From the NCBI GenBank assembly GCA_020852595.1, contig JADZAK010000104.1:1-50400 (forward strand): a DNA stretch of 50,400 nt, read 5' to 3'. The position numbers and the translations under genes were made by a program. Below, in pieces: positions 1-50,400 of this stretch (the first letter of the stretch is position 1; every line of letters starts with the position of its first letter). Under the pieces are notes generated by a model. It worked only from the letters and a program-made list of their open reading frames with translations, made no database searches and had not been told where the DNA came from. The DNA comes from Rhodospirillaceae bacterium. GTDB taxonomy: Bacteria > Pseudomonadota > Alphaproteobacteria > Rhodospirillales > Rhodospirillaceae.

Positions 1-36
1 ATCGACCTCATGAAGAAGCGCCTGAATATGGACTAA
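1..36 (+). CDS. C-terminal end of an unknown protein (partial)
   Basis: An open frame enters from the left edge and ends at a TAA at 34-36. The visible tail reads IDLMKKRLNMD, a basic amphipathic end. Eleven codons are too few to name a family. The frame is inferred only from the clean stop and from the lack of any competing feature, so a non-coding reading is possible. Confidence 0.4.
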   Translation: MDLMKKRLNMD

Positions 37-122
37 GGGAGCGATCGCGGCGCCGGCGTCCCCGTGCACCCATTGGATGCCCACAAGCGGCAACCTGCTT
101 CGCGGGAGAGGGCGGGCTATAA

Positions 123-154
123 ATTCTGCGAAGCCGCGGAGCCGCGAAGCAGAA
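123..154 (-). terminator. Hairpin just downstream of tRNA-Gln
   Basis: Directly after the tRNA CCA end, the minus strand forms a hairpin with 7-bp outer arms ATTCTGC/GCAGAAT and a GC-rich interior that is itself partly palindromic (CGCGG/CCGCG). It is followed by TTTAT. The position and weak T-run suggest the 3' end of the tRNA transcript. It could also be a dispersed palindromic repeat. Confidence 0.5.
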
Positions 155-229
155 TGGCTGGGGCGCTAGGAATCGAACCTAGGAATGTCGGTACCAAAAA
201 CCGATGCCTTACCGCTTGGCGACGCCCCA
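155..229 (-). tRNA. tRNA-Gln (anticodon UUG)
   Basis: Read on the minus strand this is a 75-nt tRNA with a 7-bp acceptor stem TGGGGCG/CGCCCCA and a discriminator G followed by an encoded CCA. The D arm contains AAGCGGTAAGG. The 5-bp anticodon stem TCGGT/ACCGA closes the loop TTTTGGT, giving anticodon TTG (UUG). The T arm carries GGTTCGATTCC. All arms pair, so the call rests on folding by eye. It would read CAA, and possibly CAG by wobble. Confidence 0.95.
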
Positions 230-285
230 ACGCCGCGGACACTATGCAAAATAGGCCCGCGCCGCAATCGCCAAAAAATGGCCTC

Positions 286-2379
286 TTACAATGCGTTAAG
301 GGCTTCGACCATCAGGGAGGGTGTCAGCACCTGGGGCAGAATCTTGGGTTCGGCCTTGGGGGAGTACAGGACGTACAGCGGCACCCCGTCGCGGCCCAGC
401 TTGTGCAGGGCGCCCGCGATCTCGGCGTTGCGGTTGGTCCAGTCGCCTTTCAGGTAGGCGACATTCTGACCCTTGAGGGCCGCGACCACTTCCGGGCGCG
501 AAAGGGCGACGCGCTCGTTCACCAGGCAGCTGATGCACCAGGCGGCCGTGAAGTTCACGAACACCGGGCGGCCTTCGGCCTGCAACTGGGCGAGGCGGGC
601 TTCCGAATAGGCTTCGTAGTTCGCCGCCGGCGCCGCCGCTTGCGTGCTGGCGGCCATCGGCGATTGATCGCGCAGGGCCGCGATGGAGGCGAGGGCGATG
701 GCGATCGAGGCCGCGGCCGTCACCTTGGTCCACACTTGGGCGCGCGGGCTCGACACGGCGGCCGTGCCCCACAGCCAGGCGGCGAAGCCGACGAACACCA
801 GACCCGCGAGGCCCACGGCAAAACCCGCCGCATCGACCTGCTGCGACAGCACCCACACCAGCCACGCGGCGGCGCCGTAGAGCGGGAACGCGAGAACCTG
901 CTTCACGCGCTCCATCCACACGCCGGGACGCGGCAGGCGGCGCGCGATGCCGGGCACGAAGCTGATGACGAGATAGGGGAATGCCAGGCCCAAGGCGAGC
1001 GCTTCGAAGATCACGATGGTCATGGCCGGCGATTGCGTCAGCGCGAAACCGAGCGCCGCGCCCATGAAGGGCGCCGTGCAGGGCGTCGCCACCACGACGG
1101 CAAGCAGGCCCGTGAAGAACGAGCCGCTGGCGCCGCCGCGCGCGGTCAGGCTCTGGCCCATGCCGAAGGATCCGCCGATGGTGAACACGCCGGACAGCGA
1201 GAGGCCGAGCGCCAGCATGATGAAGGCGAGGGTGGCGATGAACGGCGGCGACTGCAGCTGAAAGCCCCAGCCCACCGCGCTCGAGCCGGCGCGCAAGGCC
1301 AGGAGCGCGGCGACAAGGACGCCGAAGGCAACCATGACGCCGGCGGTGTAGGCCAATCCGTCGCGCCTCAGCGCGCCCGGATCCTGCGCGCCGCGCGTCA
1401 TGAAGCTCATGGCCTTCATGACCAGCACCGGCAGCACGCAAGGCATGACGTTCAGGATCAGGCCGCCGATAAAAGCGAGCAGCAGGGCGGCGGCGAGGGA
1501 CATCGCTTCCACCGGTGGCGCGCTGGCAGACGCTCCGGCCGCGCCGATGGGCGCGGCGATCTCGTAACCGGCGGCGCTGGCGCCGTCGGCCTGCACGACC
1601 AGAAGGCCGTTGAGGGTCTTCGCCGCCGCGGCTTTTTCGCCGGTCGGGATTTCGAGACGCACCTCGTTGGCGTTGATCTCCAGCTCCTGCGGCGCGGCGT
1701 TGACGATGACGCCTTCGTCGTAGGGGAAGAACACCGCGCCGGTGACCTTATCGCCGTGGTCGGGACGCGCGGTGATGGTCAGCACGCCATTTCGAACACT
1801 CGCGTTCGCCGGCCACGTCGCGGGCTGCGGCAGCGCCGCGCGGCTGGCGGCGATCATTTCGCTGTAGTTCGTCTCGATGCCGCCGGGGCCGACGGTGAGC
1901 TGCAGGCCGAGCGCGGCGTCCTGCGGGATACAAATGTCGGCGCACACCAGCCAGTGCGCCACGGGATTGATCTTGAGCTGGCCGGCCGGAACCTGATCGC
2001 CGATCCGCAGCTCGGTGAGGAGCAATACCGTTTCGTGGTAGCCGAAGTTCATGAGGTCGCTGAACGGAATGCGTTCCGGCGTCGGCCACTGGATCGGGCC
2101 CGCGGTCACGCCCTCGGGCAGGTTCCACTCGATCTCCGCCGGCAGGCCGGAATCGCCCGGCGTGCGCCAATAGGTGTGCCAGCCCGGGATCATGTCGAGT
2201 TCGAGGGCCACCCAGATGCTCTTGCCCGGTTCGACCGCCGTGCGATCGACAATGAAAGCCGCGCGGCTCTGGTCGGATTTGAAAACATCCTGGGCGCTGG
2301 CGGCGCCGGTCATGGTGGCCAGAACCAGAAGAGCCGAAAGGACGAGGCGGAAAACCGTGTTCATCATGATCCGGAACAT
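286..2379 (-). CDS. dsbD: DsbD/ScsB-type thiol:disulfide interchange protein
   Basis: A 697-residue inner-membrane protein that would carry reducing power from cytoplasmic thioredoxin to periplasmic thiol substrates. It has a signal peptide (about residues 1-29), then a periplasmic N-terminal domain rich in Trp and Pro (GWHTYW, near residue 66). A CcdA/DsbD-type membrane block of about eight helices follows, with its two redox cysteines in NVMPCVLPV and VATPCTAPF. A C-terminal thioredoxin domain has the motif AAWCISC (Cys615 and Cys618). The long N-terminal domain resembles the ScsB-like branch common in alphaproteobacteria rather than E. coli DsbD, so the exact partner is unknown. An alternative Met lies five codons in. 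It stands alone downstream of ispE. Confidence 0.9.
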   Translation of the reverse strand: MFRIMMNTVFRLVLSALLVLATMTGAASAQDVFKSDQSRAAFIVDRTAVEPGKSIWVALELDMIPGWHTYWRTPGDSGLPAEIEWNLPEGVTAGPIQWPTPERIPFSDLMNFGYHETVLLLTELRIGDQVPAGQLKINPVAHWLVCADICIPQDAALGLQLTVGPGGIETNYSEMIAASRAALPQPATWPANASVRNGVLTITARPDHGDKVTGAVFFPYDEGVIVNAAPQELEINANEVRLEIPTGEKAAAAKTLNGLLVVQADGASAAGYEIAAPIGAAGASASAPPVEAMSLAAALLLAFIGGLILNVMPCVLPVLVMKAMSFMTRGAQDPGALRRDGLAYTAGVMVAFGVLVAALLALRAGSSAVGWGFQLQSPPFIATLAFIMLALGLSLSGVFTIGGSFGMGQSLTARGGASGSFFTGLLAVVVATPCTAPFMGAALGFALTQSPAMTIVIFEALALGLAFPYLVISFVPGIARRLPRPGVWMERVKQVLAFPLYGAAAWLVWVLSQQVDAAGFAVGLAGLVFVGFAAWLWGTAAVSSPRAQVWTKVTAAASIAIALASIAALRDQSPMAASTQAAAPAANYEAYSEARLAQLQAEGRPVFVNFTAAWCISCLVNERVALSRPEVVAALKGQNVAYLKGDWTNRNAEIAGALHKLGRDGVPLYVLYSPKAEPKILPQVLTPSLMVEALNAL

Positions 2380-2483
2380 ACGGGACTAAAAGGTCGGGGC
2401 AACTCACAAAGCCCGGCGCATATCATACCCCGTCTTGGAGGCCGCCGGGGCCAAAAAAGCCCTGTTACAGAGGGACTTGGCCG

Positions 2484-3359
2484 TTACGCGCCAGACATAA
2501 AAGGCGCGGAGGCCACCCACCAGCCCGGCCGGGCGGATTTGAGGGCTTTCACGGCGGCGCCGGCGGTTTCTGAATCCCCAGAGAGCCCGAAGCAGGTCGG
2601 GCCGCTGCCGGACATCCGGGCCAGGAGGCAGCCCTTTGTCCCGTCCAGCGCCGCGAGCATTTCCCCGATCTCGGCCATGACTTCGCCGGCCGGAGCCGCG
2701 AGATCGTTACGGCCGCCCTTGAGGGCGCGGGCCAGGTCCGCGGCGGCGGGCAGGCCGGCGTAGAGCGTTTCGGCCTGAGGCGTGGAATAACGGCCGTTCA
2801 AGGCGCCGAACACGGCCTTGGTCGCCAGCGGCGTGTTGGGGTTCACCAGCACCAGCCACGCGGGCGGAAGATCGGGCGCGGGCGTGAGCGCCTCGCCGAT
2901 GCCGCGCATGAAGGTCGGCGTACGGCGCAGGCAGACAGGCACGTCGGCGCCGAGCTTCGCCGCGAGATCGGCGTCGCCAAGTTGAGCGAGGTTCTCGTCC
3001 CATAATTGCGAAAGCGCGATCAGGGTCGCGGCGGCGTCGGACGATCCGCCGCCGATGCCGGATGCGATCGGGAGATTCTTTTCGAGGGTGACGTGCGCGC
3101 CTTCATGGCGCCCCGTGACGGCGAGCAGATAACGCGCCGCGCGCGTGACGAGGTTGTCGCCTTCGCCCGAGAGGCCTTCCGCATAAGGCCCGGTGATGTC
3201 GAGGCGGATGTCATCGGCGCGGCGCACCGAGATCACGTCGCCGACCCCGGCGAAGACCACAAGCGAGTCGAGCAAATGATAGCCGTCGGCGCGTCGGCCG
3301 CCGACATGCAGGGTCAGGTTGATCTTGGCGGGGGCGAAGACGGACAGGGGCGTGGTCAT
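2484..3359 (-). CDS. ispE: 4-diphosphocytidyl-2-C-methyl-D-erythritol kinase
   Basis: GHMP-family kinase of 291 residues that phosphorylates CDP-methylerythritol in the non-mevalonate isoprenoid pathway in the cytoplasm. The N-terminus has the substrate-binding segment APAKINLTLHV followed by GRRADGYH. The ATP-binding GHMP motif PIASGIGGGSSDAAA lies near residue 100, and a C-terminal glycine-rich ARMSGSGPTCFG motif is present. The start at 3359 is chosen because its ATG overlaps the TGA of the upstream gene (ATGA, 3359-3356); a start five codons further upstream is less likely. A second, broken copy of its first codons lies about 1.1 kb upstream at 4392-4481, which suggests the neighbouring gene was inserted at the ispE 5' end. 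Confidence 0.95.
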   Translation of the reverse strand: MTTPLSVFAPAKINLTLHVGGRRADGYHLLDSLVVFAGVGDVISVRRADDIRLDITGPYAEGLSGEGDNLVTRAARYLLAVTGRHEGAHVTLEKNLPIASGIGGGSSDAAATLIALSQLWDENLAQLGDADLAAKLGADVPVCLRRTPTFMRGIGEALTPAPDLPPAWLVLVNPNTPLATKAVFGALNGRYSTPQAETLYAGLPAAADLARALKGGRNDLAAPAGEVMAEIGEMLAALDGTKGCLLARMSGSGPTCFGLSGDSETAGAAVKALKSARPGWWVASAPFMSGA

Positions 3360-4402
3360 GGGACCGGGTCGCACGAGGATGAGTGAGCGGCGAAGGAACG
3401 GAAGAGGCGCGCATAGCTTGAATCCGCCGATGCGAGATTTTTCTTTTCATTGCCCGCGGTGAACCAGAAGATGCCCGGGATTTCCGCATCCACGCTGGCG
3501 ATGTCGGGTCCTATGAGATTGAGGCGCGGGCTTAGCTGGGCGTAGGCGGCAAAAAGGGCGTACTGGTCCAAGCCCCAGAATGAGGCGTCTATCGTTCGAA
3601 GGACAATATCGGCGACACGGCGGAAATAGGTCATGCAAGCCGGAGAGCCGCCGATGTAGCAAGCGCTGAAATGGTGCCAGGGCTCGATCCGGCCCGCGCG
3701 GATCCGCAACGTCACATCATTGCATTGCGCAAGGAGGTGGCGCGGGTTCGCTGTTACCAGTGCGTCGGCGTCGATCATGACGAGAGGAACTTGGCTCGCC
3801 TCGAGCGCTTCCGCAAAGCGCACAAACCGTGCGGCTCCATAATAATCGGGCAGACGGAAGTTGATCGGCTGGGGTTCAAGAGTCGTCGTGATTTTTAAAG
3901 CGACGTCGGGCAGGACGGCGGGCTCGCCGATGATATGCACATGAATGGGACATCCGGGCGATGCGGCGGCGAGGGACCGCAAAAGCGGGATCCCATACGT
4001 TTCAAAATATTGATTGTCGCAAGACACAAAGAAGGCGGCTTCACGCGGCCATGTGCCGGTCACAGGCGGCAGTTGGATAGGTTGACGCGCGACAAGGCCG
4101 CCGAATTGCATAAGCGCCAGGGGGCTTTTCGTGAGCGCCCGGAGTTTCTCAAGGGCCGCGTCGGCGGCTCTGTAATCGCCGGACAGTACATTCGCGCAGG
4201 CGCTGAACAGGTGAACCCGGGGTTCCGCCGGCATCGTGGCGACCCAGTGGGCGATCGATTCGAACGCCTGCTTGAAAAGAGGGGCCGCGAACTTGAAGGG
4301 AAATTCGGCGATATCCAGCACATGTGCAGGGGGCAGCCCATGCTTCATGCGTTCCTCGCGCTCTGTGGCCGAAGCTGTCTCCAGCAATTCCTCAAGGGTC
4401 AT
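3356..4402 (-). CDS. GT-A-like glycosyltransferase-family protein (uncharacterised)
   Basis: A protein of about 348 residues without signal peptide or membrane helices. The first 120 residues look helical and match nothing I recognise. The remainder resembles a nucleotide-diphospho-sugar transferase: a strand AAFFVSCDNQYF, then LLRSLAAASPGCPIHVHIIG, and a strand ending in VMIDADALV whose DAD would be the metal-binding DXD motif. Later GLDQYALFAAY resembles the acceptor side of GT8-like enzymes. The donor and acceptor are unknown. An in-frame GTG at 4423 would add seven residues. I prefer the ATG at 4402 because it overlaps the stop of the short ispE-like frame (ATGACCCTTGA), allowing reinitiation. 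The 3' end overlaps ispE by 4 nt. The gene is probably an insertion at the ispE 5' end. Confidence 0.75.
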   Translation of the reverse strand: MTLEELLETASATEREERMKHGLPPAHVLDIAEFPFKFAAPLFKQAFESIAHWVATMPAEPRVHLFSACANVLSGDYRAADAALEKLRALTKSPLALMQFGGLVARQPIQLPPVTGTWPREAAFFVSCDNQYFETYGIPLLRSLAAASPGCPIHVHIIGEPAVLPDVALKITTTLEPQPINFRLPDYYGAARFVRFAEALEASQVPLVMIDADALVTANPRHLLAQCNDVTLRIRAGRIEPWHHFSACYIGGSPACMTYFRRVADIVLRTIDASFWGLDQYALFAAYAQLSPRLNLIGPDIASVDAEIPGIFWFTAGNEKKNLASADSSYARLFRSFAAHSSSCDPVP

Positions 4403-4481
4403 GCGAATGAGATCCGTCGGCACGGCGGCCGTAGATGTGCAGGGCCAGGCTGATCTTGGCGGAGGCGAAGAAGGAGGTCAT
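4392..4481 (-). pseudogene. Truncated ispE N-terminus, possibly a translated leader
   Basis: A 29-codon frame starts with ATG at 4481-4479 and ends in TGA at 4394-4392. Its peptide contains SAKISLALHIYGRRADGSH, which lines up with PAKINLTLHVGGRRADGYH at the start of the intact ispE. Several blocks are shared at DNA level, such as GCCAAGATCA and CCTG-CCCTGCA. After about 25 codons the similarity ends and the frame runs into the start of the glycosyltransferase-like gene. I read it as a diverged remnant of the ispE start left by an insertion or duplication. It may now act as a coupling leader for the next gene. Confidence 0.7.
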
Positions 4482-4493
4482 CTTACTTGTTCG

Positions 4494-4615
4494 GTCATTC
4501 CCGGGCTTGTCCCGGGAATCCAGGGTTTCGAAGATCGATCTATGCGGAGAGGAAAATGGTCGCGGCAGCGTACGGCGTTTCGTAACCCTGGATACCCGGT
4601 ATTCGCCGGGTATGG
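4494..4615. repeat. Composite double-hairpin intergenic element (copy 1)
   Basis: The outer end starts GTCATTCCCGGG and folds (TTCCCGGGCTTGTCCCGGGAA). ATCCAGGGTTTCGAAG follows, then a unique stretch, then AACCCTGGATACCCGGTATTC with a second hairpin CCGGT-ATTCG-CCGGG. CCAGGGTT/AACCCTGG form inner inverted repeats. The same architecture recurs at 18914, 39479 and 44466, with different hairpin sequences but preserved complementarity. Confidence 0.75.
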
Positions 4616-4647
4616 CCAGAAAACAAAAATCGCTTCGGCGTCGGCGA

Positions 4648-6384
4648 TTATTTCGACGCCAGGCCCTGTTCGAGCTTCTTGGTGATGGCGGCGCGCTGGG
4701 CGTCCTCGACGTCGAGGATGAGCGCGCGCTGCCACTGGTAGCGGGCTTCGACGCGGCGGCCCACTTTCCAAAGCGCATCGCCAAAGTGCTCGTTGATGGT
4801 GGCGTCGGCGGGCGCGGCTTCGACGGCCTTCTCGAGATGCACGACGGCCTTGTCGTATTCGCCCAAGGTGAAGAGCATCCACCCCAGGCTGTCGATGATG
4901 TAGCCGTCGTCCGGGCGCTTGGTGTAGGCGAGCTCGATCAGGCGGCGCGCTTCCTTGAGGTTCACGCCGCGGTCGAGATAGGAATAGCCGAGATAGTTGA
5001 GCACGGACGGCTCGCCCGGCTTGATCTCCAGGGCTTTCTTGAAGTCCTTCTCGGCGTTGTTCCAATCCTTGGTGCGCTCGTAGGAAATGCCGCGCGTGTA
5101 GTAGATCGCCCAGTTTTCCTCGGCGCCCGCGGGACGCAGTCTTAAGGCGGCGGAATATTCCGCGACGGCGTCGCCGAATTTCTCCTCGCGGCGGAACAAA
5201 TCGCCAATCGCAATATGAGCGTCGGCCCAGGTCGGGCGGTCTTTCAGGATTTCACGCAGAAGGCCGAGCGCCTCGTCCGAACGGTTCATCTGCGTGAGGT
5301 TGCTCGCGACCTGCATGCGGGCTTCGAGCGCGCCCGGCTCGCCCTTCGGAATCGCCGAGAGCGTGGCGTTGGCTTCTTCAAAGCGGCCGCGCGCGGTGAA
5401 GGCGCTGCCGATGAAGGCGCGTGCGACGGTGAGTTGCGGGTTCACATGGATCGCGGTCTGGGCGTAGGCGGTCGCGATCTGCATGCGCGCCGGGTTCGGC
5501 TCGGTCTGCAGAAGCAGTTCGGCGGAGGCGAACAGCGCTTCGGCCATGCCTTCCTGCGGCGTGATCTTGGCGGCCGGCTGGGCGAGCATCGCGTTCATGG
5601 CTTCCAGCATCGGCGAGGGGCCGTGCGCTTTCTCGAAGCGCTGGAGCACGGCCTTGGCCTGCGTGGTTTTGCCGAGGCGGTGATAACCCTTCACGACAAT
5701 GCGCAGGACCGGCGTGCGCTCGGTTTCGATATTGGCGGCGAGCGTGTCGTAGTTGGCGCCGGCGGCGTCTTTGAGGCCGTAATGCTCGTTGAGCATGCCG
5801 CCCATGAGATCGACGAGCTTCGCGGTATCCTGGAAATTCTTGAGGAGCGTGAGTTCGGCCAGCGCGGTCTCGGCCGGCTTGATCGGCGCGGCGCCCCAGG
5901 CGCGCAGCACGGGGAGCGCGAAGCTGTTCACGCTCTGCGCGGGGATTTTTTCGATGTAACCCCAGGCCGTCTGATAGTCTTTTTTCTTATACGCGTCGGC
6001 CGCGAGGATCACCGGGGCCAGACCGCGGCGCGGGTTGGCGTCATAAGCGCGCTTGGCGGCCGGGACGGCCTGGGCGAAGTCGCCCATCTGCGCGGAGAGG
6101 AAATAGGAGTCCTCGATCAGCCGGCTGTTGCTGGGATCGAGATCGCGCGCCGCGTTGAGGAAGTTCACGGCCTTGCCGGTGTCGCCGTTGGCTTCGGCGT
6201 GACGGCCCGCGAGATAGGCGGCGGCAAGACCAACCTTGGATGACGCCGACGGGGGCGCGTTCGGACCGGCGGGCGGCGTCGGCGCTCTGGCGGCCGGCGG
6301 CGGCGAGGCGTCAGCGGCTAAAGCCGCCGGGCTCGCGCTCATAAGAAGGGCAACCGTCAAAACAGCGGAAAAACGACGCGTCAT
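4648..6384 (-). CDS. Secreted tetratricopeptide-repeat protein
   Basis: A 578-residue protein with an N-terminal signal sequence (MTRRFSAVLTVALLMSASPA, cleavage after about ALAA), a Pro/Ala-rich linker, and then TPR helices over most of its length. The C-terminal TPRs are the most regular (YLGYSYLDRG, DSLGWMLFTLGEYDKAV, and NEHFGDALWKVGRRVEA, about residues 470-550). It is probably a periplasmic or outer-membrane-associated scaffold. Family members of this type commonly sit beside ispE in alphaproteobacteria, but their job is not established. The start is set at 6384 because it begins the signal peptide; an in-frame ATG ten codons upstream would spoil it. It lies between ETF-QO and the ispE cluster, transcribed the same way. 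Confidence 0.85.
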   Translation of the reverse strand: MTRRFSAVLTVALLMSASPAALAADASPPPAARAPTPPAGPNAPPSASSKVGLAAAYLAGRHAEANGDTGKAVNFLNAARDLDPSNSRLIEDSYFLSAQMGDFAQAVPAAKRAYDANPRRGLAPVILAADAYKKKDYQTAWGYIEKIPAQSVNSFALPVLRAWGAAPIKPAETALAELTLLKNFQDTAKLVDLMGGMLNEHYGLKDAAGANYDTLAANIETERTPVLRIVVKGYHRLGKTTQAKAVLQRFEKAHGPSPMLEAMNAMLAQPAAKITPQEGMAEALFASAELLLQTEPNPARMQIATAYAQTAIHVNPQLTVARAFIGSAFTARGRFEEANATLSAIPKGEPGALEARMQVASNLTQMNRSDEALGLLREILKDRPTWADAHIAIGDLFRREEKFGDAVAEYSAALRLRPAGAEENWAIYYTRGISYERTKDWNNAEKDFKKALEIKPGEPSVLNYLGYSYLDRGVNLKEARRLIELAYTKRPDDGYIIDSLGWMLFTLGEYDKAVVHLEKAVEAAPADATINEHFGDALWKVGRRVEARYQWQRALILDVEDAQRAAITKKLEQGLASK

Positions 6385-6477
6385 GGCACTCTTTCGGGCA
6401 CGAAAACCAGGCAATCAGGACAAGCATGATAGACCCGAAGGCCGGGCCCACGCGACGCCTTAAAGCATCTGTAATCG

Positions 6478-8133
6478 TTACATATTTGGATAGTTTGGCC
6501 CGCCGCCGCCTTGAGGCACCGTCCAGACGATGTTTTGGGACGGATCCTTGATGTCGCAGGTCTTACAGTGCACGCAGTTCTGGGCGTTGATCTGGAACCG
6601 CTTTCCGCCCCCATCGGCATCGACGACCTCGTATACGCCCGCCGGGCAGTAGCGCTGCGCCGGTTCGGCATAGAGCGGCAGGTTCACCGCGATGGGGATG
6701 CTCGGGTCCTTCAGCTTGAGATGGCTCGGCTGGTTCTCCTCGTGGTTGGTGTTCGAGATGAACACCGAGGAGAGTTTGTCGAACGACAGTTTGCCGTCGG
6801 GTTTTGGATAGGCGATCGGCTTGAACTTCGCCGCAAGCTGCGTCGCGGCCGCGTCGGTCTTGCCGTGGCTCAAGGTGAACGGGAGCCCGATGCCGAGCTG
6901 GTTCATCCACATGTCGAGGCCGCCGAGCATCATGCCGATGGTATTGCCGAACTTGGACAGGAACGGCTTCACGTTCCGCACACGCTTCAGATCCTTGTAG
7001 ATCCAGCTCGCCCGGTAGGCGGTCTGATACTTCGGGAATTCGTCGTGGGCGCGGCCGTCCTTCAAAGCCTCGAACGCGCATTCGGCGGCGAGCATGCCGC
7101 TCTTCATGGCGTTGTGGCTGCCCTTGATGCGCGGCAGGTTCACGAAGCCCGCCGAGCAGCCGATCAGCGCGCCGCCCGGGAACGTGAGCTTCGGCACGGA
7201 CTGGAAACCGCCTTCGGTGATGGCGCGCGCGCCGTAGCAGATGCGCCGTCCGCCCTCGAGATACTTCGCGATCTCCGGGTGATGCTTGAAGCGCTGGAAT
7301 TCATCGAAGGGCGAGAGATACGGGTTCTTGTAGTTGAGGTGGACGACGAAGCCGATAGCCACCTGGTTGTTCTCCAGGTGGTACATGAACGAGCCGCCGC
7401 CGGTCGATGAATCCAGGGGCCAACCCATGGTGTGGGTGACCATGCCCGGCTTGTGTTTCTTGGGATCGATCTCCCAGAGTTCTTTCAGACCGATGCCGAA
7501 CTTCTGCGGATCGGAGTCCTTGGCGAGATCGAACTTCGCCTGGATCATCTTGGCGAGGGAGCCGCGTACACCTTCGGCGATGAGCGTGTATTTCGCGCGC
7601 AGTTCGATGCCCGGCTCGAAAGCGTCGGTCTTCTCGCCTTCCTTGCCGATGCCCATGTCGCCGGTGGCGACACCGACCACCGCGCCTTGCTCGTTGTAGA
7701 GCACTTCGGCGGCGGCGAAGCCGGGGTAGATCTCGACGCCCAATGCCTCGGCCTGGCTCGCGAGCCAGCGGCAGACGTTGCCGAGGCTGACGATGTAGTT
7801 GCCGTGATTGTTCATGAGCGGCGGCATCAGGAAGTTCGGGAAGCGCGCCGAACCCGTTTCCGTCAGCACCAGGAAGTTGTCTTCCGTGACCTGGGTATTC
7901 AGGGGCGCGCCCTTTTCCTTCCAGTCCGGGATCAGTTCATTGAGGGCGATGGGATCGATCACCGCGCCCGAGAGAATGTGAGCGCCGACCTCAGAACCCT
8001 TCTCGATCACGCAGACGGAAATCTCATGGTCGTTCGCGGCGGCGAGTTGTTTCAGCCGGATGGCGGCCGCGAGACCGGACGGCCCCGCTCCGACGATCAC
8101 GACATCGAATTCCATTGCTTCGCGTTCACTCAT
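6478..8133 (-). CDS. Electron transfer flavoprotein:ubiquinone oxidoreductase
   Basis: A 551-residue flavoprotein that moves electrons from reduced ETF (fatty-acid and amino-acid dehydrogenases) into the ubiquinone pool at the membrane. The N-terminal FAD-binding Rossmann motif is [17 protein letters not shown]. The C-terminal ferredoxin-like cluster binds one 4Fe-4S through cysteines in [10 protein letters not shown] and [13 protein letters not shown]. An amphipathic central segment ([15 protein letters not shown]) fits the monotopic membrane anchor of the family. Length equals the usual bacterial enzyme. The gene stands alone with its own upstream region, and no ETF subunit genes are in view. 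Confidence 0.97.
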
Positions 8134-8306
8134 GGTCTCGGTCCCAAGCTCTATTCAAAAGGGTCAGGGGGTCGCCTTGAGGGCCGGCCGGTTACCGGCC
8201 CGGTTTTGACAAGAAATGACGGTTCGGCTATGCCCCTACCTGCGCCCAGAGTATACCCCTTTCAGGGGGCGTATCTAGGCAGCGTTTACAAGGACTTGGC
8301 TGTAGG

Positions 8307-8600
8307 ATGAAGCATAACGCCACCTTTTCCGCGGTGATCGGCACGGTCCTGTTCGCCGGCACCCTGGCCGTCCTGGTGACGGTCGCGGCCTTCGGCTTCC
8401 TGCGCGTGGCCGAAGAGGCCGTCGAGGCGTTGGGCTATCTGCCGCTGCGCTGGGGCGAGAACAACATCGGCATCCTGTTCAACCTGTCGCTGGCCGTGAG
8501 CGCGCCGCTGGTGATCTGGTTCGTGATGTGGTTCTACAAGCGGGCCCGCACGGCCGAAATCAACCTGGCCGGCTACAAGTACACGCCGCCGTCCAAGTGA
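8307..8600 (+). CDS. Small two-helix membrane protein, unknown function
   Basis: A 97-residue protein with two hydrophobic segments (about residues 8-32 and 53-75) separated by a polar loop containing EEAVEALGYLPLRWGENN. The basic tail YKRARTAEINLAGYKYTPPSK places the C-terminus in the cytoplasm by the positive-inside rule. No family is recognised. It is divergent from ETF-QO and followed by a palindromic repeat, so it is likely monocistronic. Confidence 0.65.
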   Translation: MKHNATFSAVIGTVLFAGTLAVLVTVAAFGFLRVAEEAVEALGYLPLRWGENNIGILFNLSLAVSAPLVIWFVMWFYKRARTAEINLAGYKYTPPSK

Positions 8601-8610
8601 CGCCGCTTGG

Positions 8611-8637
8611 CGTCATCCTGGGGCTTGTCCCCAGGAT
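8611..8637. repeat. Solo palindromic half-element
   Basis: CGTCATCCTGGGG-CTTG-TCCCCAGGAT forms a near-perfect hairpin and carries the GTCATCC end seen in the larger composite elements (4494, 18914, 39479, 44466). It lies between the small membrane protein and the uracil-DNA glycosylase. Confidence 0.75.
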
Positions 8638-8660
8638 CGCGGATTGCCAAGCTCTCCTCC

Positions 8661-9476
8661 ATGACCGACCTATCCCTTAGCGATCCCGCCGCGCTGTTGC
8701 GCTGGTATGTGGACGCCGGCGTCGATGAATGCATCGGCGAGGCGCCGGTCGACCGATTCAAGGCGCCGCCGCCCGCACCCGCGCGCGCTCCCGCCGCGAC
8801 GCCTGCGCCCTCGATCGCCGCCCGTGCAGCCATTGCGGCGCCGGCCGCGATCCCCGTGATAACGCCGGCGGCTTTCGGGCCGCATCCCGCCGACACGGCG
8901 ACGTCGGTCGCCGAACTCAAGGCCATGGTCGAAGCCTTCGACGGCTGCGGCCTCAAGCAGTTCGCCAGCAAGACCGTGTTCGCCGATGGAAACCCCTCCG
9001 CGCGCGTGATGTTTGTCGGCGAAGCGCCCGGCGCGGACGAAGACCGTCAGGGCCTTCCGTTTGTCGGCGTGTCGGGCAAGCTGCTCGACCGCATGATTGA
9101 GTCCATTGGCCTCAGCCGCGCCGAAAGCGCCTATATCACCAACGTCGTCTTCTGGCGCCCGCCCGGCAACCGCGCGCCGACGGATGAGGAGATCGCCGTG
9201 TGCATGCCCTTCGTGCGCCGGCACATCGAACTCGTGAATCCCGCCGTGCTTGTTTTTGTCGGCGGCCTCTCGGCCAAGACCCTTCTGGGAACGACCCTCG
9301 GGATCACGCGCGTGCGCGGCAAGTGGCACGAATATTCCTCGCCGGGGCTCGCTGCGCCGGTGCCGGCCATGCCGCTGTTCCATCCCGCATATCTTTTACG
9401 CTCGCCGCAGCAGAAGCGTTTCGCCTGGCGCGACCTTCTGTCCATCCGCGAACGGCTCGATCAGGCAAAGGCTTAG
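8661..9476 (+). CDS. Family-4-type uracil-DNA glycosylase
   Basis: A 271-residue base-excision repair enzyme that removes uracil from DNA. After a Pro/Ala-rich N-terminal linker (residues 33-75) comes the catalytic region: [19 protein letters not shown] (motif 1), then [17 protein letters not shown], and the C-terminal motif [11 protein letters not shown]. Only three cysteines are visible (DEC, DGC, AVC), so the four-Cys set of classical Fe-S family-4 enzymes is not complete. From memory this resembles other alphaproteobacterial members. The start at 8661 is chosen because upstream codons lie in a palindromic repeat. The stop is 2 nt before moaB, so the two are probably co-transcribed. Confidence 0.9.
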
Positions 9477-9478
9477 TT

Positions 9479-10018
9479 ATGGGTATCGACGAAAAGAAGA
9501 CGTTTGTTCCAATCAACATCGCGATTCTGACCGTGTCCGACCGCCGCGCGTTGGCGGAAGATACGTCGGGCCAGACGCTCGTGGAGCGCCTCACGGCGAT
9601 GGGTCACAAGCTTGCCGCGCGCAATCTCCTCAAAGACGATGTCGATCTCATCGTCCAGCAGCTCGAAGCCTGGATCAAAGATCCGAACGTCGATTGCGTT
9701 ATCACCACGGGCGGTACCGGCGTGACGGGCCGCGACGTGATGCCCGAAGCGTTTCAGCAGGTCTGCGAGAAAGAGATTCCCGGCTTTGGCGAGCTTTTCC
9801 GCTGGATCAGCCTGAAGAGCATCGGCACGTCGACGATCCAGTCGCGCGCGACCGCCGGTGTCGCCAACGGCACGTATCTTTTTGCGCTGCCCGGCTCGAC
9901 CGGTGCTGTGAAAGACGGCTGGGATGAAATCCTGAAATACCAACTCGACGCTCGCCATACCCCGTGCAACTTTGTCGAGCTGATGCCGCGCCTGCGGGAG
10001 CACATCAATAGAGACTAG
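9479..10018 (+). CDS. moaB: Molybdenum cofactor biosynthesis protein B
   Basis: A 179-residue MogA/MoaB-family protein thought to adenylylate molybdopterin before molybdate insertion. The family signature is clear: NIAILTVSDRR at the N-terminus, CVITTGGTGVTGRDVMPEA in the centre, and SRATAGVANGTYLFALPGS (residues about 125-143) forming the pterin-binding site. Length matches the family. The ATG at 9479 lies 2 nt after the glycosylase stop. No other molybdenum cofactor genes are in the window, so its presence here reflects neighbourhood rather than a pathway operon. Confidence 0.95.
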   Translation: MGIDEKKTFVPINIAILTVSDRRALAEDTSGQTLVERLTAMGHKLAARNLLKDDVDLIVQQLEAWIKDPNVDCVITTGGTGVTGRDVMPEAFQQVCEKEIPGFGELFRWISLKSIGTSTIQSRATAGVANGTYLFALPGSTGAVKDGWDEILKYQLDARHTPCNFVELMPRLREHINRD

Positions 10019-10029
10019 GGGATCTTTTC

Positions 10030-10710
10030 GTGCCGCGGCTTCCGAACTTCAAATTTGAGAAAGCGGTTCTGAAGCGCCTCCCCGATGCGATCATTGTCGG
10101 TGTCGATGAAGCCGGCTGCGCGCCGCTCGCCGGACCTGTCGTCGCCGGCGCCGTGATCCTCGATCAAAAGAAGTTGCCGAAGGTCCTGCGCCAGGGCCTC
10201 GACGATTCAAAGAAAATCCCTTTTGAAAAGCGCGAGGAGTTTTACGGCATCCTCGTATCGTGCGGGGCCGCCATCGTCGGCGTGGGCCGTGCCGAAGTGC
10301 ACGAGATCGAAAGCTTCAACATCCTGAACGCCGCGCATCTCGCCATGCGCCGCGCCGTCGCCTCGCTCAACCGCGTCGCCACGTACGCGCTGATCGACGG
10401 CAACCGCAAACCCAAAGAGTTTCCGTGCGCGCTCGAGACCATCGTCAAAGGCGACGGCAAATCGCTGTCCATCGCGGCGGCCTCGATCGTCGCGAAGGTG
10501 ACACGCGACCGCTACATGGTCGACCTCGCGCGCGAATATCCCGGTTACGGCTGGGAGAACAATGTGGGCTATCCCACGCCCGCGCACCGCAAGGCCATCA
10601 TCGCGCTCGGCCTCACGCCCCATCACCGCAAGACGTTTGGTCTCGTGCGCACCCAGCTCGCGGGCGCGGCGCCGGAGCAGGTCGAGATGTTCGAAAGCGC
10701 GCCCGGTTAA
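10030..10710 (+). CDS. rnhB: Ribonuclease HII
   Basis: A 226-residue enzyme that cleaves RNA in RNA-DNA hybrids and at embedded ribonucleotides. Recognisable blocks are GVDEAGCAPLAGPVVAGAV, the GLDDSKKIPFEKRE region, YALIDGNRKP, and KVTRDRYM with GYGWENNVGYPTPAHR. The acidic residues (the DEAG Asp/Glu, the Asp of ALIDGN and the later DR) are kept. The junction-sensing Gly-Arg-Gly of the usual DEAGRGPLAGPV motif reads Gly-Cys-Ala here. The start is a GTG at 10030, 11 nt after moaB. It is followed by ccrM in the same orientation, a pairing seen in other alphaproteobacteria. Confidence 0.93.
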   Translation: MPRLPNFKFEKAVLKRLPDAIIVGVDEAGCAPLAGPVVAGAVILDQKKLPKVLRQGLDDSKKIPFEKREEFYGILVSCGAAIVGVGRAEVHEIESFNILNAAHLAMRRAVASLNRVATYALIDGNRKPKEFPCALETIVKGDGKSLSIAAASIVAKVTRDRYMVDLAREYPGYGWENNVGYPTPAHRKAIIALGLTPHHRKTFGLVRTQLAGAAPEQVEMFESAPG

Positions 10711-10748
10711 CCAGCCGGCAAAAATTTCCTCCGGTATCGCTACAGGTT

Positions 10749-10835
10749 GAGTCTCGCGAATCGCTCCGACTCAACATCTTGGGTTCACGATCTGGTCCTC
10801 TTTACGACCTGGTAACCCTTTGATTCTAATGATTC
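10749..10835. promoter_or_regulatory. Cluster of five GANTC methylation sites upstream of ccrM
   Basis: GAGTC at 10749, GAATC at 10758, GACTC at 10768, GATTC at 10822 and GATTC at 10831 fall within 87 bp. GANTC is the target of the methylase encoded downstream. In Caulobacter, ccrM transcription responds to the methylation state of GANTC sites in its promoter. The dense cluster suggests a similar feedback switch here, possibly with GcrA. The promoter itself was not located. Confidence 0.65.
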
Positions 10836-10870
10836 TTCCAACGACGGGCGCCGCCGGTGTTCTGAGCAGC

Positions 10871-10935
10871 GCCGCTTTAAAGCGGCGTCCGCGTTATCAA
10901 AAAGGAACCTGCCCCGGCGCCGTTTGAAGCGGCGC
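10871..10935. promoter_or_regulatory. Pair of related palindromes in the ccrM leader
   Basis: GCCGCTTTAAAGCGGC (10871-10886) is a perfect 16-bp palindrome. GCGCCGTTTGAAGCGGCGC (10917-10935) is an imperfect relative 46 nt downstream. Both have an AT core flanked by GCCG/CGGC, as expected for a dimeric regulator site or for paired RNA hairpins. Function is unknown. Separate GGGAAGT/ACTTCCC arms lie at 10951-10985. Confidence 0.45.
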
Positions 10936-11012
10936 GCGTGAAGGTGGGGAGGGAAGTTCTGCCATTTCAGGGGCGCACACTTCCCAACAAGAAAAGAGAT
11001 CTTAGAGGATAA

Positions 11013-12128
<1,116 letters not shown>

Positions 12129-12322
12129 GTCGGCCTCCCGAGCGCAAAGAACACGTACCGCGCGAACCTAACACCCGAGTGACGTCGCTCGGCGCTTACG
12201 CTGCTTGTGTCACGCGTCATCGCGGCGGCGTTTTCAGGTTCCTGCTCTTCTTTCGCCACATTGGGATCCCACATGAAGCGGGAGCCCGGGGGTGTTTTGA
12301 CTGAAGCACAGGAACCCGCGTC

Positions 12323-12517
12323 ATGTTTTCACGCAACGTTGTGAACGTTCATCGTGTGGCGGCCCGCAGAATGCCGCGCCCGACGTTTCAAGATTATCTT
12401 TGGAAATTCGGCCTCGTTCTTCTGATCGCGCTGATCTTCACCGCCGCCGACGCCTTCTCCTATAGCGGCGTATCGCCGAAGTTCGATGGGCGCTACGAAG
12501 GCGCGCTGCCCGGTTAG
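12323..12517 (+). CDS. Small single-helix membrane protein
   Basis: A 64-residue protein with a basic N-terminus (NVHRVAARRMPRPTF) and one hydrophobic helix (LWKFGLVLLIALIFTAADAF, about residues 26-45), then a short exported tail YSGVSPKFDGRYEGALPG. No family is recognised. It converges with, and overlaps by 4 nt, the DUF7684-like gene on the other strand. The preceding 194 nt after ccrM holds only a short hairpin (12175-12192). Coding status rests on composition and the transmembrane pattern. Confidence 0.55.
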   Translation: MFSRNVVNVHRVAARRMPRPTFQDYLWKFGLVLLIALIFTAADAFSYSGVSPKFDGRYEGALPG

Positions 12518-12921
12518 ATTCCGGGCTTCTCGCGCATCGCGGCGCTGTGAAACTGAAATAGGATTTCATCGCGCCGCGCGTGCGGCGTCACATGGGCGAT
12601 CACGAGCGCATGTAGGGTGAGCGTCGGGTGCTCGGCCTCATGCACGGCGAACCACATCGCCTCGGCCAGGGGTTCGTCTGCAATCGCGCCGGTCACGACG
12701 AGATTTTCCCCCGTCCTTCCCATCGCCACGCTCCATTCTTTGCAGTCCTGCCCCCAGGCGACGAGGGAACGGCATCCGCTCCGCGCGAGGTCCTCGCAGA
12801 TCTTCGCACGCCATTCGTCGAGGACGATGTTCTCGGCAATGAGCAGCACCTTGAAGGGCTCGGGCCCTAAAGCCGGGAGCGCGCTTCCGTGGGGAAGATG
12901 AATGTAGAGCGGCGCGGTCAT
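12514..12921 (-). CDS. DUF7684-like protein, unknown function
   Basis: A soluble 135-residue protein. The pattern YIHLPHGSALPALGPEPFK, then ARSGCRSLVAWGQDCKEW, then MWFAVHEAEHPTL resembles the DUF7684 family as I remember it. That family is conserved but uncharacterised. The Cys-Trp-Cys spacing (GC..VAWGQDC) and the histidines at HEAEH are candidate functional positions. There is no signal peptide. It lies downstream of the envelope operon but is separated from it by a palindromic element. Confidence 0.7.
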   Translation of the reverse strand: MTAPLYIHLPHGSALPALGPEPFKVLLIAENIVLDEWRAKICEDLARSGCRSLVAWGQDCKEWSVAMGRTGENLVVTGAIADEPLAEAMWFAVHEAEHPTLTLHALVIAHVTPHARRDEILFQFHSAAMREKPGI

Positions 12922-12985
12922 GCTTGGGGCCTAGAGTCTGTCGTAGCGAAGTTGAATCAGCAGCGCCGCGTCGGGCTTTTATTTT

Positions 12986-13097
12986 GGGCCTGTTCCGATC
13001 GGAAAACCACTTCGGCGAAGGCCGGCATCTTGAAAGATGCGCGCCTTCGCGCGCGTCACTTTTCCGGAACGGGCCCTACTTTCCGGAACAGGCCCTA
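12986..13097. repeat. GGCCTGTTCC palindromic element with a second palindrome nested inside
   Basis: The left arm GGCCTGTTCCGATCGGAAAACC (12987 on) and the right arms GGAACGGGCC (13067) and GGAACAGGCC (13085) match the inverted arms of the compact copy at 45475-45521. The middle holds AAGGCCGGCATC-TTGAAA-GATGCGCGCCTT, a separate palindrome that also occurs alone at 32410-32445. The element is thus a mosaic of two families plus a duplicated right arm. Its right end runs into the TAG stop of the gene at 13095-15188. Confidence 0.75.
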
Positions 13098-15188
13098 GCG
13101 CCCCTCTCTCCACCAGGCCAGCATCGCGCCGGCCATCACCGCCAGCAGCAGAAGCGCGAGCGGGGCGAGCGGGGTCTGGTTCAGGCCCGTCACCAGATAT
13201 TGTTCGTTGGACAGAAGCCCCATCCACGACGCGCCGTGCGCGACACGGGTCGAGGCGATGCGCCGGATCGTCGGCGCGGTGGCGTCTTCCAGCCAGTACA
13301 CGCCGCCGCCGGTGGCATCCGCGAGCGGCTTCAGTTTGTCTTCGGTCGAGACGACGTCATAGGTTTCGAGCGGGTTCGGCGTGCCGACGGCGGTCAATGT
13401 CGTGTTGATGCCGTCGGTGAGTTTGTACACGCCCGGCTCCGAGACGGGGGCCTGGGCGACGAATTTTCCATCGTCCACATACTTCGGCACCACGGTTTCT
13501 TCCGCGCCGTTCGGGCGGGTGACGGTGACCGGCATTTCGTTCTCGGCCAGGCTGCGGCGCGTGACCGTAAGGCCATCGGGCGTCGCGGCGGCCGTCAGCG
13601 CTTCTTCCTCAAGCTCCGGCTCTTTCATCAGCCAGTGCGCGGTGCGGCGCATGAGTTCGGTCTGCGGACCGCCGCCGTCGAAGCCTTTGCCCCACAGCCA
13701 GATGGTGTCGCTGAGCAGGAGCGCGATGCGGCCCTTGCCGACACGGTCGAGGATCAGGAGCGGCTCGTTGTCCTGGCCGGTCATCACGGCGTTGCCCTTC
13801 TCGGGCACGACCTGGATATGACGCAGCCAGCGGCCCCAGGTGCTTTCGCTGACACCAGTGCCGCCTTCGGTGCGGCCCAGACCGGCGGTCACCGGATGTC
13901 TACGCCCAATCGGGCTGAGCTGCGGGCGGAAGGACCCGGCGAAGACGCGGCCCGAGGGTTCGGCGGGCAGGAGCTGCTGCAGCTGATTGCCGAACAGGGT
14001 GTAGTTCTCGGCGAACTCGGGACCGACGGTGAGCAGCAGCGCGCCGCCGTTCTCGATGTAGCGCGCGATGTTGGCCATGTACTGGTTCGGGATCAGGCCG
14101 CGCTGGTTGTAGCGGTCGAAGATCATCAGATCGAATTCGTTGATCTGCTCCTCGAACAGCTCGCGGATCGGGAACGTGATCAGCGAGAGTTCATTCAGCG
14201 GCGTGCCGTCGTCCTTGTTGAGCGGGCGCAGGATGGTGAAGTGGACAAGATCGACGTTCGGGTCCGACTTCAGGAGATTGCGCCAGGAGCGCTCACCCAC
14301 ATGCGGCTGGCCGGAGACCAGCAGCACACGCAGGCGGTCGCGCACGCCGTTGATGGAAACGATGGCGCGGTTGTTGGCGGCGGAGAGTTCGTCGGGCGTG
14401 TGGTTCACGGCCACTTCGAACACATTGCCGCCGGCGTTCTCGATGGCCATCGGCACGTTCTCGGACTCGCCGGCCGGGAGCATGATCTGCTGGGCTTCGC
14501 CGCCGTTGCGCCGGATGGTGACGGGCACGCGCGTGCCGCGGCGCACGGTGGTGTCCTCGACCCGCAGGCGGACCATGGAATCCTTGCCGACAAGTCCGAA
14601 GTCCGGCGCGTTCTCGATGCGGATGCGGCGGTCGACTTCCTTGCGCTCGCCGGTGATGAGCACATGCAGCGGCGCGTTCAGGTACGGCGCTTCGGCCTGC
14701 TTGGCTTGCGCGGGGGTCAGCGCGTCGTGCACCTGGCCGTCGGTGACCACGATCACGCCCGCGAGGCGCTGCTTGGGCACATCGTTCATCTCGGCCGTGA
14801 GGGCGCCGAACAGGCGCGTGCCGTCCTGGCCGCCCGAGGTGTCCGTGCGGCCCGCGCGGATGGTGCGCACTTCCATATCGCCGGCGGCGGCGAGATCGGC
14901 GGTGATCTTCTCGACCGCGGCGTCCGCGCGCTTTTCCCGTGCCCCCAGTTTCTGGCTATCGCTGTCGTCCACGACGACGACGGCGATGTCCTTCAGGGGC
15001 TGCTGGTTCTCGCTGACGAGTTTCGGTTCGGCCAAGACCACGAGCAGCGCGGCGATGGGCAGGGCGCGCAGCAGCGCGCCGCGCGCACGGCGCACGACGC
15101 CGTAGACGACCAGCGCAAGGCCGATCAGGCCCAGCAGCATGATCGCCCACATCGGCACCAAGGGCGCGAAGGAGATCCCCGTCGTCAA
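13095..15188 (-). CDS. Large membrane protein of the moxR/DUF58 locus (VWA/GATase-like)
   Basis: A 697-residue protein with two N-terminal helices (about residues 10-31 and 38-53) and a second membrane segment at the extreme C-terminus (LAPLALLLLAVMAGAMLAWW). The exported middle begins with DIAVVVVDDSDSQ and GVIVVTDGQVHD, which resemble a von Willebrand A fold. It continues with a segment (DLMIFDRYNQRG, YIENGGALLLTVGPEFA, RIALLLSDTIWLWG) like the glutamine-amidotransferase-like domain found in such proteins. Its ATG overlaps the stop of the DUF4159 gene (ATGA). It would act with the MoxR ATPase in envelope assembly or stress tolerance. That role comes from family context and is not visible in the sequence. 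Confidence 0.85.
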   Translation of the reverse strand: MTTGISFAPLVPMWAIMLLGLIGLALVVYGVVRRARGALLRALPIAALLVVLAEPKLVSENQQPLKDIAVVVVDDSDSQKLGAREKRADAAVEKITADLAAAGDMEVRTIRAGRTDTSGGQDGTRLFGALTAEMNDVPKQRLAGVIVVTDGQVHDALTPAQAKQAEAPYLNAPLHVLITGERKEVDRRIRIENAPDFGLVGKDSMVRLRVEDTTVRRGTRVPVTIRRNGGEAQQIMLPAGESENVPMAIENAGGNVFEVAVNHTPDELSAANNRAIVSINGVRDRLRVLLVSGQPHVGERSWRNLLKSDPNVDLVHFTILRPLNKDDGTPLNELSLITFPIRELFEEQINEFDLMIFDRYNQRGLIPNQYMANIARYIENGGALLLTVGPEFAENYTLFGNQLQQLLPAEPSGRVFAGSFRPQLSPIGRRHPVTAGLGRTEGGTGVSESTWGRWLRHIQVVPEKGNAVMTGQDNEPLLILDRVGKGRIALLLSDTIWLWGKGFDGGGPQTELMRRTAHWLMKEPELEEEALTAAATPDGLTVTRRSLAENEMPVTVTRPNGAEETVVPKYVDDGKFVAQAPVSEPGVYKLTDGINTTLTAVGTPNPLETYDVVSTEDKLKPLADATGGGVYWLEDATAPTIRRIASTRVAHGASWMGLLSNEQYLVTGLNQTPLAPLALLLLAVMAGAMLAWWREGR

Positions 15189-17965
15189 TTGACCAATCTT
15201 TCCATGATCGAAGGCAAGTGGACCTGGTCGGTCTTGTAGTTGCCGGTCAGGGCGTACATCACCATGTTCACGCCGGCGCGCAGCGAGAGTTCACGTTGCC
15301 GCTCGCCGCCGGGCACGACAGCGTACATGGGGTTGCCGTTGCCGTCGCGCGCCCAGGCGCTGGCCCAGTCGGAACTGCCGATGATGATGCTGGAGCCGCT
15401 GTCGTTGCCGTTGGAGCCGCGTTCCACCAGGACGCCGGGATCGGCGTAACGGCCGGGCAGGCTCTGCAGCAGGTAGAAGCTGCGGGTCAGGGCGTGATCG
15501 GGCGCCATGTTGGTGGTCGGCGCGAGATCGAGCAGGCGCAGGATCGCGTTGAGGCGCGCTTGCGCCGCGCCGGGTTCGCCTCCTCCCACAGCCCCTGTTT
15601 GATCCGGCGCGTCGAACACCATGAGGCCGCCGCGCTTCAGATAGTCGTTGAGCGCGGTCATGTTCTTGGCGGGTGGAATGGCGGTGGTGGGCGAGATGCG
15701 CCAGTAAAGCATCGGGAAAGGTATGAGCGAGTCCGTGGTCAGGCTCGGCGCGTTGAGATCGATGCGCAGGGGCAGCGCGAGTTCAACGGCGGTGCGGGTC
15801 GCGAGCAGACTGGTGAGATTGTCGAGGCCCGACTGCGCGATGCGGTCGAGGTCCGCGCTGCCGGTGGCGACGTAGGCGATGCGCGGTTCCAGGATCGAGG
15901 AGCGCACGACCGGGTCGATGTCGCGGCGCGGTTCGGCGGCGGTGGCGAGCGCCGCCGACAGCACGATCATCGCCACCGCAATCCCCGCGCCCACACGCGC
16001 GAACGGGATGCGGTCCGGGATCAGGCGGCGCAGAAGGAAGCTGATGAAGAGGTCGGCCAGCAGAAGAATCAGCGCGAGGGTGAGCAGCCACGGCTTCACG
16101 GCGCGTTCGCTTGCAACCCCTGAGAAGGAGGCGCGGGCGGCGGCGGCCGGGAATTCCATCGGCGCGAGATCCTTCAGCGCCGGCGACAGGTTGAGGGCGC
16201 GGGTCGCGCCCGCGCGGCCATAGAGACCCGGCGGGGTCTTCGGACCGGGCACGGCGCCGCCAAGATCGCGCGTCGGGATCGGGCGCACCATCGGGCCCGG
16301 CGTCGTCAGGCGGCCCATGGCGTCGATGAGCGAGTACGGCGCGAGCACGGCGTTGCTCATGTCTTCGTTCGGGCCCCCCGCGACGCCCTGGCTGATGTCC
16401 ACGAGACGGCGCAGCATATCGACGAAGAGGCCCGAGAGCGGCAGCTTCGACCACTCCGGCGTCGCGGTGACGTGGAACAGCACGACCATGCCCTGGCCGT
16501 GACGTTGTGCGGTCACCAAGGGTGTCCCGTCCCTCAGGCGCACCCAGGTCTTGCTGGCGAGATCGGCGGCCGGCTCGGCGAGCACTTGGGATTCGACGGT
16601 CACGTCTTCCGGGATCGTGAGGCCGCGGAAGGGTGAATTCTCGGGGAAGGGCGCGAGGGTCGCGGGCGTGCTCCACGACATGGCGCCGCCGAGGGTGCGC
16701 CCGCCGCCGCGCAATTTCACCGGCAGGAGCGGGTCGACGTTGCCGTCCAGACGCGGCCCGGCGAAACGCACGAGCATGCCGCCGTTCTCGATCCAGGCGG
16801 TGAGGCGCGCGACTTCGGCGTCGAGGATGCGGCCGCCGCCGGCCATGATCATCACGGCAAGCGGACGGTGCAGGAGTTCATCGAGCGAGCCGGAGCGCAC
16901 TTCGGCGAAGGGGCCGAGGGCTTCTTCGATGTAGTAGGCGTCCTCCAAGAGCGGCGCGGTGATGCCGTCGATGGAAGCGCTTGCGATGCCGACAGGACGG
17001 CGCTGCCATTGATCGTCGGCGAGGACCGTCGTCGCGGCGGAGGCGAGACCGTCCACATCAAAGCGCGCGACACGGTTCGCGATTTCGGACGGGAGCGCCA
17101 TGACCGCCGTGGCTTCGGCGGCCCCGGGCGCGAAGGTGACGGGCGTGCGGCCCAGCACCTGCGCGTCGCTGTCGAGGGCGCGCACCATGGCGCCGGATTG
17201 CGGCGTGGCGCGCGTGGCGGCGCGGGCGAGTTTCAAATTCACATTGCTGGCGATGGCGTCGCCGCCGGCGGCGCTGCGCTCGGGCGGATACTGCACCAGG
17301 GGCGCGTCGGTCGCTTCGCTTTCGATGACGTTCAAGGGGCCCAGGCTTGCGAGCGCGGAGGCAAGTTCACGCGCGCCCGGGGTTTCAACGCCGTCGCTGA
17401 TCCAGACGCTGGAGGCAGGGCCGGAAAGTTTCAGCGCTTGAAGCTGCTTGAGCGCGAGGGCGCGGTCGGTGGACCAGGGTTGCGGCACGACCTGTTGTCC
17501 GCGCGCGGCATCGGCGGCGGGCTGGAGTTTCGGCGCGGGCGCCTCGGTCGAAGCGGGGGCCGTGACGAGCAGCACGACGGGCTGCTGGCGGCGCTCGGCG
17601 CCGTCGAGGGTGTTCCGAAGGGCTTGCTGGCGTGCGTCCCACGCCGGCGCGGAGGCCCAGCCGTTGTCGAACACGACGATCAGCGGACCTTGCGTGGCGT
17701 CGCCGCGGCGGAAATTGAGGATCGGATCGGCGAGGCCGAGGATCACCAGCGCGAGGATGGCGATGCGCAGAATGAGCAGCCACGGCGGCGTGTGCGCGGT
17801 GGTGCGCTGCGTGGGATCGAGATCGAACAACAGGCGGATCGCGGGGAAGTCGATCTGCTTCACCGCCGGCGGCGTCAGGCGCAGGAGCAGCCACACGAGC
17901 GGCAGTGCGGCGGCGGCGGCCAGCACCCAAGGCGCGGCGAAGGAGATGAACCCGAGATTAAGCAT
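15185..17965 (-). CDS. BatA/DUF4159 double-domain membrane protein
   Basis: A 926-residue protein. The N-terminal part has a BatA-like aerotolerance region with helices at about residues 6-26 and 62-85 (FISFAAPWVLAAAAALPLVWLL). An exported VWA-like segment follows (LIVVFDNGWAS, WISDGVETPG), then an amidotransferase-like stretch (LAVMIMAGGGRI). Two central helices near residues 625-680 (LLTLALILLLADLFISFLL) precede a C-terminal DUF4159 domain (IAYVATGSADLDRIAQSGL, YLKRGGLMVFDAP). It starts 3 nt after the DUF58 gene and overlaps the next gene by 4 nt, so it is mid-operon. Molecular function is unknown; partners are inferred from gene order. Confidence 0.88.
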   Translation of the reverse strand: MLNLGFISFAAPWVLAAAAALPLVWLLLRLTPPAVKQIDFPAIRLLFDLDPTQRTTAHTPPWLLILRIAILALVILGLADPILNFRRGDATQGPLIVVFDNGWASAPAWDARQQALRNTLDGAERRQQPVVLLVTAPASTEAPAPKLQPAADAARGQQVVPQPWSTDRALALKQLQALKLSGPASSVWISDGVETPGARELASALASLGPLNVIESEATDAPLVQYPPERSAAGGDAIASNVNLKLARAATRATPQSGAMVRALDSDAQVLGRTPVTFAPGAAEATAVMALPSEIANRVARFDVDGLASAATTVLADDQWQRRPVGIASASIDGITAPLLEDAYYIEEALGPFAEVRSGSLDELLHRPLAVMIMAGGGRILDAEVARLTAWIENGGMLVRFAGPRLDGNVDPLLPVKLRGGGRTLGGAMSWSTPATLAPFPENSPFRGLTIPEDVTVESQVLAEPAADLASKTWVRLRDGTPLVTAQRHGQGMVVLFHVTATPEWSKLPLSGLFVDMLRRLVDISQGVAGGPNEDMSNAVLAPYSLIDAMGRLTTPGPMVRPIPTRDLGGAVPGPKTPPGLYGRAGATRALNLSPALKDLAPMEFPAAAARASFSGVASERAVKPWLLTLALILLLADLFISFLLRRLIPDRIPFARVGAGIAVAMIVLSAALATAAEPRRDIDPVVRSSILEPRIAYVATGSADLDRIAQSGLDNLTSLLATRTAVELALPLRIDLNAPSLTTDSLIPFPMLYWRISPTTAIPPAKNMTALNDYLKRGGLMVFDAPDQTGAVGGGEPGAAQARLNAILRLLDLAPTTNMAPDHALTRSFYLLQSLPGRYADPGVLVERGSNGNDSGSSIIIGSSDWASAWARDGNGNPMYAVVPGGERQRELSLRAGVNMVMYALTGNYKTDQVHLPSIMERLVN

Positions 17966-17968
17966 GCA

Positions 17969-18895
17969 TCACCGCCTGAAGCCGGTGATGGCGCTGTGCA
18001 GCGCCGCCATGGCGAGCTGCGGCGATTGATCGGTGTGATGCAGGCCGAAACTCCATCCGGAACTTGCGGCGAGATCTTTCAGCGCGCTGCGGTGCGCGCC
18101 AAGTTTCTGCATATATTGCGCGCGCGCGTCCTCGGCGCGGTCGATGACGGTCGCGCCTTCCTGCTCGAGGCCCACGAAGCGCACGCGGCCCGAGAAGGGC
18201 AGTGTTTCCTCGGCGGGATCGAGCACCTGGATCATGTGTCCCTTGATCCCCGTGCGCATCAACGTGCGCAAGGATTCCGCGATCACATCGATCGGCGCCA
18301 GAAAGTCGCTGAACAATACGGCGGTCGAGTGGCGCGGCAGCGATCCGGCGAAGGACGGCATCTCGGGCGCGTTGTTCGCCGTCTTTTTACCCGAGAGGTC
18401 GGCGGTCATGGCGTCGGCAAGGTGGGCGATGGCGAGGCCGCCTGCGGTGGCGCTGCGCTGCGGGCGGCCTTCGTTCGAGAGCACGATGATGCGTTCGCCG
18501 CCGTCGACCAGAAGTTCGGCGAGCGCGAGCATCATCACCGCGGCGCGTTCGGCCTTGGTCGGCAGCTTGGGCGAGGAGCGGTAGCGCATGGAGGCCGACG
18601 TGTCGCACCACAGGCCCGCGGTTTGCGCCGCGACCCATTCACGCTCGCGCACATAGACCTGATCGAACTTCGCCGACTGGCGCCAATCGATCGCCTGCGG
18701 CGTGTCGTCCTTGGAATAAGAGCGGAACTGCCAGAAGCTGTCGCCGACACCGGCGCGCCGCCGGCCGTGGCTGCCGAGAGTCACCGAGGCCGCGATACGG
18801 CGCGCGGCGACCAGCAGCGGCGGCATGCCGGCCGCAACCGCATTCGCCTCCAAAAGAAGGCGATGTTGGTCCTCGTGCTTGGGAGCAGCCGCCAT
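17969..18895 (-). CDS. DUF58 domain protein
   Basis: A 308-residue cytoplasmic protein of the DUF58 family, usually encoded next to MoxR ATPases. The signature region is GSHGRRRAGVGDSFWQFR-Y, then DTPQAIDWRQSAK and VREREW. A degenerate VWA-like half follows (LWCDTSASMRYRS, VLFSDFLAP). The DTSAS segment resembles a MIDAS motif. The start lies just left of a composite palindromic element that separates it from moxR. The operon order moxR, DUF58, DUF4159, membrane protein is conserved in many alphaproteobacteria. Confidence 0.9.
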   Translation of the reverse strand: MAAAPKHEDQHRLLLEANAVAAGMPPLLVAARRIAASVTLGSHGRRRAGVGDSFWQFRSYSKDDTPQAIDWRQSAKFDQVYVREREWVAAQTAGLWCDTSASMRYRSSPKLPTKAERAAVMMLALAELLVDGGERIIVLSNEGRPQRSATAGGLAIAHLADAMTADLSGKKTANNAPEMPSFAGSLPRHSTAVLFSDFLAPIDVIAESLRTLMRTGIKGHMIQVLDPAEETLPFSGRVRFVGLEQEGATVIDRAEDARAQYMQKLGAHRSALKDLAASSGWSFGLHHTDQSPQLAMAALHSAITGFRR

Positions 18896-18913
18896 GGAGC
18901 ATCCTACTCTACA

Positions 18914-19077
18914 GTCATCCTCGGGCCCGCGGACGAAGGTCCGCGGATTTTTGTCCGCGCGCCTTCGCGCGATCCGAGGATCCAGGGTTGCCAGGTTCGG
19001 ATCATGCAGAGAACACGATGTTTGGGCATGGACCGCACTTCATAACCCTGGCTGCCCGGGTCGAGCCCGGACATGAC
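18914..19077. repeat. Composite double-hairpin element (copy 2), with extra nested hairpins
   Basis: It begins GTCATCCTCGG and carries nested palindromes (CGCGGACGAAGGTCCGCG and GCGCGCCTTCGCGCG) before GATCCGAGGATCCAGGGTT. After a unique stretch come AACCCTGGCTGCCCGGG-TCGAG-CCCGG and ATGAC. Outer GTCAT/ATGAC and inner CCAGGGTT/AACCCTGG arms match the other copies. It sits between moxR and the DUF58 gene inside an apparent operon. Confidence 0.75.
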
Positions 19078-19090
19078 AAAAATACCAACC

Positions 19091-20122
19091 TTACGCGGCG
19101 TCGATGCGCCCGCAGAGAGTCTCGATCAGCGCGGGCAGCGTGTGACCGTCGGCGCGCGCGCCGAAGTTCAGCGCCATGCGGTGCTGGAGCACGGGCCGCG
19201 CGAGGGCGAGCACGTCGTCCACGGACGGGGACAATCTTCCTTGCAGCAGCGCGCGGGCGCGCACGGCCTGCATCAGCGCCTGCGAGGCGCGCGGGCCGGG
19301 ACCCCAGGCCACCTGCTCTTTGACGTCCTTGATGTCGCTCGTTTCCGGGCGGCCGGCGCGGACCAGCTTCAGGATCGCGTTCACGACGCTTTCGCCGACG
19401 GGCACCTGGCGCACCAGCTTCTGCGCGTTGGCGAGGTCTTCGGCGTTGAGCACGCGCCTCGGCTCCGGGCTGTCGACGCCGGTGGTGCGCAGGATGATTT
19501 CGCGTTCGGCTTCGAAGGACGGATAGGAGATGTCGACCTGCATCAGGAAGCGGTCGAGCTGCGCTTCGGGCAGCGGATAGGTGCCTTCCTGTTCGATCGG
19601 GTTCTGCGTGGCGAGCACATGGAACGGCTGCGGCAGGGCGTGATACTGGCCGGCGATGGATACGCGGCCTTCCTGCATCGCCTGCAGAAGCGCCGACTGC
19701 GTGCGCGGGCTGGCGCGGTTGATTTCGTCGGCCATCAGGAGCTGGCAGAACACCGGGCCCTGGATGAAGCGGAAGAAGCGTTTGCCGCCAGCGTCTTCCT
19801 CGAGCACTTCGGTGCCGAGGATGTCGGCGGGCATCAGGTCGGGCGTGAACTGGACGCGCTTGTCGTCGAGACCGAGCACCACGCCAAGGGTGTGCACGAG
19901 CTTGGTCTTCGCGAGGCCGGGCACGCCGATGAGCAGCACATGGCCGCCGGCGAGCAGGGTGATGAGGCTTTCCTCGACCACCGATTCCTGACCGTAGATC
20001 ACATGATCGATGGCGGTGCGCGCCTTCTGGACGAGGTCGGCGACGCGCTCCATGTTGGCGACGGCGTTTTCGGCCGCCTTTTCCGCCTTATGATTCTCGG
20101 TCTGTGTTATCGTTGAAGCCAC
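19091..20122 (-). CDS. MoxR-family AAA+ ATPase
   Basis: A 343-residue AAA+ protein that would remodel or assemble partner proteins encoded downstream. Walker A is LLIGVPGLAKTKLVHTL (near residue 77), Walker B is LLMADEINRASPRTQ, sensor 1 is HVLATQNPIEQEGTYPLPEAQ, and an arginine-finger region AQLDRFLMQVD follows. The C-terminal lid domain contains GPRASQALMQAVRARALLQGR. Typical MoxR length. It leads the minus-strand operon and is divergent from the DUF1285 gene across 51 bp, which must hold both promoters. Confidence 0.95.
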   Translation of the reverse strand: MASTITQTENHKAEKAAENAVANMERVADLVQKARTAIDHVIYGQESVVEESLITLLAGGHVLLIGVPGLAKTKLVHTLGVVLGLDDKRVQFTPDLMPADILGTEVLEEDAGGKRFFRFIQGPVFCQLLMADEINRASPRTQSALLQAMQEGRVSIAGQYHALPQPFHVLATQNPIEQEGTYPLPEAQLDRFLMQVDISYPSFEAEREIILRTTGVDSPEPRRVLNAEDLANAQKLVRQVPVGESVVNAILKLVRAGRPETSDIKDVKEQVAWGPGPRASQALMQAVRARALLQGRLSPSVDDVLALARPVLQHRMALNFGARADGHTLPALIETLCGRIDAA

Positions 20123-20173
20123 GCGCGAACTCCACCATATGAGATCAGACTAGACTAACGTCTGCGGGGCGTT

Positions 20174-20746
20174 ATGGAACCCTCGGAACCTAACAAAACA
20201 GCAATCGAACCCGACCCCGGCGAGGCCCCGAAAGGGCCTTCCGGCGTTCAGGGGCCTGCAGCCGCAAAATTTCCGGATCTGTGCGGCGATTTTAACATGC
20301 GCATCGACCGTAACGGCACCTGGCACTACCGCGGCTCGCCGATTGGCCGCGCGGCCTTGGTCAAGTTGTTTGCAACGGTCTTGCGCCGCGACGAGGAGGG
20401 GGCCTTTTGGCTGACGACGCCCGTGGAGAACGGGCGGATCGAGGTCGAAGACGCCCCATTTATCGCGGTGGAAGTTATAGCGGAAGGCGCTGGGGCCAGC
20501 CAAGTCATACGATTTCGCACAAACGTCGACGACATCGTCACCTTGGACGCGTCCCATCCGTTGCGTGTGGAAGAAGATGCCGCCAGCGGGGAGCCGCGAC
20601 CCTATATCCATGTCCGCAAGGGCCTGGAGGCGCGCATCGCCCGCCCGGTCTTTTACCACCTGGTGGAACGCGGCGAATCATCCGCGGACGGCGCCTTCGG
20701 TGTCTGGAGCTCCGGCCGGTTCTTCGCTCTGGGTTCCCTGACATGA
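20174..20746 (+). CDS. DUF1285 protein
   Basis: A 190-residue soluble protein matching the DUF1285 pattern: DFNMRIDRNGTWHYRGSPIG near residue 44, then LVKLFATVLRRDEEGAFWLTTPVE, and a C-terminal barrel-like part ending YHLVERGE. The family has no confirmed function. An extended N-terminus (about 35 Pro/Glu-rich residues) precedes the conserved part. Its TGA overlaps the ATG of the CoA pyrophosphatase gene, so they are translationally coupled. The chain DUF1285, Nudix, DUF6111, cca is a conserved alphaproteobacterial order. Confidence 0.88.
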   Translation: MEPSEPNKTAIEPDPGEAPKGPSGVQGPAAAKFPDLCGDFNMRIDRNGTWHYRGSPIGRAALVKLFATVLRRDEEGAFWLTTPVENGRIEVEDAPFIAVEVIAEGAGASQVIRFRTNVDDIVTLDASHPLRVEEDAASGEPRPYIHVRKGLEARIARPVFYHLVERGESSADGAFGVWSSGRFFALGSLT

Positions 20747-21429
20747 GCACCGATCCGGCCCTGACACGCGCGCAGATTCGCGCGCGCCTCGCCGCGGGCC
20801 GCCCGGTGCGCCGCGCGCACGGGGATCAGGCGACGGCGGAGCGGCTGGCGGCGCAAGCCCCGATCCCGCTCGCCCCGGAGAAATACGCGTCCGCCGGCAT
20901 GCCCACCACGATCCGCACGCCGGTGGAGACGCGCATTCCCGCCGCCGTGCTGGTGCCGCTGATCGAACACAGCGGGGGGTTCACGATCCTCTTCACCCAG
21001 CGCACCGCGGGCCTCAAAGCGCACGGCGGGCAGATCTCCTTCCCCGGCGGGCGGGTCGAGCCCGATGACGCCGATGCCGTCGCGGCGGCTTTGCGGGAGA
21101 GCCGGGAGGAGGTCGGCCTCGCCAGCGGTGAGGTGGAGGTGCTCGGACGTCTCGACCCCTATGTCACGGTGACGGGATACGAGGTCATCCCCATCGTCGG
21201 CGCGGTGCGCCCACCGCTCCGGGTGAAGGCCGACCCTGTCGAAGTGGCCGAGATTTTCGAGGTGCCGCTGTCGTTCTTCCTCGATCCGGTCAATCACCAG
21301 CGCCACAGCCGCGTCGCCGACGGCGTCACGCGCGCCTACTACGCCATGCCTTACGGTGATCGCTATATCTGGGGCGCGACCGCGGGTATGCTGTTGAACC
21401 TGTATGATGTGCTGGTGGGTGGTGATTGA
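20743..21429 (+). CDS. CoA pyrophosphatase (Nudix hydrolase)
   Basis: A 228-residue Nudix enzyme expected to split CoA and its derivatives into phosphopantetheine and 3',5'-ADP. The Nudix box sits near residues 99-125: GGQISFPGGRVEPDDAD followed by ALRESREEVGL, the CoA-pyrophosphatase form. The C-terminal VPLSFFLDPVNH and YYAMPYGDRYIWGATAGML are typical of the NudL-like subgroup. An Arg-rich N-terminal extension (residues 1-60) precedes it. The ATG at 20743 is fixed by the ATGA overlap with DUF1285. Confidence 0.92.
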   Translation: MSTDPALTRAQIRARLAAGRPVRRAHGDQATAERLAAQAPIPLAPEKYASAGMPTTIRTPVETRIPAAVLVPLIEHSGGFTILFTQRTAGLKAHGGQISFPGGRVEPDDADAVAAALRESREEVGLASGEVEVLGRLDPYVTVTGYEVIPIVGAVRPPLRVKADPVEVAEIFEVPLSFFLDPVNHQRHSRVADGVTRAYYAMPYGDRYIWGATAGMLLNLYDVLVGGD

Positions 21430-21438
21430 ATAATCCCT

Positions 21439-21468
21439 GTCGTCGCCCGGTTCAGCCGGGCAATGACA
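21439..21468. repeat. Solo palindromic half-element
   Basis: GTCGTCGCCCGG-TTCA-GCCGGGCAATGAC folds into a short hairpin with GTC/GAC outer ends, a degenerate relative of the composite elements. It lies between the CoA pyrophosphatase and DUF6111 genes. Confidence 0.55.
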
Positions 21469-21487
21469 ATACAGACAAGGCTAAACC

Positions 21488-21781
21488 GTGATCCGAGCCC
21501 TCTTCACATATGTCGTTCCGTTCCTGCTGCCGATCGTGACCTATTCCTTCTGGGTCTGGTGGCGCACGCGCTATGTGGCCGCGCACGGCGGTGAAGCGCC
21601 GGCCTTCGAGAAAGGCCCGTGGCCGCTGATGTTGTTCATCGGCGCGGTGTTCGCGCTGATCGTGCTGGGCTTCACCGCGTTCCTCGACAGCAATTCACCC
21701 GATGAAGGCGAGTATGTGCCGCCGCGCGTGGTGAACGGCGAGATTGTCCCGGGCCATATCGAGCCCAGGAAAGCCCCTTGA
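21488..21781 (+). CDS. DUF6111 small membrane protein
   Basis: A 97-residue protein with two hydrophobic helices (about residues 4-24 and 45-66), joined by a cytoplasmic loop WRTRYVAAHGGEAPAFEKGPW. The tail is acidic and proline-rich: SPDEGEYVPPRVVNGEIVPG. This pattern fits DUF6111, which typically precedes cca in alphaproteobacteria. The function is unknown. Its stop overlaps the proposed TTG start of cca by 3 nt (TTGA), so expression is probably coupled. Confidence 0.85.
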   Translation: MIRALFTYVVPFLLPIVTYSFWVWWRTRYVAAHGGEAPAFEKGPWPLMLFIGAVFALIVLGFTAFLDSNSPDEGEYVPPRVVNGEIVPGHIEPRKAP

Positions 21782-22995
21782 CCCCAGGCTGGCTCACGAG
21801 CCGCGAGGCCGTGCGCCTGTTCGAGGCGCTCGGCGCGCCGGCGGTGGACGCGCGCGTGGTCGGCGGCTGCGTGCGCAACCATGTGATGGGTTTTCCCGTC
21901 GGCGAGATCGACGCCGCGACGCCGGAAACACCCGACGCGGTCATGCAGCGCCTGGCAAACGCGGGCGTGCGCGTCATTCCGACCGGTCTCGATCACGGCA
22001 CCGTCACGGCGCTGATCGGCGACCGCTCCTTCGAGATCACGAGCCTGCGCCGCGATACCGCCTGCGATGGGCGCCATGCGGCGGTGGAATTCACGAGGGA
22101 CTGGAAAGAAGACGCGCGGCGGCGCGATTTCACCTTCAATGCCATGTCGATGCGCGGCGACGGCGAGCTGTTCGATTATTTCGGCGGGCTGGGTGACGCC
22201 GAAGCAGGCCGCGTGAAATTCGTCGGCGATCCCGGCGACCGCATTCAGGAAGACTACTTGCGTATCCTCAGGCTGTTTCGCTTTTACGCCTGGTATGGAC
22301 GCACGAGTCTCGACAGCGCGACTCTCGCCGCGTGCCGTACGCATGCGCACGGTCTCACGCGCCTTTCGGTCGAACGCGTTCAGTCCGAGATCATCAAGAC
22401 CTTGGCCGCGCCCGCGCCCGCGCAAGTCCTGACGTTGATGCAGGGGTGCGGCGTGCTGACGGCGATATTGCCGGAAATCACCGATCTGTCGCGCCTTGCC
22501 GCGCTCGCGCGGGTTGAAAGCGCGGTCGCCGCGTCGACGGACTGGCGCCGGCGTCTCGCGGCCTGCGTCACGGAAAGCGACGCCGAGGCTTTGGCGCAGC
22601 GTTTGAAGTTCTCGGCGGCGGATCGCTTGCGTCTCGTGCGCCTCACAGCCGCGGAGCCACGGCTCGACGCGGCGACGCCGGCCGCGCAGGTGCGCGCGGC
22701 GCTTTATCGTCACGGCTCCGACATGATCTATGACCGCGTGCTGCTTGCCTGGGCGCTGGCCCGCACGCGCGGCGGCGCCGACGACGGTTGGATGGATCAG
22801 CTTGGCCATGTCGCGGCGTGGCGGCCGCGGTCCTTGCCGGTCTCAGGCGCGGACGTGCTCGCTCTCGGCATCCCGCAAAGCCCCCGCGTCGGCCAGATTC
22901 TCGGCGCCGTCGAAGCGTGGTGGATCGCGCGCGATTTCGCGCCCAGCCGCGAAGACACCCTCCAGGAACTGCGGCGACAGGCCGCTAAACTTTAG
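21778..22995 (+). CDS. cca: CCA tRNA nucleotidyltransferase / poly(A)-polymerase family
   Basis: A 405-residue class II nucleotidyltransferase that would add or repair the CCA end of tRNAs. The N-terminal head has VVGGCVRNHVMGFPVGEID, HGTVTALIGDRSFEITSLRRD and the NTP-selecting region RRRDFTFNAMSM. QEDYLRILRLFRFYAWYG leads into the helical body. The usual catalytic Asp-x-Asp after the GG motif reads Glu-Ile-Asp here. The start is the TTG at 21778, which overlaps the DUF6111 stop; no ATG lies near the conserved N-terminus. The tRNA-Gln in this window already encodes CCA, so the enzyme may mainly repair ends. Confidence 0.9.
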   Translation: MTPGWLTSREAVRLFEALGAPAVDARVVGGCVRNHVMGFPVGEIDAATPETPDAVMQRLANAGVRVIPTGLDHGTVTALIGDRSFEITSLRRDTACDGRHAAVEFTRDWKEDARRRDFTFNAMSMRGDGELFDYFGGLGDAEAGRVKFVGDPGDRIQEDYLRILRLFRFYAWYGRTSLDSATLAACRTHAHGLTRLSVERVQSEIIKTLAAPAPAQVLTLMQGCGVLTAILPEITDLSRLAALARVESAVAASTDWRRRLAACVTESDAEALAQRLKFSAADRLRLVRLTAAEPRLDAATPAAQVRAALYRHGSDMIYDRVLLAWALARTRGGADDGWMDQLGHVAAWRPRSLPVSGADVLALGIPQSPRVGQILGAVEAWWIARDFAPSREDTLQELRRQAAKL

Positions 22996-23004
22996 CTCCC
23001 ACGC

Positions 23005-23036
23005 CCGTCACCCTGGGCATACGCCCAGGGTGACGG
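23005..23036. repeat. Solo palindrome after cca
   Basis: CCGTCACCCTGGGC-ATAC-GCCCAGGGTGACGG is a perfect 14-bp-arm hairpin of the same GTCA/TGAC family as the composite elements. It lies 9 nt after the cca stop and could also serve as a transcript end, although no T-run follows. Confidence 0.75.
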
Positions 23037-23056
23037 CTGGAGGTATTTCGGTACTC

Positions 23057-23268
23057 AAAATGATAGCGGCCCTGCAGGGGACCACGGACCCGCTACGCGG
23101 GTCCGTCATCAAAATGTTTGTTCCCCTGCAGTGCGGGCCTCGCACGTCCCAAAATGATAGCGGCCCTGCAGGGGACCACGGACCCGCTACGCGGGGCCGT
23201 CATCAAAATGTTTGTTCCCCTGCAGTGCGGGCCTCGCATGTCCCAAAATGATAGCGGCCCTGCAGGGG
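23057..23268. repeat. 94-bp tandem repeat, 2.25 copies
   Basis: Units start at 23057, 23151 and 23245 (AAAATGATAGCGGCCCTGC), an exact 94-bp period. The first two units are nearly identical; the third stops after about 24 bp. Each full unit contains the palindrome CCCTGCAGGG, a hairpin GGACCCGC-TAC-GCGGGTCC (one change in copy 2), and a second CCCCTGCAG near AAAATGTTTG. Since 94 is not a multiple of three and stops occur in all frames, it is not coding. The third copy ends in its own hairpin, GCGGCCCTG/CAGGGCCGC. The 192 nt that follow, up to trmL, hold no gene I can support. Confidence 0.9.
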
Positions 23269-23460
23269 AACAGGGCCGCTTCTCAATGGACTCTGGAGGG
23301 GGGCCAGGTCCTTGCCTGTCGTATCCGGACTTCGAGGGGAACTAGGTCCGGATCGCTGACGGTAAGGAAATAGTACGCCCCGCCTCCTTCCAGGACCATG
23401 GTGAAGCTGTGAATTTCTTGTCATGGACAACGCCCCGTTGTAAGCGGCCGGTAACCCACT

Positions 23461-23934
23461 CTAAAGCGTTGTTTTTCCAGTGAAAAATCCGAGCTGCCGG
23501 AGCGCTTCGGTGAGCACGATTGCCGCCGCGGTTGTTACGTTCAGGGAGCGCATTTCGGCGGCCATGGGAATCCGCACGGCGGCGTCCGCCGCGGCCACCA
23601 CGTCCGCAGGGACTCCCCGGCTTTCCCGGCCCAAAAGCAGGCTGTCCCCGGCTTCGAACACAAAGTCCGCATAGGGGACCGCCCCGGCGGTGGTCAGGAG
23701 AATCAGGCGCGTGCCGGGCTGGGCCCGCAAGTTCGCCAGATAAGTGTCCCAGGAGGTGTGCCGGACCAGCTCGCAAGAGGCGCCGTAATCCATCGCGGTA
23801 CGCTTTAAACGCTTGTCATCGAAGGAAAAGCCGCAGGGTTCGATGACGTCCACCGGCACCCGGAAACAGGCCCCCAGACGCAGCATCGCCCCGGTATTCT
23901 GGGGGATATCGGGCTGGTAGAGGGCAAGGCGCAT
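23461..23934 (-). CDS. trmL: tRNA (cytidine/uridine-34 2'-O)-methyltransferase
   Basis: A 157-residue SPOUT methyltransferase that methylates the wobble ribose of certain leucine tRNAs. Visible signatures are [16 protein letters not shown] at the N-terminus, the [15 protein letters not shown] segment, and the trefoil-knot SAM-binding motifs [11 protein letters not shown] and [20 protein letters not shown]. Length is exactly that of TrmL. It is divergent from the petABC operon; the 305-nt gap between them holds a terminator-like hairpin and the petA leader. Confidence 0.95.
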
Positions 23935-24035
23935 CGGCTCTCCGGGGTCACAAAAATATGCGGTCGGCGGCCGCCGATGGCGGCGGATTTTTGCGGATAA
24001 TTCAATCCCTTATCCTGCAAAGCAGGCCGCGAACC

Positions 24036-24064
24036 ACAGCCCTTTTCAAGGGGGGCTTTTTATT
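24036..24064 (+). terminator. Terminator-like hairpin in the petABC leader
   Basis: AGCCCTT-TTC-AAGGGGGGCT followed by TTTTTATT looks like an intrinsic terminator on the plus strand, about 175 nt before petA. No plus-strand gene ends just upstream. It could terminate a short leader RNA or act in attenuation of the bc1 operon. The stem has a bulge, so strength is uncertain. Confidence 0.45.
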
Positions 24065-24239
24065 CTATACCCCGGGCACTGAAAACCCTTGTGCTTCCGC
24101 CGGTTGGGGCCGGTTCGGACATAGGGGGAAACAATGGTTCAACCCGCTGCCGACCCCTTTTCGGGACGTGGAGCCGAAAGGGAACAGGTCGCTGCGGCGC
24201 GGAATAAGAGCCGTTGGGGGTCTAGGAAGGAATTACATC

Positions 24240-24791
24240 ATGGCGAATACGGCACATGCTCATGCTGCCGCAGCGCAGGGCGAAACCCGGCGCGACTTCT
24301 TGTTGCACTCGACCATAGCTGTCGGCGCCGTCGGTACGGCGATGATGGTCTGGCCGCTGATTCACAGCATGAATCCAGCCGCCGATACGCTGGCTCTTGC
24401 CACCTCTGAATTCTCCATCGCCGGGATCGCCGAAGGCTCCGGCATCACGGTGGTCTGGCGCGGTAAGCCGGTGTTCGTGCGTCATCGCACCGCCGCTGAA
24501 ATCGAGCAGGCCAAGAAGGACGACACCGCGGACCTGCGCGATCCGATGACCGATGCGAAGCGCGCCCAGAAGCCCGAGTACCTGATCCTCGTCGGCGTCT
24601 GCACGCACCTCGGCTGCATCCCGCTCGGCATGAAGCCGTCCGAGCCGCGCGGCGAATACGGCGGCTGGTTCTGCCCCTGCCATGGCTCGCACTACGATAC
24701 GTCGGGCCGCATCCGCAAAGGTCCCGCGCCGCTCAATCTGGCGGTGCCGCCGTACCAGTACATCAACGACACGACCGTGCGCGTCGGTTAA
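24240..24791 (+). CDS. petA: Ubiquinol-cytochrome c reductase Rieske iron-sulfur subunit
   Basis: A 183-residue subunit of the bc1 complex that passes electrons from ubiquinol to cytochrome c1. The N-terminal twin-arginine signal anchor is TRRDFLLHS plus a helix (residues 17-43). The 2Fe-2S ligands are Cys121 and His123 in CTHLGCIP and Cys145 and His148 in [10 protein letters not shown]. Cys126 and Cys147 would form the stabilising disulfide. The ATG at 24240 follows a good ribosome site (AGGAAGG, 24223 on). Open codons run further upstream but lack any signal sequence. It is first gene of petABC. Confidence 0.97.
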
Positions 24792-24805
24792 GGGGAGCAT
24801 TACTA

Positions 24806-26026
24806 ATGAGCACGGAAAAAAGCCGTCTGATGAAAGCCTGGGAATGGCATGAGCAGCGCCTCCCGATCGGTAGCTTCCTCGATCACTCCCTGGGCTCCAA
24901 GTATCCCGCGCCGAAGAACCTGAACTACTGGTGGAACTTCGGCTCGCTGGCTCTCTTCATGCTGGTGACGATGATCATCACCGGCGTCTTCCTCGCCATG
25001 AACTACACCGCGCACGTCACGCTGGCCTTCAACAGCGTCGAGCGCATCATGCGCGATGTGAACAATGGCTGGCTCATTCGCTACATGCACTCGAATGGCG
25101 CCTCGTTCTTCTTCATCGTCGTCTACATCCATATCTTCCGCGGTCTCTATTACGGTTCCTACAAGCCGCCGCGCGAAGTGCTGTGGTGGATGGGCGTGGT
25201 GATCTATCTGCTCATGATGGCCACCGCCTTCATGGGTTACGTGCTCCCCTGGGGCCAGATGAGCTTCTGGGGCGCGACCGTCATCACCAACCTGTTCTCG
25301 GCGATCCCGGGCGTGGGCGACGCGATCGTCACCCTGCTGTGGGGCGGCTTCTCGGTCGACAACCCGACGCTGAACCGCTTCTTCGCCCTGCACTACCTGC
25401 TGCCGTTCGTCATCGTCGGCGTGGTGTTCATCCACATCTGGGCGCTGCATGTGCCCGGCTCGAACAATCCGCTCGGCATCGACGCGGCGCCCGCCGACAA
25501 GATCCCGTTCTTCCCGTACTACGTGGCGAAGGACGTGTTCGGTCTCGGCGTGTTCCTGATGGTGTACTTCGCGGTCGTGTTCTGGGCGCCCAACATGATG
25601 GGCGATCCGCTGAACTACGTGCCGGCGAATCCGATGGTCACGCCGCCGCACATCGTGCCGGAATGGTACTACCTGCCGTTCTACGCGATCCTGCGCGCGA
25701 TCCCGGACAAGCTCCTGGGCGTGGTCGCGATGTTCGGCTCGATCCTCATCCTGTTCGTGCTGCCCTGGCTCGACCGTCACCCGGTCCGCTCGGCGTCGTT
25801 CCGCCCGATCTTCCGGATCTTCTTCTGGATCTTCCTGGCGAACGGCCTGATGCTCGGCTGGTGCGGCGCGCAGCTTGCCGAAGGCCTCCCGCTGATCCTC
25901 AGCCGTATCGGCACCTTCTGGTACTTCTTCCACTTCATCGTGCTTCTGCCGCTGTTGTCGTGGATCGAGACCCCGAAGCCGCTGCCGGCGAGCATCAGCC
26001 AACCTGTCCTGTCTCCCGCGGAGTAG
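24806..26026 (+). CDS. petB: Cytochrome b subunit of the bc1 complex
   Basis: A 406-residue integral membrane protein that carries the two b haems and both quinone sites. Eight or nine helices are visible. Conserved pieces include [20 protein letters not shown], the first haem-ligand helix [40 protein letters not shown], and the Qo-site PEWYYLPFY. Length and order are those of a fused alphaproteobacterial cytochrome b. It starts 14 nt after petA and ends 4 nt before petC. Confidence 0.98.
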
Positions 26027-26030
26027 TGCC

Positions 26031-26789
26031 ATGAGAAAGATCGTATTGGCCGCCGCCGCGGCGTTTATCCTCACCGCTCCGGCCTTCGCGGCCGAAGAAG
26101 TGAAGCCGATGGAGCGCGAGTGGCACTTCAACGGCATGCTGGGTAAGTTCGACAAGCAGCAGCTGCAGCGCGGCTTCCAGGTCTACAAGGAAGTCTGCGC
26201 CTCCTGTCACTCGCTGAACTACATCTCGTTCCGGAACCTTGAGGACATCGGCTACAGCGAAGACCAAGTGAAGGTCATCGCCGCCGAGTACCAGGTCACC
26301 GACGGTCCGGATGAGAACGGCGATATGTTCCAGCGCCCCGCGCGTCCTTCGGATCATATCCCGCACCCGTTCGCGAACGACCAGCTGGCCCGCGCCTCGA
26401 ACGGCGGCGCGCTGCCGCCGGATCTCTCGCTGATGACGAAGGCCCGTGAAGACGGTCCGAACTACGTCTACAGCCTGATGCTCGGCTACAAGGAAGCGCC
26501 GAACGGCTTCGAACTGAATCCGGGCATGAGCTACAACGCGTTCTTCCCCGGCCATCAGATCGCCATGCCGCAGCAGATCACGGACGACCGCGTGACTTAT
26601 GCGGACGGCACGAAGGCCAGCGCCGAACAGATCGCCACCGACGTGGTTGCGTTCCTGCACTGGACCGCCGAACCGAAGCTGGAAGTCCGTCACGCCACCG
26701 GCGTGCGCGTGCTCCTGTTCGCCTTCCTGTTCACGGTGCTCGCCTACCTCTACAAGCGCCGCCTCTGGGCGCGCCTCGGGAAGCACTAA
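26031..26789 (+). CDS. petC: Cytochrome c1
   Basis: A 252-residue exported haem protein that accepts electrons from the Rieske centre. It has a signal peptide (residues 1-20, ending APAFA), then the haem c motif EVCASCHSLNY with Cys56, Cys59 and His60. The axial-ligand region is GMSYNAFFPGHQIAMPQ, and a C-terminal anchor helix (VLLFAFLFTVLAYLY) is followed by a basic tail. All features match bacterial cytochrome c1. The terminator at 26816-26850 ends the operon. Confidence 0.98.
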   Translation: MRKIVLAAAAAFILTAPAFAAEEVKPMEREWHFNGMLGKFDKQQLQRGFQVYKEVCASCHSLNYISFRNLEDIGYSEDQVKVIAAEYQVTDGPDENGDMFQRPARPSDHIPHPFANDQLARASNGGALPPDLSLMTKAREDGPNYVYSLMLGYKEAPNGFELNPGMSYNAFFPGHQIAMPQQITDDRVTYADGTKASAEQIATDVVAFLHWTAEPKLEVRHATGVRVLLFAFLFTVLAYLYKRRLWARLGKH

Positions 26790-26815
26790 AACCGGGCGAT
26801 ACACCGGCCTAAACG

Positions 26816-26850
26816 AACCGCCGACCCGCAAAGGTCGGCGGTTTTGTTTT
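26816..26850 (+). terminator. Rho-independent terminator of petABC
   Basis: AACCGCCGACC-CGCAAA-GGTCGGCGGTT followed by TTGTTTT gives an 11-bp perfect stem with a T-rich tail, 26 nt after petC. Confidence 0.9.
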
Positions 26851-26907
26851 AGGGGCGGGCGTTAACGAATTCAGCCGAAGGGCCGTGCTACCTTGCCGGC
26901 CTCGAAA

Positions 26908-27960
26908 ATGGTGGGGGCACCCTTGAAGGGCGCACAGAAATCTCAGCGCAAGCGTATCAACCTCGCCCTGCAGGGCGGCGGCGCACACGGCGCGTTCACC
27001 TGGGGGGTCCTGGACCGGCTGATCCGCGACCAGCGCATCTACATCGACGGGTTCTCGGGGACGAGCGCCGGGGCCATCAACGCCACGGTCTTCGCCCATG
27101 GTTTCATCAAGGGCGGCCGCCAGGGGGCCTGCGACGCGCTCGCGGCCTTCTGGAAGGCCGTCAGCGATCAGACGTCGAAGGTCCCCGGGCAGGACTTCGC
27201 ACGCATGTTTTCGTCCGCCGAGGGCCGGTGGAACGTCGATTCGTCGCCCGCCTTCATGATGGCGGACTACCTGACCCGCATGTTCTCGCCCTACCAGCTC
27301 AATCCGATGGACTACAACCCTTTGCGGGACATCCTGACCGAACAGGTGGACTTTGCCGCTTTGCGCCGGCGCAAGGAAATCAAGCTGTTCGTCGCGGCGA
27401 CGAACGTGCGCACCTGCAAGCTGCGCATCTTCACCACGGCGGAAATGCACGTCGAATGCCTGCTGGCCTCGGCCTGCCTGCCGCTGACGTTCCGCGCGGT
27501 GGAGTTCCCGGGTGAACAGTACTGGGACGGCGGCTATCTCGCCAACCCGCCGATCGCGCCTTTGATCCATGAATGCGTTTCGAAAGACGTGGTGATTATT
27601 CAGATCAATCCGATGAACCGCGCCGACGTGCCGACCTCATCGCGCGAAATCCTGAACCGCATCAACGAAATCAGTTTCAATGCCACATTGGCCCGCGAGA
27701 TGAGCGGGATCGCCACCATCTCCAAGCTGATCGAGGACGGCAAACTACACGACACGCCGTTCCACAAAGTGAACTTCCACATGATCGTCGCCGAAGAAGA
27801 GATGAGCCACCTCGGCGCTTCGTCCAAGTTCAACGCCGACTGGGACTTTTTGCGCTATCTCTACGAGCTCGGCGTCTCCACCACCGAAAAGTGGCTGGAA
27901 GAGCATTACGACCATCTCGAACGCGAAACGACGCTCGATCTGGTGAAGACGTATATCTAG
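26908..27960 (+). CDS. Patatin-like phospholipase
   Basis: A 350-residue putative lipid acyl hydrolase with the patatin catalytic dyad. The oxyanion loop LALQGGGAHGAFTWGVLDRL is followed by the nucleophile elbow GFSGTSAGAIN (Ser in GTSAG), and the catalytic Asp lies in YWDGGYLANPP. There is no signal peptide, so it is probably cytoplasmic or injected rather than secreted. The ATG at 26908 is chosen over a TTG five codons upstream because it starts close to the basic AQKSQRKR lead-in. It follows the petABC terminator and so has its own promoter. The natural substrate is unknown. Confidence 0.92.
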   Translation: MVGAPLKGAQKSQRKRINLALQGGGAHGAFTWGVLDRLIRDQRIYIDGFSGTSAGAINATVFAHGFIKGGRQGACDALAAFWKAVSDQTSKVPGQDFARMFSSAEGRWNVDSSPAFMMADYLTRMFSPYQLNPMDYNPLRDILTEQVDFAALRRRKEIKLFVAATNVRTCKLRIFTTAEMHVECLLASACLPLTFRAVEFPGEQYWDGGYLANPPIAPLIHECVSKDVVIIQINPMNRADVPTSSREILNRINEISFNATLAREMSGIATISKLIEDGKLHDTPFHKVNFHMIVAEEEMSHLGASSKFNADWDFLRYLYELGVSTTEKWLEEHYDHLERETTLDLVKTYI

Positions 27961-27980
27961 CGGTCAGCGCTTTCATTTTT

Positions 27981-28019
27981 CTTGTCGTCTTCGGCCCTTT
28001 CGGGCCAAAGACGACCAAG
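27981..28019. repeat. Inverted repeat between the patatin gene and a small minus-strand gene
   Basis: CTTGTCGTCTT-CGGCCCTTTCGGGCC-AAAGACGACCAAG forms a long, nearly complete hairpin between two convergent genes. T-residues precede it on the plus strand rather than follow it, so a classical terminator is not certain. Confidence 0.65.
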
Positions 28020-28079
28020 CGAGAATAAGCAACAAAATGGTTGGCTCATCCGCCTGACGGTCATGTCTGATTCGCGTTG

Positions 28080-28358
28080 TTAGGGACGGTACGGCTGGCA
28101 GGAGATCAGGTGGGGGACGTGATAGCTCCCACCGCAGGCCTTGTATTGCGTGTACACCACGAGATCTTCCGGTCCCGGCTTGATCCCGAGCGCTTGCTTG
28201 GCCGAGTCCACGCTCATGCCTTGCGGGCCGCCGATGGTCCACATCGTGGCGATCATCGCCGGGGTGCGGGAAACGGGCGCGCGCGGAATCTCGGTACGCG
28301 GCGGCGCCGCGTTCGCAAACAGCCAATGGGACGCTGAAGAAAAGATCTCGGTATACAT
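28080..28358 (-). CDS. Hypothetical protein of 92 residues
   Basis: I do not recognise this protein. The frame has strongly GC-biased third positions, which supports coding. It has no signal peptide or helix of membrane type. The second half is most protein-like: MIATMWTIGGPQGMSVDSA, then ALGIKPGPEDLVVYTQ, and two late cysteines (YKACGGSYH, LISCQPYRP). An ATG four codons upstream (28370) is possible. It is isolated, with about 120 nt of untranslated DNA before the next gene on its strand. Confidence 0.5.
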   Translation of the reverse strand: MYTEIFSSASHWLFANAAPPRTEIPRAPVSRTPAMIATMWTIGGPQGMSVDSAKQALGIKPGPEDLVVYTQYKACGGSYHVPHLISCQPYRP

Positions 28359-28487
28359 TGCATACTCCACATCGGTGTCTCGCCGATGGGAGGTGCAAGG
28401 GTTGTGCCAGCGTTAGCCTTTCCGTGTTTTCAAGGCTTTTGGGGTGGCGCGCGGGGCGCGGTGTAAAGCGGGCCGACAGTGCAAGCG

Positions 28488-28901
28488 CTATTCGTCGGAA
28501 TCGACGTCCACTTGCCCGGTAAGACGCGCGCGGGTTTTCGACCAGGTAAAACCAATGGCCAGGATGGTGGCGATGGCGAGAAGGCCGATCCAGGTCACGG
28601 CGCTGCCGCGCGCGAGATCGAGCAGGCCGAAATCCGCAAGGACCCAGATGGCCGCGCCGAACAGCGCGATGAGCGCGAGGGTGCCGAAGATGCCGAGCGA
28701 ATACCAGGTGGCGCGCAGGAAGATCGCATAGAGGATGACGACGACAATGGCCGCCAGGGCCTTCAGCGACATCGCCGCGTCACCATGGGTGAGCCAGGTC
28801 ACGAACGACATATCGGTCGGATTGAAGGTGCCGAGCACCAGCACGACGGCGGCGATCCATCGCCAGAAGAAGCCGCGCCAGGTGGTTTTTGCGATCGCCA
28901 T
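28488..28901 (-). CDS. DUF6524-like four-helix membrane protein
   Basis: A 137-residue integral membrane protein with four hydrophobic helices (about residues 9-26, 43-63, 66-87 and 98-117) and an acidic tail TGQVDVDSDE. The start MAIAKTTWRGFFWRWIAAV and the following GTFNPTDMSFVTWL resemble DUF6524 proteins as I recall them. No function is known. The ATG at 28901 is preferred over longer frames that would run into the terminator region. It lies just beyond the terminator of the propeller/MBL cassette and so is separately transcribed. Confidence 0.75.
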   Translation of the reverse strand: MAIAKTTWRGFFWRWIAAVVLVLGTFNPTDMSFVTWLTHGDAAMSLKALAAIVVVILYAIFLRATWYSLGIFGTLALIALFGAAIWVLADFGLLDLARGSAVTWIGLLAIATILAIGFTWSKTRARLTGQVDVDSDE

Positions 28902-28950
28902 GGTCTCGAAGCCTCGTCCTTGAAAGCATGTGTCCCTGAAAGTATGCGCC

Positions 28951-28982
28951 AAAAAAAAGCCCGCCATTTCTGGCGGGCTTTT
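28951..28982 (-). terminator. Strong intrinsic terminator of the propeller/MBL cassette
   Basis: AAAAGCCCGCCA-GAAA-TGGCGGGCTTTT read on the minus strand has a 12-bp perfect stem followed by a run of eight T. It lies 10 nt after the MBL gene stop. Confidence 0.92.
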
Positions 28983-28992
28983 GCTTCGGTGT

Positions 28993-29925
28993 CTACTTGG
29001 GCAGTTTGCCGTCGATTTCCTGATAGATCTTGGCCAGGGCGATCGGGGCCTGGGCATCGCGGAGCGCCAGGCTATCGGCGGCGCCCCACTTGGCCTGCTT
29101 CGCGGCCTCGCAGGTCTGCGGCTCCGGGCAGGGCGCCTTGGCGGCGTGCAAACGTTTACCCTCTGCGATCACGACTTCGAGGTTCTTGCGGAAGGCTTCG
29201 AGGTCCGCCTTCATGGTCGCGGCGTCATCGAGCCAGCCGTGGCCCGCGATATAGAGGTTCGCGTTCATGGCCTGGGCCTTCTTGATGGTCTCGACCCATT
29301 CGCCCGGATACGCGGTGCGCATCGCGGGGAACACGCCGCGCAAGTACACTTCGCTCATGAACATGATCTTGGTGGCCGGCAGATAGACGAGAAGGTCGCC
29401 ACCGGTGTGCGCGCGGCCGAGGTTCAGGATCTGGATCTCCGTGCCGCCGACATTCAGGGTGCGTTTATCGGTCACCAGCTCGGTCGGCGGTGCGGCGTTC
29501 TTTTCCATGGCCTTCTGCGAGGCCGGGGTCGAGATCACCACCATGCCCGGCCACGCCTTCTTGAGCGGGCCGTTGCCGGCCATGTGGTCGCCGTGATCGG
29601 AGCCGACGATGAGGTACTTCACCGGCTGCTGGGTGATTTTCTTGATGTTGTCGACGAGCTGCTGGCCCTGCTGTTCGTCGCCCATGGCGTCGACCAGCAC
29701 CACGCCGTCCTTGGTCACGATGATGAGGCTCACCGTGTTCATCACCTTCGACGGATGGAAGCCTTCATAGGCGTAGATGTCCGGGGCTACCGATTTGTAG
29801 CGCGGGAAATCGCCCAGGGTCAGGCCGCGCGCGTCGATGGCGGCGTTACTGACCTTGGTGTTTTCGGCGGCATTTGCGGTGCCGGCGAGAAGGCCGAGCG
29901 AAAGAAGCGCGTGGAGCAATTTCAT
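28993..29925 (-). CDS. Exported metallo-beta-lactamase-fold hydrolase
   Basis: A 310-residue protein with a signal peptide (residues 1-19, ending GTANA). The MBL fold is visible from SLIIVTKDGVVLVDAMG through the metal motif region KYLIVGSDHGDHMAGN, then LGRAHTGGDLLVYLP and YIAGHGWLDD. The canonical HxHxDH reads Ser109-Asp-His111-Gly-Asp113-His114, so the first His is missing; the other His/Asp ligands appear intact. A C-terminal CPEPQTCEAAKQAKWG holds a possible disulfide. It is the last gene of a three-gene cassette, 11 nt after the second propeller gene, with ribosome site AAGGAGA. The substrate is unknown. Confidence 0.88.
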   Translation of the reverse strand: MKLLHALLSLGLLAGTANAAENTKVSNAAIDARGLTLGDFPRYKSVAPDIYAYEGFHPSKVMNTVSLIIVTKDGVVLVDAMGDEQQGQQLVDNIKKITQQPVKYLIVGSDHGDHMAGNGPLKKAWPGMVVISTPASQKAMEKNAAPPTELVTDKRTLNVGGTEIQILNLGRAHTGGDLLVYLPATKIMFMSEVYLRGVFPAMRTAYPGEWVETIKKAQAMNANLYIAGHGWLDDAATMKADLEAFRKNLEVVIAEGKRLHAAKAPCPEPQTCEAAKQAKWGAADSLALRDAQAPIALAKIYQEIDGKLPK

Positions 29926-29936
29926 CTCTGTTCTCC

Positions 29937-31031
29937 TTATTTCTTGAGTGGCGGCGCGAAATACTGCTGACCCATCAGGCGCATCGGATCGGCATTTTTC
30001 TTGGCCACGAATTTCTGGATGCGGTTGTTGCCGCCGTCGGCGGTGAACAGGTTACCGTTCACATCGACATCCCAGTTGTGCAGGTTGTTGAACTCGCCGG
30101 GATTGGCGCCGAGCACGCCCCAATAGGTGATGAGTTTGCCGCTCAGGTCGAACTTGGCGAAGCGGTTGTAGTCCGCGTCGCTCATCCACAGGTACTGATC
30201 TTCGGTGATGGCGAGGCGCGTCGGGCTGCCGACGTTCTTCCACTCCTCGATGAACTTGCCGTTGGCATCGAACACCTGGATACGGTGGTTGCGGCGGTCC
30301 GAGGCGTAGATGCGGCCCTGCTTGTCGATGGCCACCGAATGCACCAGGTCGAACTGGCCGGGGCCCGAGCCCTTGGAGCCGAACTCGGAGATGTATTTCC
30401 CGTTCTTGTCGAATTTGGCGATGCGGCCGTTCACATAGCCGTCGGCGACGATGAAGGTGCCGTCCGGATAGAAGGCGATGGAGGAGGGCATGTTGAAGTG
30501 GGTCGCATCCCAGCCCGGCTTGTCCTTCTCGCCGAGGCGCATCAGCAACTTTTTACCGTCATTGCTGAATTTGAGGATCTGGTGGCCGAGATCCATGACC
30601 CACACGGCGCGGTCGGGATCGTAGGGGCTGATCTCGATGTTGTGGGCGAAGGTGATCTCCTTGTCCCACTGTTTCCAGTTCTCGATCATCCGGCCCTCGC
30701 CGTTCAGCACCATGATCATATTTTCATGGGGCTGCTGTTCGCGCGGACGGGTCGAGGCTTGCGAGCGCTCCTGCATCACCTTTCCATCGGCGCTCAGCAT
30801 CGGCGCGTTGGGCCGCGTGCGGGTCTGGTCCGAATTGGTGATGAAGATGCGGTTGGGGTTGTCGACCGTCAGCGAGGCGACGGGCTGATCCCACTTGTCG
30901 ATGCCGGGTTTGAACCAGCCGACCACCGGGTCATAGGGACCGGTCTGATCGAGGCCGCCCTTTTCCTGAGCCAACGCGGCCGTGGCGCAAAGCGCGGCAA
31001 CGGCGAGGCCGGTGAGGAATTTCCGTTTCAT
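29937..31031 (-). CDS. Exported NHL-type six-bladed propeller protein (copy 2)
   Basis: A 364-residue secreted protein with a signal peptide (about residues 1-21, ATAALAQ) and NHL-like repeats forming a beta-propeller, resembling the lyase fold of peptidylglycine-amidating enzymes or other NHL proteins. Repeated blocks include VMDLGHQILKFSNDGKKL, FIVADGYVNGRIAKFDKNGK, and RIYASDRRNHRIQVFDANGK. HNWDVDVNGNLFTADGGNNR closes the fan. The upstream gene at 31041 encodes a paralogue with a nearly identical core. It starts 9 nt after that gene stops (site AAGGGG). The ligand is unknown. Confidence 0.85.
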   Translation of the reverse strand: MKRKFLTGLAVAALCATAALAQEKGGLDQTGPYDPVVGWFKPGIDKWDQPVASLTVDNPNRIFITNSDQTRTRPNAPMLSADGKVMQERSQASTRPREQQPHENMIMVLNGEGRMIENWKQWDKEITFAHNIEISPYDPDRAVWVMDLGHQILKFSNDGKKLLMRLGEKDKPGWDATHFNMPSSIAFYPDGTFIVADGYVNGRIAKFDKNGKYISEFGSKGSGPGQFDLVHSVAIDKQGRIYASDRRNHRIQVFDANGKFIEEWKNVGSPTRLAITEDQYLWMSDADYNRFAKFDLSGKLITYWGVLGANPGEFNNLHNWDVDVNGNLFTADGGNNRIQKFVAKKNADPMRLMGQQYFAPPLKK

Positions 31032-31040
31032 GGGAACCCC

Positions 31041-32141
31041 TTATTTCTTCAGCGCGGGCAGGAAGAACTGCTGGCCGATCAGGCGGACCGGATCGGCGCC
31101 CTTTTTCGCGACCAGCTTCTGGATGCGGTTGTTGCCGCCGTCGGCGACGAACAGATTGCCGCTCGCGTCCACATCCCAATTGTGAAGATTGTCGAACTCG
31201 CCCGGATTGCGGCCCAGCACGCCGAAATAGGTGATGAGCTTGCCGCTCAGGTCGAACTTGGCGAAGCGGTTGTAGTCCGCGTCGCTCATCCACAGGTACT
31301 GGTCCTCGGTGATGATCAGGCGCGTCGGGCTGCCGACGTTCTTCCACTCCTCGATGAATTTTCCATTCGCATCGAACACCTGGATACGGTGATTGCGGCG
31401 GTCGGCGGTGTAGATACGGCCTTGTTTGTCGATGGCCACCGAGTGCACGAGGTCGAACTGGCCGGGGCCCGAGCCCTTGGAGCCGAACTCGGAGATGTAC
31501 TTGCCGTTCTTGTCGAACTTCACGATGCGCGCGTTCACATAACCGTCGGCGACGATGAAGCTGCCGTCCGGATAGAACGCCATGGACGAGGGCATGTTGA
31601 AGTGGGTCGCATCCCACGCCGGCTTGTCCTTCTCACCCAATCGCATCAGCAACTTTTTACCGTCGTTGCTGAATTTGAGGATCTGGTGGCCGAGATCCAT
31701 CACCCACACGGCGCGGTCGGAATCGTAGGGGCTGATCTCGATATTGTGGGCGAAGGTGATATCCTTGTCCCACTGCTTCCAGTTCTCGACGACTTTGCCT
31801 TCGCCGTTGAGGACGAGGATGATGTTGTCGTGCGCCTGCTTGTCCGCCGGGATGGTGGAGGCCTGCGACTTTTCTTCCATCACCTTGCCGTCGGCCGTGA
31901 GCATCGGCGCGTTCGGGCGCGTGAAGCGCACCGGCGCGGTGGTCATGAAAATGCGGTCCGGCTTGTCGACGGTGACGGACGCCATCGGGCGGTCCCAGCG
32001 GTCGATGCCGGGTTTGAACCAGCCGACGATGGGCTCATAGGCCCCCGTCTGATCCAGGCCGCCTTTCTCCTGCGCCATCACCGGCGCGGCGGCCGTGCAA
32101 AAAGCCACAACCGCGAGCCCAGCCAGAAACCTACGCTTCAT
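31041..32141 (-). CDS. Exported NHL-type six-bladed propeller protein (copy 1)
   Basis: A 366-residue paralogue of the next gene. A signal peptide (MKRRFLAGLAVVAFCTAAA, cleavage near VMAQ) is followed by EKGGLDQTGAYEPIVGWFKPG, shared almost exactly with copy 2. Propeller repeats then run to the same Lys-Lys end. Core blocks such as SEFGSKGSGPGQFDLVHSVA and DADYNRFAKFDLSGKLITY are identical between copies. The signal region and the stretch around VRFTRPNAP and TIPADKQAHDN diverge. The start at 32141 has ribosome site GGGGAGA; earlier in-frame codons lack a signal. It is first gene of the cassette. Confidence 0.87.
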   Translation of the reverse strand: MKRRFLAGLAVVAFCTAAAPVMAQEKGGLDQTGAYEPIVGWFKPGIDRWDRPMASVTVDKPDRIFMTTAPVRFTRPNAPMLTADGKVMEEKSQASTIPADKQAHDNIILVLNGEGKVVENWKQWDKDITFAHNIEISPYDSDRAVWVMDLGHQILKFSNDGKKLLMRLGEKDKPAWDATHFNMPSSMAFYPDGSFIVADGYVNARIVKFDKNGKYISEFGSKGSGPGQFDLVHSVAIDKQGRIYTADRRNHRIQVFDANGKFIEEWKNVGSPTRLIITEDQYLWMSDADYNRFAKFDLSGKLITYFGVLGRNPGEFDNLHNWDVDASGNLFVADGGNNRIQKLVAKKGADPVRLIGQQFFLPALKK

Positions 32142-32298
32142 TGAAATCTCCCCAGAAATGCGTTTGGCCAAGGCTACACGCTGGGCAGGAAACCCCACAA
32201 GGTCTGGTTCGGCCACGGGCCTGCCACGGGGCCGCCATAGTGGCGGCGTTCTCACTTCGGCTCCCACGAGCCGCGGTTTAAGAGCAGGAGTAAAAATC

Positions 32299-32382
32299 AT
32301 GGGCAGAGCTTTAATTCTTTGGCTTCTTGGTGTTCCGGTCGGCGTCATTGTCCTGATCGCCCTCTTCACCAATTTCATCTAA
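32299..32382 (+). CDS. 27-residue hydrophobic protein
   Basis: ATG at 32299 begins MGRALILWLLGVPVGVIVLI, and a further seven residues (ALFTNFI) complete a single transmembrane helix. The upstream GAGCAGGAG is a good ribosome site. Very short proteins beginning MGRxLLLWLLGxP are, as far as I recall, widespread in proteobacteria without known function. It is divergent from the propeller cassette and followed at 32457 by an intrinsic terminator, consistent with a tiny independent transcript. Confidence 0.65.
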   Translation: MGRALILWLLGVPVGVIVLIALFTNFI

Positions 32383-32409
32383 GCCGCCCCCCCCTAGAGA
32401 CACGCCGCC

Positions 32410-32445
32410 GGCGAAGGCGCGCATCTTTATTGATGCCGGCCTTAT
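32410..32445. repeat. Palindromic element, GCGAAGGCGCGCATC family
   Basis: AAGGCGCGCATC-TTTATT-GATGCCGGCCTT is an inverted-repeat unit. Its reverse complement matches the palindrome nested in the mosaic element at 12986-13097 almost base for base, including the asymmetric CGCG versus CCGG arms. Confidence 0.7.
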
Positions 32446-32456
32446 CTTTGGGCAAA

Positions 32457-32482
32457 GAAAATCCCCGCCGAAGCGGGGTTTT
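32457..32482 (+). terminator. Intrinsic terminator after the 27-residue protein
   Basis: CCCCGC-CGAA-GCGGGG followed by TTTT, with A/T-rich flanks on both sides, could work in either direction. It lies 75 nt after the 27-residue gene. The 348 nt from here to the next small gene contain only short repeats and no supportable coding region. Confidence 0.75.
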
Positions 32483-32556
32483 GAGGTTGGGGGCCGTCTT
32501 TTCTTATTTCTGTTTTCGATCAATCGATATGCACGATGATGTCGCGCGGCTCTTCG

Positions 32557-32593
32557 GATTCGACAACACCGGGGGGATTCGACAACACCGGGG
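32557..32593. repeat. Two tandem 19-bp units
   Basis: GATTCGACAACACCGGGG occurs at 32557 and 32576, separated by one G. Each unit carries a GANTC site (GATTC). It lies in non-coding DNA. Confidence 0.8.
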
Positions 32594-32830
32594 CGGGATT
32601 GCGGCATCTCGAAGCCAAAAAGGCTTACGCTTCCGTGTGATGGTGAAGGGCCGCTGCCCGGCGGTTGTTTTCCGCCATCACGGCGTGCGCCGCGCCGCAA
32701 AAGTTAACGCGGTGGATCAAGACGTTGCGGAAAGCACGGCATTGCAACCGCCCGCCACAGTTAAGCGTAACTATGGCACTCCGGCGCCACACGCCTGAAC
32801 GCGGCCACTGGAGAATTGAGGAGATGCATC

Positions 32831-32962
32831 ATGTACGCAGAATATTCGGCGCTGATCGATACCGCTCTCGTCACCGCGCTGGCGGTGATCGTGTGGGCCG
32901 CTTATCGTGAACTGCGCAAGCGCAAACAGAGCTCCGATCGCCATACGCCGCAATTGAACTAA
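32831..32962 (+). CDS. 43-residue membrane protein
   Basis: ATG at 32831 starts MYAEYSALIDTALVTALAVI, continuing VWAAYRELRKRKQSSDRH to a TAA at 32960. It contains one hydrophobic helix followed by a strongly basic tail, a typical N-out topology. A GGAG/GAGGAG stretch just upstream provides a ribosome site. I do not recognise a family. The stop codon falls inside the first unit of a 14-bp tandem repeat. Confidence 0.55.
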   Translation: MYAEYSALIDTALVTALAVIVWAAYRELRKRKQSSDRHTPQLN

Positions 32963-32996
32963 GGCGGGTGAACTAAGGCGGGTGAACTAACGCGGG
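32955..32996. repeat. Three tandem 14-bp units spanning a stop codon
   Basis: TGAACTAAGGCGGG at 32955 and 32969, then TGAACTAACGCGGG at 32983. The first unit contains the TAA of the 43-residue gene, so the repeat probably arose by slippage at the gene end. Confidence 0.85.
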
Positions 32997-33015
32997 GCGC
33001 CCGCGTCGGCCTTCG

Positions 33016-34119
33016 TCAGACGTTGAACAGGAAGTGCATGATGTCGCCATCCTGCACTTCGTATTCCTTGCCTTCCTGACGCATCTTGCCGGCATCCTTG
33101 GCGCCTTGTTCGCCCTTCAGCGCCACGAAATCGGCGTAGGCGATGGTTTCGGCGCGGATGAACCCTTTCTCGAAGTCAGTGTGGATCGCGCCGGCCGCCT
33201 GCGGACCCTTTGAGCCGCGGCGGATGGTCCACGCGTGGGTTTCCTTCGGGCCCACGGTGAAGAACGTCAGCAATTCGAGCAGCGCGTAGCCGGCGCGGAT
33301 CACCTGCGCGAGGCCGGTTTCCTTGAGGCCGAGGCTGGACAGGAATTCCTTCTGCTCGGCCGGATCGGACAGCTGCGCCACTTCCGCTTCGATGGCGGCG
33401 GAAATGATCACATAAGCCGCGCCTTCGGCCTTGGCCTTGGCGATGACCTTCTCCGACAGCGCATTGCCGGTGGCCGCCGCGCTTTCGTCCACGTTGCAGA
33501 CGTAAAGCACGGGCTTTCCCGTCAGCAACTGCAGGCCGTCGAAAATCTTGCGCGCGGCCGGATCGGCCGGCCGCGCCGTGCGCGCGGGCTTGCCGGCGCG
33601 AAGGGCGTTCAGCACCGGCTCCATCACCGCGATGAGTTCCTTGGCTTCCTTGTCGCCGCTTTTGGCTTTTTTCGCGTTCTGATCGGCGCGGCGCTCCAGG
33701 CTGTCGAGGTCGGACAGCATGAGTTCGGTCTCGACCGTTTCGGCGTCGCGGATCGGGTCGATGGAGTTTTCGACGTGGGTGACGTTGCCGTCCTCGAAGC
33801 AGCGCAGCACATGGACGATGGCGTCCACCTGGCGGATGTTGCCGAGGAACTGGTTGCCGAGGCCTTCACCCTTGCTGGCGCCGCGCACCAGACCGGCGAT
33901 GTCGACGAACTCGAGCTGCGTCGGCACGACTTTCACCGACTTGGCGATCTTGGCCAGGATGTCCATGCGCTCGTCCGGCACGGCGACGCGGCCGACGTTC
34001 GGCTCGATGGTGCAGAACGGGAAGTTCGCCGCCTGTGCCGCGGCCGTTGCGGTGAGCGCGTTGAACAGGGTCGACTTGCCGACATTGGGAAGGCCGACGA
34101 TACCGCAATTGAAACCCAT
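33016..34119 (-). CDS. ychF: YchF/OLA1-type ribosome-associated ATPase
   Basis: A 367-residue Obg-family P-loop protein that binds ribosomes and prefers ATP over GTP. The P-loop is CGIVGLPNVGKSTLFNAL (residues about 5-22), switch regions read FPFCTIEPNVG and FVDIAGLVRGASKGEGLG, and a coiled-coil insert follows. The C-terminal TGS domain begins LLTFFTVGPKETHAWTIRRG and ends with GDIMHFLFNV. The usual NKxD specificity motif is replaced by CNVDE, as normal for YchF. Its ATG shares one base with the pth stop (TAATG), so the two are translationally coupled. Confidence 0.97.
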   Translation of the reverse strand: MGFNCGIVGLPNVGKSTLFNALTATAAAQAANFPFCTIEPNVGRVAVPDERMDILAKIAKSVKVVPTQLEFVDIAGLVRGASKGEGLGNQFLGNIRQVDAIVHVLRCFEDGNVTHVENSIDPIRDAETVETELMLSDLDSLERRADQNAKKAKSGDKEAKELIAVMEPVLNALRAGKPARTARPADPAARKIFDGLQLLTGKPVLYVCNVDESAAATGNALSEKVIAKAKAEGAAYVIISAAIEAEVAQLSDPAEQKEFLSSLGLKETGLAQVIRAGYALLELLTFFTVGPKETHAWTIRRGSKGPQAAGAIHTDFEKGFIRAETIAYADFVALKGEQGAKDAGKMRQEGKEYEVQDGDIMHFLFNV

Positions 34120-34742
34120 TATGCGTCCTTTGAACTGTCTGTGCCGTCCGGCGCTTTTTCTTTCTTCGGCGCGGGAGGTTTGGTGAGCAATGCCACCTTG
34201 GTCATGAACTTGCTGTCGCCGCCCGCGATAAGCAGCGGGATGGAGTCCGAGACGGCCTCCAGGAGCTTATCGAGCCAGTCCTTATCGGCCTTGGCGAAGT
34301 CGCTGAGCACATGGCCGTGCACTTCTTCCTTGGTCGCGGGACGGCCCACACCGAGGCGCAGGCGCCAGTAGTCCGGGCCCACATGCGCGTCGATGCTCTT
34401 GATGCCGTTGTGGCCGGCGGAACCGCCGCCTTGTTTGACTTTGACCTTGCCGGCGGCCAGCTCGATCTCGTCGTACATCACGATGATCTCAGGCGGCTGC
34501 ACCTTGAAGAAGCGCGCGGCTTCGCCCACCGATTGGCCGGAAAGGTTCATGTAGGTCTGCGGCTTCAGCGCCATGACCTTTTCGCCGTCGATGACGCCTT
34601 CGGCGATGTGACCCTGGAAACGCGCGCGCCATGGCGCAAAGCGATGGCGTTCGGCGATCTTCTCGATCGCCATGAAACCGATGTTGTGCCTGTTGTGGGC
34701 GTAACGTTCGCCCGGATTGCCGAGGCCCACCAAGAGGCGCAT
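34119..34742 (-). CDS. pth: Peptidyl-tRNA hydrolase
   Basis: A 207-residue enzyme that releases tRNA from stalled peptidyl-tRNA. Signature elements are [22 protein letters not shown] with the catalytic His, [32 protein letters not shown] and [14 protein letters not shown]. The C-terminus carries an extra Lys/Pro-rich tail ([16 protein letters not shown]). It lies between rplY and ychF, a very common bacterial order, and its stop overlaps the ychF start. Confidence 0.97.
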
Positions 34743-34762
34743 GGCCCGCGTCCCTTAATGAA

Positions 34763-34811
34763 GTGTCCCCGAAGACACGGGTGTCTCGCGCCGTGAAGTG
34801 GCGCGAGACAC
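34763..34811 (-). promoter_or_regulatory. Two consecutive hairpins between rplY and pth
   Basis: GTGTCTCGCGCC-(7 nt)-GGCGCGAGACAC (34781-34811) has a perfect 12-bp stem. GTGTC-CCCGAA-GACAC (34763-34778) follows on the minus strand, reading with a TTCG-type loop. There is no T-run, so these look like RNA processing or stability structures in the rplY-pth transcript rather than a terminator. Confidence 0.5.
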
Positions 34812-34820
34812 CACGCGGTC

Positions 34821-35549
34821 TTACTTCTTCGCGGCCGGCTTCGCGCCAGCGGCCGGAGCAGCGGCGCCGGCGGCCGGCTTCGCACCGGCGGCAGCGGCGG
34901 CGGCCGGAGCAGCGGCACCGGCGGCCGGAGCGGCGGCGCCATCCGCGGCGGCGGCTGCGGCGGGCTTTTCTTCTTCCACGGCCATGACCGTCGGCGGAGC
35001 GATGGTGCAGATCGTGAAGTTGCGCGCGATGGTCGGCTTCACGCCGTTCGGAAGGGTGACGGCGTTGATGTGCACCGAGTCACCGATTTCGAGGCCGGTG
35101 AGGTCGATGTCGATGTGGTCCGGAAGATCGTCCGGCTTGCCGCGCACTTCGACGTCGTGGCGCACGATGTTGAGCACGCCGCCGACCTTGATGCCGGGCG
35201 AGGCGCCTTCGTTGTGGAAGCGCACCGGAACCGGCACGCGAACCAGCGTGTCCTTTTCGATGCGGCGGAAGTCGGCGTGGATCGGACGGTCGGACACGGG
35301 GTCGAGCTGCACATCCATGGCCATGGTGCGCTGCTTCTTGCCGCCGATTTCGACTTCAAAAATGTTCGTCTTGAAGGCCGGGTCGTGCATCAGCGCGACG
35401 AGGGTCTTCGGTTCGAGAGCGATGAGCGTGGCTTCTTGGCTGCCGCCGTAAATCACGGCCGGAACGAGACCGTTCCGGCGTGTGGCACGAGCTGCCCCCT
35501 TACCTGCCCGATCGCGCCCTTGAACCTGCAAGCTGCTGGTCTTAGGCAT
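34821..35549 (-). CDS. rplY: 50S ribosomal protein L25 (CTC/TL5 long form)
   Basis: A 242-residue 5S-rRNA-binding protein of the general-stress CTC type. The N-terminal L25 domain (residues 1-90) begins MPKTSSLQVQGRDRAGKGAA with NGLVPAVIYGG. A second beta domain (about residues 95-190) contains VRVPVRFHNEGASPGIKVGG-like sequence and DLPDHIDIDLTGLEIGD. A low-complexity Ala/Gly/Pro/Lys tail of about 45 residues follows. The ATG at 35549 is preceded by AGGAG. The upstream 310-nt gap, shared with a divergent gene, holds the promoters but no recognisable gene. Confidence 0.95.
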   Translation of the reverse strand: MPKTSSLQVQGRDRAGKGAARATRRNGLVPAVIYGGSQEATLIALEPKTLVALMHDPAFKTNIFEVEIGGKKQRTMAMDVQLDPVSDRPIHADFRRIEKDTLVRVPVPVRFHNEGASPGIKVGGVLNIVRHDVEVRGKPDDLPDHIDIDLTGLEIGDSVHINAVTLPNGVKPTIARNFTICTIAPPTVMAVEEEKPAAAAAADGAAAPAAGAAAPAAAAAAGAKPAAGAAAPAAGAKPAAKK

Positions 35550-35859
35550 CGGTCGTTCTCCTATATATTTCAATGACATAACCGGCCGTTTTGAGGGGCC
35601 CGTCACGTCCGGCGCGGCCTCCAGGGGTGCCGCTGCCGTGTGCCCGGAAATCGAGCGGGGGTCATGTACACGCTTCACACCCCCAAGGCAAGCGGCCCGG
35701 AGCCGGCTTTTCGCCTGTTTTTGGGGCTAAATGCGAGGCTCGGGCCGGTTTTTCGCGGGCCACAATCTCCCGTTTCGCGTGTATATAGGGATTCACGTAA
35801 AGGCTGGACCGCCGAGACGACTTGTTCTACTTCGCGGCCAACCAAAGGTGAATTGAGAC

Positions 35860-36570
35860 ATGCTGACGTCGTCCATTGGCCGTCCTCAGGCGCAGGAAGT
35901 CGCCCCGATCGTCGCGGTGTTCGACCTCGACCGCACGATCACGCGCCGCGGCACCTATACGCCGTTCCTGATGCACTGCGTGCCGGCGCACCAGCGCACT
36001 CTGGAGCGCCTTCCCATCGCCATCTGGCTGACGGCGATCTACGCCTTCGGCATGATTTCGCGCGACGACGTGAAGGCGCGCATGATCGAGGTCAACATTG
36101 TCGGCGCCAGCCGCGCTCAGATCGCCGCCTGGGCGGATAGTTATGTCGAGACGTGCCTGGCGACCCATGTGCGCCCCGGCGCGCTCGCGGCCATCAAAAA
36201 ACACCGCGAAGCCGGCCACCATATGGTGCTCGCCACCGCCAGCTTCGATTTCTATGCCCAGGTCTTCGCCGATGCGCTGGGTTTCGATCACGTCATCGCC
36301 ACCAAATCGGCGTGGGACGACCGCGGGCGCCTGCGCGCCGCTCTCGGCAGCGACAACTGTTACGGCCAGGTGAAGTTCGACGCCGTGCAGGACTATGTCG
36401 CGGCCATGATCCCGCGCCCGCGCGTGATCGCTTACAGCGATCACCATTCCGACGTCGATTTACTGCGGTGGGCGGACGAAGGCATCGCGGTGAATCCGAA
36501 CGGACGTTTCCGCCGCATGGCGACCGCTCACGGATTCCGGATCGCCGACTGGGAAAAGCTTCCGGTTTGA
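35860..36570 (+). CDS. HAD-IB family phosphatase
   Basis: A 236-residue haloacid-dehalogenase-type hydrolase related to phosphoserine and glycerol-3-phosphate phosphatases. HAD motif I is VAVFDLDRTITRRGTYTPF (nucleophile Asp near residue 24), motif II is HMVLATASFDFY, motif III is the Lys in ATKSAW, and motif IV is AYSDHHSDVDLLRWAD. The cap region is helical (LERLPIAIWLTAIYAFGM). It could take phospholipid-type or amino-acid phosphate substrates; nothing in the sequence settles this. It stands alone and is followed by a palindromic element. Confidence 0.9.
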   Translation: MLTSSIGRPQAQEVAPIVAVFDLDRTITRRGTYTPFLMHCVPAHQRTLERLPIAIWLTAIYAFGMISRDDVKARMIEVNIVGASRAQIAAWADSYVETCLATHVRPGALAAIKKHREAGHHMVLATASFDFYAQVFADALGFDHVIATKSAWDDRGRLRAALGSDNCYGQVKFDAVQDYVAAMIPRPRVIAYSDHHSDVDLLRWADEGIAVNPNGRFRRMATAHGFRIADWEKLPV

Positions 36571-36583
36571 TCGCGGGTTAAAG

Positions 36584-36622
36584 CCCTTCTCTCCCGCTTG
36601 CGGGAGAGGGCCGGGGTGAGGG
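36584..36622. repeat. Short palindromic element after the HAD gene
   Basis: CCCTTCTCTCCCGC-TTG-CGGGAGAGGGCCGGGGTGAGGG folds as a hairpin with an appended GGGGTGAGGG. Elements with this pattern are common in alphaproteobacterial intergenic DNA. There is a single copy in this window. Confidence 0.65.
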
Positions 36623-36645
36623 TGTCGAGCTCACGCGCAAAATAA

Positions 36646-37410
36646 TCAGAGGTTTGGCTGCCGCGCCAGTTGCTCGAAGGCGCTCATCCCATCGTCGAGC
36701 GTGCGGTGTCCGCGCGAGGTGCCCTTATCCACCACGAAGTAGTTGATGCGCGGAGCGCCTTGTTTGCGGATCGCGGCGCAGCGCGGAGTCGTGTCGGGGC
36801 GCGCCTGGTTCACGGCGACGATGCCGACGCAGTCCACGCATTTTTCCCATTGGAAGAAGTTCGAGAACTGATACTTCGCCTCGGCGTTGGGCGGAGCGAT
36901 GGCGTGCGGCAGGCGCGGACGGCCGCCGCGGGCGGCGACGACTTCACGCGGGTCCTGGCCGGCGGCGATCTTGTCGCAGAGTTCGTCGATGAAGCTATTC
37001 ATCGCCGAGACCTCGGTCTCGAAAGCCATCACGTTGTTGTTCATCTCGGCGCGAAAGTAGCCGGTCGCCTCATCGAGGGTCGCGAAGCTCTTGGTGCCGC
37101 CCAGGCTCACCACGGTGTAGACCGCTTCAACGCCCTTGCCGTGGCGCAGCAGGCAGGGGTTGAGCACGCTCTGGCTCATCTCGCCGCAGTGCAGGCGCAG
37201 GTACTCGGGGACGGCGATCTGCGGCGGTACCACGCCGTTCTCGAGCGAGATGATCTGCTCGTCGGAGAAGCCCGGCGGATAGACGAAATTGCGAAGCGCG
37301 GAAAGATCGCTCTGGCGTTGACGCGCGGAGAAGTCGGGGGCGGCGTCCTGGGCAACGGCCGTGAACGCGAAGATCGCGGTAACGACAAGTCCTACAAAAC
37401 CGGCTCGCAT
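36646..37410 (-). CDS. Secreted protein of unknown function
   Basis: A 254-residue protein with a signal peptide (MRAGFVGLVVTAIFAFTAVA, cleavage before QDAAP). The mature part has scattered cysteines (LHCGEM, NPCLLRHG, ELCDKI, EKCVDCVG, PRCAAI), including a CVDC pair, suggesting several disulfides in the periplasm. The segment FFQWEKCVDCVGIVAVNQARP is the most distinctive. I recognise no family. The start is set at the Met that begins the signal; an upstream ATG (37443) would add 11 basic residues. An AT-rich upstream stretch (37471-37500) may hold its promoter. Confidence 0.7.
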   Translation of the reverse strand: MRAGFVGLVVTAIFAFTAVAQDAAPDFSARQRQSDLSALRNFVYPPGFSDEQIISLENGVVPPQIAVPEYLRLHCGEMSQSVLNPCLLRHGKGVEAVYTVVSLGGTKSFATLDEATGYFRAEMNNNVMAFETEVSAMNSFIDELCDKIAAGQDPREVVAARGGRPRLPHAIAPPNAEAKYQFSNFFQWEKCVDCVGIVAVNQARPDTTPRCAAIRKQGAPRINYFVVDKGTSRGHRTLDDGMSAFEQLARQPNL

Positions 37411-37520
37411 ATGGCCCCGCGGTCGCAATGAAACGGTAGCCAAGTGAAACCCGAAACGCGGGGACTGTCGACTTAAAATTAGGGTTATTTAAAAGTAGAC
37501 CCTCGCCGCCGCCTCGAAAC

Positions 37521-38453
37521 CTATTCGAACAGGCTGGAAACCGAGGCTTCCTGGCTGATGCGCTTGATGGCTTCGCCGAGCAGGGGGGCGATGGACAACT
37601 GGCGGATGTTATCGGCCAGGCGGACCGCTTCGGTGGCCTGGATACTGTCGGTGATCACCAGTTCCTTGAGCGGCGAGGCGGTGACGCGGCCGACGGCGCC
37701 GCCCGAGAGCACGCCGTGGGTCACATAGGCGGAGACCGACTTCGCGCCGGCGTCCATCAGCGCCTTGGCGGCATTACACAGCGTGCCGGCAGAGTCGACG
37801 ATATCGTCGACCAGGATGCAGCCGCGGCCCTTGATGTCGCCGATGATGTTCATCACTTCCGACACGCCCGCGCGTTCGCGACGCTTGTCGATGATGGCGA
37901 GGTCGGCATGGATGCGCTTGGCGATGGCGCGCGCGCGCACGACGCCGCCGACGTCCGGCGACACGATGACGAGATCCTGGCCCTTGTAGTGTTCCACGAT
38001 GTCGTTCGTGAACACGGGCGCCGAGAACAGGTTGTCCACCGGGATATCGAAGAAGCCCTGGATCTGACCGGAGTGCAGGTCGAGCGACAGCACGCGGGCC
38101 GCGCCGGCCTGGGTCAGAAGGTTCGCCACCAGCTTGGCGGTGATGGGCGTGCGCCCGCCGGTCTTACGGTCCTGGCGGGCATAGCCGAAATACGGGATCA
38201 CGGCCGTGACTCTCCGCGCGGAAGCGCGGCGCAGGGCGTCCAGCGTGATCAGGAGTTCCATGAGGTTGTCGTTGGCGGGGTAGGACGTCGACTGGATCAC
38301 GAACACGTCCTCGCCGCGGACGTTTTCGTGGATCTCCACGAAGATCTCCATATCGGAGAAGCGCTTCACGCTGGCGTTCGTCAATTGCAGCTTCAAACAA
38401 GATGCGATGGCCTCGGCCACCGGTTTGTTGCTGTTTCCCGCCAGAATTTTCAT
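37521..38453 (-). CDS. prs: Ribose-phosphate pyrophosphokinase
   Basis: A 310-residue enzyme making PRPP from ribose-5-phosphate and ATP for nucleotide, His and Trp synthesis. Signatures are [37 protein letters not shown], the ATP loop [10 protein letters not shown], the metal-binding [18 protein letters not shown], and the PRPP loop [15 protein letters not shown]. Length is standard. The ATG at 38453 starts exactly at the conserved N-terminus; longer frames would add an unrelated basic extension. It is monocistronic as far as visible. Confidence 0.97.
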
Positions 38454-38607
38454 GTGCTGCTTTGCCCCGTGGCGCCCAAGCCAGAACCTGCGTCCCCCCA
38501 CAGGCGCGCGGAAAGTATCAACCTGTCATGGGACTGTAAACCGCGACTTCGCGGGTCCATGTGACGAGGCTAAGAGCCTGTGGACTCTGTGGATTATTTG
38601 CCGCCCG

Positions 38608-39483
38608 CTACTTTCCGGCAGGTAGGGAAGTAATGAGCCGCATCAGGTCGGCGCGGGCGGCGTCGGCGATGGCGAAGGCGGTCGGGCCCCACGGTCCGTC
38701 GAGAGCGCCGTTGGGGATCGTATTGTCGAGACGCATGGTGCCGAGGTCGGCCCCGTCCTTGGTCTTGGCCTGCCAGACGATCTCGACCTGCTGAAGCCCG
38801 TCGGCGGCCGGCTTGCTGTTCATGGCGCAGGTGAGTGTGATGTCCGGCATCACGTCGTCGCGCCGCACACCCTGTTCGTTGAGGATCTGGATCACCGCGA
38901 GGCGCAAGGATTCGCGGCCGTCGCCGGGCGCGCCTTCGACCGCCTTCACGGACACGGTCGGCAATTGGACAGCGGGCTTCGCGCCGGCGGAGGCGGCCAC
39001 GGGCGTGTCCGCCCCCAGAAGCGCGGCGATGGCCGTGGCGGCCTCGCCGCCGATCAGGGTGGTGGTGGGACCATCGCCCTTCTGCCAGGCGTCGTCGGGG
39101 ATCAGCACATTCTGGCGGTGCGTGCCGGTGACCGCGCCCCGGCGCGATTTCAGCACCCAGAAGATGCTGACGGTATGGCCCGCGGTCGAGGGCGCGGCGG
39201 TTTCGGCGGTGCCTTCCAGGGTAAAGCCGAGACCGGCGTTGGCCGGCACGGCTTCGGCCGGGATTTCCAGGGCCTGAAGGCGGTCCGCGGTCGCGCGCGA
39301 GACCGCCATGTTCAGGGTGTCGGGCAGTCCGCGCACCGGCACGACCGCGATGCCGACGGCCGTGGGGATGTCGATCAGGGGATTGTTGGCGGTGGCCTGC
39401 GGCGCGCCCAGGAACGGCCGCCCCACTTCACCGCAGGCGCTTAGGAGAAAGAGCGCAATCAGCGCCGCACACCGAGCCGTCAT
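38608..39483 (-). CDS. Putative lipoprotein whose start codon lies in a repeat
   Basis: A 291-residue exported protein with a lipoprotein signal (MTARCAALIALFLLSACGEV, lipobox LSAC). The mature part shows no family I know. It contains VPVRGLPDTLNMAVSRATA and DITLTCAMNSKPAADG, and is rich in Ala and Thr. The ATG (39483-39481) is the GTCAT/ATGAC end of the composite element 39479-39601, and the frame stays open through that element. This start gives a perfect lipobox position. It lies 146 nt after pgeF, so it could be a tail gene of the lgt-pgeF operon. Acylation would depend on Lgt, encoded nearby. Confidence 0.7.
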   Translation of the reverse strand: MTARCAALIALFLLSACGEVGRPFLGAPQATANNPLIDIPTAVGIAVVPVRGLPDTLNMAVSRATADRLQALEIPAEAVPANAGLGFTLEGTAETAAPSTAGHTVSIFWVLKSRRGAVTGTHRQNVLIPDDAWQKGDGPTTTLIGGEAATAIAALLGADTPVAASAGAKPAVQLPTVSVKAVEGAPGDGRESLRLAVIQILNEQGVRRDDVMPDITLTCAMNSKPAADGLQQVEIVWQAKTKDGADLGTMRLDNTIPNGALDGPWGPTAFAIADAARADLMRLITSLPAGK

Positions 39484-39601
39484 CCTGGGGCTCGTCCCCA
39501 GGGTCCAGGGTTTCGAAGCGCGAACGATGCCGGGAAGGCGGCAGATGCTGCGAAGTGCTTTGCGCCAAAACCCTGGACCCTGGGCCTTCGCCCAGGGTGA
39601 C
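39479..39601. repeat. Composite double-hairpin element (copy 3)
   Basis: It starts GTCATCCTGGGG-CTCG-TCCCCAGG, followed by GTCCAGGGTTTCGAAG. After a variable middle it reads AACCCTGGACCCTGGGC-CTTC-GCCCAGGGTGAC. The CAGGGTTTCGAAG junction is identical to copy 1 at 4494. The left end provides the start codon of the lipoprotein gene. Confidence 0.8.
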
Positions 39602-39629
39602 GGCTTGAGTTTGGTGCGCGCACGAGGGC

Positions 39630-40412
39630 TCACAACACCAACCCGATCGCCGACAGTTGCCGGCCGTAGTCGGCTTCCTTGCGCAAGGTCGTGCGCCGGT
39701 AGCTGAAGAAGCGGTCCTCAAGCGTGCAGGTGTCGCTACCCTCGATGTGCACCGCGCCGACACCCGCCACGGTCGCGAGATGCGCGACAAACGCGGGAAG
39801 ATTGAAATGGGCGTGTGCGGCCTTGGGCGAGGACCCGAAGAAGCGCCGCAGCTCGGGGTCCATCTCCACGAAGCGTTCGACGAACTCGGCGCCGACTTCA
39901 TAGGAGGCCTGCGCGATACAGGGGCCGACCACGGCCACGATACGCGCCGCATGGGCGCCGAGTTCTTCCATGGCCTCGACCGTGTTGCCGATCACGCCGT
40001 CGAAGGCGCCGCGCCAACCGGCGTGCGCCGCCCCGATCACGCCGACTTCGGCGTCGGCGAACAGCACCGGCGCGCAATCGGCGGTCAGGATGCCAAGCGC
40101 GAGGCCGCGGCGCTTTGTCACGAGGGCGTCGGCGATGGGTGTGGCGTCGCGCGTCCACGGTTCATCGACTTCGATCACTTCCGGCGTGTGCTTCTGATCG
40201 AGGGTGACAAGGCCTGTCAGCCCAAGGCGCTGCGCCGCGCGCGCGCGGTTCTCGGTGACATGAGCCGCATCATCGGCCGCGCTGAAGGCGACGTTGTTGG
40301 AGTCGTAGAGCCCGGTCGAGACGCCGCCCTTGCGGGTGAAAAAACCGTGCGTGACCCCGGGCAGCGTGAGCGCGGAGGTCTGAATCGCGAAGGCGGGATC
40401 GATCTTGGTCAT
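39630..40412 (-). CDS. pgeF: PgeF/YfiH-type polyphenol oxidase (purine nucleoside/peptidoglycan editing family)
   Basis: A 260-residue Cu/Zn oxidoreductase-fold protein of the YfiH/LACC1 family, reported in other bacteria to edit peptidoglycan precursors and to act on purine nucleosides. Signatures are HGFFTRKGGVSTGLYDSNNV, TLDQKHTPEV (metal His), LTADCAPVLFAD (metal Cys), GAAHAGWRGAFDGV (metal His) and GPCIAQASYEVG. The ATG at 40412 overlaps the TGA of the methyltransferase gene (ATGA), which fixes the start. It is third in the chain lgt, methyltransferase, pgeF. Confidence 0.95.
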   Translation of the reverse strand: MTKIDPAFAIQTSALTLPGVTHGFFTRKGGVSTGLYDSNNVAFSAADDAAHVTENRARAAQRLGLTGLVTLDQKHTPEVIEVDEPWTRDATPIADALVTKRRGLALGILTADCAPVLFADAEVGVIGAAHAGWRGAFDGVIGNTVEAMEELGAHAARIVAVVGPCIAQASYEVGAEFVERFVEMDPELRRFFGSSPKAAHAHFNLPAFVAHLATVAGVGAVHIEGSDTCTLEDRFFSYRRTTLRKEADYGRQLSAIGLVL

Positions 40413-41482
40413 GATGAGGCATCCTCGCCGAAACCCTCGCAGGCTTCCAGAGCGGGATTTGTGAAGGCGAGGACCTTGAACAGAAGCCCCATGCCCTCCG
40501 GCGCGATCAGGCGCTGAACGGCGCCGCGAATCTCCTTCGCCTGGGCCTCGTCCTTCCCGGCGGCGAGCTGTGCGCCGCGCACGGTGATGCCGAGGCGGGT
40601 GAGCCATGCGCCTTGCGGCGTGGGGCCGAAGACCTTCGCGCCCATTTCGCGCGCCGCGGTGGCCACGGCTTCAAAATCGACGTGGGCGGTGAGGTCCGCT
40701 TCACCGGGATCGGCGAGCGGGCCGTGATAACGGTGCGCCTTCACCGCCTGCAGCGTATCGCCGACGGCGGTCTTGGTATGGCCGTAGTCGATCACGAGGG
40801 CCGCGCCGCCGTGTTCCGTGAGCCGCGCGGCGAGGCGGCGCGTCCAATCGAGAGACGCGGGCGAGGTCTCGAAAATCGCGCCGGGTGCGGCGTCGGCGGA
40901 CATGGTCAGCGGGATGTCGAGATCGCGCGATTTGCCCAGTGTGAAATGCAATGTACCGTCCGCCGCGGCATCGACCGCGCGTTCGATCCAGCCGCGCTCG
41001 GTCTTTTCCCACTGGCGGACCGGCAGCGCGTCCAGGAATTCGTTGGCGACGATGATCGCGAGGCCTGCCGGGATCTCCTCAATATCGTCGTGCCAGGTGA
41101 CGAGCGCGCCTTTCAGCGCCGCGCGCTGCTTCTCGCGCAGTTTGGGGCTGCGTTCGACGAGATGGATGCGCGCGGCGTCCGCGAAGCCCGGCACGCGCGC
41201 GGCGGCGCGCACGGCATCGGCCATGAGTGTGCCGCGGCCGGGGCCGCATTCAATGAGACGGAACGTCTTCGGCGCGCCGAGCGCCTGCCAGGTGACCGCG
41301 CACCACAAGCCGACGATTTCGCCGAACGCCTGGCTGATTTCGGGCGCTGTGATGAAGTCGCCGCCCGCGCCGAACACGTCGCCGGTGGCGTAGTAAGCGT
41401 TCGCGCAGGCCTCGATATAGTCGGCGACGGAGATCGGCCCTTCGCGCCGGATGCGCTCGATCAGGGTCTCAGCGAGACTCAT
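40409..41482 (-). CDS. NDUFAF7/MidA-like SAM-dependent methyltransferase
   Basis: A 357-residue class I methyltransferase. The mitochondrial homologue NDUFAF7 methylates an arginine in a complex I subunit, so a role in complex I assembly is plausible but not shown here. Visible motifs are GDFITAPEISQAFGE near residue 43, the SAM loop RLIECGPGRGTLMADA, LVERSPKLREKQ, ANEFLDALPVRQWEK, and ALVIDYGHTKTAVGDTLQA. Both ends overlap neighbours by ATGA (lgt upstream, pgeF downstream), a tightly coupled operon. Confidence 0.93.
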   Translation of the reverse strand: MSLAETLIERIRREGPISVADYIEACANAYYATGDVFGAGGDFITAPEISQAFGEIVGLWCAVTWQALGAPKTFRLIECGPGRGTLMADAVRAAARVPGFADAARIHLVERSPKLREKQRAALKGALVTWHDDIEEIPAGLAIIVANEFLDALPVRQWEKTERGWIERAVDAAADGTLHFTLGKSRDLDIPLTMSADAAPGAIFETSPASLDWTRRLAARLTEHGGAALVIDYGHTKTAVGDTLQAVKAHRYHGPLADPGEADLTAHVDFEAVATAAREMGAKVFGPTPQGAWLTRLGITVRGAQLAAGKDEAQAKEIRGAVQRLIAPEGMGLLFKVLAFTNPALEACEGFGEDASS

Positions 41483-42291
41483 TTTGCGGAGGCGACGGGC
41501 CCGGCGCGGCGCGCGCGCCAGATGCTGTAAGCGCCGAACAGGATCATGGGGATGCACAGCCATTGGCCCATGGTGGTGCCGCCGGCGAGGAAGCCGATAA
41601 AATTGTCCGGCTCGCGGAAGGTTTCACCGATGATGCGGAAGACCCCGTAGCCGATCAGGAAGACGCCGCAGATGATACCCGGACGGCGGCGGATCTCTTC
41701 ATTGCGCCACAGGAGATTGACGATCGCGAACAATACGAGGCCTTCCAGGAAGGCCTGATAAAGCTGGCTGGGATGGCGCGGCACATCGCCCGCGCCCGGG
41801 AAGACCATCGCCCACGGCACATCCGGCGCGGGGCGGCCCCAGAGTTCGCCGTTGATGAAGTTGGCCAAGCGCCCCAAACCCAGACCGATGGGGACCGCGC
41901 AGGCGATGTGATCGCCCACGTACCACTTGCTCACCTTGGCGTGCCGCGCGAACAGCAGGATTGCGATGATGACGCCGACGAGGCCGCCGTGGAACGACAT
42001 GCCGCCCTGCCAGGTTTTGAAGATCGAGATGGGATCGCTGAGATACTCGCCCGGCTTATAGAACAGCACGTAACCCAAGCGTCCGCCTAAGATCACGCCG
42101 CCGAGGATCCACATGAAGAGGTCGTCCACTTGGTCCTTCGTCATCAGGGCCGGCGGGAATTTCACCTGCCAGCGGATGTACCAGACGCCCGCGAACAGAC
42201 CGGCGATATACGCCAGCGCATACCAGCGGATGGCGATGGGTCCGATCTGGAACAAAATCGGGTCGATGGCGGGAAAGGCAATGGCGAACAT
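41479..42291 (-). CDS. lgt: Prolipoprotein diacylglyceryl transferase
   Basis: A 270-residue inner-membrane enzyme that attaches diacylglycerol from phosphatidylglycerol to the lipobox cysteine of prolipoproteins. It has about seven helices. Conserved blocks include RWYALAYIAGLFAGVWY, GGVILGGRLGYVLFYKPG, MSFHGGLVGVIIAI with the catalytic-loop His, and the Lgt signature GLGLGRLANFINGELWGRP. The basic C-terminus is IWRARRAGP. It starts the operon lgt, methyltransferase, pgeF. A palindromic element lies in the upstream region, between it and hldD. Confidence 0.97.
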   Translation of the reverse strand: MFAIAFPAIDPILFQIGPIAIRWYALAYIAGLFAGVWYIRWQVKFPPALMTKDQVDDLFMWILGGVILGGRLGYVLFYKPGEYLSDPISIFKTWQGGMSFHGGLVGVIIAILLFARHAKVSKWYVGDHIACAVPIGLGLGRLANFINGELWGRPAPDVPWAMVFPGAGDVPRHPSQLYQAFLEGLVLFAIVNLLWRNEEIRRRPGIICGVFLIGYGVFRIIGETFREPDNFIGFLAGGTTMGQWLCIPMILFGAYSIWRARRAGPVASAK

Positions 42292-42313
42292 TTTTTCACT
42301 TCACGCGTACAAC

Positions 42314-42410
42314 GACCCCCTCCTGACCTCCCCCTTGCAGGGGGAGGAATAAAACAGAAAGCCGGCTCTTACTTTTCCCTCCCCTGAAAGGGGAGGGTCA
42401 GGGAGGGGTC
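42314..42410. repeat. MITE-like inverted-repeat element between hldD and lgt
   Basis: GACCCCCTCCTGACC with its own hairpin (CTCCCCC-TTGCA-GGGGGAG) mirrors, 30 nt on, a second hairpin (CCCTCCCC-TGAAA-GGGGAGGG) ending GGTCAGGGAGGGGTC. The outer arms GACCCC(C)TCC-TGACC / GGTCA-GGGAGGGGTC give the whole 97-bp unit terminal inverted repeats. It has no coding capacity. Confidence 0.75.
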
Positions 42411-42430
42411 GATTTTTGTTTCTCTTTTTC

Positions 42431-43411
42431 TCAACGATACGGATCGTCTTGCGACAAGATCTTCACGGTTTTCGCAACGCCGTCTTCAAGGGACGTGAAT
42501 GGCGCCGTGTAACCCAGGCCGCGCAGGCGGTCCATGCGCGCCTCGGTAAAATACTGGTATTGATCGCGGATGTCTGCGGGTGTGTCGCGCCAGGCGATCA
42601 CGGGTTCGCGCCCCAGGGCCCGGTAAACGGCGCCGGCGAGGTCGATGAAGGACCGCGCCTTGCCGGTGCCGAGATTGAAAATCCCGTTCGCGGGGCCGAG
42701 TTCGTACAGCCACAGCATCACGTCGCAGCAGTCTTGCACAAAAATGAAATCGCGCATCTGGCCGCCGTCGGCATAGGCCGGATTGTGCGAGCGGAACAGG
42801 GGATAGGCTTCGCCCTTCGCCGCCTTGGCATGAACCTGCGGCACAAGACTGGCCTGCGATCCTTTGTGGAATTCATTCGGCCCATAGACGTTGAAGAACT
42901 TCACGCCCGCCCAGCGCGGCGGCGCGGGCTCGTTCTTGGCCGCCTGTTCGGCGACCCACAGATCGAAGGTATGTTTGCTGTCGCCGTACGGATTGAGCGG
43001 ATGCAGATGCGCGAGGCCTGAGAGGCTGTCGTCATCCTTGAAACCGGCCTTGCCGTCGCCGTAGGTGGCAGCCGAGGACGCATAGATGAAGGGAACGCCA
43101 TGTTTGGCGCACCATTTCCATAGATCCTGGCTGAGATGCACGTTCACTTCCGTCAGCTTCGCGACATCGCGTTCGGTCGTCGATGTCAGCGCGCCGAGAT
43201 GAAACACGCCTTTGATCTCGCCTTTGAGCTCCGCCAGGTGATTCGTCAGGAACTCCGGCGGAACGCGCTGCGCTTTGCGTTTGGCGAGGTTGCGCGTCTT
43301 GTGGTCGTTCTCGCAGCGGTCGAGCACGGTGACGGGACCGAGGCCGCGTTCCTCGAGAACCGCGACGAGATTCGAACCGATGAAGCCGGCGCCGCCGGTG
43401 ACGATATACAT
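42431..43411 (-). CDS. hldD: ADP-L-glycero-D-manno-heptose 6-epimerase
   Basis: A 326-residue extended short-chain dehydrogenase that makes the heptose donor for the LPS inner core. The NAD(P) motif is MYIVTGGAGFIGSNLVAVLE. FHLGALTSTTERD, the catalytic YASSAATYGDG (Ser/Thr) and NPYGDSKHTFDLW (the Tyr-x-x-x-Lys of the active site) follow, then FFNVYGPNEFHKGSQASL, which is typical of HldD rather than other epimerases. The ATG at 43411 starts at the Rossmann strand. It is divergent from ubiK, with 76 bp between the starts. Confidence 0.95.
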   Translation of the reverse strand: MYIVTGGAGFIGSNLVAVLEERGLGPVTVLDRCENDHKTRNLAKRKAQRVPPEFLTNHLAELKGEIKGVFHLGALTSTTERDVAKLTEVNVHLSQDLWKWCAKHGVPFIYASSAATYGDGKAGFKDDDSLSGLAHLHPLNPYGDSKHTFDLWVAEQAAKNEPAPPRWAGVKFFNVYGPNEFHKGSQASLVPQVHAKAAKGEAYPLFRSHNPAYADGGQMRDFIFVQDCCDVMLWLYELGPANGIFNLGTGKARSFIDLAGAVYRALGREPVIAWRDTPADIRDQYQYFTEARMDRLRGLGYTAPFTSLEDGVAKTVKILSQDDPYR

Positions 43412-43487
43412 GATCACACTATATAGGGTTGCTTCGGGTCGGACCCGAGCAGATATTATCGTGAAGCAAGTCCATGGAGAGCCTCGG

Positions 43488-43736
43488 ATGCAATCGCAAA
43501 ATCGTATTTTCGATGATCTCGCGCGTCTGTCGGGCGGCGCTTTGAGCGCGCTGTCGGGTCTGAAGCAGGAGATCGAAGCGATGATTCGCGACCGGCTCGA
43601 ACGTGTGATGGCCGACGGCGGAGATGTGCGCCGTGAAGAGTTCGATGTGGTGCGCGCGATGGCCGCGGAGGCGCGCGCGGAGCAGGAACGTCTCGCCGCG
43701 CGCGTCGCGGAACTCGAGCGCAAGCGCGCGCCGTAA
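43488..43736 (+). CDS. ubiK: UbiK-type ubiquinone biosynthesis accessory factor (BMFP domain)
   Basis: An 82-residue coiled-coil protein of the BMFP/YqiC family, which in E. coli (UbiK) assists aerobic ubiquinone synthesis. The family pattern is NRIFDDLARLSGGALSALSG, then EIEAMIRDRLERVMADGGDV, RREEFDVVRAMAAEARAEQ, and a Lys/Arg-rich end LERKRAP. The ATG at 43488 is preceded by a GGAGAG-like site. It is followed about 210 nt later by a YbjN-like gene and proC, a common alphaproteobacterial order. Confidence 0.9.
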   Translation: MQSQNRIFDDLARLSGGALSALSGLKQEIEAMIRDRLERVMADGGDVRREEFDVVRAMAAEARAEQERLAARVAELERKRAP

Positions 43737-43788
43737 ATCCGCGTCCGCTCCGTGCACGTAAAGCACGGCGCCGACTCTCACATTTGAC

Positions 43789-43797
43789 TTATCCACA
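43789..43797. promoter_or_regulatory. Perfect DnaA-box-like 9-mer upstream of the YbjN-like gene
   Basis: TTATCCACA matches the strong DnaA box exactly. GANTC sites flank it (GACTC at 43773 and 43809). A single box with no clustering supports at most a regulatory role for DnaA, and chance occurrence is possible. Confidence 0.35.
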
Positions 43798-43949
43798 AGA
43801 ATTACGCGACTCGGCGGATTTCCTCGCTATTTTGTATTGCGACCCCTTTGTCCCTACTATATCTTGAATCTGCACCCTTGTTATTCAAGGGATCGGCCCA
43901 GGGGATGGGTCGGGGTCCAGACCCGCGTTTTGGTAGAGGGGAGGGTCTT

Positions 43950-44453
43950 TTGAAGTCTCAATACACGCTTCGCCGTCAGTCCGCTAGCGTCAGCAACCCC
44001 ATCGATTTCATCGAAGAATTCAGTGCCGGCAAGGAATGGGTGCACGATCGCCGTTGCGAAACCGAGCTCGCGGTGGAAGCCCCGGGCTCCTGGTGCGACT
44101 ACGGCATGTTCTTCGCCTGGTCGGAAGACCTGAAAGCCCTGCACTTCTCCTGCGCCCTCGACATGCGGGTGCAGTCCAAGCTGATGGCGCAGGTTTACGA
44201 ACTGCTCGCCAAGCTCAATGAACGCCTCTGGATGGGCCACTTCGCCATTTGGGTGGAAGAGGGCATCCCGATGTTCCGCCATACGGTGCGCCTGCCGGAC
44301 CGGCTGGACAGCGACCTCATCAGCGAACTCATGGACCTCGCCGTCGCCGAGTGCGAACGCTACTACCCGGCCTTCCAGTTCGTGATCTGGGGCGGCCGCA
44401 CCGCGGAAGACGCCATCGCCAGTTCGCTGCTCGATACGGTGGGCGAGGCGTAA
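43950..44453 (+). CDS. YbjN-domain protein
   Basis: A soluble protein of about 167 residues. The middle and C-terminal parts match YbjN/DUF1790-type proteins: MFFAWSEDLKALHFSCALD, ELLAKLNERLWMGHFAIW, EEGIPMFRHTVRLPD, and ELMDLAVAECERYYPAFQFVIWGG. In enterobacteria YbjN influences stress and motility; the biochemical role is unknown. I choose the TTG at 43950, which follows a strong GAGGGGAGGG site. In-frame starts exist at 43848 and 43905 but lie in leader-like sequence. It lies between ubiK and proC, with a composite repeat directly after it. Confidence 0.88.
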   Translation: MKSQYTLRRQSASVSNPIDFIEEFSAGKEWVHDRRCETELAVEAPGSWCDYGMFFAWSEDLKALHFSCALDMRVQSKLMAQVYELLAKLNERLWMGHFAIWVEEGIPMFRHTVRLPDRLDSDLISELMDLAVAECERYYPAFQFVIWGGRTAEDAIASSLLDTVGEA

Positions 44454-44465
44454 CAGCGCTTCACC

Positions 44466-44611
44466 GTCATCCTTGCCGCCGTAAGGCCAGCACTAACCCC
44501 TGCGTCGTCCTTGGCGCGCAAGCGCCGAGGGCCCAGGGGTTTTTAGTTTCTATTTGTTTGTAAAACCAGAATACCCCTGGATTCTCGCGCCCCAGCGGGC
44601 GCAAGGATGAC
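44466..44611. repeat. Composite double-hairpin element (copy 4)
   Basis: GTCATCCTTGCC opens the element, with a nested GTCGTCCTTGGCGC-GCAA-GCGCCGAGG hairpin and CCCAGGGGTTTTTAG. After an AT-rich middle it reads ACCCCTGGATTCTCGCGCCC-CAGC-GGGCGCAAGGATGAC. The outer GTCATCCTTG/CAAGGATGAC arms are exact complements. Confidence 0.8.
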
Positions 44612-44656
44612 AACCTTGGTTGTTGCGTGCAGGAGCCCGGTGCTATCGTCGCATCC

Positions 44657-45475
44657 ATGCAAGGTACAATTCTCCTCGTCGGTTGCGGCAAGATGGGCGG
44701 AGCCCTTCTGCACGGCTGGTTCAAGCGCGGCCTCTCCCCCGTTGACGCCATCGTCGTCGAGCCCGCCGGGCGCGACAGCGTCACCGCCTGTTCCGATCAT
44801 CGCGCGCTGACCGTATTGCCGCACATGACCGACGTGCCGCGCGACTTCCGTCCGGACGTCATTCTGTTCGCCGTGAAGCCGCAGATGGCCGATCAGGTGA
44901 TCCCCACCTACAAGTCCTTCACGCCGCAGCATCCGGTTTACCTGTCGGTGCTGGCCGGCAAGCCGACGTCTTATTTCCGCAAACACCTTGGCGATGAAGC
45001 CGCGGTGGTGCGCGCGATGCCCAATACGCCGGCGGCGGTTGGAAAAGCGATCAGCGTGCTCTACGCGGCGCCGACCGTCAGCGAAGTGCAGGCGCGTGTG
45101 TGCGAAGTCCTGATGAGCGCCGTGGGCCAGGTGACCTGGATCGGCGATGAAGCGCAGATGGATGCGGTCACGGCCGTGTCGGGCAGCGGTCCGGCCTATG
45201 TGTTCCTGCTGACCGAATGTCTGCGCGACGCGGCGATCGAAGCCGGGCTTTCGCCCGATCTCGCCGCCCAGCTCGCGCGCGCCACGGTGTCGGGCGCCGG
45301 CGCGCTGATGGAAGCCGGAGAAACCGATCCGGCGGTTCTTCGCAAGAATGTCACCAGCCCCGGTGGAACCACCGAGGCGGCCTTGAACGTTCTGATGGCC
45401 GAGGGCGGCATGAAGCCGCTGTTCGCGCGCGCCGTCGCGGCGGCGGCGAAGCGCTCGAAGGAACTGGCGGGCTAG
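44657..45475 (+). CDS. proC: Pyrroline-5-carboxylate reductase
   Basis: A 272-residue NAD(P)H enzyme for the last step of proline synthesis. The N-terminal Rossmann motif is ILLVGCGKMGGALLHGW, followed by ILFAVKPQMADQVIP, VRAMPNTPAAVGKAISVLY, and the P5CR signature region DAVTAVSGSGPAYVFLLTE plus NVTSPGGTTEAALNVLM. Length is typical. The ATG at 44657 lies at the strand start; an upstream ATG (44627) adds ten non-conserved residues. The TAG stop directly abuts a GGCCTGTTCC palindromic element. Confidence 0.97.
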   Translation: MQGTILLVGCGKMGGALLHGWFKRGLSPVDAIVVEPAGRDSVTACSDHRALTVLPHMTDVPRDFRPDVILFAVKPQMADQVIPTYKSFTPQHPVYLSVLAGKPTSYFRKHLGDEAAVVRAMPNTPAAVGKAISVLYAAPTVSEVQARVCEVLMSAVGQVTWIGDEAQMDAVTAVSGSGPAYVFLLTECLRDAAIEAGLSPDLAAQLARATVSGAGALMEAGETDPAVLRKNVTSPGGTTEAALNVLMAEGGMKPLFARAVAAAAKRSKELAG

Positions 45476-45521
45476 GCCTGTTCCGGAAAAGTGTCGCGCG
45501 GTTTTCCGATAGGAACAGGCC
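45475..45521. repeat. Compact GGCCTGTTCC palindromic element abutting proC
   Basis: GGCCTGTTCCGGAAAA (left) and GGTTTTCC-GAT-AGGAACAGGCC (right) are inverted arms around GTGTCGCGC. The arms match the mosaic copy at 12986-13097. Both copies have one end flush against a TAG stop codon (TAGGCCTGTTCC here and TAGGGCCTGTTCC there). Confidence 0.8.
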
Positions 45522-45591
45522 AAAAAAGAAAGTTAAGCAAGCATTGGTTCAGTTTCGCCGAAATGGACGCTAAAGTACGCGGGAGGTTCTG

Positions 45592-46221
45592 ATGGCCAAA
45601 AAAACCAGCAGCAAAGCCAAAAAACCGCAAGGCGCAGTCACCGACGCCGACCGTATTGTTGACGCGGGCCTTGCCGAAGCCGCGGCGCTCGGGTGGCGCA
45701 ACGTTTCCATGTCCGCCGTGGCCGTGCGCGCCGGCCTCCCGCTCGCGACAGTGCTCCTGGCCGCGCCGACGCGCGCGCATCTCGTCGCGAAGATCTTCGG
45801 CCGGCTCGATGCGCGCATGCTGACGGGATTGACCGCGCGCGACGACGCGGACAGCGTGCGCGACCGCCTTTTTGAAATCGCCATGAAGAGGTTCGACGCG
45901 ATGAATGCGAACCGTGACGGCATGCGCGCCGTCGTCACCGGCGCGCGTTTCGATCCGCCGGCCGTTGGCGTCGCGCTGTGCCGCGCCGACCGGAGCGCGG
46001 CGATGATGCTGGCCGCTGCCGGCGTCTCGCCGGACGGCCTGTTCGGTTATGCCCGCATCCAGGGCCTCAAAGTGGTGCTCGCCTGCGCCCTCAAGGCCTG
46101 GATCGACGACGACAGCGCCGACCTCGCAAAAACCATGGCGGCTCTCGACCGGGCGCTGGAACGCGCCGAAAGCCTCGCCCGGTTCCGCGGGTTCAGGCGG
46201 CCGCAAACCGAAGCGGCGTAG
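45592..46221 (+). CDS. TetR-like (possibly COQ9-related) protein
   Basis: A 209-residue protein with a Lys-rich start (MAKKTSSKAKKP), then a TetR-type helix-turn-helix region: DRIVDAGLAEAAALGWRNVS, MSAVAVRAGLPLATVLL. A helical C-terminal domain follows (LFEIAMKRFDAMNANRDGMR, FGYARIQGLKVVLACALKAW, DDDSADLAKTMAALDRALER). The latter pattern and the ubiquinone-related neighbourhood (ubiK) recall COQ9-type TetR-fold lipid-binding proteins. DNA binding is therefore not certain. It follows proC in the same orientation, separated by a palindromic element. Confidence 0.75.
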   Translation: MAKKTSSKAKKPQGAVTDADRIVDAGLAEAAALGWRNVSMSAVAVRAGLPLATVLLAAPTRAHLVAKIFGRLDARMLTGLTARDDADSVRDRLFEIAMKRFDAMNANRDGMRAVVTGARFDPPAVGVALCRADRSAAMMLAAAGVSPDGLFGYARIQGLKVVLACALKAWIDDDSADLAKTMAALDRALERAESLARFRGFRRPQTEAA

Positions 46222-46231
46222 GATTTTTCCC

Positions 46232-46723
46232 ATGCGTGCGGTTCTTTTCGCGTTCGGCGCGGTGTGTTTGTTGACGACAGGTATGGCGCGCGCGGCCGAG
46301 GGGGATCCCAATCCCAATCATCCGGGTGAAGTCGCGTTGGGGCGCGACGGCACAACCTGGGTGTACAAGTCGTTCCCTGCGTTCCTGCCGCTTTACACCT
46401 TCGAAGGCGACACGGACGGCGCGTCCAATTGCGACGCGGTGTGCGCGGCGGTGTGGCCGATCATCCGCGCGCCGGAGCATGCGACGCCGACGGGCGAGTG
46501 GACCATTGTCCGGCGCGCGGACGGCCGCAAGCAGTGGGCCTACAAAGGCAAGCCCGTCTACACGTTCTATTACGACCGCCCGTACGAACCGCACGGCGAC
46601 GGCCGCACGGCGGGCTGGTGGCTGGAGGAAAACGTCGACGGGACGCCCTTGCCCGGCGTGAAACCGAAGCCGAAAGCCAAGGACGCGCCGCCGAAACCGG
46701 CCTGGCGCCTGATCGTGCCGTAG
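46232..46723 (+). CDS. COG4315-like secreted repeat protein
   Basis: A 163-residue exported protein with a signal peptide (MRAVLFAFGAVCLLTTGMARA, cleavage before AEGDP). The mature region has two repeats of the form found in secreted YxFxxD lipoprotein-like proteins: PLYTFEGDTDGASNCDAVCA followed by AVWPII, and GKPVYTFYYDRPYEPHGDG. Two cysteines (NCDAVC) could pair. A Lys/Pro-rich linker precedes the end. The family has no firm function. It lies 10 nt after the TetR-like gene and converges with fixK across 16 nt. Confidence 0.85.
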   Translation: MRAVLFAFGAVCLLTTGMARAAEGDPNPNHPGEVALGRDGTTWVYKSFPAFLPLYTFEGDTDGASNCDAVCAAVWPIIRAPEHATPTGEWTIVRRADGRKQWAYKGKPVYTFYYDRPYEPHGDGRTAGWWLEENVDGTPLPGVKPKPKAKDAPPKPAWRLIVP

Positions 46724-46739
46724 ACGCTATAGGCGCCCG

Positions 46740-47456
46740 TTACACTTCGCCCCGGACAAGCTCCAGGGCATCGCGGTCGACGATCTGGATGCGGTTGAGG
46801 CTTTTCTGGATAATGGCGCCGTTCTGCTTGAACTGGCCCAGGACCCTGCTCACGGTCTCGATGGCCATGCCCAGATAGTTCGCGATGTCCGTGCGCGTCA
46901 TCGGCAGGTGGATGTCTCCATTCTCGAGGCCCGCGCGGCCCGCCATGCTGAGCAGGAACCACGCGATGCGTTCCTGCGCCGACTTGTGGCAGAGGAGCAC
47001 CATGCGTTGGTAGGCGCCCTGCAAGCCGCGGGCGGTCACCTTGCGCACATGACGTGCGAAGAGCTTGTCTTCCACGAGCAACGTTTCAACGGCGCGGCGC
47101 GGATAGCGCATCAGCGTGCAGTCGTTCACGGCTTCGGCCGAGAAGTAATATTCATCGTCGGTTTCGAAACCGAGCAGGTCGCCGGCCTTCAGGAATTCAC
47201 AGACCTGGCGGCGTCCGTCGGCCATGAGTTTCACGAGACGGATACTGCCGTCCGCAAGCCGGTAGCAGCTCTCGGCGGCATCGCCTTCGGCGAAAATTTC
47301 CTGACCGCGTCTGACGGCGATCCGCAGGCCATGACCGGCCAGCGGATCGATCGCGCGCGCCGTCGAAACGAACGCGTCCTTGGTCCACGAGGTCGTGTCG
47401 TGCTCGCTCGCGAGAGTTCCAGGCAGGGTCTCTAACATGTTAGGCTTCTCGTCCAT
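46740..47456 (-). CDS. fixK: FixK-type Crp/Fnr regulator
   Basis: A 238-residue transcription factor. The cyclic-nucleotide-binding-like domain (LRIAVRRGQEIFAEGDAAES, RLVKLMADGRRQVCEFLKAGD) is followed by the dimerisation helix and a C-terminal winged HTH: MTRTDIANYLGMAIETVSRV. The ETVSR helix is the one that in FNR and FixK contacts TTGAT half sites. The N-terminus lacks the Fe-S cysteine cluster of true FNR, which fits FixK. It is divergent from fixL, so the 147-bp gap up to fixL is the shared control region. It would relay the FixLJ oxygen signal to respiratory genes. Confidence 0.92.
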   Translation of the reverse strand: MDEKPNMLETLPGTLASEHDTTSWTKDAFVSTARAIDPLAGHGLRIAVRRGQEIFAEGDAAESCYRLADGSIRLVKLMADGRRQVCEFLKAGDLLGFETDDEYYFSAEAVNDCTLMRYPRRAVETLLVEDKLFARHVRKVTARGLQGAYQRMVLLCHKSAQERIAWFLLSMAGRAGLENGDIHLPMTRTDIANYLGMAIETVSRVLGQFKQNGAIIQKSLNRIQIVDRDALELVRGEV

Positions 47457-47534
47457 CGCGTGACTAGGCTCCTGTGTGGCGAGGATGGACGAGGGCGCCG
47501 CCGCTTAAAATTGGGGGTTGCTCGTACGGGTTTT

Positions 47535-47540
47535 TACGTA
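47535..47540. promoter_or_regulatory. TACGTA palindrome in the fixK-fixL control region
   Basis: TTTTTACGTATTGCG lies in the intergenic region between fixK and fixL. A related ACTACGTATATCG occurs before the downstream receiver gene (49805). Symmetric TACGTA cores suit a LuxR-type (FixJ-like) activator. This is a two-site coincidence and not a proven site. Confidence 0.3.
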
Positions 47541-47603
47541 TTGCGTTCCGCCGCCGCGGGCTTGGGGGCGCTTTGCGGCCCGCATAGACGGGGAATTCTG
47601 ATT

Positions 47604-49145
47604 GTGAGCCGGCGCGAGACCATGGAACGCATCGGGCAAACGGCCGGACTCTCCGCCGCGGAAGTTCACGCACGCTTCGACGTTCTCGTCACCACCGCGG
47701 CGAGCGGCATCGTCGTGGCCGACGCCGCCGGGCGCGTACAACTCTTCAATCCCATGTGCGAACGCCAGTTCGGCTATATCGCGGCCGAGGTCGCCGGGAA
47801 GAGTATCTCGGCCCTTCTGCACAATCCGCCGCCCCTGGGCGAAATACTGCGGCCGGACGCGGGCGGGACCGTACGCCCGCGCGAGATGGTCGGACGGCGC
47901 AAGGACGGCTCCGCCTTTCCGATCCTGCTGTCGATGGGGGAAGGCGCGCTGGACGGCAAAAGTCTGTACGTCGGGTTCATCCAGGACATCACCGCCCAGA
48001 AAGAGGCCGAAAACGCGATCCGCGAACGTGAGGAGCGCCTGCGCAGCGTCCTCGAAACCGGTCCCGACGCGATCATCGTCATCGACGAGATGGGCAACAT
48101 CGAATCCCTCAATGCCGCGGCGGTGTGGCTGTTCGGCTATCTTGAGAGCGAAGTGCTCGGGCGGAACGTGAAGATGCTCATGCCCCCGCCGTACCGCGAC
48201 CGCCACGACGGTTATCTTGCGCACTACCGCGCCACGGGCGAAAAACGCGCCATCGGCATCGGACGCGTCGTCATGGGCTTGCGGCGCGACGGCACGACGT
48301 TTCCGATAGAGCTGAATATCGGTGAGACCCGGATCGGCGAGCGCCGGCTTTTCACGGGTTTTATCCGCGACATCAGCGAGCGCGAGGGCGCCGCGCGGCG
48401 CCTCCAGGATCTGCAGGCCGAGCTCATCCACGTCGCGCGGCTGACCGCCATGGGGCAGATGAGCTCGGCGCTCGCCCATGAGCTCAATCAGCCCCTGACC
48501 GCGGCGGCCAACTACGTCAAGGCGGCGCGCCGCACCCTCGACCAGGGACTCGAGGCGACGCGCCCGAAGGTGCAGGAACTGCTCGATAAGGCGGCCGGCC
48601 AGACGATCCGGGCCGGCCAGATCATCCGGCGTCTGCGGGACTTCGTGGAAAAGCGTGAAGGCAATCGCGCGCCCGAAGACGTCAACAAGGTGATCGAGGA
48701 AGCCGTGGCCCTGGCCTTTGTCGGCGCCGCGGATTCCGGCGTCACGGTCACGCCCAAATTCGACGCGAAACTGCCGCGGGTGATGATCGATAAGATTCAG
48801 ATCCAGCAGATTGTGCTCAACCTCGTGCGCAATGCGCTTGAAGCCATGGCGGGCCGTGAACGGCGCGAACTTCGCCTCTCGACCGCGCTGGACGGCGGCG
48901 ACTTCGTCAGGGTCGCGGTCTCCGATACCGGACCGGGGCTTTCCGAGGACGTCGCTGCGAAGCTGTTTCAACCATTTGTGACGACCAAGAGCGACGGAAT
49001 GGGCATTGGCCTATCCATTTGCCGCTCTATAGTCGAGGCTCACGGGGGAAAGATGGCCGCCGCCGCCAACCCAGGGGGCGGCGTGACTTTTAGTTTTCAG
49101 TTGCCTGTCGCTCACGACGGGTATGAGGAAGAGGCCGTGCGATGA
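47604..49145 (+). CDS. fixL: FixL-type oxygen-sensing histidine kinase
   Basis: A soluble 513-residue kinase (from a GTG at 47604 with a GGGGA site). PAS 1 spans about residues 20-135. PAS 2 (145-262) closely resembles the haem-binding PAS of rhizobial FixL, with RHDGYLAHYRATGEKR giving His201 as probable proximal haem ligand and IGIGRVV giving Arg221. HisKA has SALAHELNQPL (His292). HATPase_c has NLVRNALEAM and DTGPGLSEDVA. These positions are one residue off Bradyrhizobium FixL His200, Arg220 and His291 as I recall them. The upstream open frame to 47460 looks non-coding. Low oxygen should release O2 and activate phosphotransfer to FixJ. The stop overlaps the fixJ start (ATGA). Confidence 0.93.
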   Translation: MSRRETMERIGQTAGLSAAEVHARFDVLVTTAASGIVVADAAGRVQLFNPMCERQFGYIAAEVAGKSISALLHNPPPLGEILRPDAGGTVRPREMVGRRKDGSAFPILLSMGEGALDGKSLYVGFIQDITAQKEAENAIREREERLRSVLETGPDAIIVIDEMGNIESLNAAAVWLFGYLESEVLGRNVKMLMPPPYRDRHDGYLAHYRATGEKRAIGIGRVVMGLRRDGTTFPIELNIGETRIGERRLFTGFIRDISEREGAARRLQDLQAELIHVARLTAMGQMSSALAHELNQPLTAAANYVKAARRTLDQGLEATRPKVQELLDKAAGQTIRAGQIIRRLRDFVEKREGNRAPEDVNKVIEEAVALAFVGAADSGVTVTPKFDAKLPRVMIDKIQIQQIVLNLVRNALEAMAGRERRELRLSTALDGGDFVRVAVSDTGPGLSEDVAAKLFQPFVTTKSDGMGIGLSICRSIVEAHGGKMAAAANPGGGVTFSFQLPVAHDGYEEEAVR

Positions 49146-49789
49146 GCCAAGCTGCCGCCGAAGGCGCCGGGAAAGGTTCGATCTTCGTGGTGGATGACGA
49201 TGCGGCGGTGCGCGATTCCCTCGCGGCGCTGCTGGAAGCGGAAGGGTTCGCGGTCGAGCCGTTCGAGTCCGCCAGGGCTTTTCTGGACGGTTTCAGGCCG
49301 AAGGAGGCCTGTTGCGTGATCGCCGACATCCGCATGCCCGATATGGATGGGCTGGAGCTTCAGGAAGAGATTATCCGGCGCGGATGGGGGTTGCCCGTCG
49401 TTATCATCACCGGCCACGGCGACGTTCCGTTGGCCGTGCGCGCCATGAAGGCCGGGGCGGTGGATTTTATCGAGAAGCCGTTCGACGACGAGGTTTTGCG
49501 CGCCGGCATCGAACGGGGACTGGCGCAGAGCCGCCGCACCCGCGGCGAGAGCGCGGCCGCGCAGGAGGCCGAGACGCGCATCGCGCAGCTCACCGCGCGC
49601 GAACGCGAGGTCATGGAACATCTCGTGGCCGGACGGCCCAATAAAGTCATTGCCCACCGCATGGATATCTCACCCCGGACCGTGGAAGTGCACCGGGGGC
49701 GCGTGATGGAGAAATTGCAGGCCCACAGCCTCTCGGATCTCGTGCGCATGGCGCTTGCGGCCAAGATCGAGATTTCGGCGGCCACTTAA
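49142..49789 (+). CDS. fixJ: FixJ-type response regulator
   Basis: A 215-residue two-domain regulator. The receiver has VVDDDAAVRDSL, the phospho-acceptor Asp62 in IADIRMPDMDGL, the switch Thr90 in VVIITGHGDV and Lys112 in FIEKPFDD. The C-terminal LuxR-type HTH is TAREREVMEHLVAGRPNK with AHRMDISPRTVEVHRGRVM. It overlaps fixL by 4 nt and is the expected FixL partner. It should activate fixK, which lies divergently upstream. Confidence 0.96.
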   Translation: MSQAAAEGAGKGSIFVVDDDAAVRDSLAALLEAEGFAVEPFESARAFLDGFRPKEACCVIADIRMPDMDGLELQEEIIRRGWGLPVVIITGHGDVPLAVRAMKAGAVDFIEKPFDDEVLRAGIERGLAQSRRTRGESAAAQEAETRIAQLTAREREVMEHLVAGRPNKVIAHRMDISPRTVEVHRGRVMEKLQAHSLSDLVRMALAAKIEISAAT

Positions 49790-49804
49790 GGTTCTAAGGA
49801 CTAC

Positions 49805-49810
49805 TACGTA
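49805..49810. promoter_or_regulatory. TACGTA palindrome before the single-domain receiver gene
   Basis: GGACTACTACGTATATCG lies 59 bp ahead of the receiver start. It resembles the TACGTA site before fixL and may bind the same LuxR-type regulator. This is speculative. Confidence 0.3.
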
Positions 49811-49868
49811 TATCGAGCGTGCCATCGCTCGCGTAGATTTTCGGCCATGAATATCATTTGAGAGTTGC

Positions 49869-50255
49869 ATGGCCTCGCGTGAGCCTTCGGTTTTTGTGGT
49901 TGATGACGACGAGCCGGTGCGGGATTCCACCCGCGCCTTGCTCGAATCGCACGGCCTGCCGGTGAACGCATTCGCTTCCGCGGCGGCGCTGCTGGACGCG
50001 GAGCTCCTTCAGCACGGCGACTGCCTGGTTCTCGACAATCATATGCCCGGCATGACCGGCGTCGAATTCGTCGAGACGCTGCGGGCCCGCGACATCAGAA
50101 TTCCCGTAATCATGTTTACGGGCCGTGCCGACGCGGCGCTGAGGCAGCGTGCGCTGCGCGCCGGCGTGCTGGTCGTCTTGGACAAGCCGGTGAACGAGGA
50201 GCACCTGCTCCAGGCTATTTCCCTCGCCCGTCTCTCGGCGGACGATATCCACTGA
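49869..50255 (+). CDS. Single-domain response-regulator receiver
   Basis: A 128-residue stand-alone receiver of the FixJ/CheY type. VFVVDDDEPVRDSTRALL holds the acidic pocket, Asp56 in VLDNHMPGMTGVEF is the phospho-acceptor, Thr is in IMFTGRAD, and Lys is in VLDKPVNEEHL. There is no output domain. It could act as a phosphate sink or as a protein-interaction switch on FixL, or serve the convergent kinase. It has an 80-nt upstream gap with a TACGTA palindrome, so it may have its own promoter. Confidence 0.92.
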   Translation: MASREPSVFVVDDDEPVRDSTRALLESHGLPVNAFASAAALLDAELLQHGDCLVLDNHMPGMTGVEFVETLRARDIRIPVIMFTGRADAALRQRALRAGVLVVLDKPVNEEHLLQAISLARLSADDIH

Positions 50256-50273
50256 TTTCCGGGTAATTTTTGC

Positions 50274-50400
50274 CTAGAGTGGAATCGTCACCGTCGCGCG
50301 AAGACCGCCCAGCGGGCTGTCCACCAGAGTCACCTCGCCGCCCATGCCGCGCACGATATCGCGGGTAATGGTCAAGCCCAGGCCGATGCCGCCGGTTTCC
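50274..50400 (-). CDS. Sensor histidine kinase, C-terminal end (partial)
   Basis: The minus-strand frame enters from the right edge and ends in TAG at 50276-50274. The 41 visible residues include TGGIGLGLTITRDIVRGMGG followed by VTLVDSPLGGLRATVTIPL. This is the G2 box and final strands of a HATPase_c domain. The rest of the kinase lies outside the window. It converges with the single-domain receiver gene across 18 nt. Confidence 0.88.
   Translation of the reverse strand, partial: ETGGIGLGLTITRDIVRGMGGEVTLVDSPLGGLRATVTIPL

Follow-up and report, generated by a model that had tools for sequence, protein, structure and literature searches.

A glycosyltransferase gene between two copies of the ispE start points to insertion with target duplication

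Nobusato et al. (2000, Gene 259:99) introduced the term insertion with long target duplication for restriction-modification genes of Helicobacter pylori, where the repeats are of the order of 100 bp, as given in excerpts of several papers (PMC1643837, PMC3874152, PMC3031569, PMC2869330). Repeats beside variable segments are fairly common in bacteria, and excerpts of one study place them at 10–18% of small variable segments, mostly at lengths below 30 bp (PMC2884548). Here, we describe a locus in which a glycosyltransferase open reading frame (ORF) lies between two copies of the start of ispE. It is found in a window of 50,400 nucleotides, the whole stretch of DNA that was analysed (contig JADZAK010000104.1), and comparison with relatives suggests that the gene probably arrived by an event of this type.

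All features of the locus are on the minus strand. A TPR-repeat gene (6384-4648, ATG at 6384), which stands immediately upstream of ispE in relatives, is followed by a 166-nt native spacer (4482-4647) that aligns with the spacers of the related genomes G005 and G006 and less well with that of G002. A palindromic repeat at 4500-4640 within this spacer is aligned in G005 and G006, and related stretches occur elsewhere in the genome. Next comes a 79-nt upstream remnant of the ispE start (4403-4481; hereafter the stub), which consists of ATGACC and a 73-nt core (4475-4403) and is contained in a 29-codon frame (4481-4392) that reads MTSFFASAKISLALHIYGRRADGSHSHDP before its stop. The inserted ORF (3356-4402) encodes 348 amino acids, and the intact ispE (2484-3359) begins with the second copy of the duplicated segment (88 nt, 3272-3359). 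This ispE encodes both GHMP-kinase domains expected of IspE (Pfam PF00288, 1.6e-15; PF08544, 3.6e-9), and its product is 85% identical to that of G002. The overlaps described by a first-pass annotation of this DNA are both present: the stop of the 29-codon frame overlaps the glycosyltransferase start by 11 nt (ATGACCCTTGA), and the glycosyltransferase stop overlaps the ispE ATG at 3359-3356 (ATGA). ATGACC occurs at both gene starts, so the ends of the insert are ambiguous to the base. Positions 4478-4471 of the stub read ACCTCCTT, identical to the anti-Shine–Dalgarno tail of 16S rRNA; a second copy lies at 3738 on the same strand, and the resemblance is probably due to chance.

The gene between the two copies was expected to be an unrelated GT-A-like gene, and structure prediction bears this out. 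An AlphaFold2 model of the 348-residue product is of high quality (pLDDT 91, pTM 0.91), and its best Foldseek matches in the PDB are α-1,3-galactosyltransferases and blood-group transferases (E about 3e-7), which we take to be GT6 enzymes. The DxD motif lies at residues 211-213, with D211 and D213 invariant in nine homologues, and the ATG at 4402 is aligned with the homologue starts (MTPDEF, MTLDEL). Since both the predicted fold and the DxD motif are those of GT-A enzymes, we confidently assign the product to the GT-A glycosyltransferases on its modelled structure. It has the fold and the D-x-D motif in common with GT6-type enzymes such as α-1,3-galactosyltransferase and the blood-group A/B transferases, but differs from them in several respects. 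Sequence identity to the structural matches is 10–15%, the TM-score is at most 0.54 when normalised to the length of the target and 0.45 to that of the query, and about 120 mostly helical N-terminal residues precede the first long strand of the model. A PDB sequence search with the protein gave no match, and no Pfam glycosyltransferase family, GT6 included, is matched by the protein or, at E ≤ 1, by any of nine homologues. The last eight residues, encoded beside the ispE start, are predicted to be disordered (pLDDT about 35). Judging from the fold alone, the enzyme's probable role is to attach a sugar to a polysaccharide or protein of the cell surface.

The gene also looks foreign in its composition. 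All 21 other window genes, picked for clear coding signal and scored by leave-one-out, exceed it both in codon score (0.028 for the glycosyltransferase gene, next-lowest 0.181, median 0.428) and in GC3 (0.688, next-lowest 0.785). The outcome is the same when the four neighbours serve as their own reference, a setup that flatters those neighbours. The nearest relative found of the glycosyltransferase is 51–52% identical.

The stub repeats the first codons of ispE, as had been read from the translations. Its core (4475-4403) is identical to ispE (3344-3272) at 60 of 73 nucleotides, with a local score of 82; the highest scores from shuffled sequence are 26 (1,000 mononucleotide shuffles) and 33 (100 dinucleotide shuffles), so the alignment stands well above chance. 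The next-best match of the stub within the window has an E-value of 0.054, and the ispE start is its best non-self match in its own genome; a match on contig C236 with a nearly equal E-value in that search falls in the upstream palindromic repeat, outside the stub. The stub is nearer to its own ispE (60/73) than to the ispE of G002 (55/73).

We then compared the locus with those of relatives. A search of 118 genomes, including the present one (G000), for the glycosyltransferase family and for ispE found ispE in 112; from these, 30 ispE loci were fetched, our own among them. A TPR gene lies upstream of ispE in 30/30, and the glycosyltransferase is absent from between these two genes in all 29 loci other than our own. 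The gap between them is 1,288 nt here and −17 to 234 nt in those 29. In G002, a sister species and the nearest relative, ispE directly follows the TPR gene. The arrangement is thus carried by one genome among those examined, on one MAG contig, and no relative examined has an unrelated intact gene at this position, which, with the repeat score, removes the two findings that would have spoken against a duplication. In an alignment anchored where the TPR gene ends, the stub side matches the native spacer, the palindromic repeat and the ispE start of G006, G005 and G002, the three nearest relatives, which therefore identifies the stub as the former ispE start. The five letters GTCCC before the intact ispE ATG also precede ispE in G002, weakly hinting that the duplicated segment extended slightly upstream of the ATG. 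The repeat, the 29 empty loci and the native flank together indicate that the gene entered the ispE start and left about 80–90 bp of target on both sides, in agreement with the first-pass proposal of an insertion that duplicated the 5′ end of ispE and left the upstream copy at the old start.

The relative age of the event was read from a parsimony tree of the stub, its own ispE and the ispE of G002, G006 and G005, built on 72 nt only. Because the stub and its own ispE have in common five changes that followed the G002 split and are absent from G002, the insertion is younger than that split. Since the duplication, ten changes have accumulated on the stub and three on the ispE copy. The event had been called old; it is indeed not very recent, but it postdates the separation from the nearest relative. 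Ancestral presence of the gene with loss elsewhere is unlikely, because the gene is missing from 29 of 29 other loci and the stub and its own ispE share derived changes. Replacement of the native ispE by a foreign one finds no support, given the even 84% alignment to G002 over ispE and its downstream flank and a stub that is closest to its own ispE.

Homologues of the glycosyltransferase occur in 40 of the 118 genomes, our own counted. We aligned and studied the nine strongest full-length homologues (E < 1e-69) and one fragment; the remaining homologues, outside the flank study, have E-values of 1.9e-35 and above apart from fragments, and mostly form part of longer proteins. The nine full-length copies are distributed over 6 of 19 genomes of the genus (two in G000, three in G002 and one each in G003, G006, G008 and G013). 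They sit in unrelated places, except for the G008 and G013 members, which have the same context, and for the copies beside a phage gene. A second clear case is found on contig C7 of G002, where a luciferase-like gene and a tRNA-Leu gene enclose a member, and a copy of the target flanks it on each side. The two copies match at 53 of 71 columns, counting gaps, and have an exact 23-nt block in common. The corresponding site in G000 is empty and holds the target once; the upstream copy is identical to it at 47 of 59 columns, and the downstream copy at 66 of 79, a span that takes in some native flank.

The phage-gene copies (L069 on G000:C27 and L070 on G002:C101) are in divergent orientation to an adjacent phage virion-structural gene and have an endolysin-like gene nearby. 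Between the two genomes, the proteins of the virion gene are 87% identical and the neighbouring glycosyltransferases only 45%, which suggests that this site may swap glycosyltransferases. On G002:C101 a 146-nt piece of the 5′ part of the virion gene recurs after the member at 72% identity. We do not accept this as a clean third case, as a remnant that we take to be transposase-like, a broken family fragment and the contig end are all close by. Another contig of G002 (C175, L075) carries an array of broken and whole glycosyltransferase copies with repeats up to 96% identical; because a 77-nt stretch of it is also present at the end of C101, these contigs may adjoin. An isolated N-terminal family fragment in G003 (C18; L077, positions 4466-4648) is apparently a dead copy. 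In G006 and G003 no flanking repeat was detectable at the insertions, though relatives without the gene were found; duplication is hence not a constant outcome. The ATG of the G006 member lies 3 nt after an apparent upstream stop codon, placed by alignment.

To put numbers on the repeats, 400 nt on each side of the gene were compared by one method at all loci and set against shuffles. Flanking repeats beat every shuffle at three of the ten family loci (nine full-length and the fragment); the other seven do not, including the fragment L077, with L073 tying its best shuffle and L069 ending 233 nt past the gene, which leaves its downstream flank incomplete. Flanking repeats are not general to all family members. 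Among 75 control genes from 11 loci only one reached a score of 50, and this is a tandem gene duplication. In a post hoc and small comparison, full-length family loci exceed the controls (3/9 versus 1/75, Fisher p = 0.003), as they do when separate sites are counted and the phage-gene site is scored negative (2/6, p = 0.013). The sole control at or above 50 lies in the window at 29935-32141, where a gene of about 365 residues is duplicated in tandem (83% identity over 1.1 kb). The window also holds a short tandem direct repeat at 23056-23280 with a period of about 94 nt (95% identity), and a pair of neighbouring genes at 49142-50255 that resemble response-regulator receiver domains, in which a 70% identical stretch recurs at a distance of 709 nt.

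We consider it probable that, in this lineage, an illegitimate event placed an essentially bare glycosyltransferase ORF of foreign appearance in the ispE start and left about 80–90 bp of target on both sides. The downstream copy would then belong to the complete ispE, and the upstream copy would be what stayed behind at the former start, a stub of 26 codons that is now decaying. The glycosyltransferase may be transcribed from the old ispE promoter region. Ribosomes leaving the stub could reinitiate at the glycosyltransferase ATG, the stub stop lying 8 nt further on, and ispE may have become the downstream partner through the ATGA overlap. A leader-driven glycosyltransferase, or translational coupling, is possible and consistent with the overlapping stop and start. 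The match to a ribosome-binding site is modest at the stub, glycosyltransferase and ispE starts alike (−3.3, −3.3 and −2.4 kcal/mol), and a simple promoter scan gave no match, with only 0.3 expected by chance. The sequences on both sides of the ORF suggest an illegitimate insertion with duplication, which may have proceeded by a staggered break, by template switching or by one-sided recombination after DNA uptake.

The alternative that survives best, although we regard it as unlikely, is a one-sided transfer by homology-facilitated illegitimate recombination, in which donor DNA already carried the glycosyltransferase before ispE and its free end was joined inside the recipient ispE start, leaving the stub. 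Such transfer is known in competent bacteria and has been proposed to leave remnants, as in excerpts on the immunity arrays of the type VI secretion system (T6SS; PMC5361080). It would also fit the phage-gene site of G002, with a member between the phage gene and a broken 5′ copy. However, the donor would have had to carry the same junction, and that junction would then call for an explanation of its own. The TPR gene and ispE would moreover be common to both sides, and ordinary two-sided recombination between them leaves no stub. A single continuous 84% DNA alignment to G002 covers ispE and about 1.5 kb downstream, a figure for the region as a whole rather than for each gene, and it gives no indication that ispE was imported.

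The first-pass annotation had suggested that the stub may be under selection, and a coupling leader peptide selected for the glycosyltransferase would account for a frame that is still open, for a stop that overlaps the next start, and for a length difference to the ispE start of 9 nt, which is in frame when read by eye. The pattern of substitution speaks against this. On the stub branch 8 of 10 changes are non-synonymous (0.80, against a neutral expectation of 0.71), compared with 1 of 12 between the intact ispE genes of G000 and G002 (Fisher p = 0.0015); the own ispE branch has 1 of 3, a number that says little by itself. Over these 72 nt the synonymous and non-synonymous changes of the leader are distributed as they would be without selection. 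IspE residues common to the three nearest relatives have been lost (PAKINL to SAKISL, GYH to GSH). A stop would have arisen in the stub by chance with a probability of only about 0.16, and the frame would stay open without selection with a probability of about 0.84, so the open frame is no evidence against decay. The arrangement is seen in 0 of the 29 other ispE loci, and the leader frame is accordingly not conserved in relatives. Folding of the leader RNA is no better than that of shuffled sequence (z-scores −0.38 and 0.91), which counts against a selected leader and led us to reject the stub as an RNA structure. The stub looks like a decaying remnant evolving in the manner of a pseudogene, according to a small test that bears on the peptide and not on its translation, and a selected leader seems to us improbable.

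Elements that integrate at gene ends leave imperfect direct repeats and rebuild the target gene. The two copies could in principle be attachment-site repeats of such an element, once directed at ispE and later reduced to a single gene; a rebuilt target gene with inexact direct repeats at its end is what is seen here, and family members adjoin phage-like genes in G000:C27 and G002:C101. But the insert is the ORF alone, with no integrase or other mobile gene and no room for another gene between the copies, and the three target segments differ (an ispE start, the end of a luciferase-like gene and a phage gene). A scan of viral contigs with a single peptide pattern found no relative, and we judge this origin very improbable indeed. 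An insertion sequence or transposon is not supported, as the insert is one GT-A-fold ORF without a transposase and has no inverted repeat of at least 12 nt at its ends, the only such repeat being a 12-nt palindrome within the ORF; terminal repeats below that length would escape this search.

Illegitimate insertion with target duplication, the reading we prefer, leads to a broader and more tentative idea, which we think somewhat unlikely as it stands: that the family consists of bare mobile single ORFs, without transposase or detectable terminal repeats, that repeatedly land at new sites (four of them in sense behind another gene), some with 50–150 bp of target duplicated, and borrow the expression signals of the target while the target is rebuilt. 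The ispE locus would show, in steps that can still be read, how a conserved operon can take in a foreign gene that lacks signals of its own while an essential gene stays unbroken: the beginning of the target is duplicated, its former start decays, and the signals there may pass to the new gene. As two sister species carry different insertions of one family, the mechanism could be tested by comparison of strains.

Related outcomes have been described elsewhere. In the case of the orphan immunity genes of T6SS, attributed to homology-facilitated illegitimate recombination, a new gene likewise comes to lie beside a conserved anchor and leaves a remnant; in the excerpts of that work (PMC5361080) the remnant is a displaced neighbouring gene, whereas the ispE stub derives from the anchor gene, part of which was duplicated. 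Transposed genes of Arabidopsis are likewise whole genes at new sites, with direct repeats that often match the empty site of a sister species. That case concerns a plant genome, and its authors consider recombination involving tandem repeats or circles more likely than a true duplication of the target (PMC2869330). Among the matches listed by a literature search there was no report of this glycosyltransferase family or of a glycosyltransferase moved in this way.

The closest likeness is to insertion with long target duplication, with which the present locus has in common, going by the excerpts cited at the outset, the lack of its own transposase, long and variable direct repeats of the target, and recognition by comparison with close relatives. 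The site is empty in relatives (29/29 loci for ispE; at the second site, empty in G000 and filled in G002), direct repeats flank the insert in the window (a 73-nt core, 79 and 88 nt in all), and one copy leaves the target intact, ispE being full length. In the same excerpts the cargo is restriction-modification genes and the host is H. pylori; here a single glycosyltransferase ORF stands between old repeat copies (82% identical) in an uncultured, probably alphaproteobacterial lineage. Restriction-modification cargo is an association in the literature and not part of the definition, and the cargo here is instead a GT-A-fold glycosyltransferase. The window case matches the features of insertion with long target duplication that we compared, except for its cargo; if the broader idea of a family of bare mobile genes is true, it would extend the process from restriction-modification genes to surface-sugar genes.
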